From: Burkholderiales bacterium
GTDB lineage: Bacteria > Pseudomonadota > Gammaproteobacteria > Burkholderiales > Burkholderiaceae_C
DNA: 64,000 nucleotides
NCBI GenBank assembly: GCA_030604135.1
Contig: JAUVWL010000008.1
Coordinates: 1-64,000, forward strand
Direction: 5' to 3'
Shown here: piece by piece, positions 1 to 64,000 of the stretch
How positions within the stretch are numbered: position 1 is the first letter of the stretch
Layout: each line of letters starts with the position of its first letter
Notes under the pieces: generated by a model
What the model saw: only the letters and a program-made list of their open reading frames with translations
Told to the model about the DNA's origin: nothing
Database searches by the model: none
Translations under genes and position numbers: made by a program

Positions 1-64
1 AACCGGCCTCCACCCGCTTGAGCGCGTCCATGATCTGGCTGTCGGTAAACCTTGACTTCTTCAT
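1..64 (-). CDS. IS3-family transposase OrfA, N-terminal fragment
   Basis: Reading leftward from the ATG at 64 gives MKKSRFTDSQIMDALKRVEAG. This matches the start of the helix-turn-helix (transposase_8) domain of IS3-family OrfA proteins, which bind the element's terminal repeats. A GGAG Shine-Dalgarno lies just upstream (complement of 70-78). Only 21 codons are inside the window, so it cannot be judged whether OrfA is intact or whether OrfB follows by frameshifting. Its closeness to an integron cassette suggests insertion into a cassette array. Confidence 0.75.
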   Translation of the reverse strand, partial: MKKSRFTDSQIMDALKRVEAG

Positions 65-124
65 GTAGAAATTCTCCTTCGAAAACTTCTACTTCTCGCC
101 CCGCTGGTTTTTCGGGGGGATTAC
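1..124 (-). mobile_element. IS3-family insertion sequence, left end (partial)
   Basis: The window opens inside an insertion sequence transcribed leftward. It contains the first codons of an IS3-type orfA and about 60 bp of leader with C/G runs (ccccgctggtttttcggggg) of the kind found at IS3-family ends. The exact tip is not fixed; the boundary near 120-124 is inferred from the change to the half attC site that follows. The element continues beyond base 1, so the opposite end and any target duplication cannot be seen. Confidence 0.6.
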
Positions 125-156
125 CGATGGAGTAGCGCGGCCGCCGTCACCTCTAC

Positions 157-163
157 GTTAGGC
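157..163 (+). other. attC half-site (R' core GTTAGGC) of an upstream cassette
   Basis: GTTAGGC matches the integron core-site consensus GTTRRRY and is identical to the R' end of the complete attC at 612-671. It lies 20 nt before the first cassette gene, where a cassette boundary should be. The matching left half (GCCTAAC about 50-60 bp upstream) is absent because the IS3 element occupies that space. The site therefore looks like an attC cut by the insertion. Confidence 0.6.
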
Positions 164-183
164 GCATACAAGGAGTCATGCTT

Positions 184-612
184 ATGGCAAACATTGAACA
201 TATTCAGTACGTGAATGCTCCTCTATCATTCGTTTACGAAGCGTTGACGACGGCGCGCGGGTTGGCTGAGGTGTGGACGCAAGATTTACAGTTCATTGCT
301 CAAATTGATGCGGTCAATGAATTTCGGTTTGGCGACGAGCATCCGACAAAGATGAAAGTTACGGAGCTGATCCGCGACACCAAAATGACCTGGCACTGTG
401 TTGATTCAGACCCAGAGTGGATTGGAACCAATGTTAGTTTCGATATCGATGGTAGGGGTAATAAAACAGCTGTCACCCTTCGGCATACAGACTGGCGTGA
501 AGTCACCGAGTTCTATCGTTTCTGTAATTACAATTGGGCGATGTTTCTTTTAAGTCTTAAGAAATACTGTGAAGAAGGGGCAGGCATTCACTATCAAGCT
601 CGGAAGTTTTAG
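184..612 (+). CDS. SRPBCC/START-fold (AHSA1-like) protein, integron cassette gene
   Basis: This 142-residue protein has the pattern of the SRPBCC (polyketide cyclase/AHSA1) fold: an opening strand, an early helix with a W-x-x-D element, and a long C-terminal helix from about residue 110. The family binds hydrophobic ligands in a central cavity, but no ligand can be predicted here. The ATG at 184 is preferred because AAGGAG (170-175) lies 8 nt upstream; the ATG at 178 would be only 2 nt from it. The gene is clearly lower in G+C than its surroundings, and its stop codon touches the attC site at 612. Both features are typical of a mobile cassette gene. It has no promoter of its own that I can see. 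Confidence 0.75.
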   Translation: MANIEHIQYVNAPLSFVYEALTTARGLAEVWTQDLQFIAQIDAVNEFRFGDEHPTKMKVTELIRDTKMTWHCVDSDPEWIGTNVSFDIDGRGNKTAVTLRHTDWREVTEFYRFCNYNWAMFLLSLKKYCEEGAGIHYQARKF

Positions 613-671
613 CCTAACAACAGCATGCATCGGACGGAGCAAGGCGCCGCCGCTGATTCTGAGCGTTAGGC
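612..671 (+). repeat. Integron attC recombination site (60 bp)
   Basis: The site starts with GCCTAAC (R'') and ends with GTTAGGC (R'), which are exact reverse complements. The interior is an imperfect palindrome (CAGCATGCATCGG against the complement of CCGCTGATTCTG) around a GGCGCC centre. Length, ends and imperfect symmetry match attC sites folded as single-strand hairpins and used by IntI integrases. Its left edge overlaps the stop codon of the first cassette gene, and its right edge is 5 nt before the next start codon. Confidence 0.85.
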
Positions 672-676
672 CTGCA

Positions 677-1189
677 ATGCGTATCCTCGTTACGGGAGCC
701 TCCGGATCTGGAGCCTCCACTCTCGGCTCAGCATTGGCCAATCGGCTCGGCTGTACCTATCTAGATGGCGACAACTACTTTTGGGTAAAGCCGGAGCCTC
801 CGTTCACTGCCAAACGCACACCGGAAGAACGCCTCAAGTTGCTGCTAGAGGATGTAAAAAATGCTGGCGACTTTGTGCTTGCGGGGTCGGTTGAGGGATG
901 GGGCACGGAACTGGAAGAGTCATTCGACCTAATAGTGTTCTTGTATCTGAGCACAGGTATACGAATCGATCGTCTTCGAAATCGCGAGATGCAGCGCTTC
1001 GGCGCGGTTGATGCTGAATTCCTGGAGTGGGCGGCTCAGTACGACTACGGCACATTGGAGGGTCGCTCGCTGAAGAAGCAGCACGATTGGCTCGCCGCAC
1101 GGGGTTGTCAGATTGTCAAGCTTGAAGGAGATCTGACTGTCGAAGAGAGGGTTCAGCTTGTGCTCAACAGCATGCCTAACCTTTCCTAA
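677..1189 (+). CDS. P-loop NTPase, adenylate/shikimate kinase-like, integron cassette gene
   Basis: This 170-residue protein begins MRILVTGASGSGAST, a Walker A P-loop (GASGSGAS). A D-G-D element follows at about residues 34-36 and a hydrophobic strand (FDLIVFLYL) near residue 90, the layout of small nucleotide kinase-like P-loop proteins. A substrate cannot be named. The ATG at 677 is the first codon that keeps the P-loop; there is no clear Shine-Dalgarno because the gene starts 6 nt after the attC core, as often happens in cassettes. G+C content is lower than the chromosome. The last codons run into GCCTAAC at 1174-1180, the expected left end of this cassette's own attC. Confidence 0.75.
   Translation: MRILVTGASGSGASTLGSALANRLGCTYLDGDNYFWVKPEPPFTAKRTPEERLKLLLEDVKNAGDFVLAGSVEGWGTELEESFDLIVFLYLSTGIRIDRLRNREMQRFGAVDAEFLEWAAQYDYGTLEGRSLKKQHDWLAARGCQIVKLEGDLTVEERVQLVLNSMPNLS
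1174..1180 (+). other. Left half (R'') of a second, incomplete attC site
   Basis: GCCTAAC overlaps the 3' end of the second cassette gene, exactly where an attC should begin. No GTTRRRY partner is found in the next 150 bp. The site is therefore truncated or mutated, and marks the probable right end of the recognisable cassette array. Confidence 0.5.
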
Positions 1190-1420
1190 ATGGACTCCCC
1201 CTCAACGGTAAGGGACTGACCGATGGGGGACCTTGGGGTAGAGCACCTGCAGTCGTCTGTCCGGCATCTGCTGTGGGATCCTGAATGTCCCGTGGCGCCA
1301 AAAGAATCTGCGTCACCGCGTCGCCACACGTTGCAAGCGGCTGTTTTCAAGCCAGAAGAGTTATTGGCGTGTGGCGGTGTGGGAGGATCCGGCGCTGCTG
1401 CGGTCCCTCACTGGCGCGCC
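1190..1420. other. Unassigned stretch after the cassettes
   Basis: About 230 bp with no recognisable gene on either strand. It opens with tggactccccctcaacggta and G+C rises toward the chromosomal level. It may be a scar of an element or of the missing half of the attC site. I translated the reverse strand in all frames and the ORF-track frame on the forward strand, and recognised no protein family. Confidence 0.4.
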
Positions 1421-1624
1421 TCAGCACCTCCGCTCAATCGCCGGATACGCATACTCCCGCCCCACCAGTGCCCTGGCGCCCAGGTAGGCGTTTTTCAGGC
1501 GCTCGGACAGGGCGTCCAGGGGCACCTGGCCGGTGGCGTCGCAGGGCACGGCGATGGCGCGGCCGGGTTGAAACAGGGACTGGAACCGCAGTTCGTGGGT
1601 GCAGTGGCTGAGGGCGTCAGTCAA
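1421..1624 (-). CDS. Small conserved hypothetical protein (67 aa)
   Basis: The frame gives a 67-residue protein beginning LTDALSHCTHELRF and ending ARALVGREYAYPAIERRC. I believe similar short proteins occur in other Comamonadaceae, but the function is unknown. The start is a TTG at 1624, chosen because AAGGAG sits 7 nt upstream; the longer frame in the ORF track has no comparable ribosome site. It has one Cys near the N-terminus and one at the very end, and no membrane segment or signal peptide. It lies downstream of the thioredoxin gene on the same strand, about 200 nt away, so co-transcription is possible. Confidence 0.6.
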   Translation of the reverse strand: MTDALSHCTHELRFQSLFQPGRAIAVPCDATGQVPLDALSERLKNAYLGARALVGREYAYPAIERRC

Positions 1625-1792
1625 GGCCGTTCTCCTTGATCGAGCGGCGACACGGGGTCCGTGCGGCCCAGGCCCGGCGCGGCACGGTCGCCTTGCGTCG
1701 CTCGGGCAAGGCGTACCGGCATCTTGCGCCTGCCGGTGGCGGGCAATGGGTGCAGCAGCGGCGGTGAAGGGGCGCAATTCCTGGCTTTGACA

Positions 1793-1812
1793 GCGCCGCT
1801 GTGCGGCGGCGC
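1793..1812 (-). terminator. G+C-rich hairpin after the thioredoxin gene
   Basis: GCGCCGC (1793-1799) pairs with GCGGCGC (1806-1812) just beyond the thioredoxin stop codon. No T-run follows, so this is at best a weak or Rho-assisted terminator or a 3'-end stabiliser. Confidence 0.3.
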
Positions 1813-1822
1813 GCCGGGGGCC

Positions 1823-2785
1823 TCAGTTCAGCGCCATGCTGAGCTTGCGCCGGTACTGCGACACCAGCTGGGCCTGCGGGTCTTCCTGCACGGCGGCCTT
1901 GCCGGCCAGCTCGATGCCACCGGCGCTTTTGCCGGCGGCGGCCGGGTCGGTTTTGGGGCGCGGCGGGGTCATCAGCTCCAGCAGGCCGACATAGGTCTTG
2001 CGGGGCGCCTCGTCGTCCCACTTCTTGTCGCGCATGATGATTTCCAGCAGCTCGTCCAGCGCGTCGGGCCATTCGCCCATGGCGATCAGCACACGGCTTT
2101 TGGAAAAGCGGGTTTCGAAGTCGCGCTTGTTCTGGGCAATCAGTTCGTCGAACTTTTCCAGCGGCCACTGGCCGCGCGGGTCGTTGGCCACAAACTCCAG
2201 CGCGTTGAGCCACTGGGCCAGGGCCTCGAAGCGCAGCTGCACCGGGATCTGGGCCATGGCGGGGGCCAGGGCGCCGGCCGCCTCGGCAAAACGGCCGTGG
2301 CCGATGTACTGCTTGACCAGCTCGAAGCGCAGGTCGTTGTTGTCGGGCGCCTGGGCCACGGCCTGGGCCAGCCTGTCCAGTGCGCTGTCGGGGTCGCCCT
2401 GGCCCTGGGCCAGCATCTGCTGGGCTTCTTCGGCTTCGGCCTGGGCGGCCAGTTCGTCTTCGCCGGGCAGGTGCTTGTCCAGGAAGGCCTTGATCTGCCC
2501 TTCGGGCAGGGCGCCCATGAAGCCGTCCACCGGCTGGCCGCCCATCAGCAGCACGCAGGTCGGGATGCTGCGGATGCCGAAGGCCGCGGCCAGTTGCTGC
2601 TCCTGGTCGGAGTCGATCTTGACCAGCTTGAAGCGGCCCCCGTATTCGGCCTCGACCTTTTCCAGAATGGGGCCGATGACCTTGCAAGGGCCGCACCAGG
2701 GGGCCCAGAAATCCACCAGCACGGGGGTGTGCATGGAGGCTTCGATGACTTCGGCTTCGAAATTGGCGACGGTGACGTTGATCAT
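1823..2785 (-). CDS. Thioredoxin-TPR fusion protein, CnoX/YbbN-like
   Basis: A 320-residue cytoplasmic protein. Residues 1-108 form a thioredoxin domain with the active site W30-C31-G-P-C34 and the cis-proline region IRSIPT at about 72-76. The rest is Ala-rich helical TPR-like sequence, as in the CnoX/YbbN co-chaperedoxins that protect proteins from oxidation and hand them to chaperones. Both active-site cysteines are kept, whereas E. coli CnoX lacks a normal CxxC, so this protein may also be a working reductase. The length is close to the family's usual 280-320. It is divergent from purE, sharing a 143-bp intergenic region. Confidence 0.88.
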
Positions 2786-2928
2786 GGCGGGTGCGCGTTG
2801 CTACAAGCCCCGGTGGGCGAACGGGGCCAAATCGTAAAATCGACACTTTACCGGAGAGCAGGGGGTCATGCCGCTGCTCCCGCATGCGCCCCGGCCGGCC
2901 CGTCCGGTCTCCCCAGAAAGCCCTTGCC

Positions 2929-3420
2929 ATGAGTGACATCCAGGTGGGCGTGGTCATGGGTTCCAGCAGCGACTGGGACACCATGCAGCACGCTGTGCAG
3001 ATTCTTGCGGACTTCGGCATCGCGCACGAGGCCCGGGTGGTCTCGGCGCACCGCATGCCCGACGACATGTTTGCTTACGCCGAAGCGGCGGCCGGCCGCG
3101 GCCTGAAGGCCATCATCGCCGGGGCCGGTGGCGCCGCGCACCTGCCGGGCATGCTGGCGGCCAAGACAGTGGTGCCGGTGCTGGGTGTGCCGGTGCAGAC
3201 CAAGGCGCTGTCGGGCGTCGATTCCCTGCACAGCATCGTGCAGATGCCCAAGGGCATTCCGGTGGCCACGTTCGCCATTGGCGCGGCCGGGGCCGCCAAC
3301 GCGGCCCTGTTCGCGGTGGCCCTGCTGGCCAACGAAGACCCGGCCCTGCGTCGCACGCTCGAAGCTTTCCGCGTCGCGCAGACCGAACTGGCGCGTGGCA
3401 TGACGGTTCCACCGAAATGA
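2929..3420 (+). CDS. purE: N5-carboxyaminoimidazole ribonucleotide mutase PurE
   Basis: This 163-residue enzyme converts N5-CAIR to CAIR in purine synthesis. It shows the family motifs GSSSDWDTM near the N-terminus and SAHRMPDD at about residue 40, and a Gly/Ala-rich [13 protein letters not shown] segment that contacts the ribonucleotide. The ATG at 2929 is chosen over the upstream frame start because the protein then begins at the first conserved strand ([11 protein letters not shown]). A TAAAAT hexamer at 2835-2840 may be its -10, giving a leader of roughly 80 nt. purK follows after 75 nt, so the two steps acting on AIR are encoded together. Confidence 0.96.
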
Positions 3421-3495
3421 CCCACCCCTGCCGCGCTGCGCGCGACCGGACTTGTCGCTTGCTGGCTTGAAGCAGCTGTTAACTGGAACGATTTC

Positions 3496-4728
3496 ATGAG
3501 TGTCAAGACCTTGTTGCCCGGCGCCCTGTCCGACCGTGGCCAGCAGATGACCCTGGGCGTCATGGGCGGCGGCCAGCTGGGCCGCATGTTCGTGCAGGCC
3601 GCGCAGGCCATGGGTTATTTCACGGCGGTGCTGGACCCTGACCCCGCCAGCCCGGCCGGGCTGGTGGCGCACTGGCACATCCAGGCCGCTTACGACGACG
3701 AGCAGGGCCTGGCGCAGTTGATGCAGCGCTGCGACGCCATCACCACCGAGTTCGAGAACGTGCCAGCGCCCGCGCTGGTCACCCTGGGCGCCCACCGGCC
3801 GGTGGCCCCCTCGGCCGCCTGTGTGGCGGTGGCGCAGGACCGCATCCAGGAAAAGGCGCACTTCGTGCAGTGCGCGCCGGTCAGCGGTGTGCACCCGGCG
3901 CCCTGCGCCGCCATCGAGTCGCCTGAACTGCTGGCGGCGGTTCCGGACGAACTGCTGCCCGGCATCCTGAAGACCGCGCGCCTGGGCTACGACGGCAAGG
4001 GCCAGGTCCGGGTGCAGGACCGCGCCGCGCTGGCGGTGGCCTGGGACCAACTGGGGCGTGTGCCCTGCGTGCTGGAAAAGCGGATGCCGCTGCAGGGCGA
4101 GTGCTCGGTGCTGGTGGCGCGTGGCGCCGACGGCCAGGTGGTGTCCTTTCCGGTGCAAAAGAACACCCACCACGACGGCATTCTGGCCATCACCGAGGTG
4201 CACGAAGGCGCGGTGCCGGCCGACCTGGCGGTGCGCGCCCAGGCCAGCACGGTGGCCATCGCCCACCACCTGAACTACGTCGGTGTGCTGTGTGTCGAGT
4301 ACTTCATCGTCGACAACGGCCAGGGAGGCAGCGACCTGATCGTCAACGAGATGGCGCCGCGCCCGCACAACAGCGGCCACTACACGCAGAACGCCTGCGA
4401 CCTGTCGCAGTTCGAGGCCCAGGTGCGGGCCCTGGCCGGCCTGCCGCTGCCCACGCCGCGCCAGCACAGCCCGGCCATCATGGTCAACCTGCTGGGCGAC
4501 CTGTGGTTCAACCCCAATGGCGTGCGCCCGCAGGCCAGCGAGCAGCCGGTGTCGCCGCCCTGGGCGCAGGTGCTGGCGCTGCCGGGCACCCACCTGCACC
4601 TGTACGGCAAGCTCAGTGCGCGCCCGGGCCGCAAGATGGGCCACCTGAACATCACCGGCGCCACGGTGGCGCAGGTGCGCGAGACCGCGTCGCAGGTGCT
4701 TGTGCTGCTCGGCCTCCCCCCGCTCTGA
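3496..4728 (+). CDS. purK: 5-(carboxyamino)imidazole ribonucleotide synthase PurK
   Basis: A 410-residue ATP-grasp enzyme making N5-CAIR from AIR, ATP and bicarbonate, the substrate of PurE next door. The dinucleotide-like N-terminus LGVMGGGQLGRM, the central T-x-x-GYDGKGQ loop and the late EMAPRPHNSGHYT segment are all present, and length matches full-size PurK. purE, purK and the downstream tsaC gene are spaced by 75 and 13 nt, so the three are probably one transcript. Confidence 0.96.
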   Translation: MSVKTLLPGALSDRGQQMTLGVMGGGQLGRMFVQAAQAMGYFTAVLDPDPASPAGLVAHWHIQAAYDDEQGLAQLMQRCDAITTEFENVPAPALVTLGAHRPVAPSAACVAVAQDRIQEKAHFVQCAPVSGVHPAPCAAIESPELLAAVPDELLPGILKTARLGYDGKGQVRVQDRAALAVAWDQLGRVPCVLEKRMPLQGECSVLVARGADGQVVSFPVQKNTHHDGILAITEVHEGAVPADLAVRAQASTVAIAHHLNYVGVLCVEYFIVDNGQGGSDLIVNEMAPRPHNSGHYTQNACDLSQFEAQVRALAGLPLPTPRQHSPAIMVNLLGDLWFNPNGVRPQASEQPVSPPWAQVLALPGTHLHLYGKLSARPGRKMGHLNITGATVAQVRETASQVLVLLGLPPL

Positions 4729-4741
4729 AGGTGCACCGCCG

Positions 4742-5752
4742 ATGCCGCTGGTGCTCAACGCCGCCGCTCCGACCGCCATCGAGGCGGCCGCACTTCGGCT
4801 GGCTGCGGGTGGTCTGGTGGGCATGCCGACCGAGACCGTCTACGGCCTGGCGGCCGATGCCGGCAACGCCAGTGCGGTGCGCGGCATTTTTGAGGCCAAG
4901 GGCCGGCCCAGCGACCACCCGCTGATCGTGCACCTTCCGCCGGCCGAGGGTGGCAACTGGCGTGTGGCGGTGGCCCCGTTGGCCCGCGACGTACCGGACT
5001 TTGCCGTGCGGCTGATGCAGGCCTTCTGGCCTGGGCCGCTGACCCTGATCCTGCCGCGCCGACCCGAGGTGGCGGCGGTGGCTGCTGGCGGCCAGGACTC
5101 GGTCGGCCTGCGTTGCCCCTCGCACCCGGTGGCCCAGGCGCTGCTGGTGGCTGCCCACGCGCATGGCGTGAACGGTGTGGCCGCCCCCAGTGCCAACCGG
5201 TTCGGCCGTGTCAGTCCCACCACGGCAGCCCATGTGGCCGAAGAATTCGCCGGCCTGTCCGACGACGCCTTGCTGGTTCTGGACGGCGGCGCCTGCCCGG
5301 TGGGCATCGAGTCGACCATCGTCGACTGCTCGCGTGGCCAGCCGGTGCTGCTGCGCCCGGGCATGATCACGCCGGCCCAGCTGTCGGCGGCCTGCGGCCT
5401 GCCGGTGCGTGAGCGCGACGAGGCGGCGCCGCGTGCCTCCGGTACGCTCGAATCCCACTACGCGCCGTCGGTGCCGGTGCGTCTGATGGATGCCGGACCC
5501 CTGCAGGCGGCGCTGGATGTGCTGGGTGCCGATGCGAAACACATCGCTGTCTATGCCCGTGCGCCGCTGAAAACCGCCCGAGGTGTGACGCTGCGCCGCA
5601 TGCCCGATGACCCGGCGCTGGTGGCCCAGGAGCTGTTTGCCGTGCTGCGCGAGCTGGACGGCGGCGGGGTCCGCCTGATCTGGGTTGAAACTCCGCCTGA
5701 AGGCGCCGCCTGGGACGGTGTGCGCGACCGGCTGCAGCGCGCCGCGGCCTGA
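4742..5752 (+). CDS. L-threonylcarbamoyladenylate synthase, Sua5 type
   Basis: A 336-residue enzyme that makes threonylcarbamoyl-AMP from threonine, bicarbonate and ATP, the first step in the t6A modification of tRNA position 37. Residues 1-200 are the YrdC/TsaC domain, with MPTETVYGLAADA, the KGRPSDHPLIVH loop and PSANRFGRVSPT. Residues from about 225 form the extra C-terminal Sua5 domain, which short TsaC proteins lack. The ATG at 4742 lies 13 nt after the purK stop. tsaB, a later component of the same pathway, is 2 kb away. Confidence 0.93.
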   Translation: MPLVLNAAAPTAIEAAALRLAAGGLVGMPTETVYGLAADAGNASAVRGIFEAKGRPSDHPLIVHLPPAEGGNWRVAVAPLARDVPDFAVRLMQAFWPGPLTLILPRRPEVAAVAAGGQDSVGLRCPSHPVAQALLVAAHAHGVNGVAAPSANRFGRVSPTTAAHVAEEFAGLSDDALLVLDGGACPVGIESTIVDCSRGQPVLLRPGMITPAQLSAACGLPVRERDEAAPRASGTLESHYAPSVPVRLMDAGPLQAALDVLGADAKHIAVYARAPLKTARGVTLRRMPDDPALVAQELFAVLRELDGGGVRLIWVETPPEGAAWDGVRDRLQRAAA

Positions 5753-5763
5753 ACGGCCCAGGC

Positions 5764-6027
5764 TCAACCGCGCGGGTGGTAGTGCAGCTTCATCACCAGG
5801 ATGCTGCTGGCCAGCCCCAGCGTGATGACATTGGCCACCACCACCGGCCAGGCCGAAATCATCCAGCCATAGACCAGCCACAGCGCGATGCCGAGCGTGA
5901 AGCTGCTGTACATGCCCAGCGAGATGCCCGACACGTCCCGGGTGCGGAAGGTGTGCAGGGCCTGGGGTAGAAAGCTCAGCGTGGTCAGGCTGGCGGCCAG
6001 GTAGCCAATGGTGTCTTGCAGTGCCAT
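5764..6027 (-). CDS. SemiSWEET family sugar transporter
   Basis: An 87-residue membrane protein with three hydrophobic helices (about residues 5-22, 38-56 and 60-80). The PQ-loop signature FLPQALHTFRTRDVSGIS is in the first helix and following loop. SemiSWEETs are half-size bacterial relatives of SWEETs that dimerise to move mono- or disaccharides; the substrate is unknown here. It lies 80 nt downstream of dacB on the same strand, and its stop is 11 nt from the convergent tsaC gene. Confidence 0.88.
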   Translation of the reverse strand: MALQDTIGYLAASLTTLSFLPQALHTFRTRDVSGISLGMYSSFTLGIALWLVYGWMISAWPVVVANVITLGLASSILVMKLHYHPRG

Positions 6028-6107
6028 GGTGGACAGGGGTGACAGCGCAAAATCGGGCGCCAGCCCGGATTGTCCCGCAATCGGTTGCGCAGCGTATGCC
6101 TGGGGTT

Positions 6108-7625
6108 TCAGTTCGGCTGTGCCGCCACCCAGTCGATCAGGGCGTCGATCGCCGGTCGGGCCGCTGGCGCCTGGTCGTGGTTCACCAGGGCGACCACCGC
6201 GTACCGTCGGCCGTTGGTCGCCTGCACATAACCGGCCACGCCGATCACGTCGCGCAGGGTGCCGGTCTTGAGCCAGGCGTGGCCGCGGGCCTGGCTGCCC
6301 GGTGAGCGGGCATAGCGGGCCGCGGTGCCGTTGACGCCGGCCAGCGCGAGCGACTGCACGAACTGGTCGCCGCGCGGGTGCACGGCCGCGTGCCGCAGCA
6401 GGGCACCCAGCGCGTCCGGGGTGATGCGCTCGACACGCGACAGGCCGGCGCCGTTCTCCATCACCGGTACCTCGTGGCGGATGCCCAGCGTGCGGCGCCA
6501 CCAGGCACCCACCACCTCGCGCGCACTTTCGAAGCGGGCGGTGCGCACCGGTGTCAGGCGGTCCGCCAGCCGGCTTTCGGTCATGACCTGGGTGGGGGTG
6601 AGCCGGCCCAGGGTCAGGAACACCTGCTGGGCCATCACGTTGTTGCTCCACTGGTTGACGTCGGTGATGATGTCCGACAGGGGCAGCGACTGCGCCTCGT
6701 GCAGCAGGCGGGTGCCGGGGGGTGTCAGACCCTGGCGCACCTGGCCGGTGATCGAGCCGCCGGTGGCGCGCCACATGCCTTCCATGGCCCGGGCCGCATA
6801 GCTTGCCGGGTCCTGGTAGGCCACCGGCCACACGCGTTCGCCGCAGCTTTGGGGAAACTGGCCCTGGAAACGGATGCGGTCCGGATCGTCGAAACGGGCC
6901 CTAAGTGCGCCGCGCCAGTCGCCACAGGCGACCCGGGCCAGTGGCACCGTGGTGTCGATCTGCAGGCCTTCCATCGGGGGTTCGCTGCGCACGTGGGCCA
7001 CGCCCTGGCGGGTGTCAGGGGTGAAGTGCAGCACCACCGACTTGAAATTCACCAGCAGCGCCTCGGGCGCGGCGTTGTACGGCCGCAGGGCCTCGCCATC
7101 GAAGGCGCCGGGGTCGTGCGGGGGCAGGTCGAAGGCGCTCTGGTCCAGCACCATGTCGCCCAGAATCACGCGCACACCTTTTTCCTGCAGCCGAACAAAA
7201 GCTTCTTCGAGGCGCTCCAGCACCAGCTTGGGGTCGCCCCCGCCGCGCACATACAGGTTGCCGCGCAGCACCCCCTCGAACACCTCGCCGTCGGTGTGGA
7301 ACTCGGTGTTCCAGGTGTAGTCCGGCCCGAGCAGGTCCAGCGCGGCGTAGGTGGTCACCAGCTTCATGACCGATGCCGGGTTCACCGAGGCCTCGGCGCG
7401 GTGGCGCAGGCGCTCGACGGCGGGTCCTTCGGCGGCCACCACCAGCGCCGACATGGCGCCCGAGGGCACCCCCGCCTTTTGCAGCGCCACCCGCACCGCA
7501 GCGGGCAGGGTGTCGACGGCCGCCGATACCAGACCGGGCAGGCCCAGACTCACCGCAGCCAGCAGGCCGGCCAGGCGCCTGCGTGCGGTCGCGAAAGCCG
7601 GGGTTGACGAGCGGGGCTTGAACAT
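6108..7625 (-). CDS. dacB: D-alanyl-D-alanine carboxypeptidase/endopeptidase PBP4
   Basis: A 505-residue peptidase S13 protein acting on periplasmic peptidoglycan. An Arg-rich N-terminus and hydrophobic stretch form a signal peptide likely cut after LVSA near residue 35. The serine peptidase motifs are in order: S85-V-M-K88 (SxxK), WSNN (SxN) and LKTG (KTG). The long insert between SxxK and SxN is typical of PBP4. The ATG at 7625 has GGAG 6 nt upstream; METI at 7637 is an alternative. It is divergent from tsaB with about 80 nt between starts. Confidence 0.93.
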   Translation of the reverse strand: MFKPRSSTPAFATARRRLAGLLAAVSLGLPGLVSAAVDTLPAAVRVALQKAGVPSGAMSALVVAAEGPAVERLRHRAEASVNPASVMKLVTTYAALDLLGPDYTWNTEFHTDGEVFEGVLRGNLYVRGGGDPKLVLERLEEAFVRLQEKGVRVILGDMVLDQSAFDLPPHDPGAFDGEALRPYNAAPEALLVNFKSVVLHFTPDTRQGVAHVRSEPPMEGLQIDTTVPLARVACGDWRGALRARFDDPDRIRFQGQFPQSCGERVWPVAYQDPASYAARAMEGMWRATGGSITGQVRQGLTPPGTRLLHEAQSLPLSDIITDVNQWSNNVMAQQVFLTLGRLTPTQVMTESRLADRLTPVRTARFESAREVVGAWWRRTLGIRHEVPVMENGAGLSRVERITPDALGALLRHAAVHPRGDQFVQSLALAGVNGTAARYARSPGSQARGHAWLKTGTLRDVIGVAGYVQATNGRRYAVVALVNHDQAPAARPAIDALIDWVAAQPN

Positions 7626-7694
7626 GATGGTCTCCATTATGTCCAGCCCGCCGGCGCTGCTTTGCCCAGGGGGCGCCGGGCGGTCGCACTGGCC

Positions 7695-7700
7695 GATAAT
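7695..7700 (+). promoter_or_regulatory. Candidate -10 hexamer of tsaB, 6 nt before the ATG
   Basis: GATAAT is followed after 6 nt by the tsaB start codon, with no Shine-Dalgarno between. If it is a true -10 element, transcription would start at or within a base or two of the ATG, giving a leaderless mRNA. No strong -35 is visible. Confidence 0.4.
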
Positions 7701-7706
7701 CGACGC

Positions 7707-8492
7707 ATGACCGAATCCGCGCAGCCAGCTGTCCTGGCCGGTGCCAGTAGCCCCCGTTTCCTGGCCATTGAATCCAGCACCGACCGCCTGAGCGTGGCCG
7801 TGGGCAGTGGCCGGCCGGGTGAGCCGGTGTGGACCCGGGTGGGCGCCGGCGGAGCCCAGGCCTCGACCGACCTGTTGCCCGCCGTGCATCAGCTGCTGGA
7901 CGAGGCCGGCTGGACCCTGCCGTCGCTCGATGCGGTGGTGTTCGGGCGTGGTCCGGGGGCCTTCACCGGGCTGCGCACCGCCTGCGCGGTGGCCCAGGGC
8001 CTGGCCTACGGCGCCCGGCGGCCGGTGTTGCCGGTCGACACCCTGCTGGCGCTGGCCGAGCAGGCCCGCCACGATCAACTGGCCGACGGTCATGCCGAGC
8101 CCTCGCTGGTGGTGGCCCTGCTCGACGCGCGCATGGACGAGATCTACGTCGCGCCCTATGCCCTCGAAGCGGTGGGCTGGTCCTTGCTGGCCCCGCCGGG
8201 ACTGTGCCGGCCCGAAATGCTGGCCGACCACCTCGCGCCCTGGTGGCCCACGGCGGGTGGAGGCTTGCTGGCCGGCAACGTGTTCGATGTGTATGGCGAA
8301 CGCCTTCTGGCCCTGCCGGCCGAGCGCCGCACCGCGCTTCCCGATGCCACCGCCTTGCTGCGTCTGGCACCGGCGCTGCTGGCCAGCGGCGCAGCCGTGA
8401 CGGCACACGAAGCCCAGCCCCTGTATGTGCGGGACAAGGTGGCCCGGACCACCGCAGAACGCGAGGGTCAGCCGCCTCGCGTGGCCCACTGA
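7707..8492 (+). CDS. tsaB: tRNA threonylcarbamoyladenosine biosynthesis protein TsaB
   Basis: A 261-residue ASKHA-fold protein that partners TsaD and TsaE in transferring threonylcarbamoyl to tRNA A37. The opening strand FLAIESSTDRLSVAVG and the GRGPGAFTGLR loop near residue 92 are diagnostic of TsaB. The ATG at 7707 is used; the upstream frame adds unconserved Arg-rich residues. rimI follows after 16 nt, an arrangement common in proteobacteria, and the uracil-DNA glycosylase gene then overlaps rimI. Confidence 0.93.
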   Translation: MTESAQPAVLAGASSPRFLAIESSTDRLSVAVGSGRPGEPVWTRVGAGGAQASTDLLPAVHQLLDEAGWTLPSLDAVVFGRGPGAFTGLRTACAVAQGLAYGARRPVLPVDTLLALAEQARHDQLADGHAEPSLVVALLDARMDEIYVAPYALEAVGWSLLAPPGLCRPEMLADHLAPWWPTAGGGLLAGNVFDVYGERLLALPAERRTALPDATALLRLAPALLASGAAVTAHEAQPLYVRDKVARTTAEREGQPPRVAH

Positions 8493-8508
8493 GCAAAGCA
8501 ATACCGCC

Positions 8509-9096
8509 ATGAACGCGCTCCCCTCTGCAGATCCGTCGGAAATGGGTGGCCTGTGGCCGGTTCCGCCGGCGGCGCCGGTCGAGCGCCGTGTGCGGTTCAG
8601 GCCCATGGCCTTGGCCGATCTGGACGCCGTGTGTGAGCTGGAGAAGCGCGCCTATGCCCATCCGTGGTCGGCGCGCCATTTCCAGGACTCGCTGGCCGCC
8701 GGCCATCCGGTGGTGTTGCTGCTGGGTGAGGCCTTGCCTGGCGAGGTGTTGCTGGCGCCTGTCGATGGCCAGGTCCTGCTGGGCTACATGGTGGCCATGC
8801 GCGGGGTCGACGAGGTGCATCTGTTGAACATCACCGTCTCGCCGGATCACCGCCGCCAGGGCTGGGCGCGGTTCCTGCTCGACGCGCTGGCGCTCTGGTC
8901 ACGGGGCCAGGGCGCACACTGCCTGTGGCTGGAGGTGCGCGAGAGCAACACCCCGGCACGCGCCCTCTACACGCGCTACGGCTTCTGTCAGGTTGGCCTG
9001 CGCAAGGGCTACTACCCCAACGGCCCGCGCGAACGCGAACACGCCATCGTCATGAGCCTGCTGCTGGACCGGACGGTCGCTGGAGAGGCGCCATGA
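8509..9096 (+). CDS. rimI: Ribosomal protein S18-alanine N-acetyltransferase RimI
   Basis: A 195-residue GNAT acetyltransferase, expected to acetylate the N-terminal alanine of ribosomal protein S18 with acetyl-CoA. The acetyl-CoA loop VSPDHRRQGWARFLL (Q/RxxGxG/A type) and the C-terminal ESNTPARALYTRYGF and REREHAIVM elements match RimI. It has a longer N-terminus than E. coli RimI (148 aa), of low complexity and probably disordered. Its stop overlaps the next start as ATGA, indicating translational coupling. Confidence 0.9.
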   Translation: MNALPSADPSEMGGLWPVPPAAPVERRVRFRPMALADLDAVCELEKRAYAHPWSARHFQDSLAAGHPVVLLLGEALPGEVLLAPVDGQVLLGYMVAMRGVDEVHLLNITVSPDHRRQGWARFLLDALALWSRGQGAHCLWLEVRESNTPARALYTRYGFCQVGLRKGYYPNGPREREHAIVMSLLLDRTVAGEAP

Positions 9097-9956
9097 GCGA
9101 GCGTCGGTCCTTCGTGGCCGACCTGGACGTCCGCCAGCGCGCCATGCTGGCCGAGATGGGTGTGCGCGTCTGGGCGCCCAGGGCGGCGCCGGTGCTTGCC
9201 GAGCCCGCCCCTGCTGGTGAGCCAGCCCAGCCGGTTTCACGCGAGACGGTTGCGACCCGGCCCGCTGTCCAGTCCGATGCGGTGCGCGTGTCGCCGCCGG
9301 CCCGATCCGCGCCGGTCGAACCCGCGCAGCACCGGTTGCCCGCAGCAAGCCCGGCGGCAGACCCGGCTTTGCGTCCGCGGGGCGTCGACCAGATGGATTG
9401 GGATGCCTTGCGCCAGGCCGTGGCCGGCTGCCAGGCCTGCCCGTTGCACCGAGGCCGATCGAACACCGTGTTCAGTGCGGGCGACGAGTCGGCCGACTGG
9501 ATGGTGGTGGGCGAAGCGCCCGGCGAGAACGAGGATCTGCAAGGCGAACCTTTTGTGGGTGCGGCCGGCCAGCTGCTCGACCGCATGCTGCAGGCGGCGG
9601 GCCGCAGCCGCCAGGGCCAAGGCAGCCAGGGGGCCTACATCGCCAATGTGCTCAAATGCCGCCCGCCGGCCAACCGCAACCCCCAGCCGGCCGAAATCGC
9701 GCAGTGCGAGCCCTTTCTGGCGCGCCAGGTGGCGCTGCTCAAACCCCGGCTCATCCTGGCCATGGGGCGCTTTGCGGTTCAGACCCTGCTGGGCAGCACC
9801 GAGCCCATCGGTCGCCTGCGCGGCCAGGTGCACCATTACCAGGGCGTGCCTGTGGTGGTGACCTACCACCCGGCCTACCTGCTGCGCAACCCGATCGACA
9901 AGCGCAAGGCCTGGGCCGACCTGTGCCTGGCCATGGACACAGCGGAAGCCGGTTGA
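9093..9956 (+). CDS. Uracil-DNA glycosylase, family 4 (4Fe-4S)
   Basis: A 287-residue base-excision repair enzyme that removes uracil from DNA. Catalytic motifs are GEAPGENED and HPAYLLRNP. Cysteines C113-x-x-C116, with KCRPP and AQCEP further on, fit the four ligands of the family's iron-sulfur cluster. The first 95 residues are an Ala/Pro-rich extension not needed for the fold; family members without it are near 200 aa. Many genomes annotate this gene as a phage-type DNA polymerase, an old misnaming. It overlaps rimI by 4 nt. Confidence 0.9.
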   Translation: MSERRSFVADLDVRQRAMLAEMGVRVWAPRAAPVLAEPAPAGEPAQPVSRETVATRPAVQSDAVRVSPPARSAPVEPAQHRLPAASPAADPALRPRGVDQMDWDALRQAVAGCQACPLHRGRSNTVFSAGDESADWMVVGEAPGENEDLQGEPFVGAAGQLLDRMLQAAGRSRQGQGSQGAYIANVLKCRPPANRNPQPAEIAQCEPFLARQVALLKPRLILAMGRFAVQTLLGSTEPIGRLRGQVHHYQGVPVVVTYHPAYLLRNPIDKRKAWADLCLAMDTAEAG

Positions 9957-9958
9957 CG

Positions 9959-9982
9959 TGGACTCCCGCGCGCGCGGGAATC
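9959..9982. repeat. REP-like palindromic repeat, copy 1
   Basis: ACTCCCGCGCGCGCGGGAAT is nearly a perfect palindrome and shares its core (TGGACTCCCGCG..CGCGGGA) with copies near 51400, 51454, 56641 and 56697. It sits between the convergent uracil-DNA glycosylase and acyltransferase genes, a usual place for REP elements. Confidence 0.65.
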
Positions 9983-10025
9983 TCCGGGCACCCACCACAT
10001 CGACCGCGTCAGGCGTTGACTGGAC

Positions 10026-12095
10026 TCAGGGCGCCCGGTTGCGCAGGGCCTGTTCAACCGGGTCCAGCCAGCGCAGTTCGTGCGCCCGTTGCCCGAGCAG
10101 GCGTGCGCCCTCAAGGGTGTAGTGGGAATGGTCGAACAGGGTCTTGCCCAGCCCGTCCGACACGCCCATGCAGGAGCGCGCCGATTCGTCGCACATCAGT
10201 GTGGCCTTGTCCAGGACCGGCAGCTGGCGCGTCTGCACCCACTGCTGCAGTCGGCGGTTGACGTCCAGCAACTGCGGATCGTTCGAGCGGGCTTCGTGGT
10301 AACGCCGGTTGATGCGTTGTGCCAGTGACTGGATGTCCTGTGCGCCGGCCAGCTGTGGTCCACGCAGTGCATGCTCCATGATCATCACGTCGGCCACCGT
10401 CTTGTTGTGGAACAGGCGGAACTCAGGGGCCGAGGTGGTCAGCACCAGCAGCTTGCCATCGGCCCGGGTTCGTTCGTGCAACGGGTCCAGGCCGTGCAGG
10501 TCGTGCCGGGACATGGCCGAACCCGGGCAAGGCCGGTCGGCCCAGCGGGTGGACACCAGGATCACGTCTGCGGCCTGGTAGGACGGCGCGTCGAACAGGT
10601 CCGACGACGCGTCGAGGCAGGCCAGCTGGAGCCCGTAGCGCGCAAACTCGTAGCCGGAGAAACGGTCCCGGTTCAGATACAGGGCATTGAAGGTGTCCTT
10701 GGCATGCGAGTTGCCGACCACCAGCACCTTGATGGACGTCACATCGTCGCTGAACCGGTTGACCCGGTCGGAGGGGTTGTCGGCCACCCGGTATCTCGGT
10801 GCTTCGTGCAGGGTGCGCAAGGGCGTCCACGATTCGATCTGCAGCTGGCGGTTGTCGGGCTGGTAGGCTGGCACGCGCTCGATGATGTGCTGGATGCGCG
10901 ACGGGAAGCCCGCCTTCGCGTGCAGGGTCCAGCCGATCGCGGCGAACAGCAAGGACACCAGCGCCGCGGCGCCCAGGATTTGGCGCGTGGGCAGGCCGCG
11001 GCCGCCCTGGCGGGCCGGCGTTTCCACGAAGCGCCAGGACAGGTAGGACAGGCCCACACAGAGCAGGATCAGACCGCCCCAGACCGGTGCACCGGCGGGC
11101 TCGACCTCGACATGCCGGAAGAAGGCGAAGACGGGCTGATGCCACAGGTAGAGGCTGTAGCTGATCAGTCCCACCGCCACCGCGCCCCGGGTACCCAGCA
11201 GGCGACCCACCGGGTCGCGAGGTGAGGCAAACAGGATGATGAGTGCGGCTCCCAGCGTGGGCGCCAGCGCATACAGTCCGGGAAACGGCGTCCGGTTGTC
11301 GTACCACCCGACGCTCACCACGATGAGGATGAGCCCAAGCAGGGCCAACGGCGCCCGCCAGCGGTTCCAGCGCGGCGACGCCAGGTGTGGCTCCACCAGC
11401 ATGGCGGCCAGGCTGCCCAGCGCCAGCTCCCAGACGCGGGTGTGGGGCAGGTAGAACGCAGCCGACGATTGCTGCAGGGCCTGATGGCTGGCCACTGCCA
11501 GGCTCAGCAGGGTCAGCGCGGCCACCACGGCGCCGCGCCACCGGGCGCGTGGCGATCGGCTCAGCCACCAGAGCGCGGCCGGGAACACCAGGTAAAACTG
11601 TTCCTCGACCGACAGGCTCCAAGTGTGAAGCAGGGGGTTGAGTTCCGCTCCGGCGTCGAAATAGCTGTCTCTGAACGCGAACAAAAGGTTCGAGCCGAAC
11701 AGCACCGTCGCCAGCAGGCTCTGGCCGAAATCGGCCAGATCGGTCGGCTGCAGGGTCAGCCAGGCGACGGGCAGGCAGGCCGCCAGGACAAGGAACAGCG
11801 CTGGAAGGATACGCCGCGCGCGACGGGCATAGAAGCTGCTCAGCGAAAACGACCCGTTGGCGAGGTCATTGAGGATGATCCGCGTGATCAGGTAACCGCT
11901 GATCACGAAAAAAACATCCACGCCCACATAGCCGCCGCCGAACCCGGGAACACCGGCGTGAAACAGCACCACAGCCAGCACGGCAACCGCTCGCAGGCCA
12001 TCGATCTCCCTGCGGTAGCCCAAGTGTGCATGTCCCGCAGGCACCGTGCGGTCCGGGATGCCGTCATCCCTCTGGCGTGCTGCTGCGGTGCTCAT
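10026..12095 (-). CDS. OafA/YrhL-type acyltransferase with C-terminal SGNH domain
   Basis: A 689-residue inner-membrane protein. Residues from about 25 to 370 are an acyltransferase-3 domain of some ten helices, starting with the conserved YRREIDGLRAVAV and FFVISGYLITRII segments. The C-terminal 300 residues look like a periplasmic SGNH hydrolase-type domain, with VVGNSHAKD as block I and FDHSHYTLEGA carrying the late Asp/His pair. Such fusions O-acetylate cell-surface polysaccharides. Block I reads GNSHA where GDSHA is usual. The start overlaps the stop of the EamA gene (ATGA), so the two are translated together. Confidence 0.88.
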   Translation of the reverse strand: MSTAAARQRDDGIPDRTVPAGHAHLGYRREIDGLRAVAVLAVVLFHAGVPGFGGGYVGVDVFFVISGYLITRIILNDLANGSFSLSSFYARRARRILPALFLVLAACLPVAWLTLQPTDLADFGQSLLATVLFGSNLLFAFRDSYFDAGAELNPLLHTWSLSVEEQFYLVFPAALWWLSRSPRARWRGAVVAALTLLSLAVASHQALQQSSAAFYLPHTRVWELALGSLAAMLVEPHLASPRWNRWRAPLALLGLILIVVSVGWYDNRTPFPGLYALAPTLGAALIILFASPRDPVGRLLGTRGAVAVGLISYSLYLWHQPVFAFFRHVEVEPAGAPVWGGLILLCVGLSYLSWRFVETPARQGGRGLPTRQILGAAALVSLLFAAIGWTLHAKAGFPSRIQHIIERVPAYQPDNRQLQIESWTPLRTLHEAPRYRVADNPSDRVNRFSDDVTSIKVLVVGNSHAKDTFNALYLNRDRFSGYEFARYGLQLACLDASSDLFDAPSYQAADVILVSTRWADRPCPGSAMSRHDLHGLDPLHERTRADGKLLVLTTSAPEFRLFHNKTVADVMIMEHALRGPQLAGAQDIQSLAQRINRRYHEARSNDPQLLDVNRRLQQWVQTRQLPVLDKATLMCDESARSCMGVSDGLGKTLFDHSHYTLEGARLLGQRAHELRWLDPVEQALRNRAP

Positions 12096-12982
12096 GACGC
12101 CCTGGCGGAAGACGGCCGTCCCAGCACGGCGAAGATCGCCACCACCACCAGGCCCACGGCAGCCCAGTCCTGCCAGTGCAGCACCTCGCCCAGCCACCAG
12201 GCGCCACTGAAAACGCCCAGCACCGGGATGAACATCACCGACAGGGTGGACGCGATCGGAGGCAGGTCGCGCGCCAGCGAGAGCCAGGCCACCTGGGCAA
12301 AGGCGAACACGCCCAGGGCGTTGTAGACGACGGATCCCCAGACGGTCGGGCTGGGCACGGTCCAGGCACCGCGTTCGAACACGATGGCCAGCGCGCTCAT
12401 CCAGAGGGTGGTCAGCAGGGTCATCCAGAACGACAGCGCCAGCGTGGGGTGCGGGATGCGCGTTCGGCGCATGAGTTGTGTGCCGACAGCCCACGCGGCG
12501 GCAGCGGTGAGCATCAGGGCCACACCCTGGGGTCGGCCGCTCAGGGCGGTGAACTCGTGCCAGAGCAGCAGCACCACGCCCAGGGCGGCAGCGAGCACAC
12601 CTCCCCAGGCCCGCCCGGCCAGTTTCTGACCGAACCAGACGGAACCCACCAGGGCCGAGAACACCGGCATGGTGTAGCCCAGGATGGCGGCACGACCACT
12701 GGAGAGCGACTGCACCGCCAGGATGGCCAGCGTGTGCCAGAACAGCATGTTGAAGACGGTCAGCAGCAGCAGTTCGGGCCAGTGCTCGCGTCCCACGCGA
12801 AACGGTACCTTGCGCCAGACCAGCACGCCGGCCAGCACCGGCAGGCCGATCCACATGGACATCGAGCGGAAGCTCAGAGGCGGAAAGCCGGTGACCCCCA
12901 GCTTCATGATGGGCCAGTTGATGCCCCAGACCAGGGTGAGCAGAACCAGCAGAACCAGCTGCTGACGGGAAAGCGCGTGCAT
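12092..12982 (-). CDS. EamA/DMT family transporter
   Basis: A 296-residue protein with ten hydrophobic segments arranged as two EamA repeats (about 10-140 and 155-285), as in drug/metabolite exporters of the inner membrane. The [11 protein letters not shown] segment of the first helix is typical. The substrate is unknown. The ATG at 12982 is preferred over the ORF start at 13033 because the extra N-terminal residues are hydrophilic and unconserved. It is the first gene of a two-gene unit with the acyltransferase and is divergent from pyrF. Confidence 0.85.
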
Positions 12983-13034
12983 GTACCGATGGTAGTGGCT
13001 GGGAGCCTGCGCTGATCGGCCCGAAGGCGCCACT

Positions 13035-13040
13035 TAAAAT
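13035..13040 (+). promoter_or_regulatory. Candidate -10 hexamer of pyrF, 7 nt before the ATG
   Basis: TAAAAT ends 7 nt before the pyrF ATG and no Shine-Dalgarno is present. A weak -35 match (CTGATC) lies about 17 nt upstream. The spacing predicts a transcript starting at the A of the start codon. Confidence 0.45.
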
Positions 13041-13047
13041 CGGTGGC

Positions 13048-13890
13048 ATGACCTTCCTCGACATGCTGCGTGGCGCCGAGCGCCAGAACCGATCCCTGCT
13101 GTGCGTGGGCCTGGACCCCGATCCGGCGCGGTTTCCGGCCGGCATGAAGGGCGACGCGTCCCGCATCTACGACTTCTGCGCCGCCATCGTCGAGGCCACG
13201 GCCGATCAGGTCATCGCTTTCAAACCGCAGATCGCCTACTTCGCGGCGCACCGGGCCGAAGACCAGCTGGAGAAGCTGATGCGGCACATGCGATCGGTGG
13301 CGCCGCAGGTGCCGGTCATCCTGGATGCCAAGCGCGGCGACATCGGCAGCACCGCCGAGCAGTACGCCATCGAGGCCTTCGAGCGCTACGGTGCCGACGC
13401 GGTCACGCTCTCGCCCTTCATGGGTTTCGACTCGGTGCAGCCTTACCTGAAGTACGCGGGCAAGGGCGCCTTTCTGCTGTGCCGCACCTCCAACCCGGGC
13501 GGTGACGACCTGCAGAACCAGCACCTGGCCTCGATCGAGGGCCAGCCCCGCCTGTACGAGCATGTGGCCCGGCTGGCGCAGGGCCCCTGGAACCTCAACG
13601 GTCAGCTCGGGCTGGTGGTGGGCGCCACCTACCCGGCCGAAATCGAGCGCGTGCGCGAGCTCGCGCCCACGCTGCCGCTGCTGATTCCGGGTGTGGGGGC
13701 GCAGGGCGGGGATGCCGTGGCCACGGTCCGCGCCGGTTACCGCGCACGAGGCGCTGATACCACCGGCGCGGTGATCGTCAATTCGTCCCGGGCCGTGCTG
13801 TACGCCTCGTCGGGCGAGGACTTCGCTGCCGCCGCACGGCGCGAGGCCCAGCGCACGCGCGAACTGCTCGAAGCCGCCAAGGCAGACTGA
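13048..13890 (+). CDS. pyrF: Orotidine 5'-phosphate decarboxylase (PyrF, type 2)
   Basis: A 280-residue enzyme that decarboxylates OMP to UMP, the last step of de novo pyrimidine synthesis. The catalytic motif [15 protein letters not shown] lies near residue 93, with FKPQIAYF before it and a late PGVGAQGGD phosphate-binding loop. Length and motif context match the longer type 2 family found in betaproteobacteria and mycobacteria rather than the 240-residue E. coli form. Confidence 0.96.
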
Positions 13891-13976
13891 CACCCGCGCG
13901 ACAGTCCGGGGGGCGACAGAACCGGTCGCCGTCCCTACCATGCGCCGTTCACGCCAGAGGGCATAGGAGATCGTGC

Positions 13977-14594
13977 ATGAAGCTGTATGTGTCGCCACGT
14001 GCGCCCAACCCGCGGCGGGTGCTGATGTTCCTGGTCGAGAAGCAGGTGCAGGGCCTGGACCTGGTGAACGTCGACCTCAATGCCCAGGAGCACAAGACCC
14101 AGGCCTACCGGGCCAAGAGCCCGCTGGCCCGGGTGCCCGCCCTGGAACTGGACGACGGTCGGGTGCTGACCGAGACACGTGCCATCTGCACCTACATGGA
14201 AGGCCTGCACCCAGAGCCCAACCTGATGGGGCGCAGCGCCGAAGAGCGGGCCTTCATCGAGATGGCCGACCGGCGGGTGGAGTGGCACCTGATGCTGGCG
14301 GCCGCCAACTGCATCCGCCACACCCACCCGGGTCTGGCCCCGCTGGAGCAGCCGCAGTTTCCCGATTTCGGCCAGTCGCAGGGCCTGAAATTCCGGGAGG
14401 CGGCGGTCTGGCTTGACGGCGAACTGCAGAAGCACCCCTGGGTGGCGGGGGATCGCTTCACCATCGCCGACATCACGGCTTTCTGCACGGTGGAGTTTGC
14501 GCGCCTGATGCGTTTCAAGCCGGCCGAGGCGGGCCTGGCGGCGCTGCACGACTGGCACCAGCGGGTGCTGGCGCGCCCCAGCGCGCTGGTCTGA
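13977..14594 (+). CDS. Glutathione S-transferase family protein
   Basis: A 205-residue cytosolic GST. The thioredoxin-like N-domain (to about residue 80) has LYVSPRAPNPRRVLMFL, where Ser4/Pro residues mark the glutathione site, and the E-T-R-A-I motif near 62-66 binds the gamma-glutamyl part. The C-domain is all-helical and includes the conserved DRFTIADITAF capping box. AGGAG precedes the ATG at 13977. The substrate is unknown. It converges on the thioesterase gene. Confidence 0.9.
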   Translation: MKLYVSPRAPNPRRVLMFLVEKQVQGLDLVNVDLNAQEHKTQAYRAKSPLARVPALELDDGRVLTETRAICTYMEGLHPEPNLMGRSAEERAFIEMADRRVEWHLMLAAANCIRHTHPGLAPLEQPQFPDFGQSQGLKFREAAVWLDGELQKHPWVAGDRFTIADITAFCTVEFARLMRFKPAEAGLAALHDWHQRVLARPSALV

Positions 14595-14606
14595 TCCCCG
14601 GCAGGA

Positions 14607-15050
14607 TCAGAGCGGCGCTGGTCGCGTGCTGTCGAACTGGGCACGGGCGCTGCTGGCCAGGGCCATTTCGCCCGGGGTCTCGGGCGTCCAGGTGTCGACC
14701 TGGACCGCGCGGCCTTCCTGATCGACGGCCACCAGCACCACCAGGGCTTCGGCGGTTTTTTCCATGCGGCCGGTGCGCAGATCGCCACTGACCAGCTCGA
14801 CCGTGATGTTCATGTTGGTCTCCCCGGTGAAGGCCAGCCGGGCCCGCACTTCCACCAGGTCACCCACGTGCACGGTGCGCTGGAAGCGGATGCTGCTGGT
14901 GTAGACGGTGCGGCAGCTGCTGCGCGCCCACGAGGTGGCACAGGCCTGACCGGCGTCGTCCATCCATTTCATGACGGTGCCGGCCTGCACCTGGCCGCTG
15001 GAACCCGCATGGGCCGGCTCCACAAGGAAACGCAGTGTGACCGAAGACAT
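14607..15050 (-). CDS. Acyl-CoA thioesterase (hotdog fold, YciA/BFIT-like)
   Basis: A 147-residue single hotdog domain. The segment VMKWMDDAGQACATSWA carries the central helix with the catalytic Asp, and FQRTVHVGDLVEVRARL is the following strand pair. This matches acyl-CoA hydrolases of the YciA type, which release CoA from short- to long-chain acyl-CoAs. The ATG at 15050 is chosen over the longer ORF start because upstream residues are Arg/Gly-rich and unlike the family. The 144 bp between it and the upstream CYTH-CHAD gene on the same strand shows no gene. Confidence 0.87.
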   Translation of the reverse strand: MSSVTLRFLVEPAHAGSSGQVQAGTVMKWMDDAGQACATSWARSSCRTVYTSSIRFQRTVHVGDLVEVRARLAFTGETNMNITVELVSGDLRTGRMEKTAEALVVLVAVDQEGRAVQVDTWTPETPGEMALASSARAQFDSTRPAPL

Positions 15051-15194
15051 GTTCACCCCCGTTCTGGACAGCCCTTGCCGGCCCCTCCCGGGCACAGCAA
15101 AACCACGTTGTGTGGATCACATCGCTGCGCACATTGTGTTCCTGGCGTGCCGGTTTGCCAAGTCATGGGCATGTGACCCCACGTAAGACCTGAT

Positions 15195-16718
15195 TCAGGC
15201 GGGCCCAGGCATCCGCAGCAGCTGGTGTTCCAGGCGTTGCAGGCCCTGCAGTCCGCGTCGGGTCTGGACCTCGACTGCGGTCAGCAGCGGCGCCGGATTG
15301 GCCACCGAACAGGAAGACAATAGTTGGCGGGCCTGGTCCAGGTCGTTCAGGTGACCCAGCTGGTCCTGCGCCCGGGACAGCCTGGGCATACCGCGCCGCA
15401 GCATCTTCGTCGGGGCCACGTCGGACAGGAAATCCAGCGCGTAGCGCAGCCGTTTGACCGCGATGCGCAGCCCGTGTCGTGCTTCGGGGCCGGCGCGCAG
15501 GGCTCGGCGGGCTATTCGCTGCAGGCGCCGGTGCAGGGCGGTCAGCGCCTCGGGCGCCCAGTCCCTGAGCCGGGCCTGTTTGTCCGGGTGCGGCGGCAGG
15601 CTCAGCACGCCGTGCATGAAAGCCAGCAAGGCCTGGGCGTGGGCCGGTTCGCGCAAGGCTTCGCAGGCGCGCAGGTTGGCGGCTTCGCGTTCGCCCTGGC
15701 TCCAGCGGATCCACAGATCGACCTCGGCCTGTTCGGCTTGTGCCAGCAAGTCGGGGAGTTGCTCGGTGGTCAGCACATCCCAGTTGCGTGCTTCACCCAG
15801 GCGCTGCGCCAGCAACTGCCAATGCCTGGCCCAGTGGGCCGTGAAGCGGCGCGGCAGCCAGGGGGCAAACAGGCGCAGGCCACTGCGAAGGCGGCGCAAG
15901 GCCACACGGGCCTGGTGGATGAACTCCGGGTCGGGCAGGGTGGCATGGGCATCCTGCTCCAGCAGCTGGACCGCATTGGCCTGCAGCTGCGACAGACAGG
16001 CCAGACTGGTGGTCCGCCAGGCTTCTCTCGGGTGCACATCGGCCGCCAGGGCCAGGGGTGCCGCCATGGCGGGGCCGGCCCGTTCCCCCGTGAACAGGCG
16101 CAGCCCACGCTCGGCCTTGCTGCGGTCGTCCGGGTGCAGCCAGAGCCCGTTCTGCCCCGGTGGGCCCAGCGCCAGGGTGTGACCCAGATCCAGCAGGTCG
16201 CTGGGTTGGCCTTCGAGCAGCTCCAGTTCCAGCTCCAGCAAGGGCAGCCGGCGCGGCGCGGCGTGCCCAGTCCCATCGGTTCCGATCTCGCCCTGGTCTA
16301 GGGCCACTTCGATGCGGGATATGCCGTGAGCAAGCACCCACGTCTGTCGTCGGAAATCGGTGTGAAACAAGGGGACCAGGCGCGGCTGCAGGGCCATCAG
16401 GCGGGTGGCCAGCGCCGCGTCCGTGACGACCCGGTCCACATCCAGGGCCCCTGCCCGCGTGGGCGCTTCCCACTCCTGCCGCCGGCTCAGGCCGCCAGCG
16501 GACTGGCCTGCGGTCTTGACGGTCAGCCAGGTGCGCCGGCCGATGTGGCGCTCGCGCAAGGCGATGCGCTCGCGCATCAGGTCCAGCGTCGGCGTGTCGT
16601 AGTAAACGTTGCGCAGCTGCTGTGGCCGCGGTCGCCGGGCGGCCAGCAGCGGATGTGCAAGCAGCCGGGGCAGATCGGTGGCGGTCAGGCTCAGCTTGAG
16701 TTCGGTTTCTCGGGACAT
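15195..16718 (-). CDS. CYTH-CHAD protein, probable inorganic triphosphatase (YgiF-like)
   Basis: A 507-residue cytoplasmic protein. The N-terminal CYTH domain opens with the signature E4-T-E6-L-K8 (ExExK), and alternating Arg/Lys- and Glu-rich strands (ERHIGRRTWLTVKT, LLELELELLEG) form the metal-triphosphate tunnel. From about residue 215 a helical CHAD domain follows, with basic His-containing helices that bind polyphosphate. The architecture is that of YgiF, which hydrolyses inorganic triphosphate. Confidence 0.9.
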   Translation of the reverse strand: MSRETELKLSLTATDLPRLLAHPLLAARRPRPQQLRNVYYDTPTLDLMRERIALRERHIGRRTWLTVKTAGQSAGGLSRRQEWEAPTRAGALDVDRVVTDAALATRLMALQPRLVPLFHTDFRRQTWVLAHGISRIEVALDQGEIGTDGTGHAAPRRLPLLELELELLEGQPSDLLDLGHTLALGPPGQNGLWLHPDDRSKAERGLRLFTGERAGPAMAAPLALAADVHPREAWRTTSLACLSQLQANAVQLLEQDAHATLPDPEFIHQARVALRRLRSGLRLFAPWLPRRFTAHWARHWQLLAQRLGEARNWDVLTTEQLPDLLAQAEQAEVDLWIRWSQGEREAANLRACEALREPAHAQALLAFMHGVLSLPPHPDKQARLRDWAPEALTALHRRLQRIARRALRAGPEARHGLRIAVKRLRYALDFLSDVAPTKMLRRGMPRLSRAQDQLGHLNDLDQARQLLSSCSVANPAPLLTAVEVQTRRGLQGLQRLEHQLLRMPGPA

Positions 16719-16899
16719 GGGTGAAGGTGGTTTTTTCGCAACACTTGAGCGGTCGGGCCTTGGCGCGGCCGTGGGAGCGCGTTGGCTCGCGCGCGGACAG
16801 CGGGAAGGGTTCTGCCCCGCAAACTGCTGGCCACAGTCTGCCAGCCTTGTGCCCATCGATCCACCTCGGGCATGCGCCGCTCCCCGCTGGGCGACCCGA

Positions 16900-16905
16900 T
16901 AAGAT
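16900..16905 (+). promoter_or_regulatory. Candidate -10 hexamer 6 nt before the MipA-like gene
   Basis: TAAGAT ends 6 nt before the ATG at 16912 with no Shine-Dalgarno, repeating the layout seen before tsaB, pyrF, hprK and the DUF3422 gene. Confidence 0.35.
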
Positions 16906-16911
16906 GTGTTC

Positions 16912-17733
16912 ATGCGACGCACCCATGCCCGTTTTCTGCCCCTGTTGTTGCTTGCCGCCACTGGCTGGGCGGTGGCCGACCCCTCCCGGGACGATGGGCC
17001 TGGCCGGGAGTTCCTGATCGGCGCTTCTCTCGAGTCGAGCTCCGGCCACATCGGAGACGGTGGTCGCAGTCTCAGCCTCAAGCCGGTCTGGCACTTTCAG
17101 GTCGGCTCGGTGCGGGTCTCGAGATCGCGCGCCAGCACCTTGCTGGGCACGGGCCGCAAGTCGGGAGAAACCGGTGTCAGCGCCGACATCTTCTCACTCG
17201 ACGACTGGCGCCTGAGCGCATCCTTGCGCATGGACAACGGCCGCACCTTTGACGACGACCCGGTCTGGCGCGGGCTGCCCGACATCCGCACCACCTTGCG
17301 CGCGCGCGTGTCGGTGCGGCGTCCGCTGGACGAACGCTGGGGCTGGAGCGCCAGCTTCGATCAGGACCTGCTGGGCCGTGACGGCGGCCTGCGGCTGAAC
17401 TCGGGTGTGAGCTATGTTTATCCGGTGTCCGAGCGAACACGGTGGGATGTGGGCCTGTCGGCCACCTGGGGCAATGCGCGCTACATGCAGACGCACTTTG
17501 GCATATCGCCGACCGGCGCCGCTGCGGTGGGGCGCGCGCCGTACGCGCTGGGCGGCGGCTGGGAGAGCCTGCACGCTGGCTGGAACGCGAGCACGGCCTT
17601 GAGCACGCACTGGGTGCTGTTCGGTGGGGTGGGCATCTCCAATCTGCGCGGCGATGCGGCCCGCAGCCCGCTGGTCTCGCGCAACACCACCTCCAGCGTC
17701 ACACTGGGTGTGGCCTACCGCAACCGGCGCTGA
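16912..17733 (+). CDS. MipA/OmpV family outer-membrane protein
   Basis: A 273-residue exported protein. A signal peptide (RRTHARF then a Leu/Ala core) is likely cut after AVA near residue 23. The mature part consists of alternating amphipathic strands ending in a C-terminal aromatic/Arg tail (GVAYRNRR) and matches MipA/OmpV-type barrels. MipA in E. coli scaffolds murein enzymes; OmpV members vary in role, so no specific function is given. The ATG at 16912 is preferred over GTG at 16906. Confidence 0.8.
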   Translation: MRRTHARFLPLLLLAATGWAVADPSRDDGPGREFLIGASLESSSGHIGDGGRSLSLKPVWHFQVGSVRVSRSRASTLLGTGRKSGETGVSADIFSLDDWRLSASLRMDNGRTFDDDPVWRGLPDIRTTLRARVSVRRPLDERWGWSASFDQDLLGRDGGLRLNSGVSYVYPVSERTRWDVGLSATWGNARYMQTHFGISPTGAAAVGRAPYALGGGWESLHAGWNASTALSTHWVLFGGVGISNLRGDAARSPLVSRNTTSSVTLGVAYRNRR

Positions 17734-17833
17734 CGGTTGGCGCATCGCCGGTGGCGCGGGCCCTGAGCCGGGCCTGCTCGCTGGCACTCGATAGTCCCCG
17801 CTGAGTCCGCCGCCGCCGGACCGCAGGGAATCC

Positions 17834-18274
17834 ATGAGCCAGCTCCTCATCCACGACGACCTCAGCCAGCTTGACCTCATCAAAAAGGTCGGCGGCAGCC
17901 AGCGCCAGACCATCGCCCGCGAAGCCTTCATCGCTCTGCTCAAGGCATGGGGTCGGCAGCACGACCTGGTGTTTTTGGCCGAGTATCCGCTCAAGACCGC
18001 CACCAAGGCCAACATCAGCGTGGATGGCGAAACCACGTTGCGCGGCGTGCCGCCCGAAGCCTGGGCCTACAGGCTGGGCAATCGCTGCGCCATTGACTGG
18101 GTGCTGGACCAGCACAAGGAAAAGAAACTCAAGGACCCGACCATCCGCGAGAAATTCGACACCTACCGCTTTGCCGATCACAAGGAAAAAGTCATCGACC
18201 TGCTGCAACGCGTGACCACGGTGAGCGTGGAGACGGTGCGGATCACCGAAGCGATGAAGGGGGTGGCACGGTGA
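17834..18274 (+). pseudogene. Internally deleted type ISP restriction-modification gene
   Basis: The 146-residue product joins two ends of a much larger protein. Residues 1-66 (REAFIALLKAWGRQHDLVF..KTATKANISVDG) resemble the N-terminal nuclease region of type ISP and related helicase-methyltransferase enzymes. Residues 67-146 (VPPEAWAYRLGNRCAIDWVL, then YRFADHKEKVIDLL) resemble their extreme C-terminus. Helicase, methyltransferase and most of the nuclease are missing, although family members usually exceed 1000 residues. The frame is open across the junction, which falls at a short VDG-coding sequence that may have served as microhomology. GTGA overlap with the next gene shows the original operon. 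Confidence 0.65.
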
Positions 18275-19083
18275 GCGAGGCCGCGCCGGTACAGCGCCAC
18301 TATTTCGCGGGCGAGGCCGGTGATCCGGTGCTGTTCGATGCAAGAGGCCGCGCGCTGCCAGGGCTGGAAGGATGCTCGCGCCACTTCATTCTGGGGGTAC
18401 TGGATGTGGCGGACCCGGTGGCCCTGGGCGCAGAGCTGGAAAGTTTGCGTGCTGAGGTGCTGGCCGACCCGTACTTCCGTGATGTGCCATCGATGCAGCC
18501 CGAACGGCGCAAGACCGCCTGGATGTTCCACGCCAAGGACGATGTGCCCGAGGTGCGCCGCGAGGCATTCCGGGTGCTGATGCGCCACCCGGTGCAGTTC
18601 TTTGCCGCGGTGCGCGACAAGCACACCGTGCTGGACTACGTGCGCCAGCGCAATCGGCTGGATGAACGCTACCGCTACCACCCGAACGAGCTGTACGACA
18701 CCATGGTGGCTCGGTTGTTCAAGAACCGGCTGCACCTGACGCCGGAAGTGCATGTGTGTTTTGCGGAGCGGGGGCAGTCGGACCGGACGGCGGCCCTCGG
18801 CCAGGCGCTGGAGACGGCCCGCAAACGCTTTGCAGCCCAGTGGCAACGCAACAATGCCGCGGTGATCCGGGCGCGTCAGTCGTCACCCCGGCGCGAGGTG
18901 CCTTTGCAAGCGACGGACTATTTTCTGTGGGCTTTGCAGCGGCACTTCGAGCGCGGTGAGTCGCGCTACATCGAGATGCTCTGGTCCCAGGTGGGCTTGG
19001 TGCGCGCCGTCGATGAAACGGCTGTGGCGCCATACGGTGTGTACTACACCAAGAAAAAACCGCTGCTCAAAGGCAGCGGTTGA
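18271..19083 (+). CDS. DUF3800 domain protein
   Basis: A 270-residue protein of the DUF3800 family, which has an RNase H-like fold and is often found beside restriction-modification and other defence genes. The usual start of the fold, F-x-D-E-A/S-G-D, reads YFAGEAGDP here, so the first acidic residue is a glycine; a single base change from GAC to GGC would explain it. The GTG start overlaps the stop of the truncated type ISP gene. With its partner deleted and a likely metal ligand lost, this gene may be functionless. Confidence 0.75.
   Translation: MSEAAPVQRHYFAGEAGDPVLFDARGRALPGLEGCSRHFILGVLDVADPVALGAELESLRAEVLADPYFRDVPSMQPERRKTAWMFHAKDDVPEVRREAFRVLMRHPVQFFAAVRDKHTVLDYVRQRNRLDERYRYHPNELYDTMVARLFKNRLHLTPEVHVCFAERGQSDRTAALGQALETARKRFAAQWQRNNAAVIRARQSSPRREVPLQATDYFLWALQRHFERGESRYIEMLWSQVGLVRAVDETAVAPYGVYYTKKKPLLKGSG
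19053..19081 (-). terminator. Rho-independent terminator for uvrA, inside the DUF3800 coding end
   Basis: On the minus strand CCGCTGC-CTTTGA-GCAGCGG is followed by TTTTTT. The stem is 7-9 bp and the T-run is on the minus side only, so it ends transcripts coming from uvrA about 195 nt after its stop. It lies within the last ten codons of the opposing DUF3800 gene. Confidence 0.75.
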
Positions 19084-19276
19084 GAAAAGGTGTCGGAGGT
19101 ATAGGTGTCGGGCACCAAGGCCTGAATCACACACGGCATGGAGCCGAATTTCGTCTCCGATCAATCTGTATTTTACACAGGCACTGCACCGGATATCAAC
19201 AGCTTGTTCACAGCGGCGTTCCCGATGATGTTCTATTTGAAGTAGTTCTGGGAACAGTTCATCGAAAGATAACGCT

Positions 19277-22200
19277 TCAGCGTGTGAGCAGCCGCGCCAG
19301 GTACCGCCCGGTGTGGCTGGCCTCGCAGGCCGCTACGTCCTCCGGCGTGCCGCTGACCACCACGGTGCCGCCTCCGTTGCCGCCTTCGGGGCCCATGTCG
19401 ATCAGCCAGTCGGCGGTCTTGATGACGTCCAGGTTGTGCTCGATGACGACGATGGTGTTGCCGGCGTCGCGCAGCTGGTGCAGCACCTTGAGCAGCAGCT
19501 CGATGTCGGCGAAGTGCAGTCCCGTGGTGGGCTCGTCGAGGATGTAGAGCGTGCGGCCGGTGTCGCGCTTGGACAACTCCAACGCCAGCTTGACGCGCTG
19601 CGCCTCGCCGCCCGAGAGCGTGGTGGCGCTCTGGCCGAGCTGGATGTAGGACAGGCCCACGTCCAGCAGCGTCTGCAGCTTGCGGTGCAGGGTCGGCACG
19701 GCGCCGAAGAAGGCGTGCGCCTGTTCGACCGTCATGTCCAGAATCTGCGCGATGTTCCTGCCCTTGTACTGGACCTCCAGCGTCTCGCGGTTGTAGCGCT
19801 GGCCGTGGCAGACCTCGCAGGGCACGTAGACGTCGGGCAAGAAGTGCATCTCGACCTTGACCACGCCGTCGCCCTGGCAGGCTTCGCAGCGGCCCCCGGC
19901 CACGTTGAAACTGAAGCGTCCCGGCCCGTAGCCGCGCTCGCGCGCGGTGGGCACCTCGGCCATCAGCTCGCGGATGCCGGTGAACAGGCCGGTGTAGGTG
20001 GCCGGGTTGCTGCGCGGCGTGCGGCCGATCGGGCTCTGGTCGACGTTGATGACCTTGTCGAAGTGTTCGATGCCCTCGATCGCGTCGTGCTCGGCCGGCT
20101 CGTCGTGCGAGCGGTAGAGCGTGCGGGCGACGGCGGCGTACAGGGTGTCGTTGACCAGGGTCGACTTGCCGGAGCCGGAGACACCGGTCACGCAGGTCAG
20201 CAGGCCGACCGGGAAGGCGACGCTGACGTCCTTGAGGTTGTGGCCGCGCGCGCCGCGCACGCGGATTTCCTGCAGTTCACCCAGGGTGGCTTCGTGCGCG
20301 GCCTGGCGCTCGGCGCGCCTTTCAGCGGCTGGGCTGATGGGGAACTTCGACTTGACCGGTGCCACCTTCACCGCCGGCTTGACGACCGGCAGCCAGGGCG
20401 TGCGGCGCGCCGGCACGGCAATCTGTTTGGCGCCACTGAGGTACTGGCCGGTCAGCGAGCCGGGGTGGGCCATGACCTCGGCCGGCGTGCCCTGGGCCAT
20501 GATGCGGCCGCCGTGCACCCCTGCGCCGGGGCCGATGTCGATGCAGTAGTCGGCCGTGCGGATCATGTCCTCGTCGTGCTCGACCACCAGCACCGTGTTG
20601 CCCAGGTCGCGCAGGTGCTGCAGCGTGCCGATGAGGCGGTCGTTGTCGCGCTGGTGCAGGCCGATGCTGGGCTCGTCCAGCACGTACATCACGCCGGTCA
20701 GTCCGCTGCCGATCTGGCTGGCCAGGCGGATGCGCTGGGCCTCGCCCCCCGACAGGGTTTCAGCGCTGCGGTCCAGGCTGAGGTAGTTCAGACCGACGTC
20801 GTTGAGGAATTTCAGGCGCTGGCGGATTTCGTTGACCACGCGCGCGGCGATGTCGGCCTTTGCACCCTGCAGCTGCAGCCGCTGGAAGTAGGCCAGCGCT
20901 TCACCCAGCGTGATGTGGCTGACCTTGTAGATGGGCTGGCGCTGCTCGCCCTCGCCGATGAACACGTGGCGCGCCTCTTTGCGCAGGCGGGTGCCGCCGC
21001 ACTCGGGGCAGGGATGGGTGCTGCGGTAGCGCGAGAGCTCCTCGCGCACGTTGGCCGAATCGGTCTCGCGCCAGCGGCGTTCGAAGTTGCGGATGATGCC
21101 CTCGAACGGGTGCTTCTTGCTGATCTTCTTGCCGGCGCGCTCGCCGGACTCCAGCGCGTAGCTGAACTTGATTTCTTCCTCACCGGAGCCGAACAGCAGC
21201 ACCTGGCGGATGGACTCGGGCAGATCCTCCCAGGGCGCCTCGGCGTTGAACCCGTAGTGCGCCGCCAGGCTTTCGATCATGGCGAAGTAGTAGCCGTTGC
21301 GCCGGTCCCAGCCCTTGATGGCACCGCTGGCCAGGCTGAGCGTCGGAAAGGCGACCACCCGGGCCGGGTCAAAAATGTCGGTGTGGCCCAGGCCGTCACA
21401 GGCCGGGCAGGCACCGAGCGGCGAGTTGAAGGAGAACAGGCGCGGCTCCAGCTCACCCACCGTGTGGTGGCAGACCGGGCAGGCAAACTTGGCGGAGAAC
21501 GCTTGCTCGGCGCCGGTGTCCATGTCCAGCGCGATGGCGCGGCCGTCGGCCAGGCGCAGCGCGGCTTCGAAGCTTTCGGCCAATCTTTGCCGCTGTGGAT
21601 TCGTGCCCTCTTCATCGACCGAGCGCACCTTGATGCGGTCGATCACCACGTCGATGCTGTGCTTCTCGGTCTTCTTGAGCGCGGGCAGGGCTTCGGCCTC
21701 CACCACCTCGCCGTTCAGGCGAAACCGCACATAGCCCTGGGCCTGCATGTCGGCGAACAGGTCGTGGAACTCGCCTTTCTTCTCGCGCACCACCGGCGCC
21801 AGGATCATCAGCCGGGTGCCCTCGGGCAGGGCCAGCACGGTGTCCACCATCTGGGCCACGCTCTGAGAGGCCAGCGGCAGGTCGTGTTCGGGGCAGTAGG
21901 GCGTGCCGGCGCGGGCGTAAAGCAGGCGCAGGTAGTCGTGGATCTCGGTCACCGTGCCCACGGTCGAGCGCGGGTTGTGGCTGGTGGCCTTCTGCTCGAT
22001 GGCGATGGCGGGCGACAGACCCTCGATCAGGTCCACGTCGGGTTTGTCCATCAGCTGCAGGAACTGCCGCGCGTAGGCCGACAGGCTCTCCACATAGCGG
22101 CGTTGCCCCTCGGCGTACAGCGTGTCGAAAGCCAGGCTGGACTTGCCCGAGCCCGACAAACCGGTGATCACCACCAGCGCGTTCTTCGGGATGTCCAGAT

Positions 22201-22330
22201 CGATGTTCTTGAGGTTGTGCGTGCGCGCTCCTCGCACCGTCAGAGTGGTCGAGGCCAGGCGGGCGCGGTCGGCCGCCGCCTGTCGGGGCAGGTCGGCGTC
22301 GCTGGACAGAGGGGGCGGGGTGAGGTTCAC
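19277..22330 (-). CDS. uvrA: Excinuclease ABC subunit A (UvrA)
   Basis: A 1017-residue DNA damage-recognition ATPase of nucleotide excision repair. It has two ABC modules with Walker A motifs GLSGSGKSS and GVSGSGKST, and two signature motifs LSGGEAQR. Zinc-binding CPVC/CPAC and CEAC/CEVC pairs are present. It is longer than E. coli UvrA (940) because of a short N-terminal extension and a Pro/Lys-rich linker before the second module. No ATG fits; the GTG at 22330 is the best start, with modest confidence. No SOS box (CTGT-N8-ACAG) was found upstream. Confidence 0.95.
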
Positions 22331-22531
22331 GGCAAGAAGGCAGGAAGGCCGGCGTCGGACGGGCAACCCACCATGATAAGCCGCCACAGGGCTTGGCGCA
22401 CCCGCTGGGCCACGCCGTGTCCGACCGCGTGTCCGGTCAGGCGCTTTGACGCACAATACCGGGTTGCCCTGCACCCCGGGGTATGCGGTCACCCTTCGGC
22501 CGTCGTCGATCCGTCTTCTCACCAGCTTTTC

Positions 22532-23758
22532 GTGCCCGTTTCTCCCGCCACCACCGCCGATGCCGGCACCCCGGATGCCGCCCGCATGACGTCGGCCGAG
22601 CTGCGCTCGACCTGGTCGCTGGCGTCCATTTATGCCTTGCGCATGCTGGGCCTGTTCCTGGTGATGCCGGTGTTTGTGCTGGAGGCGCGCCACTACCCGG
22701 GTGGCGACGACGCGGCCCTGATCGGGCTGGCCATGGGTGTTTATGGCCTGACCCAGGCCCTGCTGCAGTTGCCACTGGGGCTGGCTTCGGACCGGCTGGG
22801 GCGCAAGCCGGTCATCCTGGCCGGGCTGGCCGTGTTTGCCATCGGCAGCCTTGTGGCAGCCTGGGCGCCCAGCCTGCACTGGCTGGTGGTTGGCCGCGCC
22901 CTGCAGGGGGCGGGCGCCATTTCGGCCGCCGTCACCGCCTTGCTGGCCGACCTGACGCGCGACCAAGTGCGCACCAAATCCATGGCCCTGATCGGCATCA
23001 GCATCGCACTCATGTTCGTGCTCTCGCTGGTGCTGGCGCCGCTGCTGACCCCGCTGATCGGCCTGGCCGGCCTGTTTGCGATCACCGGTGGGCTGGCCCT
23101 GACGGGCATGGCGGTGGTGGCCTGGGTGGTGCCACCGGAGCCGGCCGAACACCGCCTGCAACCGCGCGGGGGCTTGCGGCAGGTGCTGGCGAACCGGGAG
23201 CTGCTGCGCGTGGACCTCGGGGTGTTCGTGCTGCACGCGGTGCAGATTGCCATGTGGATGGCCGTGCCCACCTTGCTGGTGCAGGCCGGCATCGAAACGG
23301 CCGGCCACTGGCAGGTCTACCTACCGGCGGTGGTGGTGTCGCTGCTGATCATGGGTGGTTTCCTGTTCCGGCTGGAGCGGCGCGGCTACTTCCGGGCGGT
23401 TTACCTGGGCACGGTGGCCCTGATGGTGCTGGTGCAGCTGGGTTTTCTGGGCAGCCTGGGGCAGCCGTCGCTCTGGGCCCTGGGCCTGCTGCTGACTTTG
23501 TATTTTGTGGGCTTCAACACCCAGGAGGCCAGCCAGCCCAGCCTGGTCTCGCAGATCGCGCCCGCTGCGCAGCGCGGCGCCGCCCTGGGCGTCTACAACA
23601 CGCTGATGTCGCTGGGCATCTTCTCGGGCGGGTTGCTCGGTGGCCTGGTGCTCAGGGGCTGGGGCGCACAAGGCCTGTTCGTGGCCTGCAGTGGCCTCAT
23701 GCTGCTTTGGCTGCTGCTGGCCTGGCCCATGAAGGCGCCGGCGTCATCGCGGCGCTGA
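22532..23758 (+). CDS. MFS transporter, YajR/multidrug-like
   Basis: A 408-residue protein with twelve predicted membrane helices. The MFS signature in loop 2-3, [13 protein letters not shown], and the helix-1 segment [14 protein letters not shown] are typical of a proton-coupled exporter subgroup. The substrate is unknown. The start may be GTG 22532 or ATG 22586; neither has a good Shine-Dalgarno and the extra 18 residues are hydrophilic. It is divergent from uvrA across 200 bp and overlaps the convergent ClC gene by 15 nt at the 3' end. Confidence 0.88.
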
Positions 23759-25147
23759 GTCGGTCCCGGGCCGGGAGTACGGACCCGGTTCGGTCGGGCG
23801 GCTGTCCTCTGATTCGTCGGCCGGGCGCACCGAGCGCAGCATCAGCGCCGACATGGTGCTGTAGAGCGGGCGGCTGATCATGCGCGAGACGCCACTGGCC
23901 ACCAGGGCACAGGCCATCAGGCTGAGCACCATGCCATGGCCGTCGGTCATTTCCATCACGATGATCATGGCGGTGATGGGGGTCTGGGTGACCGCGGCGA
24001 GGAAGCCGCACATGCCCAGGGCGATCAGGGCCATGCCATGGGGCGAATCCAGCAGCCAGGCGATGTCGGCACCCACGCCAGCGCCCAGCGACAGGCTGGG
24101 GCCGAAGATGCCGCCGGGTATGCCGGTCCAGGCCGACAACCAGGAGGCGATGAACTTCAGGCCGGTGAACAGCAGCGGCGTGTGGGCGGACGGATCGTTG
24201 GCCGCCTGTTCCAGCAACAGGTGGGTGTGCTGGTGGCCCACGCCCACCGCAGCCCCGCCACTGATCACTGCAATGACCGCCACCACAAAGCCACAGATGG
24301 CGGCGAAGGCCACCGGGCGCTTGCGCCGGTAGGCGCAGAAGCGGTCGGGCATGCCGGTGAAGGAGGCCAGCATCAGGCGGGCCAGCAGGCCACCGAGCAG
24401 GCCGCAGGCCACGGCCACCACCGTGCCCGGCCCGATCAGGTCCCACCAGGACAGGCCATCGGTGCGCACCCGCCCGAAGTAGGACAGGTTGCCAAAGGCC
24501 GAGACGGCCACCAGACCGGCCACCACGATGGCCACCAGCATCAGCGCACTGCTGCGCTCCATGAGCCGGCGTGAGAGTTCCTCGATGGCGAACACGATGC
24601 CACCGAGCGGCGTGTTGAAGGCCGCAGCAATGCCGGCCGCACCGCCGGCCACCAGAAGTTCCCGATCGGAGATGCCCGAACGCGGCGAGAGCCAGCGGCG
24701 CGCGTGCAACATGACGCCGGCCGCCACCTGCACCGACGGCCCCTGACGACCGATCGACAGACCGGCCAGCAGGCCCCCGGAGACGGCCAGGATCTTGGCG
24801 AAACTCAGCTTGAGTGAGACAAAGCGCCCGCGGGTGTCGAGCGGGGTTTCAGGTGCGAGTGCGGTAAGCACCTGCGGCACACCCGAGCCGGCCGCACCGG
24901 GAGCCCAGCGGCGCACCAGCCAGACCACCAGGGCGGTGACGGCCGGTGTCCAGATCAGGGGCGACCACCAGGCGGTGCTGCGCATGTCCTGGTAGGCGCC
25001 AAAAGCGGCGTCGGCAAGCAGGGTGAAGACCACCACCGCAAGCCCGGCCAGCACGGCGTAGGCGATGATGATGGCCCGGTCCAGCCACTGGCGTGCATCG
25101 CTGACCTCGTCGCGCACGTTTTGCAGGAAATCCGGCTCACCTTTCAT
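23744..25147 (-). CDS. ClC-family chloride channel/transporter with GRQGP filter motif
   Basis: A 467-residue membrane protein of the ClC family. The anion-pathway motifs are GSGVPQV (usually GSGIP), GRQGPSVQ, and GGIFGPSL (GxFxP). The gating glutamate of GREGP is a glutamine here, read directly from the codon CAG. The internal proton-path glutamate region (FAIEELSRR) is kept. In model ClC exchangers a Gln at the gate uncouples chloride from protons, so this protein may be channel-like. There is no CBS domain. The C-tail is short and charged. Confidence 0.9.
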   Translation of the reverse strand: MKGEPDFLQNVRDEVSDARQWLDRAIIIAYAVLAGLAVVVFTLLADAAFGAYQDMRSTAWWSPLIWTPAVTALVVWLVRRWAPGAAGSGVPQVLTALAPETPLDTRGRFVSLKLSFAKILAVSGGLLAGLSIGRQGPSVQVAAGVMLHARRWLSPRSGISDRELLVAGGAAGIAAAFNTPLGGIVFAIEELSRRLMERSSALMLVAIVVAGLVAVSAFGNLSYFGRVRTDGLSWWDLIGPGTVVAVACGLLGGLLARLMLASFTGMPDRFCAYRRKRPVAFAAICGFVVAVIAVISGGAAVGVGHQHTHLLLEQAANDPSAHTPLLFTGLKFIASWLSAWTGIPGGIFGPSLSLGAGVGADIAWLLDSPHGMALIALGMCGFLAAVTQTPITAMIIVMEMTDGHGMVLSLMACALVASGVSRMISRPLYSTMSALMLRSVRPADESEDSRPTEPGPYSRPGTDSAPR

Positions 25148-25362
25148 TGAGGGGTCAGTGTACGTGCTCTGGCACGGCGGTGTGCCGCGGTGTGGCAATC
25201 TGACCTCATCTTGTGGGATGTGCTTTGGTTCCAGTTGGCGTGAACCATCGCCAGAGCGTGGGATGAGCGGCTGGGCGAGGCAGGGCGGATGGGGCACAAT
25301 GACTGTTTTGTATCGGGGCGCCGGCGGTGGCCGCTGCGCCCGTTTCACCAGGGCTTGTTCAC

Positions 25363-25854
25363 ATGGCATCCGTCAACAAAGTCATCCTCGTCGGCAACTG
25401 TGGCCGCGACCCCGAAATCCGTTACCTGCCTTCCGGTCAGGCCGTGGCCAACGTGAGCATCGCCACCACCAGCCGCCGCAAGGACCGCAATTCCGGCGAG
25501 TTCGTTGAAGAGACCCAGTGGCACCGCGTCACCTTCTTCGAGCGCCTGGCCGAAGTCGTCGGCGAGTACGTGAAGAAGGGCACCCCGATCTACGTGGAAG
25601 GGCGACTGACCTACCGCAAGTACACCGACAAGGACGGCATCGAGAAGAACGCCACCGACATCATCGCCAGCGAGATGCAGCTGCTCGGCGGTCGCCAGGG
25701 CATGGGCGGCCCCAGCGGAGACGATGGCGGTGGCTACAGCCGCCCGGCCGCCGCGCCGCGCGCAGCTGCCCCGGCGCCGCGCCAGGCGCCGGCGCCAGCG
25801 CCGGCACGCCAGTCCAGCGGCTTTGACGACATGGACGACGACATTCCGTTCTGA
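25363..25854 (+). CDS. ssb: Single-stranded DNA-binding protein
   Basis: A 163-residue SSB. Residues 1-110 form the OB fold ([21 protein letters not shown] opening, [10 protein letters not shown] core). A flexible Gly/Pro/Ala-rich linker follows, then the acidic tip DDMDDDIPF that recruits repair and replication proteins. The ATG at 25363 starts the conserved domain. A CACAAT hexamer about 70 nt upstream may be its -10. A strong terminator follows. Confidence 0.97.
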
Positions 25855-25885
25855 CTCCGCCCTAGAGATTTTTTGTTGATGACCA

Positions 25886-25918
25886 AGCCCGCTTCCCCTC
25901 TGGGGAGCGGGCTTTTTC
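25886..25918 (+). terminator. Rho-independent terminator of ssb
   Basis: AGCCCGCTTCCCC pairs with GGGGAGCGGGCT (one bulged T) around a TCT loop, followed by TTTTT, 30 nt after the ssb stop. Confidence 0.9.
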
Positions 25919-26072
25919 ACGCCCCCCGTTGCGTCCGGGGCAGGGGCCTGAACAGGGTCATGACGGCCTGTGAAATACGCGCGCAGCTTGTGACCTCACG
26001 ACCGGGTCGTCGCCGGGGGCCTTGCCGTTTTCACCAGTTCGGTCTGAACGTCTGGCGTGTGAGAATGGCTTG

Positions 26073-26951
26073 ATGAGCACCTCGACATCCTCCTTTCTCT
26101 CCGACGCGGACGGCACCCGGGTCGTCACCTACACCTGGGCCGATGTGGCCGGCGAGCCCACAGGCGTGGTGCAGATTGCCCACGGGCTTGCCGAACATGG
26201 TCAACGCTATGACCGGTTTGCCAGGGCGCTGAATGCCGCCGGTTTCGTGGTCCACGCGGTCGACCACCGTGGGCACGGGCGCACAGCCGATGGGCGGCTG
26301 GGTGACTTTGGCGCAGTGGGCTTTGATGGCCTGATTGCCGATGTGGCCCAGTTCGGTGGTCTGCTTCGGGCGCAACACGAGGGCCTTCCCGTGTTCCTGT
26401 TCGCCCATTCGATGGGCTCGTTTGCCGCACAGGTGGCCATGCTCGATCACGCATCAACCTGGTCGGGCGTGGTTCTGTCGGGTTCGACCGCGCTGGACCT
26501 GTTTGTGGCCGCCATGGCCAATGCGCCGGCGGACGCGCCGGCCGGGCTGGCAGCGTTCAACGCAGGCTTCGAGAACCGCACGGGATACGAATGGCTTTCT
26601 CGCGACGCCGCCGAGGTCGATGCCTACGTTGCTGATCCCTGGTGCGGTTGGGATGTGCCGGACGATGTGATTCCCGCCTTGTTTGCGCCTGCGCCCCGGC
26701 TGGCGGACCCGGCCTTGCTGGCGGGTATCCGAAGCGAGCTGCCTGTGTTGATCGCTTCGGGTGACGCCGATCCGCTGGCGGGCGGTGGTGCGCTGATTCA
26801 GTTGCTGGGCAAGCGCTACCGCGATGCAGGCCTGGTCGATGTGTCGGTCAGGCTGTACCCGGCCGCGCGCCACGAAATCCTGAATGAGACCAACCGTGAA
26901 GAAGTGACGGCCGATATCGTGGCCTGGCTTCGCGCCCGCGCAGCTTCTTAG
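26073..26951 (+). CDS. Alpha/beta hydrolase, monoacylglycerol lipase-like
   Basis: A 292-residue serine hydrolase. The nucleophile elbow is F-A-H-S-M-G-S, the oxyanion region is QIAHGLAEHGQRY, and the DHRGHGRT segment is typical of Hydrolase_4/monoacylglycerol lipase proteins. The likely acid and base are the Asp in SGDADPL and the His in AARHEIL near the C-terminus. There is no signal peptide. The physiological ester is unknown. The ATG at 26073 begins at the expected domain edge; a GAGAAT hexamer 6 nt upstream could be another leaderless-type -10. Confidence 0.88.
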   Translation: MSTSTSSFLSDADGTRVVTYTWADVAGEPTGVVQIAHGLAEHGQRYDRFARALNAAGFVVHAVDHRGHGRTADGRLGDFGAVGFDGLIADVAQFGGLLRAQHEGLPVFLFAHSMGSFAAQVAMLDHASTWSGVVLSGSTALDLFVAAMANAPADAPAGLAAFNAGFENRTGYEWLSRDAAEVDAYVADPWCGWDVPDDVIPALFAPAPRLADPALLAGIRSELPVLIASGDADPLAGGGALIQLLGKRYRDAGLVDVSVRLYPAARHEILNETNREEVTADIVAWLRARAAS

Positions 26952-27162
26952 GACTCCTTCTCGACCGGCGGTTTGTCGACAGCGGCGAGCACGGTGCCCG
27001 TCGGCTGGATGCAGGCAGGCATGCGGGGCGCACCGCTGACGAGAATCGTGTTCGAACACTTGTGAGGGATGGGCAGCCAGGCAGGCCTTGACGGACAGAC
27101 TGCGTTCTGCATACGATAGCGGATACCCTGATGCCGCGCCGTCCTCCCTGGCGCGGCCTTTG

Positions 27163-27198
27163 ACCCGCCCGGCTTCGCTGTCTGGCGGGTTTTCTTTT
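27163..27198 (+). terminator. Terminator between lipase and DUF3422 genes
   Basis: ACCCGCC (27163-27169) pairs with GGCGGGT (27184-27190), followed by TTTCTTTT. A second hairpin, GCCGCGCC/GGCGCGGC, lies just before it at 27133-27157. The pair ends the plus-strand lipase transcript. Confidence 0.7.
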
Positions 27199-27232
27199 GC
27201 CCGCGCCGTGCAAGTGCCGGGGCCAAACCCGG

Positions 27233-27238
27233 CACAAT
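27233..27238 (+). promoter_or_regulatory. Candidate -10 hexamer of the DUF3422 gene, 7 nt before ATG 27246
   Basis: CACAAT ends 7 nt before the second ATG of the frame. No Shine-Dalgarno is present for either ATG, so a leaderless start at 27246 is possible. Confidence 0.35.
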
Positions 27239-27245
27239 GAATGTC

Positions 27246-28574
27246 ATGAATCCCTCAGACGCTGCCACCCGCTCCCTGCCGCACGATGACCCTTTGCGTC
27301 GCCTGTTGCACGACGAGGTGCACGCGCGGCCGACGGCGCGCATCCGGCTGCCTGCATTGGTCGTCTTCGTGGCGGTGGCCAATGAAGACGTGAGCCGCGA
27401 GCAGGAGTGCGAGCACCTGCGGCGCTTGCCGGGCCAGCAGGGTCTGCAGCCGCAGGACCTGCAGGGCCATTTTCTGCGCTTGCGCATGCCGGGCTACACC
27501 CTCAAGTGGGAGCGCCACACCGAGTTCACCCGCTATTCCCTGGTGCAACCCCTGCCGGAGGGTGCCACCCTGGGTGCGCGCGACCCCGAACTGCTGTCCC
27601 ACATCGTGCTGCCGTCGGACTGGCTGGCCGGCATTCCCGGCCGCACCTTCGCCGCCATCAAGCTGGCCATGCTGCACGGCGATCTGTCCGAGCCGCAGGC
27701 CACGCTGGACATGGCGCGAACCTGGCTGGGTGAACACACGGTGGTCGGTTCGATCATGGGCAACCAGGCCCATTCGATGGTGGTGACCGATTTCATGCTG
27801 CGCGACAGCGGCTTCGAGCGCGTGCTGGTGGTGGCGCCGCCGTCGACCACGGAAACACGCGCCGGGCGCATCTCGCAGCGCGTGCTCGAGATCGAGACCT
27901 ACCGCCTGATGGCCTTGCGCGGTCTGCCGGTGGTCAAGGAACTGGGGCCTTTCCTGGCCGAAAGCGAACGCCGCCTGGCCGACATCACCGCCCAGCTGGA
28001 GAACAAGACCACCAGCGACGAAGACCTGCTGGAGACCCTGGTGTCGCTGGCGGCGGGCATCGAGCGTGCAACGGCCGAGCATGCCTACCGCTTCTCGGCC
28101 ACACGGGCCTACGATGCCCTGGTGGGTCAGCGCATCGCCGAGCTGCGCGAGCAGCCGATACCGGGCACCCAGACCATCGGCGAGTTCATGCAGCGGCGCC
28201 TGTCACCGGCGATGGCGACGGTGGCGGCCACTGCACAGCGCCTGGCCTCGCTGTCCGAACGGGTCAACCGGGCCAGCTCGCTGCTGCGCACCCGGGTCGA
28301 CATCGCCACCGAAGGGCAGAACCGCCAGTTGCTGGAGAAACTCACCAAGGGCCAGGAACTGCAGCTGCGCCTGCAGAGCACGGTGGAAGGCCTGTCGATC
28401 GCGGCCATCAGCTACTACGTGGTCAGCCTGCTGCTGTACCTGGGCAAAGCCGGCAAGGCGGCCGGCCTGCCGATCCACCCCGAGCTGGCGGCCGGTGCGC
28501 TGATTCCGCTGGTGCTCTGGGCGGTGTGGCGCACCACGCGCAAGATCCACGAGAAGCTGCACGCGGGCTCCTGA
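27246..28574 (+). CDS. DUF3422 family membrane-anchored protein
   Basis: A 442-residue protein of unknown function that matches DUF3422 over its whole length. The N-terminal part starts with DDPLRRLLHDEVHARP, the family's best-known segment. Residues of roughly 240-385 are helical and probably coiled-coil. Two hydrophobic helices near 390-432 anchor the C-terminus in the membrane. ATG 27246 is preferred over 27237 because of the -10-like hexamer position; either is possible. The gene stands alone between a terminator and the convergent sigma54 regulator. Confidence 0.85.
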   Translation: MNPSDAATRSLPHDDPLRRLLHDEVHARPTARIRLPALVVFVAVANEDVSREQECEHLRRLPGQQGLQPQDLQGHFLRLRMPGYTLKWERHTEFTRYSLVQPLPEGATLGARDPELLSHIVLPSDWLAGIPGRTFAAIKLAMLHGDLSEPQATLDMARTWLGEHTVVGSIMGNQAHSMVVTDFMLRDSGFERVLVVAPPSTTETRAGRISQRVLEIETYRLMALRGLPVVKELGPFLAESERRLADITAQLENKTTSDEDLLETLVSLAAGIERATAEHAYRFSATRAYDALVGQRIAELREQPIPGTQTIGEFMQRRLSPAMATVAATAQRLASLSERVNRASSLLRTRVDIATEGQNRQLLEKLTKGQELQLRLQSTVEGLSIAAISYYVVSLLLYLGKAGKAAGLPIHPELAAGALIPLVLWAVWRTTRKIHEKLHAGS

Positions 28575-28594
28575 ACGGCTGAGAGGAGCCGATT

Positions 28595-29920
28595 TCAGGT
28601 ATCTGGCCTGTCCAGACCCAGTTGCTTGAGCTTGCGGTACAAGGTGCGTTCGCTCATGCCCAGCCGGGCGGCCAGGGCCGCCCGGCTGCCCTGGTGCCGG
28701 GCCACGGCTTCCTGCAGGGTCTGTCGCTCCAGGCTGCGCAGGTTGGTGACCGGGGTGTCGTTGTCCGGTAGAGCGGATGGGTGCCGCAGGCGGCGCCCGG
28801 TGGCAATGGCTTCCGACACATGGTCGGCGTCGATGCGGTCGCCATCGCACAGCAGGGCGGCGCGTTCCAGCAGGTTGCGCAGCTCGCGCACATTGCCCGG
28901 GAACGGCTGGGTTTCCAGCAGGCGCAGTGCCGCCGGTGCGATCTCCAGCCGGCGCGGGGCCGCCACCCGCTCCAGCAGGGCGGTGGCCAGCAGCGCCACA
29001 TCGCCGGCGCGCTCGCGCAGCGGCGGCAATGGGATGGGGAAGGTGCACAGCCGGTAGAACAGGTCTTCTCGGAAGCGCCCGTTCTGCACCATGGCCTCGA
29101 TGTCGCGGTGGGTGGCGGAGACGATGCGGATGTCGGTGTGTCGCAGCTCGGTGCTGCCCACACGCCGGTAGGTGCCGGTCTCCAGCAGGCGCAGCAGCTT
29201 GACCTGCATGGGCAGGGGAATGTCGCCGACCTCGTCCAGAAACAGCGTGCCGCCGCTGGCCGCCTCGACCAGGCCGCCCTTGCTGGTGGTGGCGCCGGTG
29301 AAGGCGCCGCGCTCGTGGCCGAAAAGCTCGGATTCGAACAGGGTTTCGGGCAGGCTGGAGCAGTCCACTGCCACCAGCGGTTTGCCCGCGCGGGGGCTGG
29401 CCTCGTGGATGGCACGTGCCACCAGTTCCTTGCCGGTGCCCGACTCACCCAGCAGCAGGACACTGGCCCGTGACGGTGCCACGCGCGAGACCAGGCCCAG
29501 CATGCGCTGGAAGGCCGGAGAACGACCGATCAGCCCCTGGCCAGCCGCCTGTCCCTGGGCCACCTTCAGGGGCTCCATCTTCTCGACGTAGAAGGCCGGC
29601 TGTCCGTCCTCGCCAGGCAGGGGCGAGAGTTCGATGTTGACGTACTCCTCGCCCTGGGGCGTGTGGTGCAGGTGCAGCACCCGTTCGCGCTGCCCCGACT
29701 GGCGCGACTGGGCCAGCGGGCAGGACTCGCCCGCCTGGTCGCAGGGTACGGCGAACTGGTGCGAGACCTCGTAGCAGCGACGGCCGACCACGCTGCGCTG
29801 CGGACTGAACTGGCGCCGGTAGGCCGCGTTGGCGGCCAGGATGCGGTACTGCGCGTCGAACAGGATGTGCGGCTCGGGCAGGCCTTCGAGAAAGGCTGTG
29901 AGTTCGGGCAGGGGTTTCAT
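28595..29920 (-). CDS. FisR-like sigma54-dependent activator with three-cysteine sensor domain
   Basis: A 441-residue enhancer-binding protein. Residues 1-120 form a PAS-like sensor with cysteines C49, C60 and C67. From memory, this 11- and 7-residue spacing is the same as in FisR of Cupriavidus, which senses sulfane sulfur. Next comes an AAA+ domain with GESGTGKE (Walker A), GAFTGA (sigma54 contact) and FLDEVGD (Walker B). It ends in a Fis-type helix-turn-helix ([20 protein letters not shown]). It is divergent from a lone Rieske gene that has a -24/-12 promoter. An alternative start is 29968. Sulfur sensing is inferred from the cysteine pattern only. Confidence 0.85.
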
Positions 29921-29951
29921 GTGGGGCGGCTGACGGGGCAAGGGTGGTCGT

Positions 29952-29977
29952 CTGCCATTGTCTGTCATATGTGGCAG
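29952..29977. promoter_or_regulatory. Inverted repeats, possible enhancer site for the sigma54 activator
   Basis: CTGCCA (29952-29957) and CTGTCA (29962-29967) both pair with TGGCAG (29972-29977). The cluster is about 95 bp upstream of the -24 element, a normal distance for enhancer-binding protein sites. It also overlaps the activator's own start region, which would allow autoregulation. Confidence 0.4.
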
Positions 29978-30061
29978 TCATGCCCCGTTGTTGTCATGGG
30001 GTCTGCTGTGTTGGTGGGTTGAAAGTCTTTGTCTCGAAAGGCTTTTTTTGCGCTCTAGGGT

Positions 30062-30077
30062 TGGCACAGATATTGGA
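30062..30077 (+). promoter_or_regulatory. Sigma54 (-24/-12) promoter of the Rieske gene
   Basis: TGGCACAGATATTGGA fits TGGCACG-N4-TTGCA with exact GG-to-G spacing and two mismatches (A for G after the -24 box, G for C in the -12 box). It lies about 70 nt before the Rieske start codon, and the divergent neighbour encodes a sigma54 activator. Confidence 0.65.
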
Positions 30078-30144
30078 ATGGTCCAAGCACTGGCGCTCAT
30101 CCTTGCCCAACCGCACCCCATGTGCATTCTCATAAGGAGGCTGT

Positions 30145-30768
30145 ATGTCCCAAGCGTCCACCCCGCCCATTTCCGGCCCGTCCGACGCTGCGATGGACCC
30201 CGATCGCAGAACCTGGCTGTTGGCCACCGGTGCCATGGGCGCCACTGCGGTCACCGCAGTGGCGCTGCCGCTGGTGTCCAGCTTTGCCCCCAGCGAGCGC
30301 GCCAAGGCACTGGGCGCCAGCGTGCACATCGATCCGGCCGGTATTGCGCCTGGTGAGGTGCGCGTGGTCGAATGGCGCGGGCAACCGGTCTGGGTGATGC
30401 GCCGAACCCCGCAGATGCTGGCCACCCTGGAAGGCATGGAGGGCTTGGCCGATCCGGACTCGAAGGTCCGTCAGCAGCCACCCTATGCCGCCAACACACA
30501 TCGGTCGATCCGCCCAGAGCTGCTGGTGACCGTGGGCATTTGCACCCACCTGGGCTGTTCACCCGTGACCATCGCACAGGGCAGCTCCAACCCCAGCGTG
30601 CCTGCCGACTGGAAGGGTGGCTTCTTCTGTCCGTGTCATGGATCGACCTTTGACTTCGCTGGGCGCGTGTTCCGCAACAAGCCTGCGCCGACCAACCTGG
30701 TGGTGCCGCCGCACCACTACCTTGTTGACGGCACACTGCAGATCGGCGAGGACGGTGCAGGCGCCTGA
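30145..30768 (+). CDS. Orphan Rieske [2Fe-2S] protein (PetA-like, TAT substrate)
   Basis: A 207-residue protein closely resembling the Rieske subunit of the cytochrome bc1 complex. The N-terminus has a twin-arginine element (DRRTWLLATGAMG) and one membrane helix. The cluster motifs CTHLGC and CPCHGS are complete, including the disulfide cysteines. AAGGAGG precedes the ATG. No cytochrome b or c1 gene is adjacent, so this is probably a paralogue of the petABC subunit. Its -24/-12 promoter and FisR-like neighbour suggest induction under specific conditions, perhaps sulfide or sulfane-sulfur exposure, to alter or repair quinol oxidation. Confidence 0.88.
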   Translation: MSQASTPPISGPSDAAMDPDRRTWLLATGAMGATAVTAVALPLVSSFAPSERAKALGASVHIDPAGIAPGEVRVVEWRGQPVWVMRRTPQMLATLEGMEGLADPDSKVRQQPPYAANTHRSIRPELLVTVGICTHLGCSPVTIAQGSSNPSVPADWKGGFFCPCHGSTFDFAGRVFRNKPAPTNLVVPPHHYLVDGTLQIGEDGAGA

Positions 30769-30891
30769 TTTTGCGCACGGCCTTTCGTCAGCATCGTTCT
30801 GGAGCAGCGCAGCTGGAATCCGCACATTTGCGGGCTGACGCATGACCTGTTTGCGGTGCACAAGGTGCACAGCCGGGTGGTGAGTGCCTGA
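30769..30891 (+). other. Open 41-codon tail after the Rieske gene, origin unknown
   Basis: Immediately after the Rieske stop, the frame from 30769 stays open to a TGA at 30889-30891 and reads like protein (VLEQRSWNPHICGLTHDLFAVHKVH). There is no start codon with a ribosome site. It may be the leftover C-terminus of a deleted gene or chance. I could not assign it to a family. Confidence 0.25.
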
Positions 30892-30910
30892 CGTCGAAGC
30901 TTGTCTGCTG

Positions 30911-31324
30911 TCAGAACGCCAGCGTGTTCAGACCCGGCTTGAGCAGGTGGGCGGCGACATCGGCGGGTTTGGCCGGGGTCACGCCTTCGATCAGATCGGC
31001 CGGCTGCTTGCCGGTGTTGGGCAGGTAGAGTGCGCAGACTTCGACCTTGGCGCCGGCCTTGATCACGCCCTGCAGCATCTGCTGGGTGGTGACGTCGCGC
31101 GGCTTGAGCTTGGGCAGTTCGGCGCCCTTGACGGCGATGTCGCCAGCAGCATCGCACAGCAGGACGCGCACATTGGCTTTCTGCTCCAGGGCCTGTCCGG
31201 CCAGCACCAGACCGGCGCCCTGGGCCATGGCGTTGCCGCTGTGGATGTTGACGAACAGGTCCTGGGCGTGGGCGGTTCCGGTGGCCAGCAGGGCGGCGGT
31301 GCCGAGGGCGATCAGCGATTTCAT
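30911..31324 (-). CDS. Periplasmic DsrE-family protein
   Basis: A 137-residue protein. A clear signal peptide (MKSLIALGTAALLATGTAHA) with AHA cleavage precedes a DsrE/DsrF-like domain rich in Gly and Ala strands, with cysteines in VLLCDAAG and EVCALYLP. DsrE-type proteins carry persulfides or act in sulfur relay, and exported versions are known but poorly characterised. The ATG at 31324 has AAGGAG 7 nt upstream. Its position beside the FisR-like regulator and Rieske gene supports a sulfur-linked role. Confidence 0.8.
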   Translation of the reverse strand: MKSLIALGTAALLATGTAHAQDLFVNIHSGNAMAQGAGLVLAGQALEQKANVRVLLCDAAGDIAVKGAELPKLKPRDVTTQQMLQGVIKAGAKVEVCALYLPNTGKQPADLIEGVTPAKPADVAAHLLKPGLNTLAF

Positions 31325-31445
31325 GCGCAAACTCCTTGATTGAATCGGGTGGAAATTTCAGTGACGGCGCCACCGAACAGCCGATTCTTCATATACTGAC
31401 CAGAGTATCTTTGACAAATCGCAATGCAGAGCACGAAAGCCCGCC

Positions 31446-32174
31446 ATGACCCACGACCTTGAATCCCCGGTGCATCCCGACCAGCTCCCGTTGCTCGACG
31501 ACGAGCTCGACGTGCTGGCCGCGTGGGTGGCTCTGGACCAGGTGAGGGTGGTCGAAGCTGGCTGCGGCAACGCCCGCTTGCTGCGCGACATGCTGAAGCG
31601 CCATCCCATGGCCACCGGCGTCGGCCTGGAGGTTGATGGGGTGCAGCACGCCAGAAACCTGGCCGCGCCGCAAGCGCGCCTGTGCTTCATCGAAGCGGGC
31701 GCGCAGTCCATTCCCCTGCCCGATGCCGATGCCGATCTCGCACTCATGCTCAAGTCCTTGCACCATGTGCCGCTGGACCAGATGGACACGGCCCTGAACG
31801 AGCTGGCACGCGTGGTTAGGCCCGGCGGCTGGCTCTATGTGTCGGAGCCCATCTACGGTGGTGCGCTCAACGAAATCGTTCGGCTGTACAACGACGAAGG
31901 CCGGGTGCGGCGCGAGGCACAGGCCGCGGTGAACCGGGCCGTGGCCGATGGCCGGCTGTGGCGTGCGGCCGCCGAACGGCGTTTTGCCCAGCCGGTGCAC
32001 TACCGGGACTTCGACGACTTTGCGCAACGCATGTTGTACCCGAGCTTTGCCGATCACGGCATCACCGACGACCTGCGTGAGCGTGTCCGTCAGGCTTACC
32101 AGCCGCACCAGACGGCCGACGGTGCGCGTTTTGTGCGGCCCATGCATGTGCGCCTGTTGCAGCGCGTCCCCTGA
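31446..32174 (+). CDS. Class I SAM-dependent methyltransferase
   Basis: A 242-residue Rossmann methyltransferase. Motif I is VVEAGCGNARLL, the acidic end of strand 2 is GLEVDG, and the post-motif region LMLKSLHHVPLDQM followed by ARVVRPGGWLYVSEP is the Methyltransf_11 pattern. The substrate is unknown. It stands alone, divergent from the DsrE gene and convergent with the SulP gene. Confidence 0.87.
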   Translation: MTHDLESPVHPDQLPLLDDELDVLAAWVALDQVRVVEAGCGNARLLRDMLKRHPMATGVGLEVDGVQHARNLAAPQARLCFIEAGAQSIPLPDADADLALMLKSLHHVPLDQMDTALNELARVVRPGGWLYVSEPIYGGALNEIVRLYNDEGRVRREAQAAVNRAVADGRLWRAAAERRFAQPVHYRDFDDFAQRMLYPSFADHGITDDLRERVRQAYQPHQTADGARFVRPMHVRLLQRVP

Positions 32175-32183
32175 CTCCTAGTC

Positions 32184-33914
32184 TCAGTCCTGCGCCAGTG
32201 CGGTGATGGCCTGGTGGTGGGTCAGGAACACCTGACCGCTGAGCTGTTGCAGAAAGTCGGTGCGCTGGAGCCGGTCCATGACCGGGCCCTTGACCTCGCT
32301 CAGGTGCAGGGCAATGCCCTGGTCGGACAGGCGCTGCATGATGACCACCAGGCTGTCGAGTGCGCTGGCGTCGATGTCGTTGACCGCCGTGCATTGCAGC
32401 ACCACGTGCCGCAGGCCAGGGTCGGCAGCGGCCACGGCCTCGGCCACATGGTCTTCCAGGTAACGGGCGTTGGCAAAGAACAGGCTCTCGTCCACCCGCA
32501 GGCCAAGCACATTCGGGTGGGTCACCACCTCGTGCCGCAGCACGTTGCGGTAGTGCTCGGTGCCGGGCACATTGCCCACCACCGCAATGTGGGGGCGGCT
32601 GCTGATCCACAGGTGCATGAGCAGCGAGACCACCACCCCGGTCATCAGGCCGCTGACCAGGTCGACCAGCAGCGTGACCGCAAAGGTCAGCGCGTGGGCA
32701 GCGAAGTCGGCACGGGAGATGCGCCAGGATTTGGAAAAACCCCGCAGGTCGATCAGGCTGCCCAGGGCCATGACGATGCTGGCCGCCAGCACCGCCAGCG
32801 GCAGGTCACGCAGCCAGGGGGTGAAGAACAGGGCGGTCAAGGCCAGCAGCAGCGCCGCAAGCAGGCCGGCCGTGGGTGTGCGGGCGCCACCCTCGTGCAG
32901 CACGACGCTGCGTGAAAAACTGGCCCCCACTGCAAACGCGCCGGTGAAGCCGGCCGCCAGATTGGCCCCACCCATGGCCCGCATTTCGGCGCTTGGGTTC
33001 ACGCGCTCACGGCGTTTGGCGGCCAGCCCCTGGACAATGGAGATCTGCTCGACGAAGGTGAGCATGGCGATCAGCAAGGCCGGCAGCAGCAGGGCCTGAA
33101 CCGTCCCGGGGCTGACGTTCAGCAAGGCGCCCATGGCCAGCGCCGGCAGGCCCTGGGGAATGTCTCCCACCACCGCCAGCCCCCGGTCGGCCCAGCCGAG
33201 CACCGAGGTCAGTGCAATGGCGGCCAGCATCACCAGCAGCGGCGCGGCCTTGGCCACCAGATCGGCGGCACCCGGTGGCAGACCCAGCCGGGACAGCAGA
33301 GCCTTGAGCCAGCGTTTGGTGGCCCACAGCGCCAGCAAGGCGCCGGTTGCCACCGCCACGGTCAAACCCTGCGCCTGGGCGGCCTGCTGCCAAAGGCTGT
33401 TCAGAAAAACCCAGAGATTGCCGCTGGCCAGGGGTGTGCCCAACAGGTGCGTGAACTGGCTCATGCCGATCAGCAGGCCCGAGGCGGTGACAAAACCCGA
33501 GAGCACAGGCGTGCTCAGAAAGCTCGCAATGAAGCCCATGCGCAGCGTGCCCATCAGCAGCAACAACGCCCCCACCAGCAGCGCCAGCAGCGCACTGGTC
33601 GCCACGAACTCGGCGCTGCCGGCACTGGCCACCGCCCCCACCGCCGCCAGCGACATGATGGAGCGCAGGGCCGCGGGGCCGACGCCCAGCACCGGGCTGG
33701 TGCCCATCAGGGCATAGACCACCAGCGGCAGCATGGCGGCGTACAGGCCGGTGACGGCGGGCATGCCCGCCAGCAGCGCGTAGGCCAGGCTTTGCGGAAT
33801 GAGCAACAGGGTCAGTACAGCAGCTGCTGTGAGGTCACCCGCCATCTGAGGGCGCCCGTACCCGCGCGACCAGCGCAGCACGGGGAACCAGGACGTCCAG
33901 CCCTTGCTGTCCAC
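32184..33914 (-). CDS. SulP family inorganic anion transporter with STAS domain
   Basis: A 576-residue permease. The membrane part (to about residue 430) has the SulP opening GDLTAAAVLTLLLIPQSLAYALLAGMPAVTGLYAA. The C-terminal STAS domain (about 445-570) contains VLQCTAVNDIDASALDSL. The family moves sulfate, bicarbonate or dicarboxylates; the substrate here cannot be fixed. The start is GTG at 33914, only 3 nt after the mnmA stop, so it is co-transcribed as the last gene of the nspC-CANSDH-mnmA-SulP run. Confidence 0.9.
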   Translation of the reverse strand: MDSKGWTSWFPVLRWSRGYGRPQMAGDLTAAAVLTLLLIPQSLAYALLAGMPAVTGLYAAMLPLVVYALMGTSPVLGVGPAALRSIMSLAAVGAVASAGSAEFVATSALLALLVGALLLLMGTLRMGFIASFLSTPVLSGFVTASGLLIGMSQFTHLLGTPLASGNLWVFLNSLWQQAAQAQGLTVAVATGALLALWATKRWLKALLSRLGLPPGAADLVAKAAPLLVMLAAIALTSVLGWADRGLAVVGDIPQGLPALAMGALLNVSPGTVQALLLPALLIAMLTFVEQISIVQGLAAKRRERVNPSAEMRAMGGANLAAGFTGAFAVGASFSRSVVLHEGGARTPTAGLLAALLLALTALFFTPWLRDLPLAVLAASIVMALGSLIDLRGFSKSWRISRADFAAHALTFAVTLLVDLVSGLMTGVVVSLLMHLWISSRPHIAVVGNVPGTEHYRNVLRHEVVTHPNVLGLRVDESLFFANARYLEDHVAEAVAAADPGLRHVVLQCTAVNDIDASALDSLVVIMQRLSDQGIALHLSEVKGPVMDRLQRTDFLQQLSGQVFLTHHQAITALAQD

Positions 33915-33917
33915 GGT

Positions 33918-35042
33918 TCAGCTCGGCGCGTTGGCCGCCTCGGTGTGGATCACGCCACCACCCAGGCACACCTCACCGTCGTACAGCACCGCGCTCTGGC
34001 CGGGTGTCACCGCCCATTGGGGCTCGGCAAAACGAAGCGTGAAGCCGGTTTCGTCCAGTGCCAGCGCGCAGGGCGCGTCGGTCTGGCGGTAGCGCGTCTT
34101 GGCGGCGATCTGTGTGCTGGCAGGGGGCGCTCCCGCCACCCAGCTCAGGTCTTCGGCGCGCAGGCTGGGCGCCAGCAGCCAGGGGTGGTCGTGGCCCTGC
34201 ACCACCCACAAGGTGTTTTTCTCGACGTCCTTGCGCGCCACGAACCAGGGTTCGTGTTCGCTGCCGCCTTTTTGTGCACCCTTGGCCTTCACACCACCGA
34301 TGCCCAGGCCCTGGCGCTGGCCCAGGGTGTAGAAACTCAGGCCCACGTGCTGGCCGATGGTGCGGCCCGTCGGGTCCTTGATCGGGCCCGGTTCCTTGCT
34401 GATGTAGCGATTCAGGAAGTCGCGAAACGGTCGCTCGCCGATGAAGCAGATGCCGGTGCTGTCTTTCTTCCTCGCGTTGGGCAGCGGGATCTCGGCCGCG
34501 ATGCGGCGCACCTCGGTCTTGGGAAGTTCACCCACCGGGAACATCGTCTTGGACAGCTGCGCCTGGTTGAGCCGATGCAGGAAGTAGCTCTGGTCCTTCA
34601 AGGGGTCCAGGCCCTTGAGCAGTTCGTGTCGTCCCGTCGCCTGGTTCAAGCGTACCCGGGCATAGTGGCCGGTGGCGATCTTCTCGGCGCCCAGGCGCAT
34701 GGCGTGGTCGAGGAAGGCCTTGAACTTGATCTCGGCGTTGCACAGGATGTCGGGGTTGGGCGTGCGCCCGGCCTGATACTCCCGCAGGAACTCGGCGAAG
34801 ACACGGTCCTTGTATTCGGACGCGAAGTTCACGTGTTCGATGTCGATGCCGATCACGTCGGCCACGCTGGCCGCGTCCAGCCAGTCCTGCCGGCTGGAGC
34901 AGTACTCGCTGTCGTCGTCATCTTCCCAGTTCTTCATGAAGATGCCGATCACCTCGTGGCCCTGCTGTTTGAGCAGCCAGGCGCTGACGGCGGAATCCAC
35001 GCCGCCGCTCAGGCCCACCACCACACGTTGCTTGTCTGTCAT
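33918..35042 (-). CDS. mnmA: tRNA-specific 2-thiouridylase MnmA
   Basis: A 374-residue enzyme that makes 2-thiouridine at the wobble position of tRNAs for Lys, Glu and Gln. The PP-loop SGGVDSAV, the first catalytic cysteine in [10 protein letters not shown] and the second in [10 protein letters not shown] are present, with the C-terminal beta-barrel domains complete. ATG 35042 begins 12 residues before the PP-loop end, as in the family. It lies 8 nt after the carboxynorspermidine synthase stop and just before SulP. Confidence 0.97.
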
Positions 35043-35050
35043 GGACCGGA

Positions 35051-36301
35051 TTATCCCGCGACGGCTTCGTCCCAGGCGCGGTCGCCCCGCGCGTCCTTGA
35101 CCCGCGTCGGCAGGCCCATGCGGTCCATCAGGCGCAGGAAGGGCGCCGGGTCCAGGTCCTCCACGTTGACCATGGTGCCGGTGTCCCAGGTGCCGTCGGC
35201 AATCAGCAGGGCAGCGGCCACCGGCGGCACACCGGCGGTGTACGAGATGCCCTGGCTGCCGACCTCGGCGTAGGCCTCGGCGTGGTCGGCCACGTTGTAG
35301 ATGAAGGCCTCGGCGTCTTTGCCGTCCTTGCTGCCTTTGACCCAGTTGCCGATGCAGGTCTTGCCGCTGTAGCTCGGTGCCAGGCTGGCGGGGTCGGGCA
35401 GCACGGCCTTGACGACTTTCAGCGGCACCACTTCCAGCCCTTCGGCGGTTTTCACCGGTTGTTCGGACAGCAGGCCCAGGTTGTTGAGCACGGTGAAGAC
35501 GTTGATGTAGTGCTCGCCAAAACCCATCCAGAAACGCAGGTCGGCCTGTGGGTAGCGGCTGGCCAGCGAGTGCAGTTCGTCGTGGCCGGTCAGATAGGCT
35601 TTTTGCGGGCCGACCACCGGCAGGTTCCAGGTCTGGCTGACCTCGAACATCTTGTTCGGCGTCCACTGCCCGTTCTGCCAGGACAGCACCGTGCCGGTGA
35701 ACTCGCGGAAGTTGACTTCCGGGTCGAAGTTGGTGGCAAACCAGCGGTCGTGCTTGCCCGCGTTGATGTCGACGATGTCGATGCTGCGGATGGTGTCGAA
35801 GAAACGGTCTTCGGCCAGGCGCGCATAGGCGTTGACCACCCCGGGGTCGAAGCCGACGCCAAGCACGGCGGTGACACCGGCCTCTGCGCAGCGCTCACGC
35901 CGTTTCCACTCGTGGTTGGCGTACCAGGGTGGCGGCTCGCAGATTTTCAGCGGGTCTTCGTGGATGGCGGTATCCATGTAGGCCGCGCCGGTGTCGATGC
36001 AGGCCTCCAGCACCGACATGTTGACGAAGGCGCTGCCCAGGTTGATGACGATCTGAGCGCCGGTGCGGCGGATCAGTTCGGCCACGGCTGGGGTGTCCAT
36101 GGCGTCGATGGTGTGGGCCTGCAGCACCCCGGGCACCTTGAGGCTGCCTTTGGCGTGTACCGAGGCGATGATGGCCTCGCACTTGGCGATCTTGCGCGAG
36201 GCGATGTGGATGTCGCCCAGCACGTCGTTGTTCTGGGCGCATTTGTGGGCCGCCACTTGAGCCACGCCGCCGGCGCCGATGATGAGCACATTGCGCTTCA
36301 T
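35051..36301 (-). CDS. Carboxynorspermidine synthase (saccharopine dehydrogenase family)
   Basis: A 416-residue NADPH-dependent enzyme with the Rossmann start [19 protein letters not shown] and the family segments [12 protein letters not shown] and [11 protein letters not shown]. In the alternative polyamine route it condenses putrescine or diaminopropane with aspartate semialdehyde. The product is decarboxylated by NspC, encoded just upstream. The pairing with nspC is the main reason for preferring this over a lysine-pathway role. Confidence 0.85.
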
Positions 36302-36333
36302 GTCGTCGAAATCCTTTCGTCGGAGGGGGGTTG

Positions 36334-36367
36334 AAGAAAAACGGGCCCGCCCGCCCTGCGGCGGGTC
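36334..36367 (-). terminator. Terminator-like hairpin between nspC and carboxynorspermidine synthase
   Basis: On the minus strand CCCGCC-GCAG-GGCGGG is followed within 7 nt by TTTTTCTTC, 20 nt after the nspC stop. It may end part of the nspC transcript and lower expression of the downstream genes. Confidence 0.4.
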
Positions 36368-36384
36368 AGTTCGTCAAGGGGGCT

Positions 36385-37503
36385 TCAGGACAAAGCTGAA
36401 GCGAAGTCGGCGTAGCCGAAGTCGCGCACCAGGCGAACGTGGCCGTCAAGTTCGCGCACCGCGATGGCCGGCATCTTCACGCCGTTGAACCAGTTCTTCT
36501 TGACCATGGTGTAGGCGGCCGCGTCCTCGATGGACAGGCGGTCGCCCACCTGCAGGGGCTGCTCAAACCGGAATTCACCAACGATGTCGCCGGCCAGGCA
36601 GGACTTGCCGCAGACCATCCATTCGTGTGCGCCCTGGTTGGGCTCGATGCGGCCGCTGTAGCGGTAGACCAGCAGGTCCAGCATGTGGGCCTCGATCGAG
36701 CTGTCCACAATGGCCAGGTTCTTGCCGTTGTGCAGGGTGTCCAGCACGGTGACTTCCAGCGTGGTCGAGTTGGCCACAGCCGCTTCACCGGGCTCCAGGT
36801 AGACCTGCACGCCGTATTCGCCGGCAAAGCGTTTGAGGCGTTCGGCAAAGGCCGCCAGCGGGTAGTCGGGGTGGGTGAAGGCAATGCCGCCACCCAGGCT
36901 GATCCAGTCCATGCGGCGGATCAGGTGGCCGAAGCGATGCTCGATGTGGTCGAGCATCTCGCCAAAGCGCTCCAGTCGGCCGTTCTCGCAGTTGTTGTGG
37001 AACATGAAGCCGCTGACGCCACCGACCTCACCCAGCGCGCGCTCGATGGCAGCCGGATCGTGCTCACCCAGGCGCGAAAAGGGCCGCGCCGGGTCGGCCA
37101 GGTCGAAGCTGGACGAACTGACACCGGGGTTCACGCGCAGGCCGCGCACTTTCGAGCGCGAAGCCGCGTCGAAGCAGCGCAACTGGCCCAGGGTGTTGAA
37201 AATGATCTTGTCGCAGTGGCCCACCACCTCGTCGATTTCGTGGTCGGCCCAGGCCACGGAGTAGGCGTGGGTCTCGCCCGGAAACTTCTCGCGCCCCAGG
37301 CGCACCTCGTACAGCGACGAACTGGTGGTGCCGTCCATGTACTCGGACATGAAGTCGAAAACCGACCAGGTGGCAAAACACTTGAGAGCCAGCAGCGACT
37401 TGGCGCCGGAGGTCTGGCGCAGCCAGGCGATCTTCTCCAGGTTGGGCAGCAGGCGGGCTTTGTCGATCAGGTAGTGGGGGGTGGGCAGGCGGGACTCGGA
37501 CAT
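36385..37503 (-). CDS. nspC: Carboxynorspermidine decarboxylase NspC
   Basis: A 372-residue fold-III PLP decarboxylase that converts carboxy(nor)spermidine to (nor)spermidine. The PLP lysine is in LLALKCFATW near residue 41, SLGGGIAFTHPDYP carries the Gly-rich phosphate site, and MFHNNCENG and MVCGKSCLAGD match NspC rather than ornithine or diaminopimelate decarboxylases. It is the first gene of the minus-strand polyamine unit and is divergent from eutB. Confidence 0.92.
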   Translation of the reverse strand: MSESRLPTPHYLIDKARLLPNLEKIAWLRQTSGAKSLLALKCFATWSVFDFMSEYMDGTTSSSLYEVRLGREKFPGETHAYSVAWADHEIDEVVGHCDKIIFNTLGQLRCFDAASRSKVRGLRVNPGVSSSSFDLADPARPFSRLGEHDPAAIERALGEVGGVSGFMFHNNCENGRLERFGEMLDHIEHRFGHLIRRMDWISLGGGIAFTHPDYPLAAFAERLKRFAGEYGVQVYLEPGEAAVANSTTLEVTVLDTLHNGKNLAIVDSSIEAHMLDLLVYRYSGRIEPNQGAHEWMVCGKSCLAGDIVGEFRFEQPLQVGDRLSIEDAAAYTMVKKNWFNGVKMPAIAVRELDGHVRLVRDFGYADFASALS

Positions 37504-37562
37504 GGGGCGATTATCCTCGCTGGACGCACTTGAGCCTGTTCATGCCAGTCTCTATGATGCGG

Positions 37563-37577
37563 TGGCATGAGGCCACA
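37563..37577. promoter_or_regulatory. Short palindrome upstream of eutB
   Basis: GTGGCATGAGGCCAC is a perfect GTGGC/GCCAC inverted repeat in the 219-bp nspC-eutB divergent region. It could be an operator. No cobalamin riboswitch core was found in this region, although EutBC needs adenosylcobalamin. Confidence 0.3.
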
Positions 37578-37722
37578 AAAGCATGTGTGCCTGCTGTGCG
37601 CCGGTGCCCAATGAGGCCAGCATTGTGAGATGTCCATCAGGCTGTGCCACCGCGGCAAGCTGGCCGCAACGCTTCGGCTGTCCTGGTGTGTGCTGGCGTT
37701 GACCGAGAGGATGAACAAAGCC

Positions 37723-39135
37723 ATGGCCTACCGCCACCGCATTGGTCTGCGCGAATACGTTTTCGACGACCTGCGCACCCTCATGGCGCGTGCCTCGCCA
37801 ATGCGTTCGGGTGACCGGCTGGCGGGCGTGGCGGCGGCCGACAGCCAGGAGCGGGTGGCCGCGCAGATGGCGTTGGCCGAGGTGCCGCTGGCGGCCTTTC
37901 TGAACGAGGCGGTGGTGCCGTATGAGGACGACGAGGTCACGCGCCTGATCATCGACATGCACGACCGCGCCGCCTTTGCGCCCGTGGCTCATTTGACGGT
38001 GGGCGATTTTCGCAACTGGCTGCTGGGCGAGGCGGCCGACACGGCCACCCTGACCGCGCTGGCGCCGGGCCTGACGCCCGAGATGGTGGCGGCGGTGAGC
38101 AAGCTCTGTCGGGTGCAGGACCTGGCGCTGATCGCACGCAAGTGTTCGGTGGTGACGCGTTTTCGGGGCACCCTGGGCCTGCCGGGCCGGCTGGCCACGC
38201 GCCTGCAGCCCAATCACCCGACCGACGACCTGGCCGGCATTGCCGCCAGCCTGCTCGATGGCCTGCTCATGGGCAGCGGTGACGCGGTGATCGGCATCAA
38301 CCCGGCCACCGACAACGTGCCCCAGGTCAGGCGTTTGCTGGCCATGCTGGACGAGGTGGTGGCCCGCCACGGTATTCCCACACAAAGCTGCGTGCTCACC
38401 CATGTGACCAACACGCTGCAGGCGATCGAGGCCGGGGTGCCGGTGGATCTGGTGTTCCAGTCCATCGGCGGCACCGAAGCCACCAACCGCAGTTTCGGCA
38501 TCGACCTGGCCTTGTTGCACGAGGCGCGCGAGGCGGCGCTGTCGCTGCAGCGCGGGGCGGTATTTGACAACGGCCACCGCGGCGACCACGTCATGTACTT
38601 CGAGACCGGCCAGGGCAGCGCGCTGTCGGCCAATGCGCACCATGGCTGCGACCAGCAGACCATCGAGGCGCGGGCCTACGCAGTGGCTCGGTGCTTCCAG
38701 CCGCTGCTGGTCAACACCGTGGTCGGCTTCATCGGGCCCGAGTACCTGTTCGACGGCAAACAGATCCTGCGCGCGGGGTTGGAGGACCATTTCTGCGGCA
38801 AGCTGCTGGGTGTGCCCATGGGCTGCGACGTTTGCTACACCAACCACGCGGAGGCCGACAGCGACGACATGGATGCGCTGCTGACCCTGTTGTGCGCGGC
38901 GGGCGTCAACTTCATCATGGGTGTGCCGGGGGCCGACGACATCATGCTCAACTACCAGAGCACCTCGTTCCACGACGCGCTGGCCATGCGCCAGCTGCTG
39001 GGCCTGCGCGCCGCGCCCGAGTTCGAGGACTGGCTGCTGCGCATGGGCATTCGCGAGCCGGGCGGAGCGATGCGCCTGGCACCGGCCTTGCCGGATGCGC
39101 TGACATCGGCGGTGCGGCGGCTGGAGGCCTCGTGA
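37723..39135 (+). CDS. eutB: Ethanolamine ammonia-lyase large subunit EutB
   Basis: A 470-residue catalytic subunit that splits ethanolamine into acetaldehyde and ammonia using adenosylcobalamin. The barrel segments VPYEDDEVTRLI, IGINPATDNV, GGTEATNRSFGIDL and YFETGQGSALSANAHHG match EutB through its length. ATG 37723 is chosen because family proteins start MAYRH-like; the ORF-track start at 37630 lies in the intergenic region. eutC overlaps by GTGA. No microcompartment, eutA or permease gene is in the window, so this is the simple cytosolic form of the pathway. Confidence 0.95.
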   Translation: MAYRHRIGLREYVFDDLRTLMARASPMRSGDRLAGVAAADSQERVAAQMALAEVPLAAFLNEAVVPYEDDEVTRLIIDMHDRAAFAPVAHLTVGDFRNWLLGEAADTATLTALAPGLTPEMVAAVSKLCRVQDLALIARKCSVVTRFRGTLGLPGRLATRLQPNHPTDDLAGIAASLLDGLLMGSGDAVIGINPATDNVPQVRRLLAMLDEVVARHGIPTQSCVLTHVTNTLQAIEAGVPVDLVFQSIGGTEATNRSFGIDLALLHEAREAALSLQRGAVFDNGHRGDHVMYFETGQGSALSANAHHGCDQQTIEARAYAVARCFQPLLVNTVVGFIGPEYLFDGKQILRAGLEDHFCGKLLGVPMGCDVCYTNHAEADSDDMDALLTLLCAAGVNFIMGVPGADDIMLNYQSTSFHDALAMRQLLGLRAAPEFEDWLLRMGIREPGGAMRLAPALPDALTSAVRRLEAS

Positions 39136-39917
39136 GCGCGCGCGACACGCCTGGGGTTCTGCCCGCTGCCTGGGACGGACTGCGCCGTTTCACCGATGCA
39201 CGCATTGCCCTGGGCCGCGCCGGCCACAGCCTGCCGACCGAGGCCCACCTGGCCTTTCAGCTGGCCCATGCGCAGGCGCGCGACGCGGTGCACCTGCCGC
39301 TGGATGTGGCCGGCCTGGCCGACGACCTCCGTGGGCTGGACCTGGAGGTGCTGACCTTGCGCAGCGCTGCGCGCGACCGGCCCACCTACCTGCAGCGGCC
39401 CGATCTCGGGCGCCGATTGGACCCGGCTTCGCAGGACGTGCTGACCCGCCGGGCCGGCGCCTCATCGGTGGACCTGGCGCTGGTGGTGGCCGACGGGCTG
39501 TCGGCGCTGGGTGTCATGCAGAACGCCGTGGCGCTGTTGCGGCCGTTGCTGCAGCGGCTGCGGGCAGACACCGTGCAGCCCTGGACACTGGCGCCGGTGG
39601 TGCTGGTCGAGCAGGGGCGTGTGGCGGTGGGTGACCCGATCGGGTTGGCACTCAAGGCACGCATGGTGGTGGTCCTGATCGGTGAGCGGCCGGGCCTGAG
39701 TTCGCCCGACAGCATGGGCATTTATTTCAGCTGGGACCCGCGACCCGGCCTCACCGACGCCCAGCGCAACTGCATCTCCAACGTGCGGCCCGCTGGCCTG
39801 GCCCCGGCACAGGCGGCTGCGCGCCTGTATGCCCTGCTGGGCCGGGCGCGGCAGATGCAGCTCACCGGGGTGTCACTCAAAGAAGAGAGCGACGAACCTT
39901 CCGTCCGGATCGGTTGA
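39132..39917 (+). CDS. eutC: Ethanolamine ammonia-lyase small subunit EutC
   Basis: A 261-residue cobalamin-binding partner of EutB. Conserved segments are FTDARIALGRAG and SVDLALVVADGLSA, VLVEQGRVAVGDPIG, VVVLIGERPGLSSPDSMG and NCISNVRP. The start is GTG at 39132, overlapping the eutB stop, which ensures balanced translation of the two subunits. Confidence 0.95.
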   Translation: MSARDTPGVLPAAWDGLRRFTDARIALGRAGHSLPTEAHLAFQLAHAQARDAVHLPLDVAGLADDLRGLDLEVLTLRSAARDRPTYLQRPDLGRRLDPASQDVLTRRAGASSVDLALVVADGLSALGVMQNAVALLRPLLQRLRADTVQPWTLAPVVLVEQGRVAVGDPIGLALKARMVVVLIGERPGLSSPDSMGIYFSWDPRPGLTDAQRNCISNVRPAGLAPAQAAARLYALLGRARQMQLTGVSLKEESDEPSVRIG

Positions 39918-39968
39918 AGATTCCACGCATGGACGAAGCAGGGTGACCGCCCATGGCACACTGCGGCC

Positions 39969-40373
39969 ATGCCGCGCATCGATCCCGCCGACGTCGAGTT
40001 CACCGCCATCCGGGCTCAGGGCGCGGGCGGGCAGAACGTCAACAAGGTGTCCAACGCCATCCACCTGCGTTTTGCAGTGCACGCCTCGTCGCTGCCCGAT
40101 GAGATCAAGCGGCGCCTGCTGGCCCTGAGCGACCAGCGCATCACCACCGAAGGTGTCATTGTCATCAAGGCCCAGTCCAGCCGCAGCCTGGAGCAGAACA
40201 GGGCCGACGCCCTGGCCCGCCTGCAGGCCATGGTCGACAGCGTGGCCACGCCCCCACGTCAGCGTCGGCCCACCCGGCCGACACGCGCCTCGCAGGCGCG
40301 GCGGCTGGAAGGCAAGGCCCAGCGCGCACGAACCAAGCAGGCGCGCGGGCGGGTGTCGGCTGCTGGCGACTGA
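39969..40373 (+). CDS. arfB: Alternative ribosome-rescue factor ArfB (YaeJ)
   Basis: A 134-residue peptidyl-tRNA hydrolase that frees ribosomes stalled on mRNA lacking a stop codon. The catalytic G20-G21-Q22 lies in [18 protein letters not shown]. The C-terminal tail from about residue 97 is rich in Arg and Lys ([16 protein letters not shown]), as needed to enter the empty mRNA channel. Both parts distinguish it from full-length release factors. Confidence 0.94.
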
Positions 40374-40669
40374 CCCAGCCTGCATCGCCAGACCTCCATC
40401 CCCTGGCGGCAACAACCGCTTGTCGCCGGCACGTGTGCCGGCGCAACAAATTGTTCCAATTAACCCAAAGATATGGAAAAATTCAGAAGCGTAAGTAGAA
40501 GTAACTGCATGAGGTGAGACTGCTTACGCCAAGGGTGTGCTTTTCTTGCCACTGGTGGGAGGGTGGGCACCTGGCTTGGGGTGGTGCGGGGTCAGCGCCC
40601 GGCACGTTCGGGTTGCCATGTCCGGTGGGTGGGTAACCAACAACGTCAACTTTTGATCAGGAGGATTCC
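40374..40669. other. Intergenic region before the lipoprotein gene
   Basis: Roughly 300 bp without a gene. An A+T-rich island at about 40444-40500 (caaattgttccaattaaccc and following) stands out from the G+C-rich surroundings and probably holds the lipoprotein promoter. A good Shine-Dalgarno (aggagg) ends the region. Confidence 0.5.
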
Positions 40670-41230
40670 ATGAAATTTGCAAAGACGATGCGTGCCGCTG
40701 CGGTGGCCGCGGCAGTGGGTGTGCTGGTGGGTTGTGGTGGTGGCAGCGACACCGGGTTGGACGCCACGGCGAAGGCCTGGACCGTTGATGCTGACGGATG
40801 GGGATTCGTCGGCAAAGGGGATGTTCAGCTGGCTTTGGGCTGGAACAACAAGCAGTTGCAGGACAACGCCAACAACGTGACCTTCCGGGCGGTCTCGACC
40901 ACCGTAACGGAAGTGAACTGGACCTGCACCAACTCGAACAACCAGAACGAACAGCAACGCGAGAGAACCACCACAACCACCGCACAAGGTGTGCTGTCTT
41001 CGGTCGCCCGCGAGCGCAACCAGATCACTGGTTTCAATCTCACCGGGTATTCGAGCACGTCGTCATCGGGCAGCACTTCGGACGGGCCTGCGCTGAACTC
41101 TTGCCCGTCGGGTCCTTGGACACTCACGACGCCCGCAGGTGAGCCCGAGGTAGTCGAGTCTTCCTCGGCCATGCAAGTCGGCCTCAGTGGAGCCGGTTGG
41201 GTTGACCTGAACCCCGACGCCAGCTATTGA
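40670..41230 (+). CDS. Putative lipoprotein of unknown function
   Basis: A 186-residue exported protein. The lipobox LVGC places the lipidated cysteine at residue 22, followed by GGGSDTG. The mature part has a low-complexity Asn/Gln/Thr stretch (NSNNQNEQQRERTTTTTAQG) and two later cysteines that could form a disulfide. I do not recognise the family. AGGAGG precedes the ATG and a strong terminator follows, so it is a single-gene transcript. Confidence 0.75.
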   Translation: MKFAKTMRAAAVAAAVGVLVGCGGGSDTGLDATAKAWTVDADGWGFVGKGDVQLALGWNNKQLQDNANNVTFRAVSTTVTEVNWTCTNSNNQNEQQRERTTTTTAQGVLSSVARERNQITGFNLTGYSSTSSSGSTSDGPALNSCPSGPWTLTTPAGEPEVVESSSAMQVGLSGAGWVDLNPDASY

Positions 41231-41260
41231 CGAGTCAGCCGTCGGCGAATGTACGGATGC

Positions 41261-41289
41261 AAGGGGGCTTTGGCCCCCTTTCTCTTTTC
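41261..41289 (+). terminator. Rho-independent terminator of the lipoprotein gene
   Basis: AAGGGGGC-TTTG-GCCCCCTT followed by TCTCTTTT, 30 nt after the stop codon. Confidence 0.88.
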
Positions 41290-41467
41290 GGTGGATGGAG
41301 TGCGTTCAGCTCTTCGACCACCCGCTTAAGCAGTTTTTAGGGTTTGTTTAAGCGCAATTGAAGAACGGGCGAACGGCCCCGTTCCTAGACTTCCTGCGTG
41401 GACGGCGACGCATGGGGCGTTGCCGCCAGCGAAGCGAGGCGGACCGCGTCCGCCCAAGGAAGTCATC

Positions 41468-42208
41468 ATGCACATCGACCCAGCAGAAATGCACAAACTC
41501 GCCGAAGCGAGCAACCGCGCCGGCCGCGAAGATCTCTACGCCGGCATCCACAAGGCCTTGCGCGCCTACATGGCCGACACCCTGGTCGCCATCGGCCGCA
41601 CCGACCCGACCGATGCCGGGGAGGTCGTCGGCGCCGTCGATCGCGTCGTGGCCCTGCTGGCGCTGTGCGCCTCGCACGTGCACCACGAGAACGAGCACAT
41701 GCACCCGGCCATCGAGTCGCGTGCGCCCGGCGTCTCGGCTTCGGTGACCGGTGACCATGACGGACACCTGCACCACATCACCTGCCTGCGTGCGCAGGCC
41801 CAGGCGCTGCCCACCCTGTCCGAGGCGGAGCGCCCGGCCGCGCTGCACGTGCTCTACCTGGCCCTGGCCGGTTTCGTGGCCGAAAACTTCCAGCACATGC
41901 ACGTGGAGGAAACACGGCTGAACCAGGCGCTCTGGGCCCATTACGGCGACGACGAGCTGCGCGGGCTGCACGATGCCCTGGTGTCCACCATCGAGCCGCC
42001 CGAGATGATGCAGGTCATGCGCTGGATGCTGCCCAGCCTGAACGCGCCGCAGCGTCTGCAGGTGCTGCAGGGCATGCAGGCCTCGGCGCCTCCGCCGGCT
42101 TTCGAGGCCGTGCTCGACCTGGTGCAGCCGCTGCTGAGCCAGGGTGACTGGGCCAAGCTGATGGGCGGGCTCGGCCGTGGGCCGGTGCCCGGGCTGGTGC
42201 AGGCCTGA
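41468..42208 (+). CDS. Hemerythrin-domain protein
   Basis: A 246-residue helical protein. Histidine/glutamate clusters HVHHENEHMHPAIE, HDGHLHHI and FQHMHVEE fit the di-iron ligands of hemerythrin-like domains, which bind oxygen, NO or iron. The last 75 residues are an extra helical part. AAGGAAG precedes the ATG at 41468. An inverted repeat (AACGGG..CCCGTT) at about 41363-41383 may be regulatory. It converges with a pair of flavin split-barrel genes, suggesting a shared redox or NO theme. Confidence 0.85.
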   Translation: MHIDPAEMHKLAEASNRAGREDLYAGIHKALRAYMADTLVAIGRTDPTDAGEVVGAVDRVVALLALCASHVHHENEHMHPAIESRAPGVSASVTGDHDGHLHHITCLRAQAQALPTLSEAERPAALHVLYLALAGFVAENFQHMHVEETRLNQALWAHYGDDELRGLHDALVSTIEPPEMMQVMRWMLPSLNAPQRLQVLQGMQASAPPPAFEAVLDLVQPLLSQGDWAKLMGGLGRGPVPGLVQA

Positions 42209-42217
42209 GCGGCTGTT

Positions 42218-43570
42218 TCAGTCCGGCGTTGACACCAGCTCCAGCCGGGCGGCCACACAAAGCCGGAACCGGCCCCGCCCGCTTTTCTCTATCGACAGGC
42301 CCCGGCCCTGTTCCTGCAGGCGGCGCGAGAGCAGCAGCAAGCGCGCCTCCAGGTTGTCGCTCACATCGGGCAGGCCCAGGTCCGGGTCCAGCCGCAACTC
42401 GCGGTTGCTGTAATCGCAGCGACCCGAGCGCTGGTGCTCGCGCAGTAGCTTCCACAGAATGGCGCCGGCCACCCCTTTGATCAGGTAGTCGTCGTTCAGG
42501 AAGACGCTGTTGTTGGCCTCGTAGTGGCGCACCCGCAGCTGCGGGCCGCTTGACGACGGGGCCCCCGGCAGCACCGCCAGGCTTTCGCCGGGCGGCGATT
42601 CGGGTTCTACGCGCATCAGGTCAATGGCCGCCGCCAGCTGGCCACCCAGCATCACCAGCAGGTCCTCGTCCTCAAAGCCGAAGCGCAGGTCCTCGGGGCT
42701 TTCGACGAACAGCACGCCCAGCGTCCGGCCACAGGAAATCAGGGGCACGGCCAGCTGGCTGTGGGGCGCGGCCAGGCCCGGGTAGGGAATCTCGGTCGCC
42801 TCGACCGGCACCAGACCCCGGTCGGCCATGCCTTGCCGAACGGCGTGCCCGTACAGGTAGGCGCTGGCCATGTGCATGATGCGGACCGGCACCCGCTCAC
42901 GCGCCGCCACCCCGATGACACCATCGCCCAGTGCGATCTCCGAGCCGACACCGGAGGTGGCGTAACCACAGCTGGCCACGGTGTACAGACGCTGGGTGTT
43001 TGGGTCCAGGATCAGCACCATGGCATGGCCGATGCCCAGGTCATCCTGCAGGCAGCGCAGCAGCGTGTCCAGGGCGCTGTCCAGCGAGGCCGCCTGCGAC
43101 AGCCGCGAGCTGGTCCGGCGCAGGGCCCCCAGCATGCCGCAGCGGCTGGGCAGCGCCGGTTGGGTCGCGCCAGGCACCGGTTCGACTTCCAGCACCTCGT
43201 AGATGTCCGAGCCCTGCAGCACGAACACGTCGGCCATGCCGGCGTGCGAGGCGATGCCGGCCAGCAAGGCCTTCATGCGCTCAAAGACAGGACCGGCCGT
43301 TTCCGTGCGCAGGTAGCGCAGATGCAGCCGATAGAACTGCGCCGTCACCGGGTGCAGCAGCAGCACCGTGGCCCGCGGGTGGGCCAGGATATTCTGGCGT
43401 GTCTTGTTGAAGAACTGGAACGACACCGCCACATGTTGCGCGTCCACATAGAACACCTGCGACAGGTAGGCCACATTGGGTGTGCCGTCGGCAGCCACGG
43501 TGGCGATCATCGACGGCACCACACCCTCCAGGCAGGGCCGCACGTCGTCCAGCGAAATGCCGCTGTTCAT
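42218..43570 (-). CDS. Split-barrel flavin/PNPOx-like - GAF - winged-helix fusion protein
   Basis: A 450-residue protein with three parts. Residues 1-150 form a pyridoxamine-phosphate-oxidase-like split barrel (MIATVAADGTPNVAYLSQVFYV), which commonly binds FMN or F420. About 160-320 is a GAF domain (DTLLRCLQDDLGIGHAMVL to LGVLFVES). From about 345 the sequence ends in SDNLEARLLLLSRRLQEQG and IEKSGRGRFRL, resembling an OmpR-type winged helix. It may be a one-component redox- or ligand-responsive regulator. ATGA overlap with the upstream split-barrel gene couples the two. Confidence 0.75.
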   Translation of the reverse strand: MNSGISLDDVRPCLEGVVPSMIATVAADGTPNVAYLSQVFYVDAQHVAVSFQFFNKTRQNILAHPRATVLLLHPVTAQFYRLHLRYLRTETAGPVFERMKALLAGIASHAGMADVFVLQGSDIYEVLEVEPVPGATQPALPSRCGMLGALRRTSSRLSQAASLDSALDTLLRCLQDDLGIGHAMVLILDPNTQRLYTVASCGYATSGVGSEIALGDGVIGVAARERVPVRIMHMASAYLYGHAVRQGMADRGLVPVEATEIPYPGLAAPHSQLAVPLISCGRTLGVLFVESPEDLRFGFEDEDLLVMLGGQLAAAIDLMRVEPESPPGESLAVLPGAPSSSGPQLRVRHYEANNSVFLNDDYLIKGVAGAILWKLLREHQRSGRCDYSNRELRLDPDLGLPDVSDNLEARLLLLSRRLQEQGRGLSIEKSGRGRFRLCVAARLELVSTPD

Positions 43571-44064
43571 GCGCCTCCCAGGCGCTGGCCAGCCCTGGGG
43601 CCGGGTGTCTGGTCATAGGCCTGGCCCGGCGTGAATTCGATCGCGCTGACGTCCTCGATCCGGTGCGCCAGCATCGCCGCCGCGAAGTCGGCGCCGAAGC
43701 CGACCCGGGCCAGTTCGCCCTGCATGGCCTGCAGGTAGCGCTGCAGGCCGGACGCGTCGTCCGCGGTGGCCTCGCGCACGCGCGCCCGATCCGACTTGAC
43801 CTGCACCGAACGGTGGCTGTGCGGCTCGCTGAAGACCACCGCCACCCGGCCAGAACGCGCCACATCCTGCAACAGGCGAGCCGACTGCTGCCGGCTCAGA
43901 AACACGGTGATGCGCTGGCCATCGGCCGAGACCTCGCTGCCCACCGCCCGCATCAGGCTGGGTGACAGATCGACGCCGCTGGACGAGACGATCACAGACA
44001 CCCCGCGCCTCATCATGGCCAGTAGGTCCTGATCCAGCAGCGGGGCGGAAGCTTCGGTGTTCAC
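43567..44064 (-). CDS. Pyridoxamine 5'-phosphate oxidase-like split-barrel protein
   Basis: A 165-residue single-domain protein with the split-barrel flavin-binding fold (GVSVIVSSSGVDLSPSLMRAVGSEV, then ITVFLSRQQSARLLQDVARSGRVAVVFSEP). The fold is shared by pyridoxamine oxidases, heme-degrading and F420-binding proteins, so the activity is open. It is translationally coupled to the larger split barrel-GAF-winged helix gene, so the two may form a complex or a sensor pair. Confidence 0.78.
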   Translation of the reverse strand: MNTEASAPLLDQDLLAMMRRGVSVIVSSSGVDLSPSLMRAVGSEVSADGQRITVFLSRQQSARLLQDVARSGRVAVVFSEPHSHRSVQVKSDRARVREATADDASGLQRYLQAMQGELARVGFGADFAAAMLAHRIEDVSAIEFTPGQAYDQTPGPRAGQRLGGA

Positions 44065-44100
44065 GGGAAAGGTGACGGGCCCATGAGCACCGGATGATAG

Positions 44101-44607
44101 TCAGGCCCCAGCCACCCGACCAGCCCCCGCCGCCTGGGTCACCGACGGGTCGGTGTCCACCAGCTCCAGCGGATGGCGTTGCCCCGCCAGGTGGTCCTCG
44201 ATGCAGCGCAGCACCAGCGGGCTGCGGTGCCGGTCGGTGCTGGCCCGGACCTCGTCCGGCGTCATCCACAGTGTGCGCACGATGCCCTCGTCCAGCGGGC
44301 GGTCCGGGTCGAAGGTGCCCAGTTCGCCACAGAACGCAAAGCGCAGGTAGGTGATGTCCTCACCGGTGGCCGGTCGCTGGAAACGCGACAGGTAGACGCC
44401 GACCAGCGCGGTGGGTGTGAACCGATGGGCCGTCTCTTCCAGTGCCTCGCGGGCCACCGCCTGCTGCGGGCTCTCCCCCGGGTCCAGGTGTCCGGCCGGG
44501 TTGTTCAGCCGCAGACCCTCGGGCGTGTGCTCCTCCACCAGCAGATAGCGGCCTTCGCGTTCGACGATGGCCGCCACGGTGACACTGGGTTTCCAACGGG
44601 TGTTCAT
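44101..44607 (-). CDS. Nudix hydrolase (NudJ-like phosphatase)
   Basis: A 168-residue Nudix protein. The Nudix box GHLDPGESPQQAVAREALEETAH keeps the metal-binding RE..EE but has Ala where the last Gly of the consensus lies. The sequence around it (NTRWKPSVTVAAIVEREGRYLLVEE, LRLNNPAGH) resembles NudJ, which hydrolyses thiamine pyrophosphate and nucleoside phosphates. ATG 44607 is chosen by homology; the ORF-track start is far upstream. It is divergent from the unknown exported protein. Confidence 0.87.
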   Translation of the reverse strand: MNTRWKPSVTVAAIVEREGRYLLVEEHTPEGLRLNNPAGHLDPGESPQQAVAREALEETAHRFTPTALVGVYLSRFQRPATGEDITYLRFAFCGELGTFDPDRPLDEGIVRTLWMTPDEVRASTDRHRSPLVLRCIEDHLAGQRHPLELVDTDPSVTQAAGAGRVAGA

Positions 44608-44849
44608 GGCTGCATTATGTGGCGGCTTGCATGAGGTTCCTTCAAACGGAAATCCTTGTTGCATGGTGAAAGCCCAGGGGCAACCCCGCTCCCCAAGGGA
44701 TCGGGTCGATTCCGGTAACGCGTTGAATGACAAGGGTTTTTGTGGGGCAGCGTTCGCGGTGGCATCGGTTAAGCTAGGCCGCCACTGACCAGCAACGAAC
44801 AAGACGAACGGCAAGCCATGAACGGTGCACCGGGGGCGGAGGGACGCCT

Positions 44850-45593
44850 GTGACACTCAGATCCAGCCTTGCGGCCACCCTGGCCGGGCTGCTGCTTGTC
44901 GTGTGCGGCCCCGGTCTCGCGTCCGAGGTGGTGGCGGTCGGACGGGTCAGCATCGCATTGCCCGGTCAAGGCTGGCAGGTGTATTCCGCCAGCGATTCAG
45001 GCAATGTCCTGTCAGGAGGCAACCTGACCCGGCAGCAGCAAACCGAGAGCAAGATCCTGCTGCGCCGGGCTGCGGACCAGACCATTGATGCGGTCTTGAT
45101 GGTGCGGGCGAACGTCACCGGCAAGGGGCGCTTCTCGAGAATTGTTTATCCCGATGCCCGCTGTGAGGGCGGGGCGGGCGCGTTTTCCGAAGGAGATGCG
45201 CCTGGGGCTACTGTGAGGTCCTTTCGTTGCCTCATGGTGTTGCCTACTGGCGCCGTGGGTGTGCCCGACGCCTTCTTCCAGAACATTCAGGGTGAGCTCC
45301 ATCGCGACGGGTGGAGGCTGGCTCCCGCCATGCACGTTGTGGTGGCAAAGCAGTATGCGCAGACCGGCGCCTTCGTGGATTTGATGGCCCTGGTGGTACC
45401 CGAAGCCTTGCCGGCGCTTCCCGGTGCCTCTGACCCTGCGATCGACGTCCTGCCGACCGGCGTGTCCGCCGCCAGCGTGCACTGGGGGCGCCAACTGCAG
45501 CAGGCCGTGACGGACAGCGTCTACAGTGTTCGTGGCCTGCTGCCGGTTCCTGAACTGCTCCTGCCTTCTGACGCGCCATCGCGCAGCCATTGA
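44850..45593 (+). CDS. Exported protein of unknown function
   Basis: A 247-residue protein with an N-terminal signal peptide (hydrophobic core SLAATLAGLLLVVCGPGLAS, likely cleaved after LAS near residue 25). The mature part has two cysteines (ARCEGG, FRCLMV) that could pair, and no membrane helix. I do not recognise a family. The start is GTG at 44850 with GGAGG 7-8 nt upstream. It lies 33 nt before pntA on the same strand and may be co-transcribed with it. Confidence 0.7.
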   Translation: MTLRSSLAATLAGLLLVVCGPGLASEVVAVGRVSIALPGQGWQVYSASDSGNVLSGGNLTRQQQTESKILLRRAADQTIDAVLMVRANVTGKGRFSRIVYPDARCEGGAGAFSEGDAPGATVRSFRCLMVLPTGAVGVPDAFFQNIQGELHRDGWRLAPAMHVVVAKQYAQTGAFVDLMALVVPEALPALPGASDPAIDVLPTGVSAASVHWGRQLQQAVTDSVYSVRGLLPVPELLLPSDAPSRSH

Positions 45594-45626
45594 CCGAATT
45601 CCAACTAACCGACCGAGGACCTACCC

Positions 45627-47264
45627 ATGACTCCTGGCGCATCGACTGAAACCGCCTCGGCCAGCGCGGCCGTCCCCACCCCCCAGCGCATCGGCATCCC
45701 GCGCGAAGTTTTTCCGGGCGAGAAACGCGTCGCGACGGTGCCCGACGTGGTGACCAAGCTGGTCAAACTGGGCTTTGGCGTGGTGGTGGAGACCGGTGCC
45801 GGTGAACTGGCCGACCTGTCAGACGACGCCTACCGCGAGGCCGGCGCCAGCATCGCCGGGTCCGCCGCCGAGCTGTGGAGTGGCAGCGACATCGTCTTCA
45901 AGGTGCGCCCGCCCACCGCCGACGAGGTGGCGCTGATGCACGCAGGGCAGACCCTGATCGGCTTTGTCTGGCCGGCTCAGAACCCGGATCTGATGCAGCA
46001 GCTGGCGGCCCGCAGGGTCACGGTGCTCGCCATCGACTGCCTGCCGCGCACGCTCAGCCGTGCGCAGAAGATGGACGCGCTGACCTCCATGGCCGGCGTG
46101 AGCGGCTACCGCGCGGTGGTCGAGGCGGCCAACGCCTTCGGTCGCTTCTTCAATGGCCAGATCACCGCCGCGGGCAAGGTGCCGCCGGCCAAGGTGTTCA
46201 TTGCCGGCGCCGGCGTGGCGGGCCTGGCCGCCATCGGTGCGGCGGCCAGCCTGGGTGCCATCGTGCGCGCCAACGACACCCGCGCCGAGGTGGCCGACCA
46301 GGTCGTCTCGCTCGGTGGCGAGTTCGTCAAGGTCGACTACGAGGAAGAGGGCTCGGGCGGCGGCGGCTATGCCAAGGTCATGAGCGAAGGCTTCCAGGCC
46401 GCGCAGCGCGAGATGTACGCGCAACAGGCCAAGGAGTGCGACATCATCATCACCACTGCCCTCATCCCGGGCAAGCCGGCGCCACGCCTGATCACCGCCG
46501 AGATGGTGCGCAGCATGAAGCCCGGCAGCGTGATTGTCGACATGGCGGCCGAGCAGGGCGGCAACTGCGAACTCACCGAACCCGGCAAGGCCGTCGTCAA
46601 ACACGGGGTGACCATCGTCGGCTACACCGACCTGGCCTCGCGCATGGCGCGCCAGTCGTCCACGCTGTACGGCACCAACCTGCTGCGCCTGACCGAGGAA
46701 CTGTGCAAGACCAAGGACGGTGTCATCAACGTCAACATGGACGACGACGCCATCCGTGGCCTGACCGTCATCAAGAACGGCGAGATCACCTGGCCGGCCC
46801 CGCCGCTGGCGCCGGCGGCACCCAAGCCGGCCGCCAAGCCGGCGGCAGCGGTCGCCGAGAAGAAGGGCGGGCATGGGCATGGCAGCTCTGGCCCCTTGCC
46901 GGCCAAGTCGCTGGCCATCATCTTCGGCCTGGGCGCGGTGGCTTTCTGGTTCATCGGTGCCTACGCGCCGGCGGCCTTCCTGGGTCACTTCACCGTGTTC
47001 GTGCTGGCCTGTTTCATCGGCTACATGGTGGTGTGGAACGTGACCCCCGCGCTGCACACCCCGCTCATGAGCGTGACCAACGCCATCTCCAGCATCATCG
47101 CCATCGGCGCGCTGATCCAGATTGCCCCGCCGGACGCCACCGCCGGCGGCCGGCCGGATGAGCTGATCCGCTGGCTGGCCTTTGTCGGCGTGCTGGTCAC
47201 CGCCATCAACATGTTCGGCGGCTTCTCGGTGACGCGCCGCATGCTCGCCATGTTCCGCAAGTAA
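45627..47264 (+). CDS. pntA: NAD(P) transhydrogenase subunit alpha PntA
   Basis: A 545-residue subunit of the proton-translocating transhydrogenase, which uses the proton gradient to make NADPH from NADH. Residues 1-400 are the NAD-binding domain I ([48 protein letters not shown]). An Ala/Pro/Gly-His linker follows, then four membrane helices to the C-terminus, so the alpha1 and alpha2 parts are fused as in E. coli. GAGGA precedes the ATG. Confidence 0.97.
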
Positions 47265-47290
47265 AACAACAAGAACCCCGAAAGACGATC

Positions 47291-48709
47291 ATGTCCCAAA
47301 GTCTCACCACGGTGGTCTACCTCGGCGCCGCCATCCTGTTCATCCTGAGCCTGGGTGGCCTGTCCAACCCGGAAACCTCGCGACGCGGCAACCTGTACGG
47401 CATCATCGGTATGACCCTGGCCGTGCTGGCCACCATCTTTGGCCCGCGCGTCAGCGCTGCCGGCATCCCCTGGATCCTGGTGGCGCTGGTCATCGGCGCC
47501 AGCATCGGCCTGTACGCGGCCAAAGTGGTCAAGATGACCCAGATGCCCGAGCTGGTGGCGCTCATGCACAGCCTGGTTGGCCTGGCCGCCTGCCTGGTCG
47601 GATTTGCCAGCTACGTCGACACCTCCATCCAGTACGAAGGGGCCGAAAAGGTCATTCACGATGTCGAGATCTACATCGGCATCCTGATTGGCGCGGTCAC
47701 GTTCTCGGGTTCGCTCATCGCCTTTGGCAAGCTCTCGGGCAAGATCGGCGGCAAGCCCTTGCTGCTGCCAGCGCGCCACTGGCTCAACCTGATCGCCCTG
47801 CTGGTGGTGATCTGGTACGGCCGCGAGTTCATCCGGGTCGACAGCGTGGCCGACGGCATGCTGCCGCTGGCGGTCATGACGGTGCTCGCACTGCTGTTCG
47901 GCATCCACATGGTCATGGCCATCGGCGGTGCCGACATGCCGGTGGTGGTGTCCATGCTCAACAGCTACTCTGGCTGGGCGGCGGCGGCCACCGGCTTCAT
48001 GCTCAGCAACGACCTGCTGATCGTCACCGGTGCCCTGGTCGGCTCCTCGGGTGCCATCCTGTCCTACATCATGTGCAACGCGATGAACCGCAACTTCATC
48101 AGCGTGATCGCAGGTGGCTTTGGCAGTGGCGGTGGCAAGCCGGCCGCCAAGGCCGACGGCGGCGCCGCCGAGCCGCAGGGCGAGGTGTCGCCGGTCAGCG
48201 CCACCGAGACCGCCGAGATGCTGCGCGAAGCCAAGAACGTGATCATCGTCCCTGGCTACGGCATGGCGGTGGCCCAGGCCCAGCACACGGTGTTCGAGAT
48301 CACCCGCACGCTGCGCGAGAAGGGCGTGAACGTGCGCTTCGGCATCCACCCGGTGGCCGGCCGCATGCCCGGCCACATGAACGTGCTGCTGGCCGAAGCC
48401 AAGGTGCCCTACGACATCGTGTTCGAGATGGACGAACTCAACGAGGACTTCCCGGACACCGACGTGGCCATGGTCATCGGCGCCAACGACATCGTCAACC
48501 CGGCCGCCCAGGACGACCCCACCAGCCCGATCGCCGGCATGCCGGTGCTCGAAGTCTGGAAGGCCCGCACCAGCATCGTCATGAAGCGCTCCATGGCCTC
48601 GGGCTATGCGGGCGTTGACAACCCGCTGTTCTACAAGGACAACAACCGCATGCTGTTTGGCGACGCCAAGAAGATGCTGGACGAAATCCTGGTGGCGCTC
48701 AAGAGCTGA
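47291..48709 (+). CDS. pntB: NAD(P) transhydrogenase subunit beta PntB
   Basis: A 472-residue subunit. The N-terminal 260 residues contain the remaining membrane helices of the proton channel. The C-terminal domain III binds NADP(H), with [15 protein letters not shown] (GxGxxxA/V fold start), [21 protein letters not shown] and [17 protein letters not shown]. It follows pntA after 26 nt, and a terminator closes the operon. Confidence 0.97.
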
Positions 48710-48760
48710 CCGGGCACAGCCGGGCACAGCCGGGCGCTTCGGGCCCGGCAGCAACTGAAG

Positions 48761-48790
48761 GGGCGGTCCTTGGGGTCCGCCTTGTTTTTT
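48761..48790 (+). terminator. Rho-independent terminator of pntAB
   Basis: GGCGGTCC-TTGG-GGTCCGCC (one T-T mismatch) followed by TTGTTTTTTG, 50 nt after pntB. A short tandem repeat (ggcacagccg twice) lies between the stop and the hairpin. Confidence 0.7.
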
Positions 48791-48942
48791 GTAGCGCTGG
48801 TTGAACTCCCGCCGCAGTCCCGTGAGTCGCGTCAGTTTCAGGTCAGGGTAAAACACGATCGCCAGGCCCATGATGGTTGGGCCAGAATGTGCGGTTGCCG
48901 TCCGTTGGAACGGCCGCCTGAACAACATCCATGGAGATCCGA

Positions 48943-50631
48943 ATGAGCGCAGCAACGGCTGAACGTCCCTGGCTGGGAGCCTATCCGCCCGGCGTGCCTG
49001 CCGATATCGACGTCGACCAGTACCCCTCGCTGGTCCACCTGATGGAAGAGAGCTTCCAGACGTTCGCCAGCCGGCCGGCCTACAGCTTCATGGGCAAGGA
49101 GCTGACCTATGCACAGGTGGACAGCCTGTCGCAGGCTTTTGCCGCCTACCTGCAGGGCCTGGGTCTGGCCAAGGGCGATCGCGTCGCCATCATGATGCCC
49201 AACGTGCCGCAGTACCCGGTGGCCGTCGCCGCCATATTGCGGGCAGGCCTGGTGGTGGTGAACGTCAACCCCCTGTACACCGCGCGCGAACTGGAACACC
49301 AGCTCAAGGATTCGGGTGCCAAGGCCATCGTCATCGTGGAGAACTTTGCCCACACGCTGCAACAATGCATCGGCCAGACACCGGTCAAGCACGTGGTGCT
49401 GGCCGCCATGGGCGACCTGCTGGGCCTGCTCAAGGGCAGCATCGTCAACTACGTGGTGCGCAACGTCAAGAAGATGGTGCCCACTTTCAACCTGCCGCAG
49501 GCGGTTCGTTTCAACGAGGCCATCGCCCGCGGCACCAAGGGCAGCCTCAAGCGCCCCGAGCTCAAACCCGACGACGTGGCCGTGTTGCAGTACACGGGTG
49601 GAACCACTGGTGTGTCCAAGGGTGCGGTGCTGCTGCACCGCAACGTGATCGCCAACGCGCTGCAATCCGAGGCATGGAACGACCCGGTCATGAAGCAGAT
49701 CCCGGCCGGCGAGCAACCGACCAGCATCTGCGCGCTGCCGCTCTATCACATCTTCGCCTTCACGGTGAACATGGTCCTGGGCATGCGCACCGGTGGCAAG
49801 ACCATCCTGATTCCCAACCCGCGTGACCTGCCCGCCGTGCTCAAGGAGCTGAGCAAGCACACGTTCCACAGCTTTCCGGCGGTGAACACCCTGTTCAACG
49901 GCCTGGCCAATCACCCGGATTTCAATACCGTCAACTGGAGGAACCTCAAGGTTTCGGTGGGTGGGGGCATGGCGGTGCAGAGCGCGGTGGCCCGGCTTTG
50001 GCTGGAGAAGACCGGCTGCCCGATCTGCGAGGGCTACGGCCTGTCCGAGACCAGCCCCTCGGCCAGTTGCAACCCCGTCACCGCCACCGAGTTCAGCGGC
50101 ACCATCGGCGTGCCGCTGCCCAACACCTGGATGAAGTGTGTGGATGACGATGGCCGCGAGGTGCCAATGGGTCAGCCAGGCGAGATCGCGATCAAGGGGC
50201 CGCAGGTCATGGCCGGATACTGGCAGCGTCCCGACGAGACCGCCAAGGTCATGACCGCGGATGGCTACTTCAGGACCGGCGACGTGGGTGTGATGGATGG
50301 GCGGGGTTACTTCAGGATCGTCGACCGCAAGAAGGACATGGTGCTGGTCAGCGGCTTCAACGTCTACCCCAACGAGGTCGAGGACGTGGTGGCGCAGATG
50401 CCCGGCGTCATGGAGTGTGCCGTGGTCGGCGTGCCCGACGAGAAGTCGGGCGAGGCGGTCAAGCTGGTCATCGTGAGGAAGGACCCCGGCCTGACCGAAC
50501 CCCAGGTGCGCGACTACTGCAAGGAGAACCTCACCGGCTACAAGCAGCCCAAGGTGGTGGAGTTCCGCACCGAACTGCCCAAGACCCCGGTCGGCAAGAT
50601 CCTGCGCCGCGAACTGCGCGACAAGGCGTGA
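48943..50631 (+). CDS. Long-chain-fatty-acid--CoA ligase (FadD-like)
   Basis: A 562-residue adenylate-forming enzyme that activates fatty acids to acyl-CoA. The AMP-binding motif YTGGTTGVSKGAVLLHRN, the YGLSETSPSASCNP region, the hinge FRIVDRKKDMVLVSGFNVYP and the C-terminal lysine context PKTPVGKILRREL are in order. ATG 48943 has GGAG 6 nt upstream; ATG 48931 is an alternative. Its stop overlaps the mtnN start as GTGA. Confidence 0.93.
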   Translation: MSAATAERPWLGAYPPGVPADIDVDQYPSLVHLMEESFQTFASRPAYSFMGKELTYAQVDSLSQAFAAYLQGLGLAKGDRVAIMMPNVPQYPVAVAAILRAGLVVVNVNPLYTARELEHQLKDSGAKAIVIVENFAHTLQQCIGQTPVKHVVLAAMGDLLGLLKGSIVNYVVRNVKKMVPTFNLPQAVRFNEAIARGTKGSLKRPELKPDDVAVLQYTGGTTGVSKGAVLLHRNVIANALQSEAWNDPVMKQIPAGEQPTSICALPLYHIFAFTVNMVLGMRTGGKTILIPNPRDLPAVLKELSKHTFHSFPAVNTLFNGLANHPDFNTVNWRNLKVSVGGGMAVQSAVARLWLEKTGCPICEGYGLSETSPSASCNPVTATEFSGTIGVPLPNTWMKCVDDDGREVPMGQPGEIAIKGPQVMAGYWQRPDETAKVMTADGYFRTGDVGVMDGRGYFRIVDRKKDMVLVSGFNVYPNEVEDVVAQMPGVMECAVVGVPDEKSGEAVKLVIVRKDPGLTEPQVRDYCKENLTGYKQPKVVEFRTELPKTPVGKILRRELRDKA

Positions 50632-51377
50632 AGCGAACCGCCATCGTCTCGGCCCTGCACGACGAACTGGCCAGCGTGCTTGCGCTGATGCCCGACGAGC
50701 ACCGGCAGCTCGTCGGCGGCCGCGAGTTCTGGGTCGGCCACCTGCATGGCCAGGACGTGGTGGCGGTGCTCAGCGGCATCGGAAAGGTGGCGGCGGCCAC
50801 CACCGCCACGCTCCTGGTTCAGCGTTTCGGCGTGCAGCGCATCGTCTTCACCGGCGTGGCCGGTGGTCTGGGGTCGGGTGTGAAGGTGGGCGACGTGGTG
50901 CTGGCGCGCAGCTTCCTGCAGCATGACATGGATGCCTCGCCGCTGTTTCCTCGTCACGAGGTCCCGCAGTACGGTCGGGCCCGATTCGAGGCCGACGAAG
51001 CCCTGGCCGACGCGCTGGAACTGGCCTGCGAGCGCATGCTGAAGACCCTGCCTGGCCAGTTGCCCCACGCCACCGTCCAGGCCTTTGGCCTGCAGTCGCC
51101 GCGACTGCACCAGGGTTTGCTGCTCAGCGGCGACCGCTTCGTGGCCACCACGGCCGAAAGCCAGGCCCTGCAGCGCGAACTGCCCGAGGCCCTGGCGGTC
51201 GAGATGGAGGGCGCGGCCTTTGCCCAGGTGTGCCACGACTTCGGTGTGCCGCTGGCGGTGGTGCGCACCATCTCCGACCGGGCCGACGACCTGGCCCACG
51301 TCGATTTTCCAAGCTTTCTGCGCGAAGTGGCCAGTCGCTACAGCGGCGCCGTCATCGAGGCCTTGTTCAACTATTGA
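50628..51377 (+). CDS. mtnN: 5'-methylthioadenosine/S-adenosylhomocysteine nucleosidase
   Basis: A 249-residue PNP-fold nucleosidase that cleaves MTA and SAH to adenine and thioribose or ribosyl-homocysteine. The opening AIVSALHDELASVL, GIGKVAAATTATLL, the ribose-binding VEMEGAAFAQVCHDF and the late RTISDRAD with catalytic Asp match the family. MTA is a by-product of spermidine synthesis, but not of the carboxynorspermidine route encoded upstream in this window. The start is GTG at 50628, overlapping the ligase stop. Confidence 0.92.
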   Translation: MKRTAIVSALHDELASVLALMPDEHRQLVGGREFWVGHLHGQDVVAVLSGIGKVAAATTATLLVQRFGVQRIVFTGVAGGLGSGVKVGDVVLARSFLQHDMDASPLFPRHEVPQYGRARFEADEALADALELACERMLKTLPGQLPHATVQAFGLQSPRLHQGLLLSGDRFVATTAESQALQRELPEALAVEMEGAAFAQVCHDFGVPLAVVRTISDRADDLAHVDFPSFLREVASRYSGAVIEALFNY

Positions 51378-51398
51378 TGCCTGTTTGTATCGCCTGCT

Positions 51399-51533
51399 CG
51401 TCGCTCCCGCGCACCGAGAGTCCATGTGGGCTCGCCAGGGTGATGGACGGCCGTGGACTCCCGCGTGCGCGGGAGTGACGGCAAGCAACCCGCGCAGCGG
51501 CGGAGCGTCGGGGCAACAGTTTCAGCGTGGGGG
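51399..51533. repeat. REP-like repeat pair with shared tail, copy 2 locus
   Basis: A degenerate inverted copy (CGCTCCCGCGCACC, then GAGAGTCCATG) near 51402-51426 faces a good copy (TGGACTCCCGCG..GGGAGTGACG) at 51454-51480. The good copy continues into a tail, GCAAGCAACCCGCGCAGCGG and onward to about 51533. The same tail occurs in opposite orientation at 56595-56640. The element fills the gap between mtnN and corA. Confidence 0.7.
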
Positions 51534-51541
51534 CTCTGCCC

Positions 51542-52528
51542 TTACCTCAACCAGCCCCGCTTGCGGAAATACAGCATCGGAATGGCCGCTGACAGGATCA
51601 TCAGTCCGATCGCAAACGGGTAGCCCAGCTTCCATTCCAGCTCGGGCATGAATTCGAAGTTCATTCCGTAGCTGCTGGCCACCAGGGTCGGGGGCAGCAA
51701 GGACACGCTGGCCACCGAGAAGATCTTGATGATCTTGTTCTGGTTGATGTTGATGAAACCGACGGTGGCGTCCATCAGGAAGTTGATCTTGTCGAACAGG
51801 AAGGCGGTGTGGCCGTCCAACGAGTCCAGATCGCGCATGATCTGGCGCGCGTCCTCGAACTGCTCGGCACTGAGCAGGCGGCTGCGCATCATGAAGCTGA
51901 CCGCGCGGCGGGTGTCCATCACGTTGCGCCGAATGCGGCCCGACATGTCCTCGTGTCGTGCGATCGCGCTCAGGGCCTCACCCAGTGTGCTGTCCGAGGC
52001 GTCGCTGGAAAGCACCTTGTGGCTGACCTCCTCCAGGTCGTCGTAGATGTCTTCCAGCGTGTCGGCGCAGTACTCGGCGTCGGCGTCGAACAGCATCAGC
52101 AGCACATCCTTGGCATCCTCGATCAGGCCCGGCATGCGGCGTGCCCGCATGCGCAGCAGGCGGAACACCGGAACGTCTTCATCGTGGATGGAAAACAGCA
52201 CGCCCCGGCTCTTGAGGGCATCGTTGTGTTCGTTGAGGATGAAGGCCACCCGAACCGCACGGGGGGATTCCGGGTCGTCGATCAGAAAGTCCGAGCGCAC
52301 ATGCAGCTCGCCGTTGTCTTCCTCGAAGAACCGAGCAGACTCCTCGATGTCATCGTCCATGGCGTCGTCGGGGATCGACAGACCAAAGTGCTGCTTGACC
52401 CAGCGGCGCTCCTCGGGTGTGGGCGACTCGAGATCGACCCAGATCGGCTTGAAGCGCGCAAGCTCCTCCAGGGATTCGATTTCTTCCTGGAACAGGCGGC
52501 CATTGGCCAGGGTGAAGACATTGAGCAT
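51542..52528 (-). CDS. corA: Magnesium/cobalt transporter CorA
   Basis: A 328-residue pentameric Mg2+ channel. The large cytoplasmic N-domain is acidic. Two C-terminal helices follow, with the selectivity motif YGMNFEFMPEL between them, and a basic C-terminal tail (RKRGWLR). AGGAG lies upstream of the ATG at 52528. The 193 bp before the gene contain no feature I can assign. Confidence 0.94.
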   Translation of the reverse strand: MLNVFTLANGRLFQEEIESLEELARFKPIWVDLESPTPEERRWVKQHFGLSIPDDAMDDDIEESARFFEEDNGELHVRSDFLIDDPESPRAVRVAFILNEHNDALKSRGVLFSIHDEDVPVFRLLRMRARRMPGLIEDAKDVLLMLFDADAEYCADTLEDIYDDLEEVSHKVLSSDASDSTLGEALSAIARHEDMSGRIRRNVMDTRRAVSFMMRSRLLSAEQFEDARQIMRDLDSLDGHTAFLFDKINFLMDATVGFININQNKIIKIFSVASVSLLPPTLVASSYGMNFEFMPELEWKLGYPFAIGLMILSAAIPMLYFRKRGWLR

Positions 52529-52721
52529 GGTGGCTCCTGCGGAACGGGCTGGGTACGGTGGGGCACCGGGGGTGCCTGAAGGGAGAGAAGGCGCTTTCAG
52601 CCTGTCCCGTCACCGTCCCGACCACAGGCATGCGGCCAGATCAGGTGATGCGGGCGACGGCTGAAAGCACACAACTGGGAGGTGTGCTGTCCATGTTGCA
52701 GATCCTGATTGGAAACCCGAA

Positions 52722-53987
52722 TTATGGCACTGGCACGACCGAGTTCGCTGCTGTCTGGTCCGTCTTGAGAAAGCCGATCAGTTCTTTGTGTTGTCGCCAC
52801 GCATCGGCTTCACCCAGGGCCATAAGGGCATGGACGAAATCGGGCTCGAACAGCAGGTAGCTGGCCAGGGCGGCGGCGCTGCCGGTCCCGCTGTGCTGTG
52901 TGTCCACCGCCCCCAGCCCGATCAGGGTGTGCCGCGTGGTGCGGGGCAGGGCTCGGATGTGTTTGCGTGCCAGCTCGTCCAGTGACAGGGTGGGCTGGAT
53001 GGCCAGCACATCCACAGGACGGTAGGGCAGGGCCGCAGCGAGTTCGGGCGGCAGGCTGGCCAGGGTCTGACTGACCCGCTGAACCTGTTCCACATCGGAC
53101 TGCAGGGTGTCGTGAAACACACTGGCCATGGCGTGGCCTGCGATGGTGCCTGCTCCGGGCTCTTCGCCTTTGTCGCTGCCCACCAGACCCGACCGCTGGG
53201 GTTGGCCCACGCCGATCACCAGAATGCGCCTGGCGCCGAAGTGGATCGCCGGGGACAGGGGTGTGAGCTGCCGCATGGATCCATCCCCGAAATACGCCTT
53301 GCGCCCTTCCACCCACAGGGGGACCGCCGGGAACAGGAAAGGAATGGCGCTGGACGCCATCAGGTGTTCGATGGTCACCGGCTGGAAGCTGGCTCGGCGA
53401 CCGGGTCGGTGCCAGGGCAGGACAGCACTGTCGTCCCGGGTCTGGCAGAACGTCCAGTGCTCCCCGGTGGTGTAGCTCGACGCCGTCACCCCCAGTGTGT
53501 CGATCTGCCGGTTGTGCAGGGCTTTTTCCAGCCCTGGCAGGTCAATGTGCCGGTGCAGCGTATCGACCAGCGGGAGCGTGTCCAGCAGGGCGCGGTGACG
53601 GCGCACCTGGCGTGCCAGTGTCCAGCCGGCCAGCAGGCGATTCGCTCTCACCCAGGGCGGTGCGTCCAGCCGGTAGACCTGTGCCGAGCGCAAGCCGCTC
53701 CAGAAAGCGGCCAGAGAGGGCAGGGCCTGCAGCCCGTCACCGCTGCGACCGGCCAGGTAGGCCGCGTTGAGGGCGCCCGCAGATGTACCGAACAACCAGC
53801 GGAAAGGAAAGCCCTGGGCCGCGTGTCCACCCTGGCGGGCCAGCATGGCCGCCACCGCCTTGAGCACCCCGGCCTGGTAGGCGGTGCGGGCGCCGCCGCC
53901 CATCAGCACCAGGGCGCAGCCCGGTTGTGCGGCGCCCGGTAGCCGGTCTTGGATCAGCGTGTGTGAAATCAGGGTATCGAGGGACAC
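52722..53987 (-). CDS. Patatin-like phospholipase family protein
   Basis: A 421-residue putative lipid acyl hydrolase. The oxyanion loop is LVLMGGGARTAYQAG, the nucleophile elbow is FGTSAGALNAAYLAG, and the catalytic Asp is in YFGDGSMRQL, a DGS in place of the common DGG/DGA. There is no signal peptide. The start is GTG at 53987, since the longer ORF-track frame reads into the opposite MFS gene. It is divergent from that gene with 54 nt between starts. Confidence 0.85.
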   Translation of the reverse strand: MSLDTLISHTLIQDRLPGAAQPGCALVLMGGGARTAYQAGVLKAVAAMLARQGGHAAQGFPFRWLFGTSAGALNAAYLAGRSGDGLQALPSLAAFWSGLRSAQVYRLDAPPWVRANRLLAGWTLARQVRRHRALLDTLPLVDTLHRHIDLPGLEKALHNRQIDTLGVTASSYTTGEHWTFCQTRDDSAVLPWHRPGRRASFQPVTIEHLMASSAIPFLFPAVPLWVEGRKAYFGDGSMRQLTPLSPAIHFGARRILVIGVGQPQRSGLVGSDKGEEPGAGTIAGHAMASVFHDTLQSDVEQVQRVSQTLASLPPELAAALPYRPVDVLAIQPTLSLDELARKHIRALPRTTRHTLIGLGAVDTQHSGTGSAAALASYLLFEPDFVHALMALGEADAWRQHKELIGFLKTDQTAANSVVPVP

Positions 53988-54041
53988 TGGCAGTAGGCGG
54001 TGCGGCAGTGCCACAACTGCGGGTACAGTGGCCCGCTCATC

Positions 54042-55274
54042 ATGACACAAGCCCACCTGACTTTGCGCCGCGAACGCTGGCTGCTGATCACGCTGGCCGG
54101 TATCCAGTTCACGCACATCCTCGACTTCATGATCATGATGCCGCTGGGGCCGCAACTGACCCAGCTGTTCGGCATCAGCGACGCCCAGTTCGGTCTGCTG
54201 GTCTCGGCCTACACCTTGTCGGCCGGTGTGTCCGGGCTGGTCGCCACCACCTATGTCGACCGTTTCGGACGCAAGCGCCTGCTGCTGACGCTTTACATCC
54301 TGTTTGCCCTGGCCACCCTGGCCTGCGGGCTGGCGCCGGGTTACGGATTCCTCATGGCGGCCCGGGTGGCGGCCGGTGTGTTCGGCGGTGTGCTGTCGGC
54401 CGTGTCACAGACCATCGTGGCCGATGTCGTGCCCTTCGAGCGGCGCGGTCGGGCCATGGGCATCGTCATGTCGGCATTTTCCGTTTCCACCGTGGCCGGT
54501 GTGCCGGCCAGCCTCTGGCTGGCCAACCTGTCGACCTGGCAGGCCCCGTTCTTCGGCATCGCCCTCATGAGTGGTTTGCTGGCCGTGGCTGCCGGCCTGA
54601 GCATGCCGGTGCTGGACCAGCACCTGAGGGCCGCGCGTGCCGGCGGTGTCTGGCGCGGCATCGTGCAGGTGCTCGCCGACCCCAACCACCTGCGGGCGTT
54701 TGCCTTCTCGGCCCTGCTGATGTTCACCGGATTCACCATCATTCCCTTCATCACCATCTATGTGCAGGCCAACGTCGGCCTGGTGGACGAGCAGATTCCC
54801 TACCTCTATCTGGTCGGCGGTGCCGCTACCCTGTTCACCGCACGCCTGTTCGGGCGCATGGCCGACCACCACGGCAAGGTGCGGACCTTCACCTGGCTGG
54901 CGGTGGCGGTGACACTGCCCATCATGGCCACGACCTTGATGCCGCGCGTGCCGCTCTGGGTGGTGCTGATGGTCTCGACCAGCCTGTTCGTGTTGCTCAG
55001 TGGCCGCATGATCCCGGGCATGGCCCTGGTGACCAGCGCGGCCGATCCGGCCCGTCGAGGCACTTTCATGGTGCTCAACGCCTCGGTGCAATCGGTGGCC
55101 ATGGGGGCGGCTTCGCTGATCGGCGGCCTGATCATCACCCGCGATGCGGCCGGGCAGGTCGATCGTTATGGCTGGGCGGGGTTGATTGGCTGCCTGGCCA
55201 GCCTGGGTGCCATCGTGCTGGCACGCCGCCTCAAGCTCCACGGCGCCACCGACGGAGCCGTCCGCCGGTTGTGA
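54042..55274 (+). CDS. MFS transporter
   Basis: A 410-residue protein with twelve predicted helices. The A-motif-like loop VDRFGRKRLLL lies between helices 2 and 3, and the helix-1 region THILDFMIMMPLGPQL is typical of arabinose-efflux/AraJ-like exporters. The substrate is unknown. ATG 54042 is used because the longer frame adds residues overlapping the promoter region. The 194 bp that follow hold the hpf leader. Confidence 0.88.
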   Translation: MTQAHLTLRRERWLLITLAGIQFTHILDFMIMMPLGPQLTQLFGISDAQFGLLVSAYTLSAGVSGLVATTYVDRFGRKRLLLTLYILFALATLACGLAPGYGFLMAARVAAGVFGGVLSAVSQTIVADVVPFERRGRAMGIVMSAFSVSTVAGVPASLWLANLSTWQAPFFGIALMSGLLAVAAGLSMPVLDQHLRAARAGGVWRGIVQVLADPNHLRAFAFSALLMFTGFTIIPFITIYVQANVGLVDEQIPYLYLVGGAATLFTARLFGRMADHHGKVRTFTWLAVAVTLPIMATTLMPRVPLWVVLMVSTSLFVLLSGRMIPGMALVTSAADPARRGTFMVLNASVQSVAMGAASLIGGLIITRDAAGQVDRYGWAGLIGCLASLGAIVLARRLKLHGATDGAVRRL

Positions 55275-55468
55275 CCGGGTGGCGCGCCGCCCGCCGTTCC
55301 CGGCGGCCGCCGTTCGGTCGGAAGTTCGTCTTTTCACGAATTGTTGCGGTGCACGCTTGCGTGCCACCGCAATCATGGGCATAGTGGTTCCAAGACATCC
55401 CCGCGGCCGCCGGGAGGTCTTCGCCGGCCGGCGGCCAGTGTCAACCCGGAGCATAAGGAGGCTCTTTC

Positions 55469-55798
55469 ATGAACCTGACGATCAGCGGTCACCACCTCGA
55501 GGTCACACCCGCCTTGCGCGGCTATGTCACCAGCAAGCTCGAACGCATTTCCCGTCATTTCGACCAGGTGGTCGACATCAAGGTGCTGCTGACGGTCGAC
55601 AACCTCAAGGAAAAGGACCTGCGACAGCGGGCCGAATGCAATATCCATGTGAAGGGCAAGGACTTGTTCGCTGAAAGTGCCCATGCCGACCTCTATGCGG
55701 CGGTCGACGAACTGGCCGACAAGCTGGACCGTCAGGTGTTGCGCTACAAAGACAGAACCCAGGACCACCACCATGCAGCGGCCAAGCGCCTGATGTGA
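55469..55798 (+). CDS. hpf: Ribosome hibernation-promoting factor (short form)
   Basis: A 109-residue protein of the HPF/YfiA fold that binds the decoding site of idle 70S ribosomes and supports 100S dimer formation. Typical segments are [25 protein letters not shown] and [25 protein letters not shown]. The His-rich tail ([11 protein letters not shown]) is short, so this is the short form. AAGGAGG precedes the ATG, and a terminator follows before ptsN. Confidence 0.95.
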
Positions 55799-55852
55799 GC
55801 TTGTTCACGCTTTGGCCACGAATGGCCGGGCAAGCATGTTGCGATGCAACAG

Positions 55853-55880
55853 GCCGCTTGATTTGTCAAGCGGCTTTTTT
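55853..55880 (+). terminator. Rho-independent terminator of hpf
   Basis: GCCGCTTGA-TTTG-TCAAGCGGC followed by TTTTTT: a perfect 9-bp stem 55 nt after hpf. Confidence 0.93.
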
Positions 55881-55940
55881 GTCGCCCATGTCTAGCCAAG
55901 GCAACGCATCTGGGCATAATTTACGGTTCACGAGGGCCCC

Positions 55941-56411
55941 ATGAACCGACTTTCTGCCATATTGCCCGCCGCTCAAGTGCTCGTCAGCGTGGATGCCACA
56001 AGCAAGAAACGCGCGTTCGAGGAAGCGGGTTTGCTGTTTGAAACCCTGCACGGTCTCAACCGCGCGCTGATCACCGACAGCCTCTTTGCACGCGAACGAC
56101 TGGGCTCCACCGGGCTGGGCCATGGCGTGGCCATTCCTCATGGCCGCATCAAGGGGCTCAAGCAGCCCCTGGCGGCGGTGTTTCAGCTGTCGCACCCGAT
56201 CGGCTTTGACGCGCCCGACGAACAGCCGGTGCAACTGATGATCTTCCTGCTGGTGCCAGAAGCGGCGACCCAGAAGCACCTGGAGATCCTGTCTGAAATT
56301 GCCGAGCTGCTCAGCGACGCAGGTCTGCGCGAGCGCATGAAGTCGGCGACCGAGGCCGAAGCCTTGCATGGCATGATCAGCGGCTGGCAGTCGGCGCACG
56401 CGGCCGTGTGA
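55941..56411 (+). CDS. ptsN: PTS IIA-like nitrogen regulatory protein PtsN (EIIA-Ntr)
   Basis: A 156-residue phosphocarrier of the nitrogen-related PTS, which controls metabolism by protein contacts rather than sugar uptake. The phosphorylated histidine is H67 in GHGVAIPHGRIKG. A CATAAT hexamer at 55915-55920 is a plausible -10. hprK, the kinase of its partner HPr, is downstream after a repeat-rich gap of 442 bp. Confidence 0.95.
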   Translation: MNRLSAILPAAQVLVSVDATSKKRAFEEAGLLFETLHGLNRALITDSLFARERLGSTGLGHGVAIPHGRIKGLKQPLAAVFQLSHPIGFDAPDEQPVQLMIFLLVPEAATQKHLEILSEIAELLSDAGLRERMKSATEAEALHGMISGWQSAHAAV

Positions 56412-56853
56412 GCTGTTGGCCCCCACGCTCCGCCGCTGCGCGGGTCGCTGAGCAGGGCGCAGCCAGAGTCTGCGCCACATCGGGCTGTCCAAGCCTGCGC
56501 AGGCAGGCTCGGAGCCGCGGCCCTCTGCCCCTCGGGGGCTGACCTTGCTCGGGGCGGCCCTTCGGTGCGGTCGCCGTTGGCCCCCACGCTGGGGCTGTTG
56601 CCCCCACGCTCCGCCGCTGCGCGGGTAGCTGCTCGCTTGCCGTCACTCCCGCGAACGCGGGAGTCCATGACGTGTCACGGTTCGCTGCAAACCACATGGA
56701 CTCCCGCGTGCGCGGGATTGACGAGGGTGCGTGCTGGAGGTCTTCGCGGCCTTCTGTGTACGCCCGCGCTCCCCGGCGGCGCGGGGCGCACGCTTCACAT
56801 GCCACCGCTGCGCGGGTCGAAACTTCAAATCCACTTCGCGGTATAACGCGGTC
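56412..56853. repeat. Repeat-rich spacer between ptsN and hprK
   Basis: A 442-bp gap with no gene. It contains at least two copies of a tail motif (CCCCCACGCTCCGCCGCTGC at about 56420 and 56601). It also contains an inverted pair of REP-like palindromes at 56641-56667 and 56697-56723, about 30 bp apart, sharing ACTCCCGCGNNCGCGGGA. The second half has a further degenerate tail copy near 56800. The hprK promoter is at its right edge. Confidence 0.75.
56842..56847 (+). promoter_or_regulatory. Candidate -10 hexamer of hprK, 6 nt before the ATG
   Basis: TATAAC ends 6 nt before the hprK ATG with no Shine-Dalgarno, which would make the transcript leaderless. It lies right after the repeat-rich spacer. 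Confidence 0.42.
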
Positions 56854-57804
56854 ATGAAACCGACCGTCGTCAGTGCCGATGTCCTGTTCGAAGACCACCG
56901 CGAGGCCCTCAAATGGCAGTGGGTGGCCGGCCTTGGGGCTTCCGAGCGCCGCTTTGACGAGGTGGCGATCCGGGCGGCGCGCTCAGGTGCCGACCTGGTC
57001 GGCTATCTCAATTACATCCACCCCTACCGTGTGCAGGTTTTCGGTGAACGTGAGGTGGCCTACCTGACCAGCCCCAGCGAAGACGACAACCGCCGTCGGG
57101 TGGCGCGCATCGTGACGCTGGAGCCGCCGGTGCTGGTCGTGGCCGATGGCCAGGTGGTGCCGGATGCGCTCATGGCCATGTGCGAGCGGGCGCAAATCCC
57201 GATGTTTGCCACGCCGGAGCCAGCTGCCTTTGTGATCGACGTGTTGCGCGCCTACCTCTCGCGCCATTTTGCCGAGCGCGCATCCATGCACGGGGTGTTC
57301 ATGGACATTCTGGGGACCGGCGTGCTGATCACCGGCGAATCCGGTCTGGGCAAGAGCGAGCTCGGGCTGGAACTGATCTCCCGCGGCCACGGACTGGTGG
57401 CCGACGACGCGGTCGACCTCTACCGCATCAACCAGACCAGCATCGAGGGGCGCTGCCCCGAGTTGCTGCAAAACCTGCTCGAAGTTCGGGGCATCGGGCT
57501 GCTGGACATCAAGGTCATCTTCGGCGAGACAGCGGTGCGCCGCAAGATGCGCCTTTCGCTGATCGTGCACCTGGTGCGCAAGGAGACCCTGGAGCGGGAC
57601 TACGAGCGCATGCCGCACGAACCCCTGTACCAGGATGTGCTGGGTGTGCCGGTGCGCAAGTCGGTGATCCAGGTGGTGGCCGGTCGCAACATTGCCGTGC
57701 TGGTGGAGGCTGCCGTGCGCAACACCATCCTGCAGCTGCGCGGCATTGATACCTATCAGGAGTTCGTGGCCCGCCACCGGGCGGTGATGCAGCAGGGTGA
57801 CTGA
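56854..57804 (+). CDS. hprK: HPr kinase/phosphorylase HprK
   Basis: A 316-residue bifunctional enzyme that phosphorylates and dephosphorylates a serine of HPr. The catalytic domain has [19 protein letters not shown] with the P-loop GESGLGKS, and the HprK signature continues as [11 protein letters not shown] and [15 protein letters not shown]. In betaproteobacteria it acts with PtsN and an HPr encoded elsewhere. It is convergent with fur. Confidence 0.95.
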
Positions 57805-57841
57805 GAGGGTAAGCGGGAATTGGGCGGGGGTGGATCTAGGC

Positions 57842-58276
57842 TCAGCGCTTGTTGCCGCGGTTCGGGCAGTCGGCCTTGGTGCAGTTGGCGTAGAGCGACA
57901 GCGCGTGTTCCTGGAGCTGGAAGCCGCGGGTGGTGGCCACCATCTGCTGGCGCTTCTCGATTTCGGCATCGAAGAACTCCTCGACCCGACCACAATCCAG
58001 GCACACCAGGTGGTCGTGGTGTTGCCCTTCGTTGAGCTCATAGACTGCCTTGCCCGACTCGAAGTTGCTGCGGATCAGCAGGCCAGCCTGCTCGAACTGC
58101 ATCAGCACCCGGTACACCGTGGCCAGGCCGATGTCGGAGCGGTCGTCCAGCAACACCCGGAACACGTCTTCGGCGGTCATGTGCCGCTGCTTGGCGTTCT
58201 GGAACACGTCGAGAATCTTCAGCCGGGGCAGGGTGGCCTTGAGTCCGGTGCTCTTGAGTTCTTCGATGTTCGTCAT
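57842..58276 (-). CDS. fur: Ferric uptake regulator Fur
   Basis: A 144-residue iron-responsive repressor. The winged helix covers residues 1-85 ([34 protein letters not shown]). The metal-binding dimer domain has [16 protein letters not shown], and a second CxxC-like pair lies in [14 protein letters not shown] 58276 is used instead of the longer ORF start because Fur proteins begin MTNIEELK-like. It is divergent from bamE, the usual arrangement in betaproteobacteria. Confidence 0.96.
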
Positions 58277-58373
58277 GGCGGCTTGGCGGGAGCGGAACGG
58301 AACCCCGAACTGCGGGGAAGCGGCGGGCGGCGGCCGGGCAACTTGCTTAGTGCAGGCGGTCACACCCCGGGGC

Positions 58374-58379
58374 TACAAT
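58374..58379 (+). promoter_or_regulatory. Candidate -10 hexamer of the bamE operon
   Basis: TACAAT lies about 80 nt before the bamE start in the fur-bamE divergent region. No good -35 is at the right distance. Confidence 0.35.
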
Positions 58380-58461
58380 GACCGATCATATCGCCAGCGC
58401 GCGTGCGGAGTGTCCAAGTCCATGAGATGCCTGCGGAAAGCGCACTTTTCAGGCCTGCCCC

Positions 58462-59010
58462 ATGTCTCAGTTTCCGTCATCATGCCGCGCCCGTGCGGCC
58501 CTGCTTGGCCTGGCGGCCTTGCTGGCCGGTTGTGCTTCGGGCTTGCCCTCCTTCGGTGAAGTGGGTTCGCTGGTTTCGCCCTACCGGATCGACATCATTC
58601 AGGGCAATGTGGTCACCCGAGAGCAGGCGCAGGCCCTGCAGACCGGCATGCCGCGTGACCAGGTGCGGGACATTCTGGGAACGCCACTGCTGGCCAGCGT
58701 CTTCCATGCCGACCGATGGGACTATGTGTTCACCTTCCAGCGCCAGGGGCAACCTGCCCAGCAACGCAAGCTGGCGGTGTTTTTCAGAGACGGGCTGCTG
58801 GAGCGGGTCGAGTCCGACGAGTTGCCCAGCGAGGCCGAGTTCGTCGCATCGCTGGATGTGCGGCGGCGTGCCGGCCGGGCGCCGGCTCTCGAGGCGACGG
58901 AAGAGCAGCTCCGGCGATTCCAGGAGCGCAACCAGGTGGTCGCACCCGCTCCGGCAGCGCCACCGGCCGCAGCAACTCGCAGCTTCCCCCCCCTGGAGGC
59001 TGACCGATGA
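58462..59010 (+). CDS. bamE: Outer-membrane protein assembly lipoprotein BamE
   Basis: A 182-residue component of the BAM complex that inserts beta-barrel proteins into the outer membrane. The lipobox LAGC lies near residue 24. The BamE core is seen as [20 protein letters not shown] and [28 protein letters not shown]. The C-terminus is extended by an Arg/Ala/Pro-rich tail, making it longer than E. coli BamE (113). Its stop overlaps dapB by ATGA. Confidence 0.94.
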
Positions 59011-59822
59011 GCCACCCGTTTCAGCACCGCGTCTGCATTGCAGGCGCCAGCGGCCGCATGGGCCAGATGCTGGTCGATGCCGTGCGCCACAGCGGCGATT
59101 GCGTCCTGGCTGGCGCGCTTGACGTCGCCTCCAGTCCGTCCATCGGCCTGGACGCGGGCGCCGCAACCGGGCAGCCCACGGGCGTGGCCATCACGGCCGA
59201 TCTTGCCGCCGGCCTGGCCGGCAGCCAGTGTCTGATCGACTTCACGCGGCCCGAAGGCACCATGGTGCACCTGCGCGAATGTGCGCGCCAGGGTGTGAAC
59301 CTGGTCATCGGTACCACGGGCTTCTCTGAAGAACAAAAGGCCGAGATCGCCGAGGCGGCTCGGTCCATCGCCATCGTCATGGCGCCCAACATGAGCGTGG
59401 GCGTCAATGTGACCCTCAAGCTGCTGGACATGGCGGCCAGAGCGCTGTCCACCGGCTACGACATCGAAGTCATCGAGGCCCACCATCGCCACAAAGTCGA
59501 CGCGCCCAGTGGCACAGCACTCAAGATGGGCGAGGTGATTGCCAGCGCCCTCGGTCGAGACCTCAAGGACTGCGCTGTCTACGCCCGCGAGGGCGTGACC
59601 GGCGAGCGCGATCCTTCCAGCATCGGTTTTGCCACCATCCGCGGCGGCGACATCGTGGGTGACCACACCGTGTTGTTTGCGGGCACCGGTGAGCGCATTG
59701 AAATCACCCACAAGTCGGCCAGCCGGGCCACCTACGCCCAGGGCAGCCTGCGTGCGGTGCGTTTCCTGGCCGGGCGCCCAGCCGGGCTGTACGACATGTT
59801 CGACGTCCTGGGGCTGCGCTGA
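59007..59822 (+). CDS. dapB: 4-hydroxy-tetrahydrodipicolinate reductase DapB
   Basis: A 271-residue NAD(P)H-dependent enzyme of lysine and diaminopimelate synthesis. The Rossmann start is [15 protein letters not shown]. The catalytic segment [20 protein letters not shown] holds the His pair and Lys. The GTTGFSEEQ and [10 protein letters not shown] elements are also present. It is translationally coupled to bamE and lies 3 nt before exbB. Confidence 0.97.
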
Positions 59823-59825
59823 AAC

Positions 59826-60524
59826 ATGGGCGGCAGCGTCTGGGAGACCGTCTGGCAACAGGGTGACGCCGTCAGCCGTGGCATTGCCCTTTTGTTGCTG
59901 GCCATGTCGGTGTCCAGCTGGGTGGTGATTCTCTGGAAGTCCTGGGTCCTGCGGCGTGGCGTGAACAACCTTCAGGCGGCCACTGCCGCCTTCTGGCAGG
60001 GGGAGCACCTGGACGATGGTCAGCAGCGCCTGCGCCAGGCCGACCGGCGCCGCTGGCTGCTCCCCTTGCTGCTGGCGGCACGCGAGTTGCCAGCCAGCGG
60101 TGGCGCCACCCTGGCCGCCGCCGGTGACCGGGCGCAACAGTTGACCCGCGTGCTGCGCGACGCCTTGCACCGCGTGCTGCACCGCTTGCAGTTCGGTCAG
60201 GTGTTGCTGGCCACCGTTGGCGCCACCGCTCCCTTTGTGGGCTTGCTGGGTACCGTCTGGGGCATTTTCCATGCATTGACCGGTATCGGGGCCGATGGCC
60301 AGGCTTTTCGCATCGAGCAGGTTTCCGGTCCGGTCGGTGAGGCCCTCATCATGACCGCGGCTGGCCTGGCGGTGGCGATCCCGGCGGTGCTGGCCTACAA
60401 CGTCCTGGGCCGCCAGATCGGTCGCATCGAAGCCGAACTCGAAGGCTTCGCCCGCGACCTGCGCGAACTGCTCAGCCACAGCGACACCAGCGTGGACCGC
60501 CCTGGCAAAGCGGAGTCCAGGTGA
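59826..60524 (+). CDS. exbB: MotA/TolQ/ExbB proton channel family protein (ExbB-like)
   Basis: A 232-residue inner-membrane protein with three helices at about 15-35, 125-150 and 170-190. The conserved channel segments VLLATVGATAPFVGLLGTVWGI and GEALIMTAAGLAVAIPAVLAYN are present. Together with the next gene it forms a proton-driven motor that powers TonB-type import. No tonB is nearby. Confidence 0.93.
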   Translation: MGGSVWETVWQQGDAVSRGIALLLLAMSVSSWVVILWKSWVLRRGVNNLQAATAAFWQGEHLDDGQQRLRQADRRRWLLPLLLAARELPASGGATLAAAGDRAQQLTRVLRDALHRVLHRLQFGQVLLATVGATAPFVGLLGTVWGIFHALTGIGADGQAFRIEQVSGPVGEALIMTAAGLAVAIPAVLAYNVLGRQIGRIEAELEGFARDLRELLSHSDTSVDRPGKAESR

Positions 60525-60567
60525 ACACAAGGGCGCCTTCCCTGCCCAGCGGCGGAGCACAGACCAC

Positions 60568-61020
60568 ATGACTTTCGGCCGGCTTGAGAAGCCCCAGGGC
60601 CACCGGCCCATGAGCGACATCAACGTCACGCCGCTGGTGGACGTGATGCTGGTGCTGCTGGTCATCTTCATCATCGCGGCCCCGGTCATGGCCAGTCGTC
60701 TGCAGCTGGACCTGCCCAGCGCCGATGTGCCGTTGGCGGTGGCCCAGCCCGACGCGGCGGTGGTTTCGGTGGGCCTGGACGCCGACGGCGTTGTCTACCT
60801 CAACGACGAGCCGGTCGACACCGTGCGGCTGCGACAGCGGCTGAATGAGGCGGCTGCGGCCGACCCGGATGCCGAATTGCAGCTGCGGGCCGATGCCCGC
60901 GTGCCCTATGGCCGTGTGGTCCAGGTGATCGGCCTGGCCCAGGCGGCGGGGCTGTCACGTATCGGTTTTGTGTCCGAGCCGGGTGAAACCCCGGTCGAAG
61001 CTGCCGAGAACCTGCGCTGA
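60568..61020 (+). CDS. exbD: Biopolymer transporter ExbD
   Basis: A 150-residue single-pass protein. [25 protein letters not shown] holds the one membrane helix with the proton-carrying Asp of the PLVDVML motif. The rest is a periplasmic domain with the strand [22 protein letters not shown]. It follows exbB by 43 nt. The N-terminal 14 residues are a short Lys/Arg-containing tail. Confidence 0.94.
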
Positions 61021-61117
61021 GCTGCTGGCGGCGCAGGGCCTAAAATCAGGGATTGACCGCCGCGGTGCCTGCCTGTCAGGCGCTAGGCTGGCGACGCCCG
61101 TCCGCACCCCCTGTCTC

Positions 61118-63793
61118 ATGCAAGCCCAATACCAACACCGCGAAGTCGAGCGTGCCGCGCACGACCACTGGACCGCCACCGACGCCTACCGTGTGACCGA
61201 AGACGCGGGCAGGAAGAAGTTCTATGCCTGCTCCATGCTGCCCTACCCGAGCGGCAAGCTGCACATGGGGCACGTGCGCAACTACACCATCAACGACATG
61301 CTCACGCGCTACCTGCGCATGAATGGCTACAACGTGTTGATGCCCATGGGCTGGGACGCCTTCGGTTTACCCGCCGAGAACGCGGCACTGAAGAACAAGG
61401 TGCCGCCAGCGAAGTGGACCTACGAGAACATCGCCTACATGAAGCAGCAGATGCAGGCGATGGGGCTGGCCATCGACTGGAGCCGCGAAGTGGCCACCTG
61501 CGACCCCAGCTACTACAAGTGGAACCAGTGGCTGTTTCTGAAGATGCTGGAGAAAGGCATCGCCTACCGCAAGACGCAGGTGGTGAACTGGGACCCGGTG
61601 GACCAGACCGTGCTGGCCAACGAGCAGGTGATTGATGGCAAGGGATGGCGCACCGGCGCCGTGGTCGAAAAGCGCGAGATCCCCGGCTACTACCTGAACA
61701 TCACCGCCTACGCCGACGAACTGCTCGACCACGTGCAGATCGGCAACGAAAAAGCCACGCTCAACGGCTGGCCCGACAAGGTGCGGCTGATGCAGGAGAA
61801 CTGGATCGGCAAGAGCGAGGGCGTGCGATTTGCCTTCCCGCACACGGTCCAGGATGCCAGTGGTGAACCGATCGGCGGCGGCCGGATGTATGTCTTCACC
61901 ACCCGTGCCGACACCATCATGGGCGTGACCTTCTGCGCCGTGGCGCCGGAGCACCCGCTGGCCACGCACGCCGCTGCCAGCAACCCGGCTCTGGCCGCAT
62001 TCATCGAAGAATGCAAGACCGGTGGCACGACCGAGGCAGAACTGGCCACGCAGGAAAAGAAGGGCATGGCCACCGGCCTGTCCGTCACCCACCCGCTCAC
62101 CGGTGACGAGGTGGATGTGTGGGTCGGCAACTATGTGCTGATGAGTTACGGCGACGGCGCGGTGATGGGTGTGCCTGCGCACGACGAGCGCGATTTTGCG
62201 TTCGCGAAGAAATACGGCCTGAAGATCCAGCAGGTGGTGGCGGTTGAAGGCGAGACCTTCAGCCTGGATGCCTGGGCCGACTGGTACGGCGACAAACAGC
62301 GCGGCGAGTGCATCAACTCCGGTGTGCTTGATGGCCTGTCCCACAAGGCCGCCGTGGACAAGGTGGCCGCGCTGCTGGCCGCCAAGGGCATGGGCGAGAA
62401 GAAGACCACCTTCCGCCTGCGCGACTGGGGCGTGAGCCGCCAGCGTTACTGGGGCACGCCCATCCCCATCATCCACTGCGAAGAACATGGTGCGGTGCCG
62501 GTGCCGGAAAAAGACCTGCCGGTGGTGCTGCCGCAGGACTGCATTCCCGATGGCTCGGGCAACCCGCTGCACAAGCACGAGGCCTTCCACGCTGGCGTGG
62601 TCTGCCCGGTGTGCGGCAAGCCCGCGCGGCGTGAGACCGACACCATGGACACCTTCGTGGACTCGTCCTGGTATTTCATGCGCTACTGCGACCCGAAGAA
62701 TTCGGAAGCGATGGTGGCCGAAGGCGCCGACTACTGGATGCCGATGGACCAGTACATCGGTGGCATCGAACACGCCATCCTGCACCTGCTGTATGCGCGC
62801 TTCTGGACCAAGGTCATGCGCGATCTGGGCCTGGTGAAGGTGGACGAGCCCTTCACCCAACTGCTGACGCAGGGCATGGTGCTCAACCACATCTACTCGC
62901 GCCGCACCGAGAAAGGCGGCAAAGAGTATTTCTGGCCGCAGGACGTGGAGCATGTGCACGACGAAGTGGGCAAAATCGTCGGCGCCAAGCTGATCAAGGC
63001 GGTGGGTGACCTGCCCGTGGGCACGGCCATCGACTACGAGGGCGTGGGCACCATGTCCAAGTCCAAGAACAACGGTGTCGACCCGCAGGACCTGATCGAA
63101 AAGTACGGCGCCGACACCGCGCGCCTGTACACCATGTTCACCGCACCACCCGAGGCCACGCTGGAGTGGAACGACGCGGCAGTGGAGGGCAGCTATCGTT
63201 TCCTCAGGCGCGTCTGGGCGTTTGCCCACAAACACGCGGATGCCCTGCGGTCGGCCACTGGCCGTGACCTGAGCCAGGCCAGCCTGCGCGCCGAGAGCAA
63301 AAAGCTGCGCCGCGAGATGTACCTGGTGCTCAAGCAGGTCAGCTATGACTACGAGCGCATGCAGTACAACACGGTGGTGTCGGGCTGCATGAAGCTGCTC
63401 AACGCGCTGGAGGACTTTGACTTCGACGACAGCGAAGGCGACAGCGCTGTGCGTTGTGAAGGCGCCTCCTTGCTGCTGCGCTTGCTGTACCCTGCCTGTC
63501 CGCACATCAGCCATGCACTGTGGACCGGCCTGGGGTATGCCCAGGTGGTGGGTGACCTGCTCGACGCGCCCTGGCCGGAAGTTGACGAATCGGCCCTGGT
63601 GCAGGACGAGATCGAGCTGGTGCTGCAGGTCAACGGCAAGCTGCGTGGCAGCGTGACCGTGCCCGCCGGCGCCGACAAGGCGGCCATCGAGGCGGCTGCG
63701 CTGGCCTGCGAAGCCTTCATCAAGCATGCCCAGGGCGCATCGCCGAAAAAGGTGGTGGTGGTGCCCGGGCGTCTGGTCAACGTGGTGGTTTGA
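61118..63793 (+). CDS. leuS: Leucyl-tRNA synthetase
   Basis: An 891-residue class Ia enzyme that charges tRNA-Leu. The HIGH box is [14 protein letters not shown] near residue 45. The editing (CP1) domain has [21 protein letters not shown] and [16 protein letters not shown]. The KMSKS box reads [12 protein letters not shown], with Thr in place of the first Lys. The C-terminal domain ends in [22 protein letters not shown] at 61041-61046 may be its -10, inside the gap after exbD. Confidence 0.97.
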
Positions 63794-63807
63794 ACGAGGA
63801 CAAGAAC

Positions 63808-64000
63808 ATGGCGTCACGGTCACTTTCCGTCACCAGCAGGCGGGGTCTGCTGAGAAGCGCACTGGGAGCCGGTGGGCTGGGTGCACTTGCCTGGCTGAGC
63901 GGTTGTGGGTTCACCTTGCGTGGCGCGCCGACCTTCCCGTTTCAGGTGATGCGCGTGACCGGCCTGGAAAGCGGCGGTGTCACCCGAGCCTTGCGTGGCG
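63808..64000 (+). CDS. lptE: LPS-assembly lipoprotein LptE (5' part)
   Basis: The first 64 codons of a lipoprotein. An Arg-rich N-terminus (SRRGLLRSALGAGG) leads to a lipobox LSGC and then the typical LptE opening CGFTLRGAPTFPFQ. LptE plugs the LptD barrel that delivers lipopolysaccharide to the outer leaflet. It follows leuS by 14 nt with a GAGGA ribosome site, the usual leuS-lptE-holA order. The gene runs out of the window. Confidence 0.9.
   Translation, partial: MASRSLSVTSRRGLLRSALGAGGLGALAWLSGCGFTLRGAPTFPFQVMRVTGLESGGVTRALRG

Follow-up and report, generated by a model that had tools for sequence, protein, structure and literature searches.

The window analysed here is a 64,000-nucleotide stretch of a Burkholderiales bacterium genome (contig JAUVWL010000008.1, positions 1 to 64,000), and the locus of interest within it comprises three genes, all of which were confirmed as real open reading frames. 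The hemerythrin-domain protein P0003 (246 residues; 41468..42208, forward strand) is encoded by the probable target gene. The proposed regulator P0001 (450 residues; 42218..43570, reverse strand) combines a split barrel, a GAF domain and a winged helix, and its split-barrel partner P0002 (165 residues, GTG start; 43567..44064) is encoded on the same strand. P0002 lies 5' of P0001 and the two frames overlap by 4 bp (ATGA) in a two-gene unit, in agreement with an earlier sequence-only reading of this DNA in which the two proteins were translated together. That reading also placed a hemerythrin gene facing P0001, and the two genes are indeed convergent, tail to tail and 9 bp apart. P0003 passes the Pfam Hemerythrin model (31.8 bits, cut-off 25.3), and seven residues are invariant in 15 orthologues (H28, H70, E74, H97, H100, H143 and E147), so that the protein carries both an HHE domain and the conserved His/Glu set. 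Hemerythrin-type proteins of COG3945 have been proposed to serve as an oxygen store or as protection in betaproteobacterial aromatic metabolism (PMC6449761).

Upstream of P0002 there is a weak -10-like TATCAT (44094..44099, reverse strand), and close relatives have a sigma70-like promoter of the form TTGGCN-17-TATNAT at this place. The -35 region is poor in the window, which makes co-transcription of P0002-P0001 with the gene further upstream possible. This is a NUDIX-like gene on the same strand (44101-44606), 36 bp upstream of P0002, and it is found likewise in some relatives; in Acidovorax an ABC-2 transporter gene takes its place and overlaps there. Autoregulation was rejected, as the repeats described below for the hemerythrin promoter are absent upstream of P0002 in the window and in relatives; the regulator's own promoter, which the sequence-only reading had put forward as a binding target, shows none.

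P0002 stands directly upstream of P0001 in every one of the 49 loci that were examined, a range that reaches from Comamonadaceae to Nitrospira and includes Nitrospira moscoviensis. This set comprises 24 loci from a public genome scan, 12 from the same genus and 1 more, 4 from other families of the class and 8 from elsewhere in the phylum, and it documents the neighbourhood conservation on which the sequence-only reading had staked its proposal. The P0001 frame is broken in three loci, within the linker in L018 and L020 and at 8832-10183 in L121, by sequencing error or decay. The position of the hemerythrin gene varies. It converges on the pair in L121 and in loci of the Comamonadaceae type, is divergent from it in L119 and L125, and lies no more than a few kb away in L118 and in Leeia (L017); the family model did not detect it in L021, L023, L044-L047, L120 and L122-L124. 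Among 36 genomes of the same genus, P0001 and a close hemerythrin homologue occur in the same 16 and neither occurs in the other 20 (Fisher 1.4e-10, a value inflated by kinship since same-genus counts are not independent).

Domains and predicted folds of P0001 and P0002

Two of the domains that had been read from the P0001 sequence, the split barrel and the GAF domain, score above their Pfam cut-offs. The N-terminal PNPOx-like split barrel (residues ~1-133; 43172..43570, reverse strand) matches PNPOx_N (PF01243) at residues 10-82 with 31.9 bits (cut-off 28.1). The GAF domain (residues 160-317; 42620..43093, reverse strand) matches PF13185 (GAF_2) with 50 bits (E 4.4e-13) and PF01590 with 40.7 bits, above the curated cut-off. 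Its closest solved relative is the GAF domain of PtsP (3ci6). None of the GAF columns that are invariant across 24 sequences is a Cys or His, which suggests that a heme-binding GAF is less likely. Pfam scans of P0001 detected neither a receiver domain with its phosphorylation site nor an AAA+ domain.

The remaining part of P0001 (residues ~325-450) had no convincing match in Pfam, NCBIfam or PDB sequences. An AlphaFold2 model built from 24 sequences (pLDDT 89, pTM 0.83) predicts a winged helix at residues ~345-445 (42236..42538, reverse strand), in the order strand-strand-strand-helix-strand-helix-helix-strand-strand-strand, which is the OmpR layout of an N-terminal sheet, three helices and a C-terminal wing. 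The best PDB matches of the model in Foldseek are the DNA-binding domains of SaeR, BaeR and AdeR, with probabilities of 0.96-0.99 and E-values of only 0.02-0.12. Pfam scans of 24 members of the P0001 family detected no similarity to Trans_reg_C (PF00486), phmmer and hmmsearch against the PDB offered no sequence route to the OmpR family, and hhalign found no similarity between this domain and 14 genuine Trans_reg_C domains from the same genome. As modelled, the C-terminal domain is OmpR-like by its predicted fold and is not a sequence member of PF00486. The OmpR-like winged helix of the sequence-only reading, which had made its case depend on this part folding so, is upheld at the level of predicted fold but not at that of sequence similarity, which is undetectable.

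P0002 has no Pfam match. Its AlphaFold2 model, from 20 sequences, is a split barrel (pLDDT 92, pTM 0.87), and Foldseek relates it to HupZ, Rv1155, Rv2074, MSMEG_6526 and other split barrels that bind FMN, F420 or heme, which confirms it as the second split-barrel protein of the pair. It is also homologous to the N-terminus of P0001 (hhalign E 1.1e-6), and this homology suggests that the two barrels pair. F420 was rejected as an unlikely cofactor because CofD was not found in the bacterium's own genome, and FMN or heme is probably the likelier one.

Direct repeats in the hemerythrin promoter and elsewhere

The hemerythrin promoter holds a feature that had not been foreseen by the sequence-only reading, namely a TTARS core that occurs four times in direct orientation, in steps of exactly 11 bp (41326..41363, forward strand): TTAAG at 41326, TTAGG at 41337, TTAAG at 41348 and TGAAG at 41359. 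They are followed, 22 bp past the fourth repeat, by a -10-like TAGACT (41386..41391, forward strand), which would act as the -10 element. Repeats and TAGACT are both kept upstream of orthologous hemerythrin genes. In a fit that permitted 21-23 bp and small gaps between the repeats, TAnnnT follows the fourth repeat after 22 bp in the window and in L001, L007, L017, L019, L021, L044-L047, L120 and L121, and after 23 bp in Nitrospira. A -35-like hexamer is not recognisable in the hemerythrin promoter, where the last repeat occupies the place expected of a -35 element. Judged by their sequence conservation, the case for these repeats as a putative operator, to which P0001 would bind, is strong.

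A weight matrix trained solely on Comamonadaceae hemerythrin promoters was used to scan other, held-out loci of 13-18 kb. The best match in each of L021, L023 and L044-L047 is a site of the same kind (z against shuffled sequence 8.6, 5.6, 5.8, 9.2, 12.0 and 12.8, in that order), located before an NmrA-like gene in L021, a cupredoxin-like gene in L023 (Nitrospira) and a small c-type cytochrome gene in L044-L047. This small cytochrome, with a single CxxCH and the conserved sequence RGRY...CNDCHT...PWGTTYPANLRL, recurs as an alternative target gene in L044-L047 and in L107. Three of the eight loci later added from the phylum also score with the matrix (L120, z 4.6; L121, z 5.4; L125, z 4.5), and the result is not significant in the other five (L118, L119, L122, L123 and L124). 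Inspection by eye of L119, L122 and L123 revealed TTAGG/TTAGC pairs, one pair separated by 20-21 bp from the next, before a hemerythrin or an FMO-type monooxygenase gene, and a looser version of the repeats is present in alphaproteobacterial-type relatives, also before FMO genes. The gene for this FMO-type flavin monooxygenase is divergent from P0002-P0001 in L122 (5857-7374, reverse strand) and L123 (10157-11695, forward strand), and TTAGC/TTAGG pairs lie between them.

At the level of whole genomes, a three-repeat pattern with at most one mismatch matches the 3.98-Mb genome of this bacterium solely at the present site, in two overlapping registers; a reversed control pattern of the same laxity has 4 matches. 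Of 232 genomes of the class, 6 encode the winged helix, and 4 of these have the strict four-repeat pattern, in each case upstream of the cytochrome c gene; of the 226 that lack the domain, 9 have the pattern, about five of these being simple tandem repeats (Fisher 9e-6 without simple tandem repeats, 9e-5 with them). With the -10 element included, the pattern matched once in each of five regulator genomes; the remaining five that were searched had no match, and the reversed control had none.

In two genomes, the winged helix is found as an orphan, without barrel or GAF domain, beside a TetR-like gene; it is whole in G031 and truncated in G015. The copies, both on the forward strand after the TetR-like gene, lie at 1150-1491 of L106 and near 4270-4460 of L107, the latter truncated. 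TTAGC repeats at 11 bp are present in a promoter near the orphan domain, which in G015 precedes a cytochrome c gene.

In a relative from Planctomycetia (L025) the winged helix is replaced. Three genes in a row encode the small split barrel, a second split barrel that here is a protein of its own, and a GAF-AAA+-HTH activator of the sigma54 type, whose domains were read from its sequence; this case comes from one genome. The repeats are absent from this locus (matrix z -0.9), which makes it a natural negative control. The sequence CGGCCCG-CCGA-TTGCT, found upstream of the cytochrome c gene next to these, agrees with the -24/-12 consensus at 10 of 12 positions (chance about 0.007 per 105 bp). 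A sigma54 site as a general feature was rejected, since the 4 targets checked in Pseudomonadota and Nitrospira score only 7-8 of 12.

A proposed mechanism and its alternatives

Taken together, the predicted fold, the conservation of the pair, the co-occurrence with hemerythrin and the promoter repeats support the central proposal of the sequence-only reading, a one-component regulator that is linked to a second split barrel and has a hemerythrin for a neighbour. In the form that we favour and hold to be likely, P0001 activates the hemerythrin gene through the 11-bp repeats, with P0002 as an obligate partner. We infer the following steps. The winged helix of P0001 would bind the four repeats (41326-41363) as two tandem pairs. 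Because the fourth repeat occupies the place of a -35 element, for which no hexamer is recognisable, P0001 most likely acts as a class-II activator. The homologous split barrels of P0002 and P0001 probably form a joint sensor in which they pair or use a common cofactor (FMN or heme), and barrels and GAF domain together would set the DNA-binding activity in response to a signal. Since the targets found, hemerythrin, cytochrome c, cupredoxin-like protein and FMO, are oxygen or redox proteins, we infer that this signal is of a redox, oxygen or NO type.

P0001 might bind the repeats and yet repress the hemerythrin gene until the signal releases it, and the fourth repeat and the -10 element are near enough for steric blocking; we regard this as rather unlikely, because the array of repeats stops at the -35 position, with 22 bp left to the -10 element, and a -35 hexamer is not recognisable. 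An array placed in this way, in a promoter with no recognisable -35 hexamer, is the layout of activated OmpR/PhoB-type promoters.

The two other readings that were weighed deny P0001 the site altogether. With 14 OmpR-type domains in the same genome, and direct 11-bp repeats being usual for PhoB-like and other OmpR-type regulators (PMC9019756), another protein, for example a PhoB-like response regulator, could be the binder and P0001 a mere neighbour. This is very improbable, for the sites accompany P0001, or the orphan winged helix, in different families and phyla, are missing where another domain stands in for the winged helix, and number one per genome. P0002 and P0001 might instead form a flavin-dependent enzyme pair, PNPOx_N being both a binding fold and a family of enzymes. 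The C-terminal domain would then serve contacts between proteins, as winged helices can, and not DNA binding. We give this reading the least credence of all: direct repeats are conserved, an orphan copy of the winged helix lies beside repeats of this kind, and in L025 the domain is replaced by a GAF-AAA+-HTH activator of the sigma54 type, all of which speaks for a role in transcription.

P0001 resembles several known systems in part. With the OmpR/PhoB family (SaeR, BaeR and AdeR), whose DNA-binding domains recognise direct repeats in tandem at 10-11 bp, it shares the predicted DNA-binding fold and a putative direct-repeat operator of 11-bp period next to the -10 element; unlike those response regulators it lacks a receiver domain and has the split barrel and GAF domain as its sensors, and its sequence similarity to PF00486 is undetectable. 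The CtrA operator TTAA-N7-TTAA and the 11-bp pho box are comparable by operator. The NifA/NorR/FhlA-type activators likewise fuse a GAF sensor to a transcription output, and the L025 relative has an output of this type after its two split-barrel genes, whereas P0001 has no AAA+ domain, uses a winged-helix output and has target promoters without a -24/-12 element. PNPOx-like proteins, HupZ, HutZ, Rv1155, Rv2074 and MSMEG_6526 have the same fold as P0002 and the N-terminus of P0001; the latter differ from them in forming an obligate pair, one member of which is fused to a GAF and a DNA-binding domain.

The L025 locus further suggests, tentatively, that the sensing module, made up of two split barrels and the GAF domain, retains the same order of genes in different phyla, whereas the output is exchanged together with the promoter type. 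In Pseudomonadota and Nitrospirota the OmpR-fold winged helix would be paired with TTARS repeats of 11 bp, and in Planctomycetia the sigma54 AAA+ output with -24/-12 elements. On this tentative view there is one dedicated but interchangeable redox target, and the interchange of hemerythrin, cytochrome c, cupredoxin-like protein and FMO would imply one common redox signal. The locus may then be an instance in which an output domain and the type of promoter it acts on were swapped as one.

P0001 probably represents a family of transcription factors that was not found in any of the curated libraries consulted, and in the open-access literature we found no paper joining a split barrel, a GAF domain and a hemerythrin or winged helix in one regulator. 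As a putative operator, a promoter geometry and a probable target gene come with it, the whole circuit becomes testable. If the proposal is true, split-barrel flavin or heme proteins are linked to transcription, and a bacterial hemerythrin has a dedicated regulator.

Finally, the 5' leader of the hemerythrin mRNA contains a stem-loop (41405..41423, forward strand; stem 41405-41411 with 41417-41423). In 19 sequences of Comamonadaceae orthologues, including the window, six of its seven pairs show compensatory changes, 90.8% of the cells are paired, and covariation is 0.607 against 0.272 in shuffled sequences. This structure may protect the mRNA or act as a further control element.
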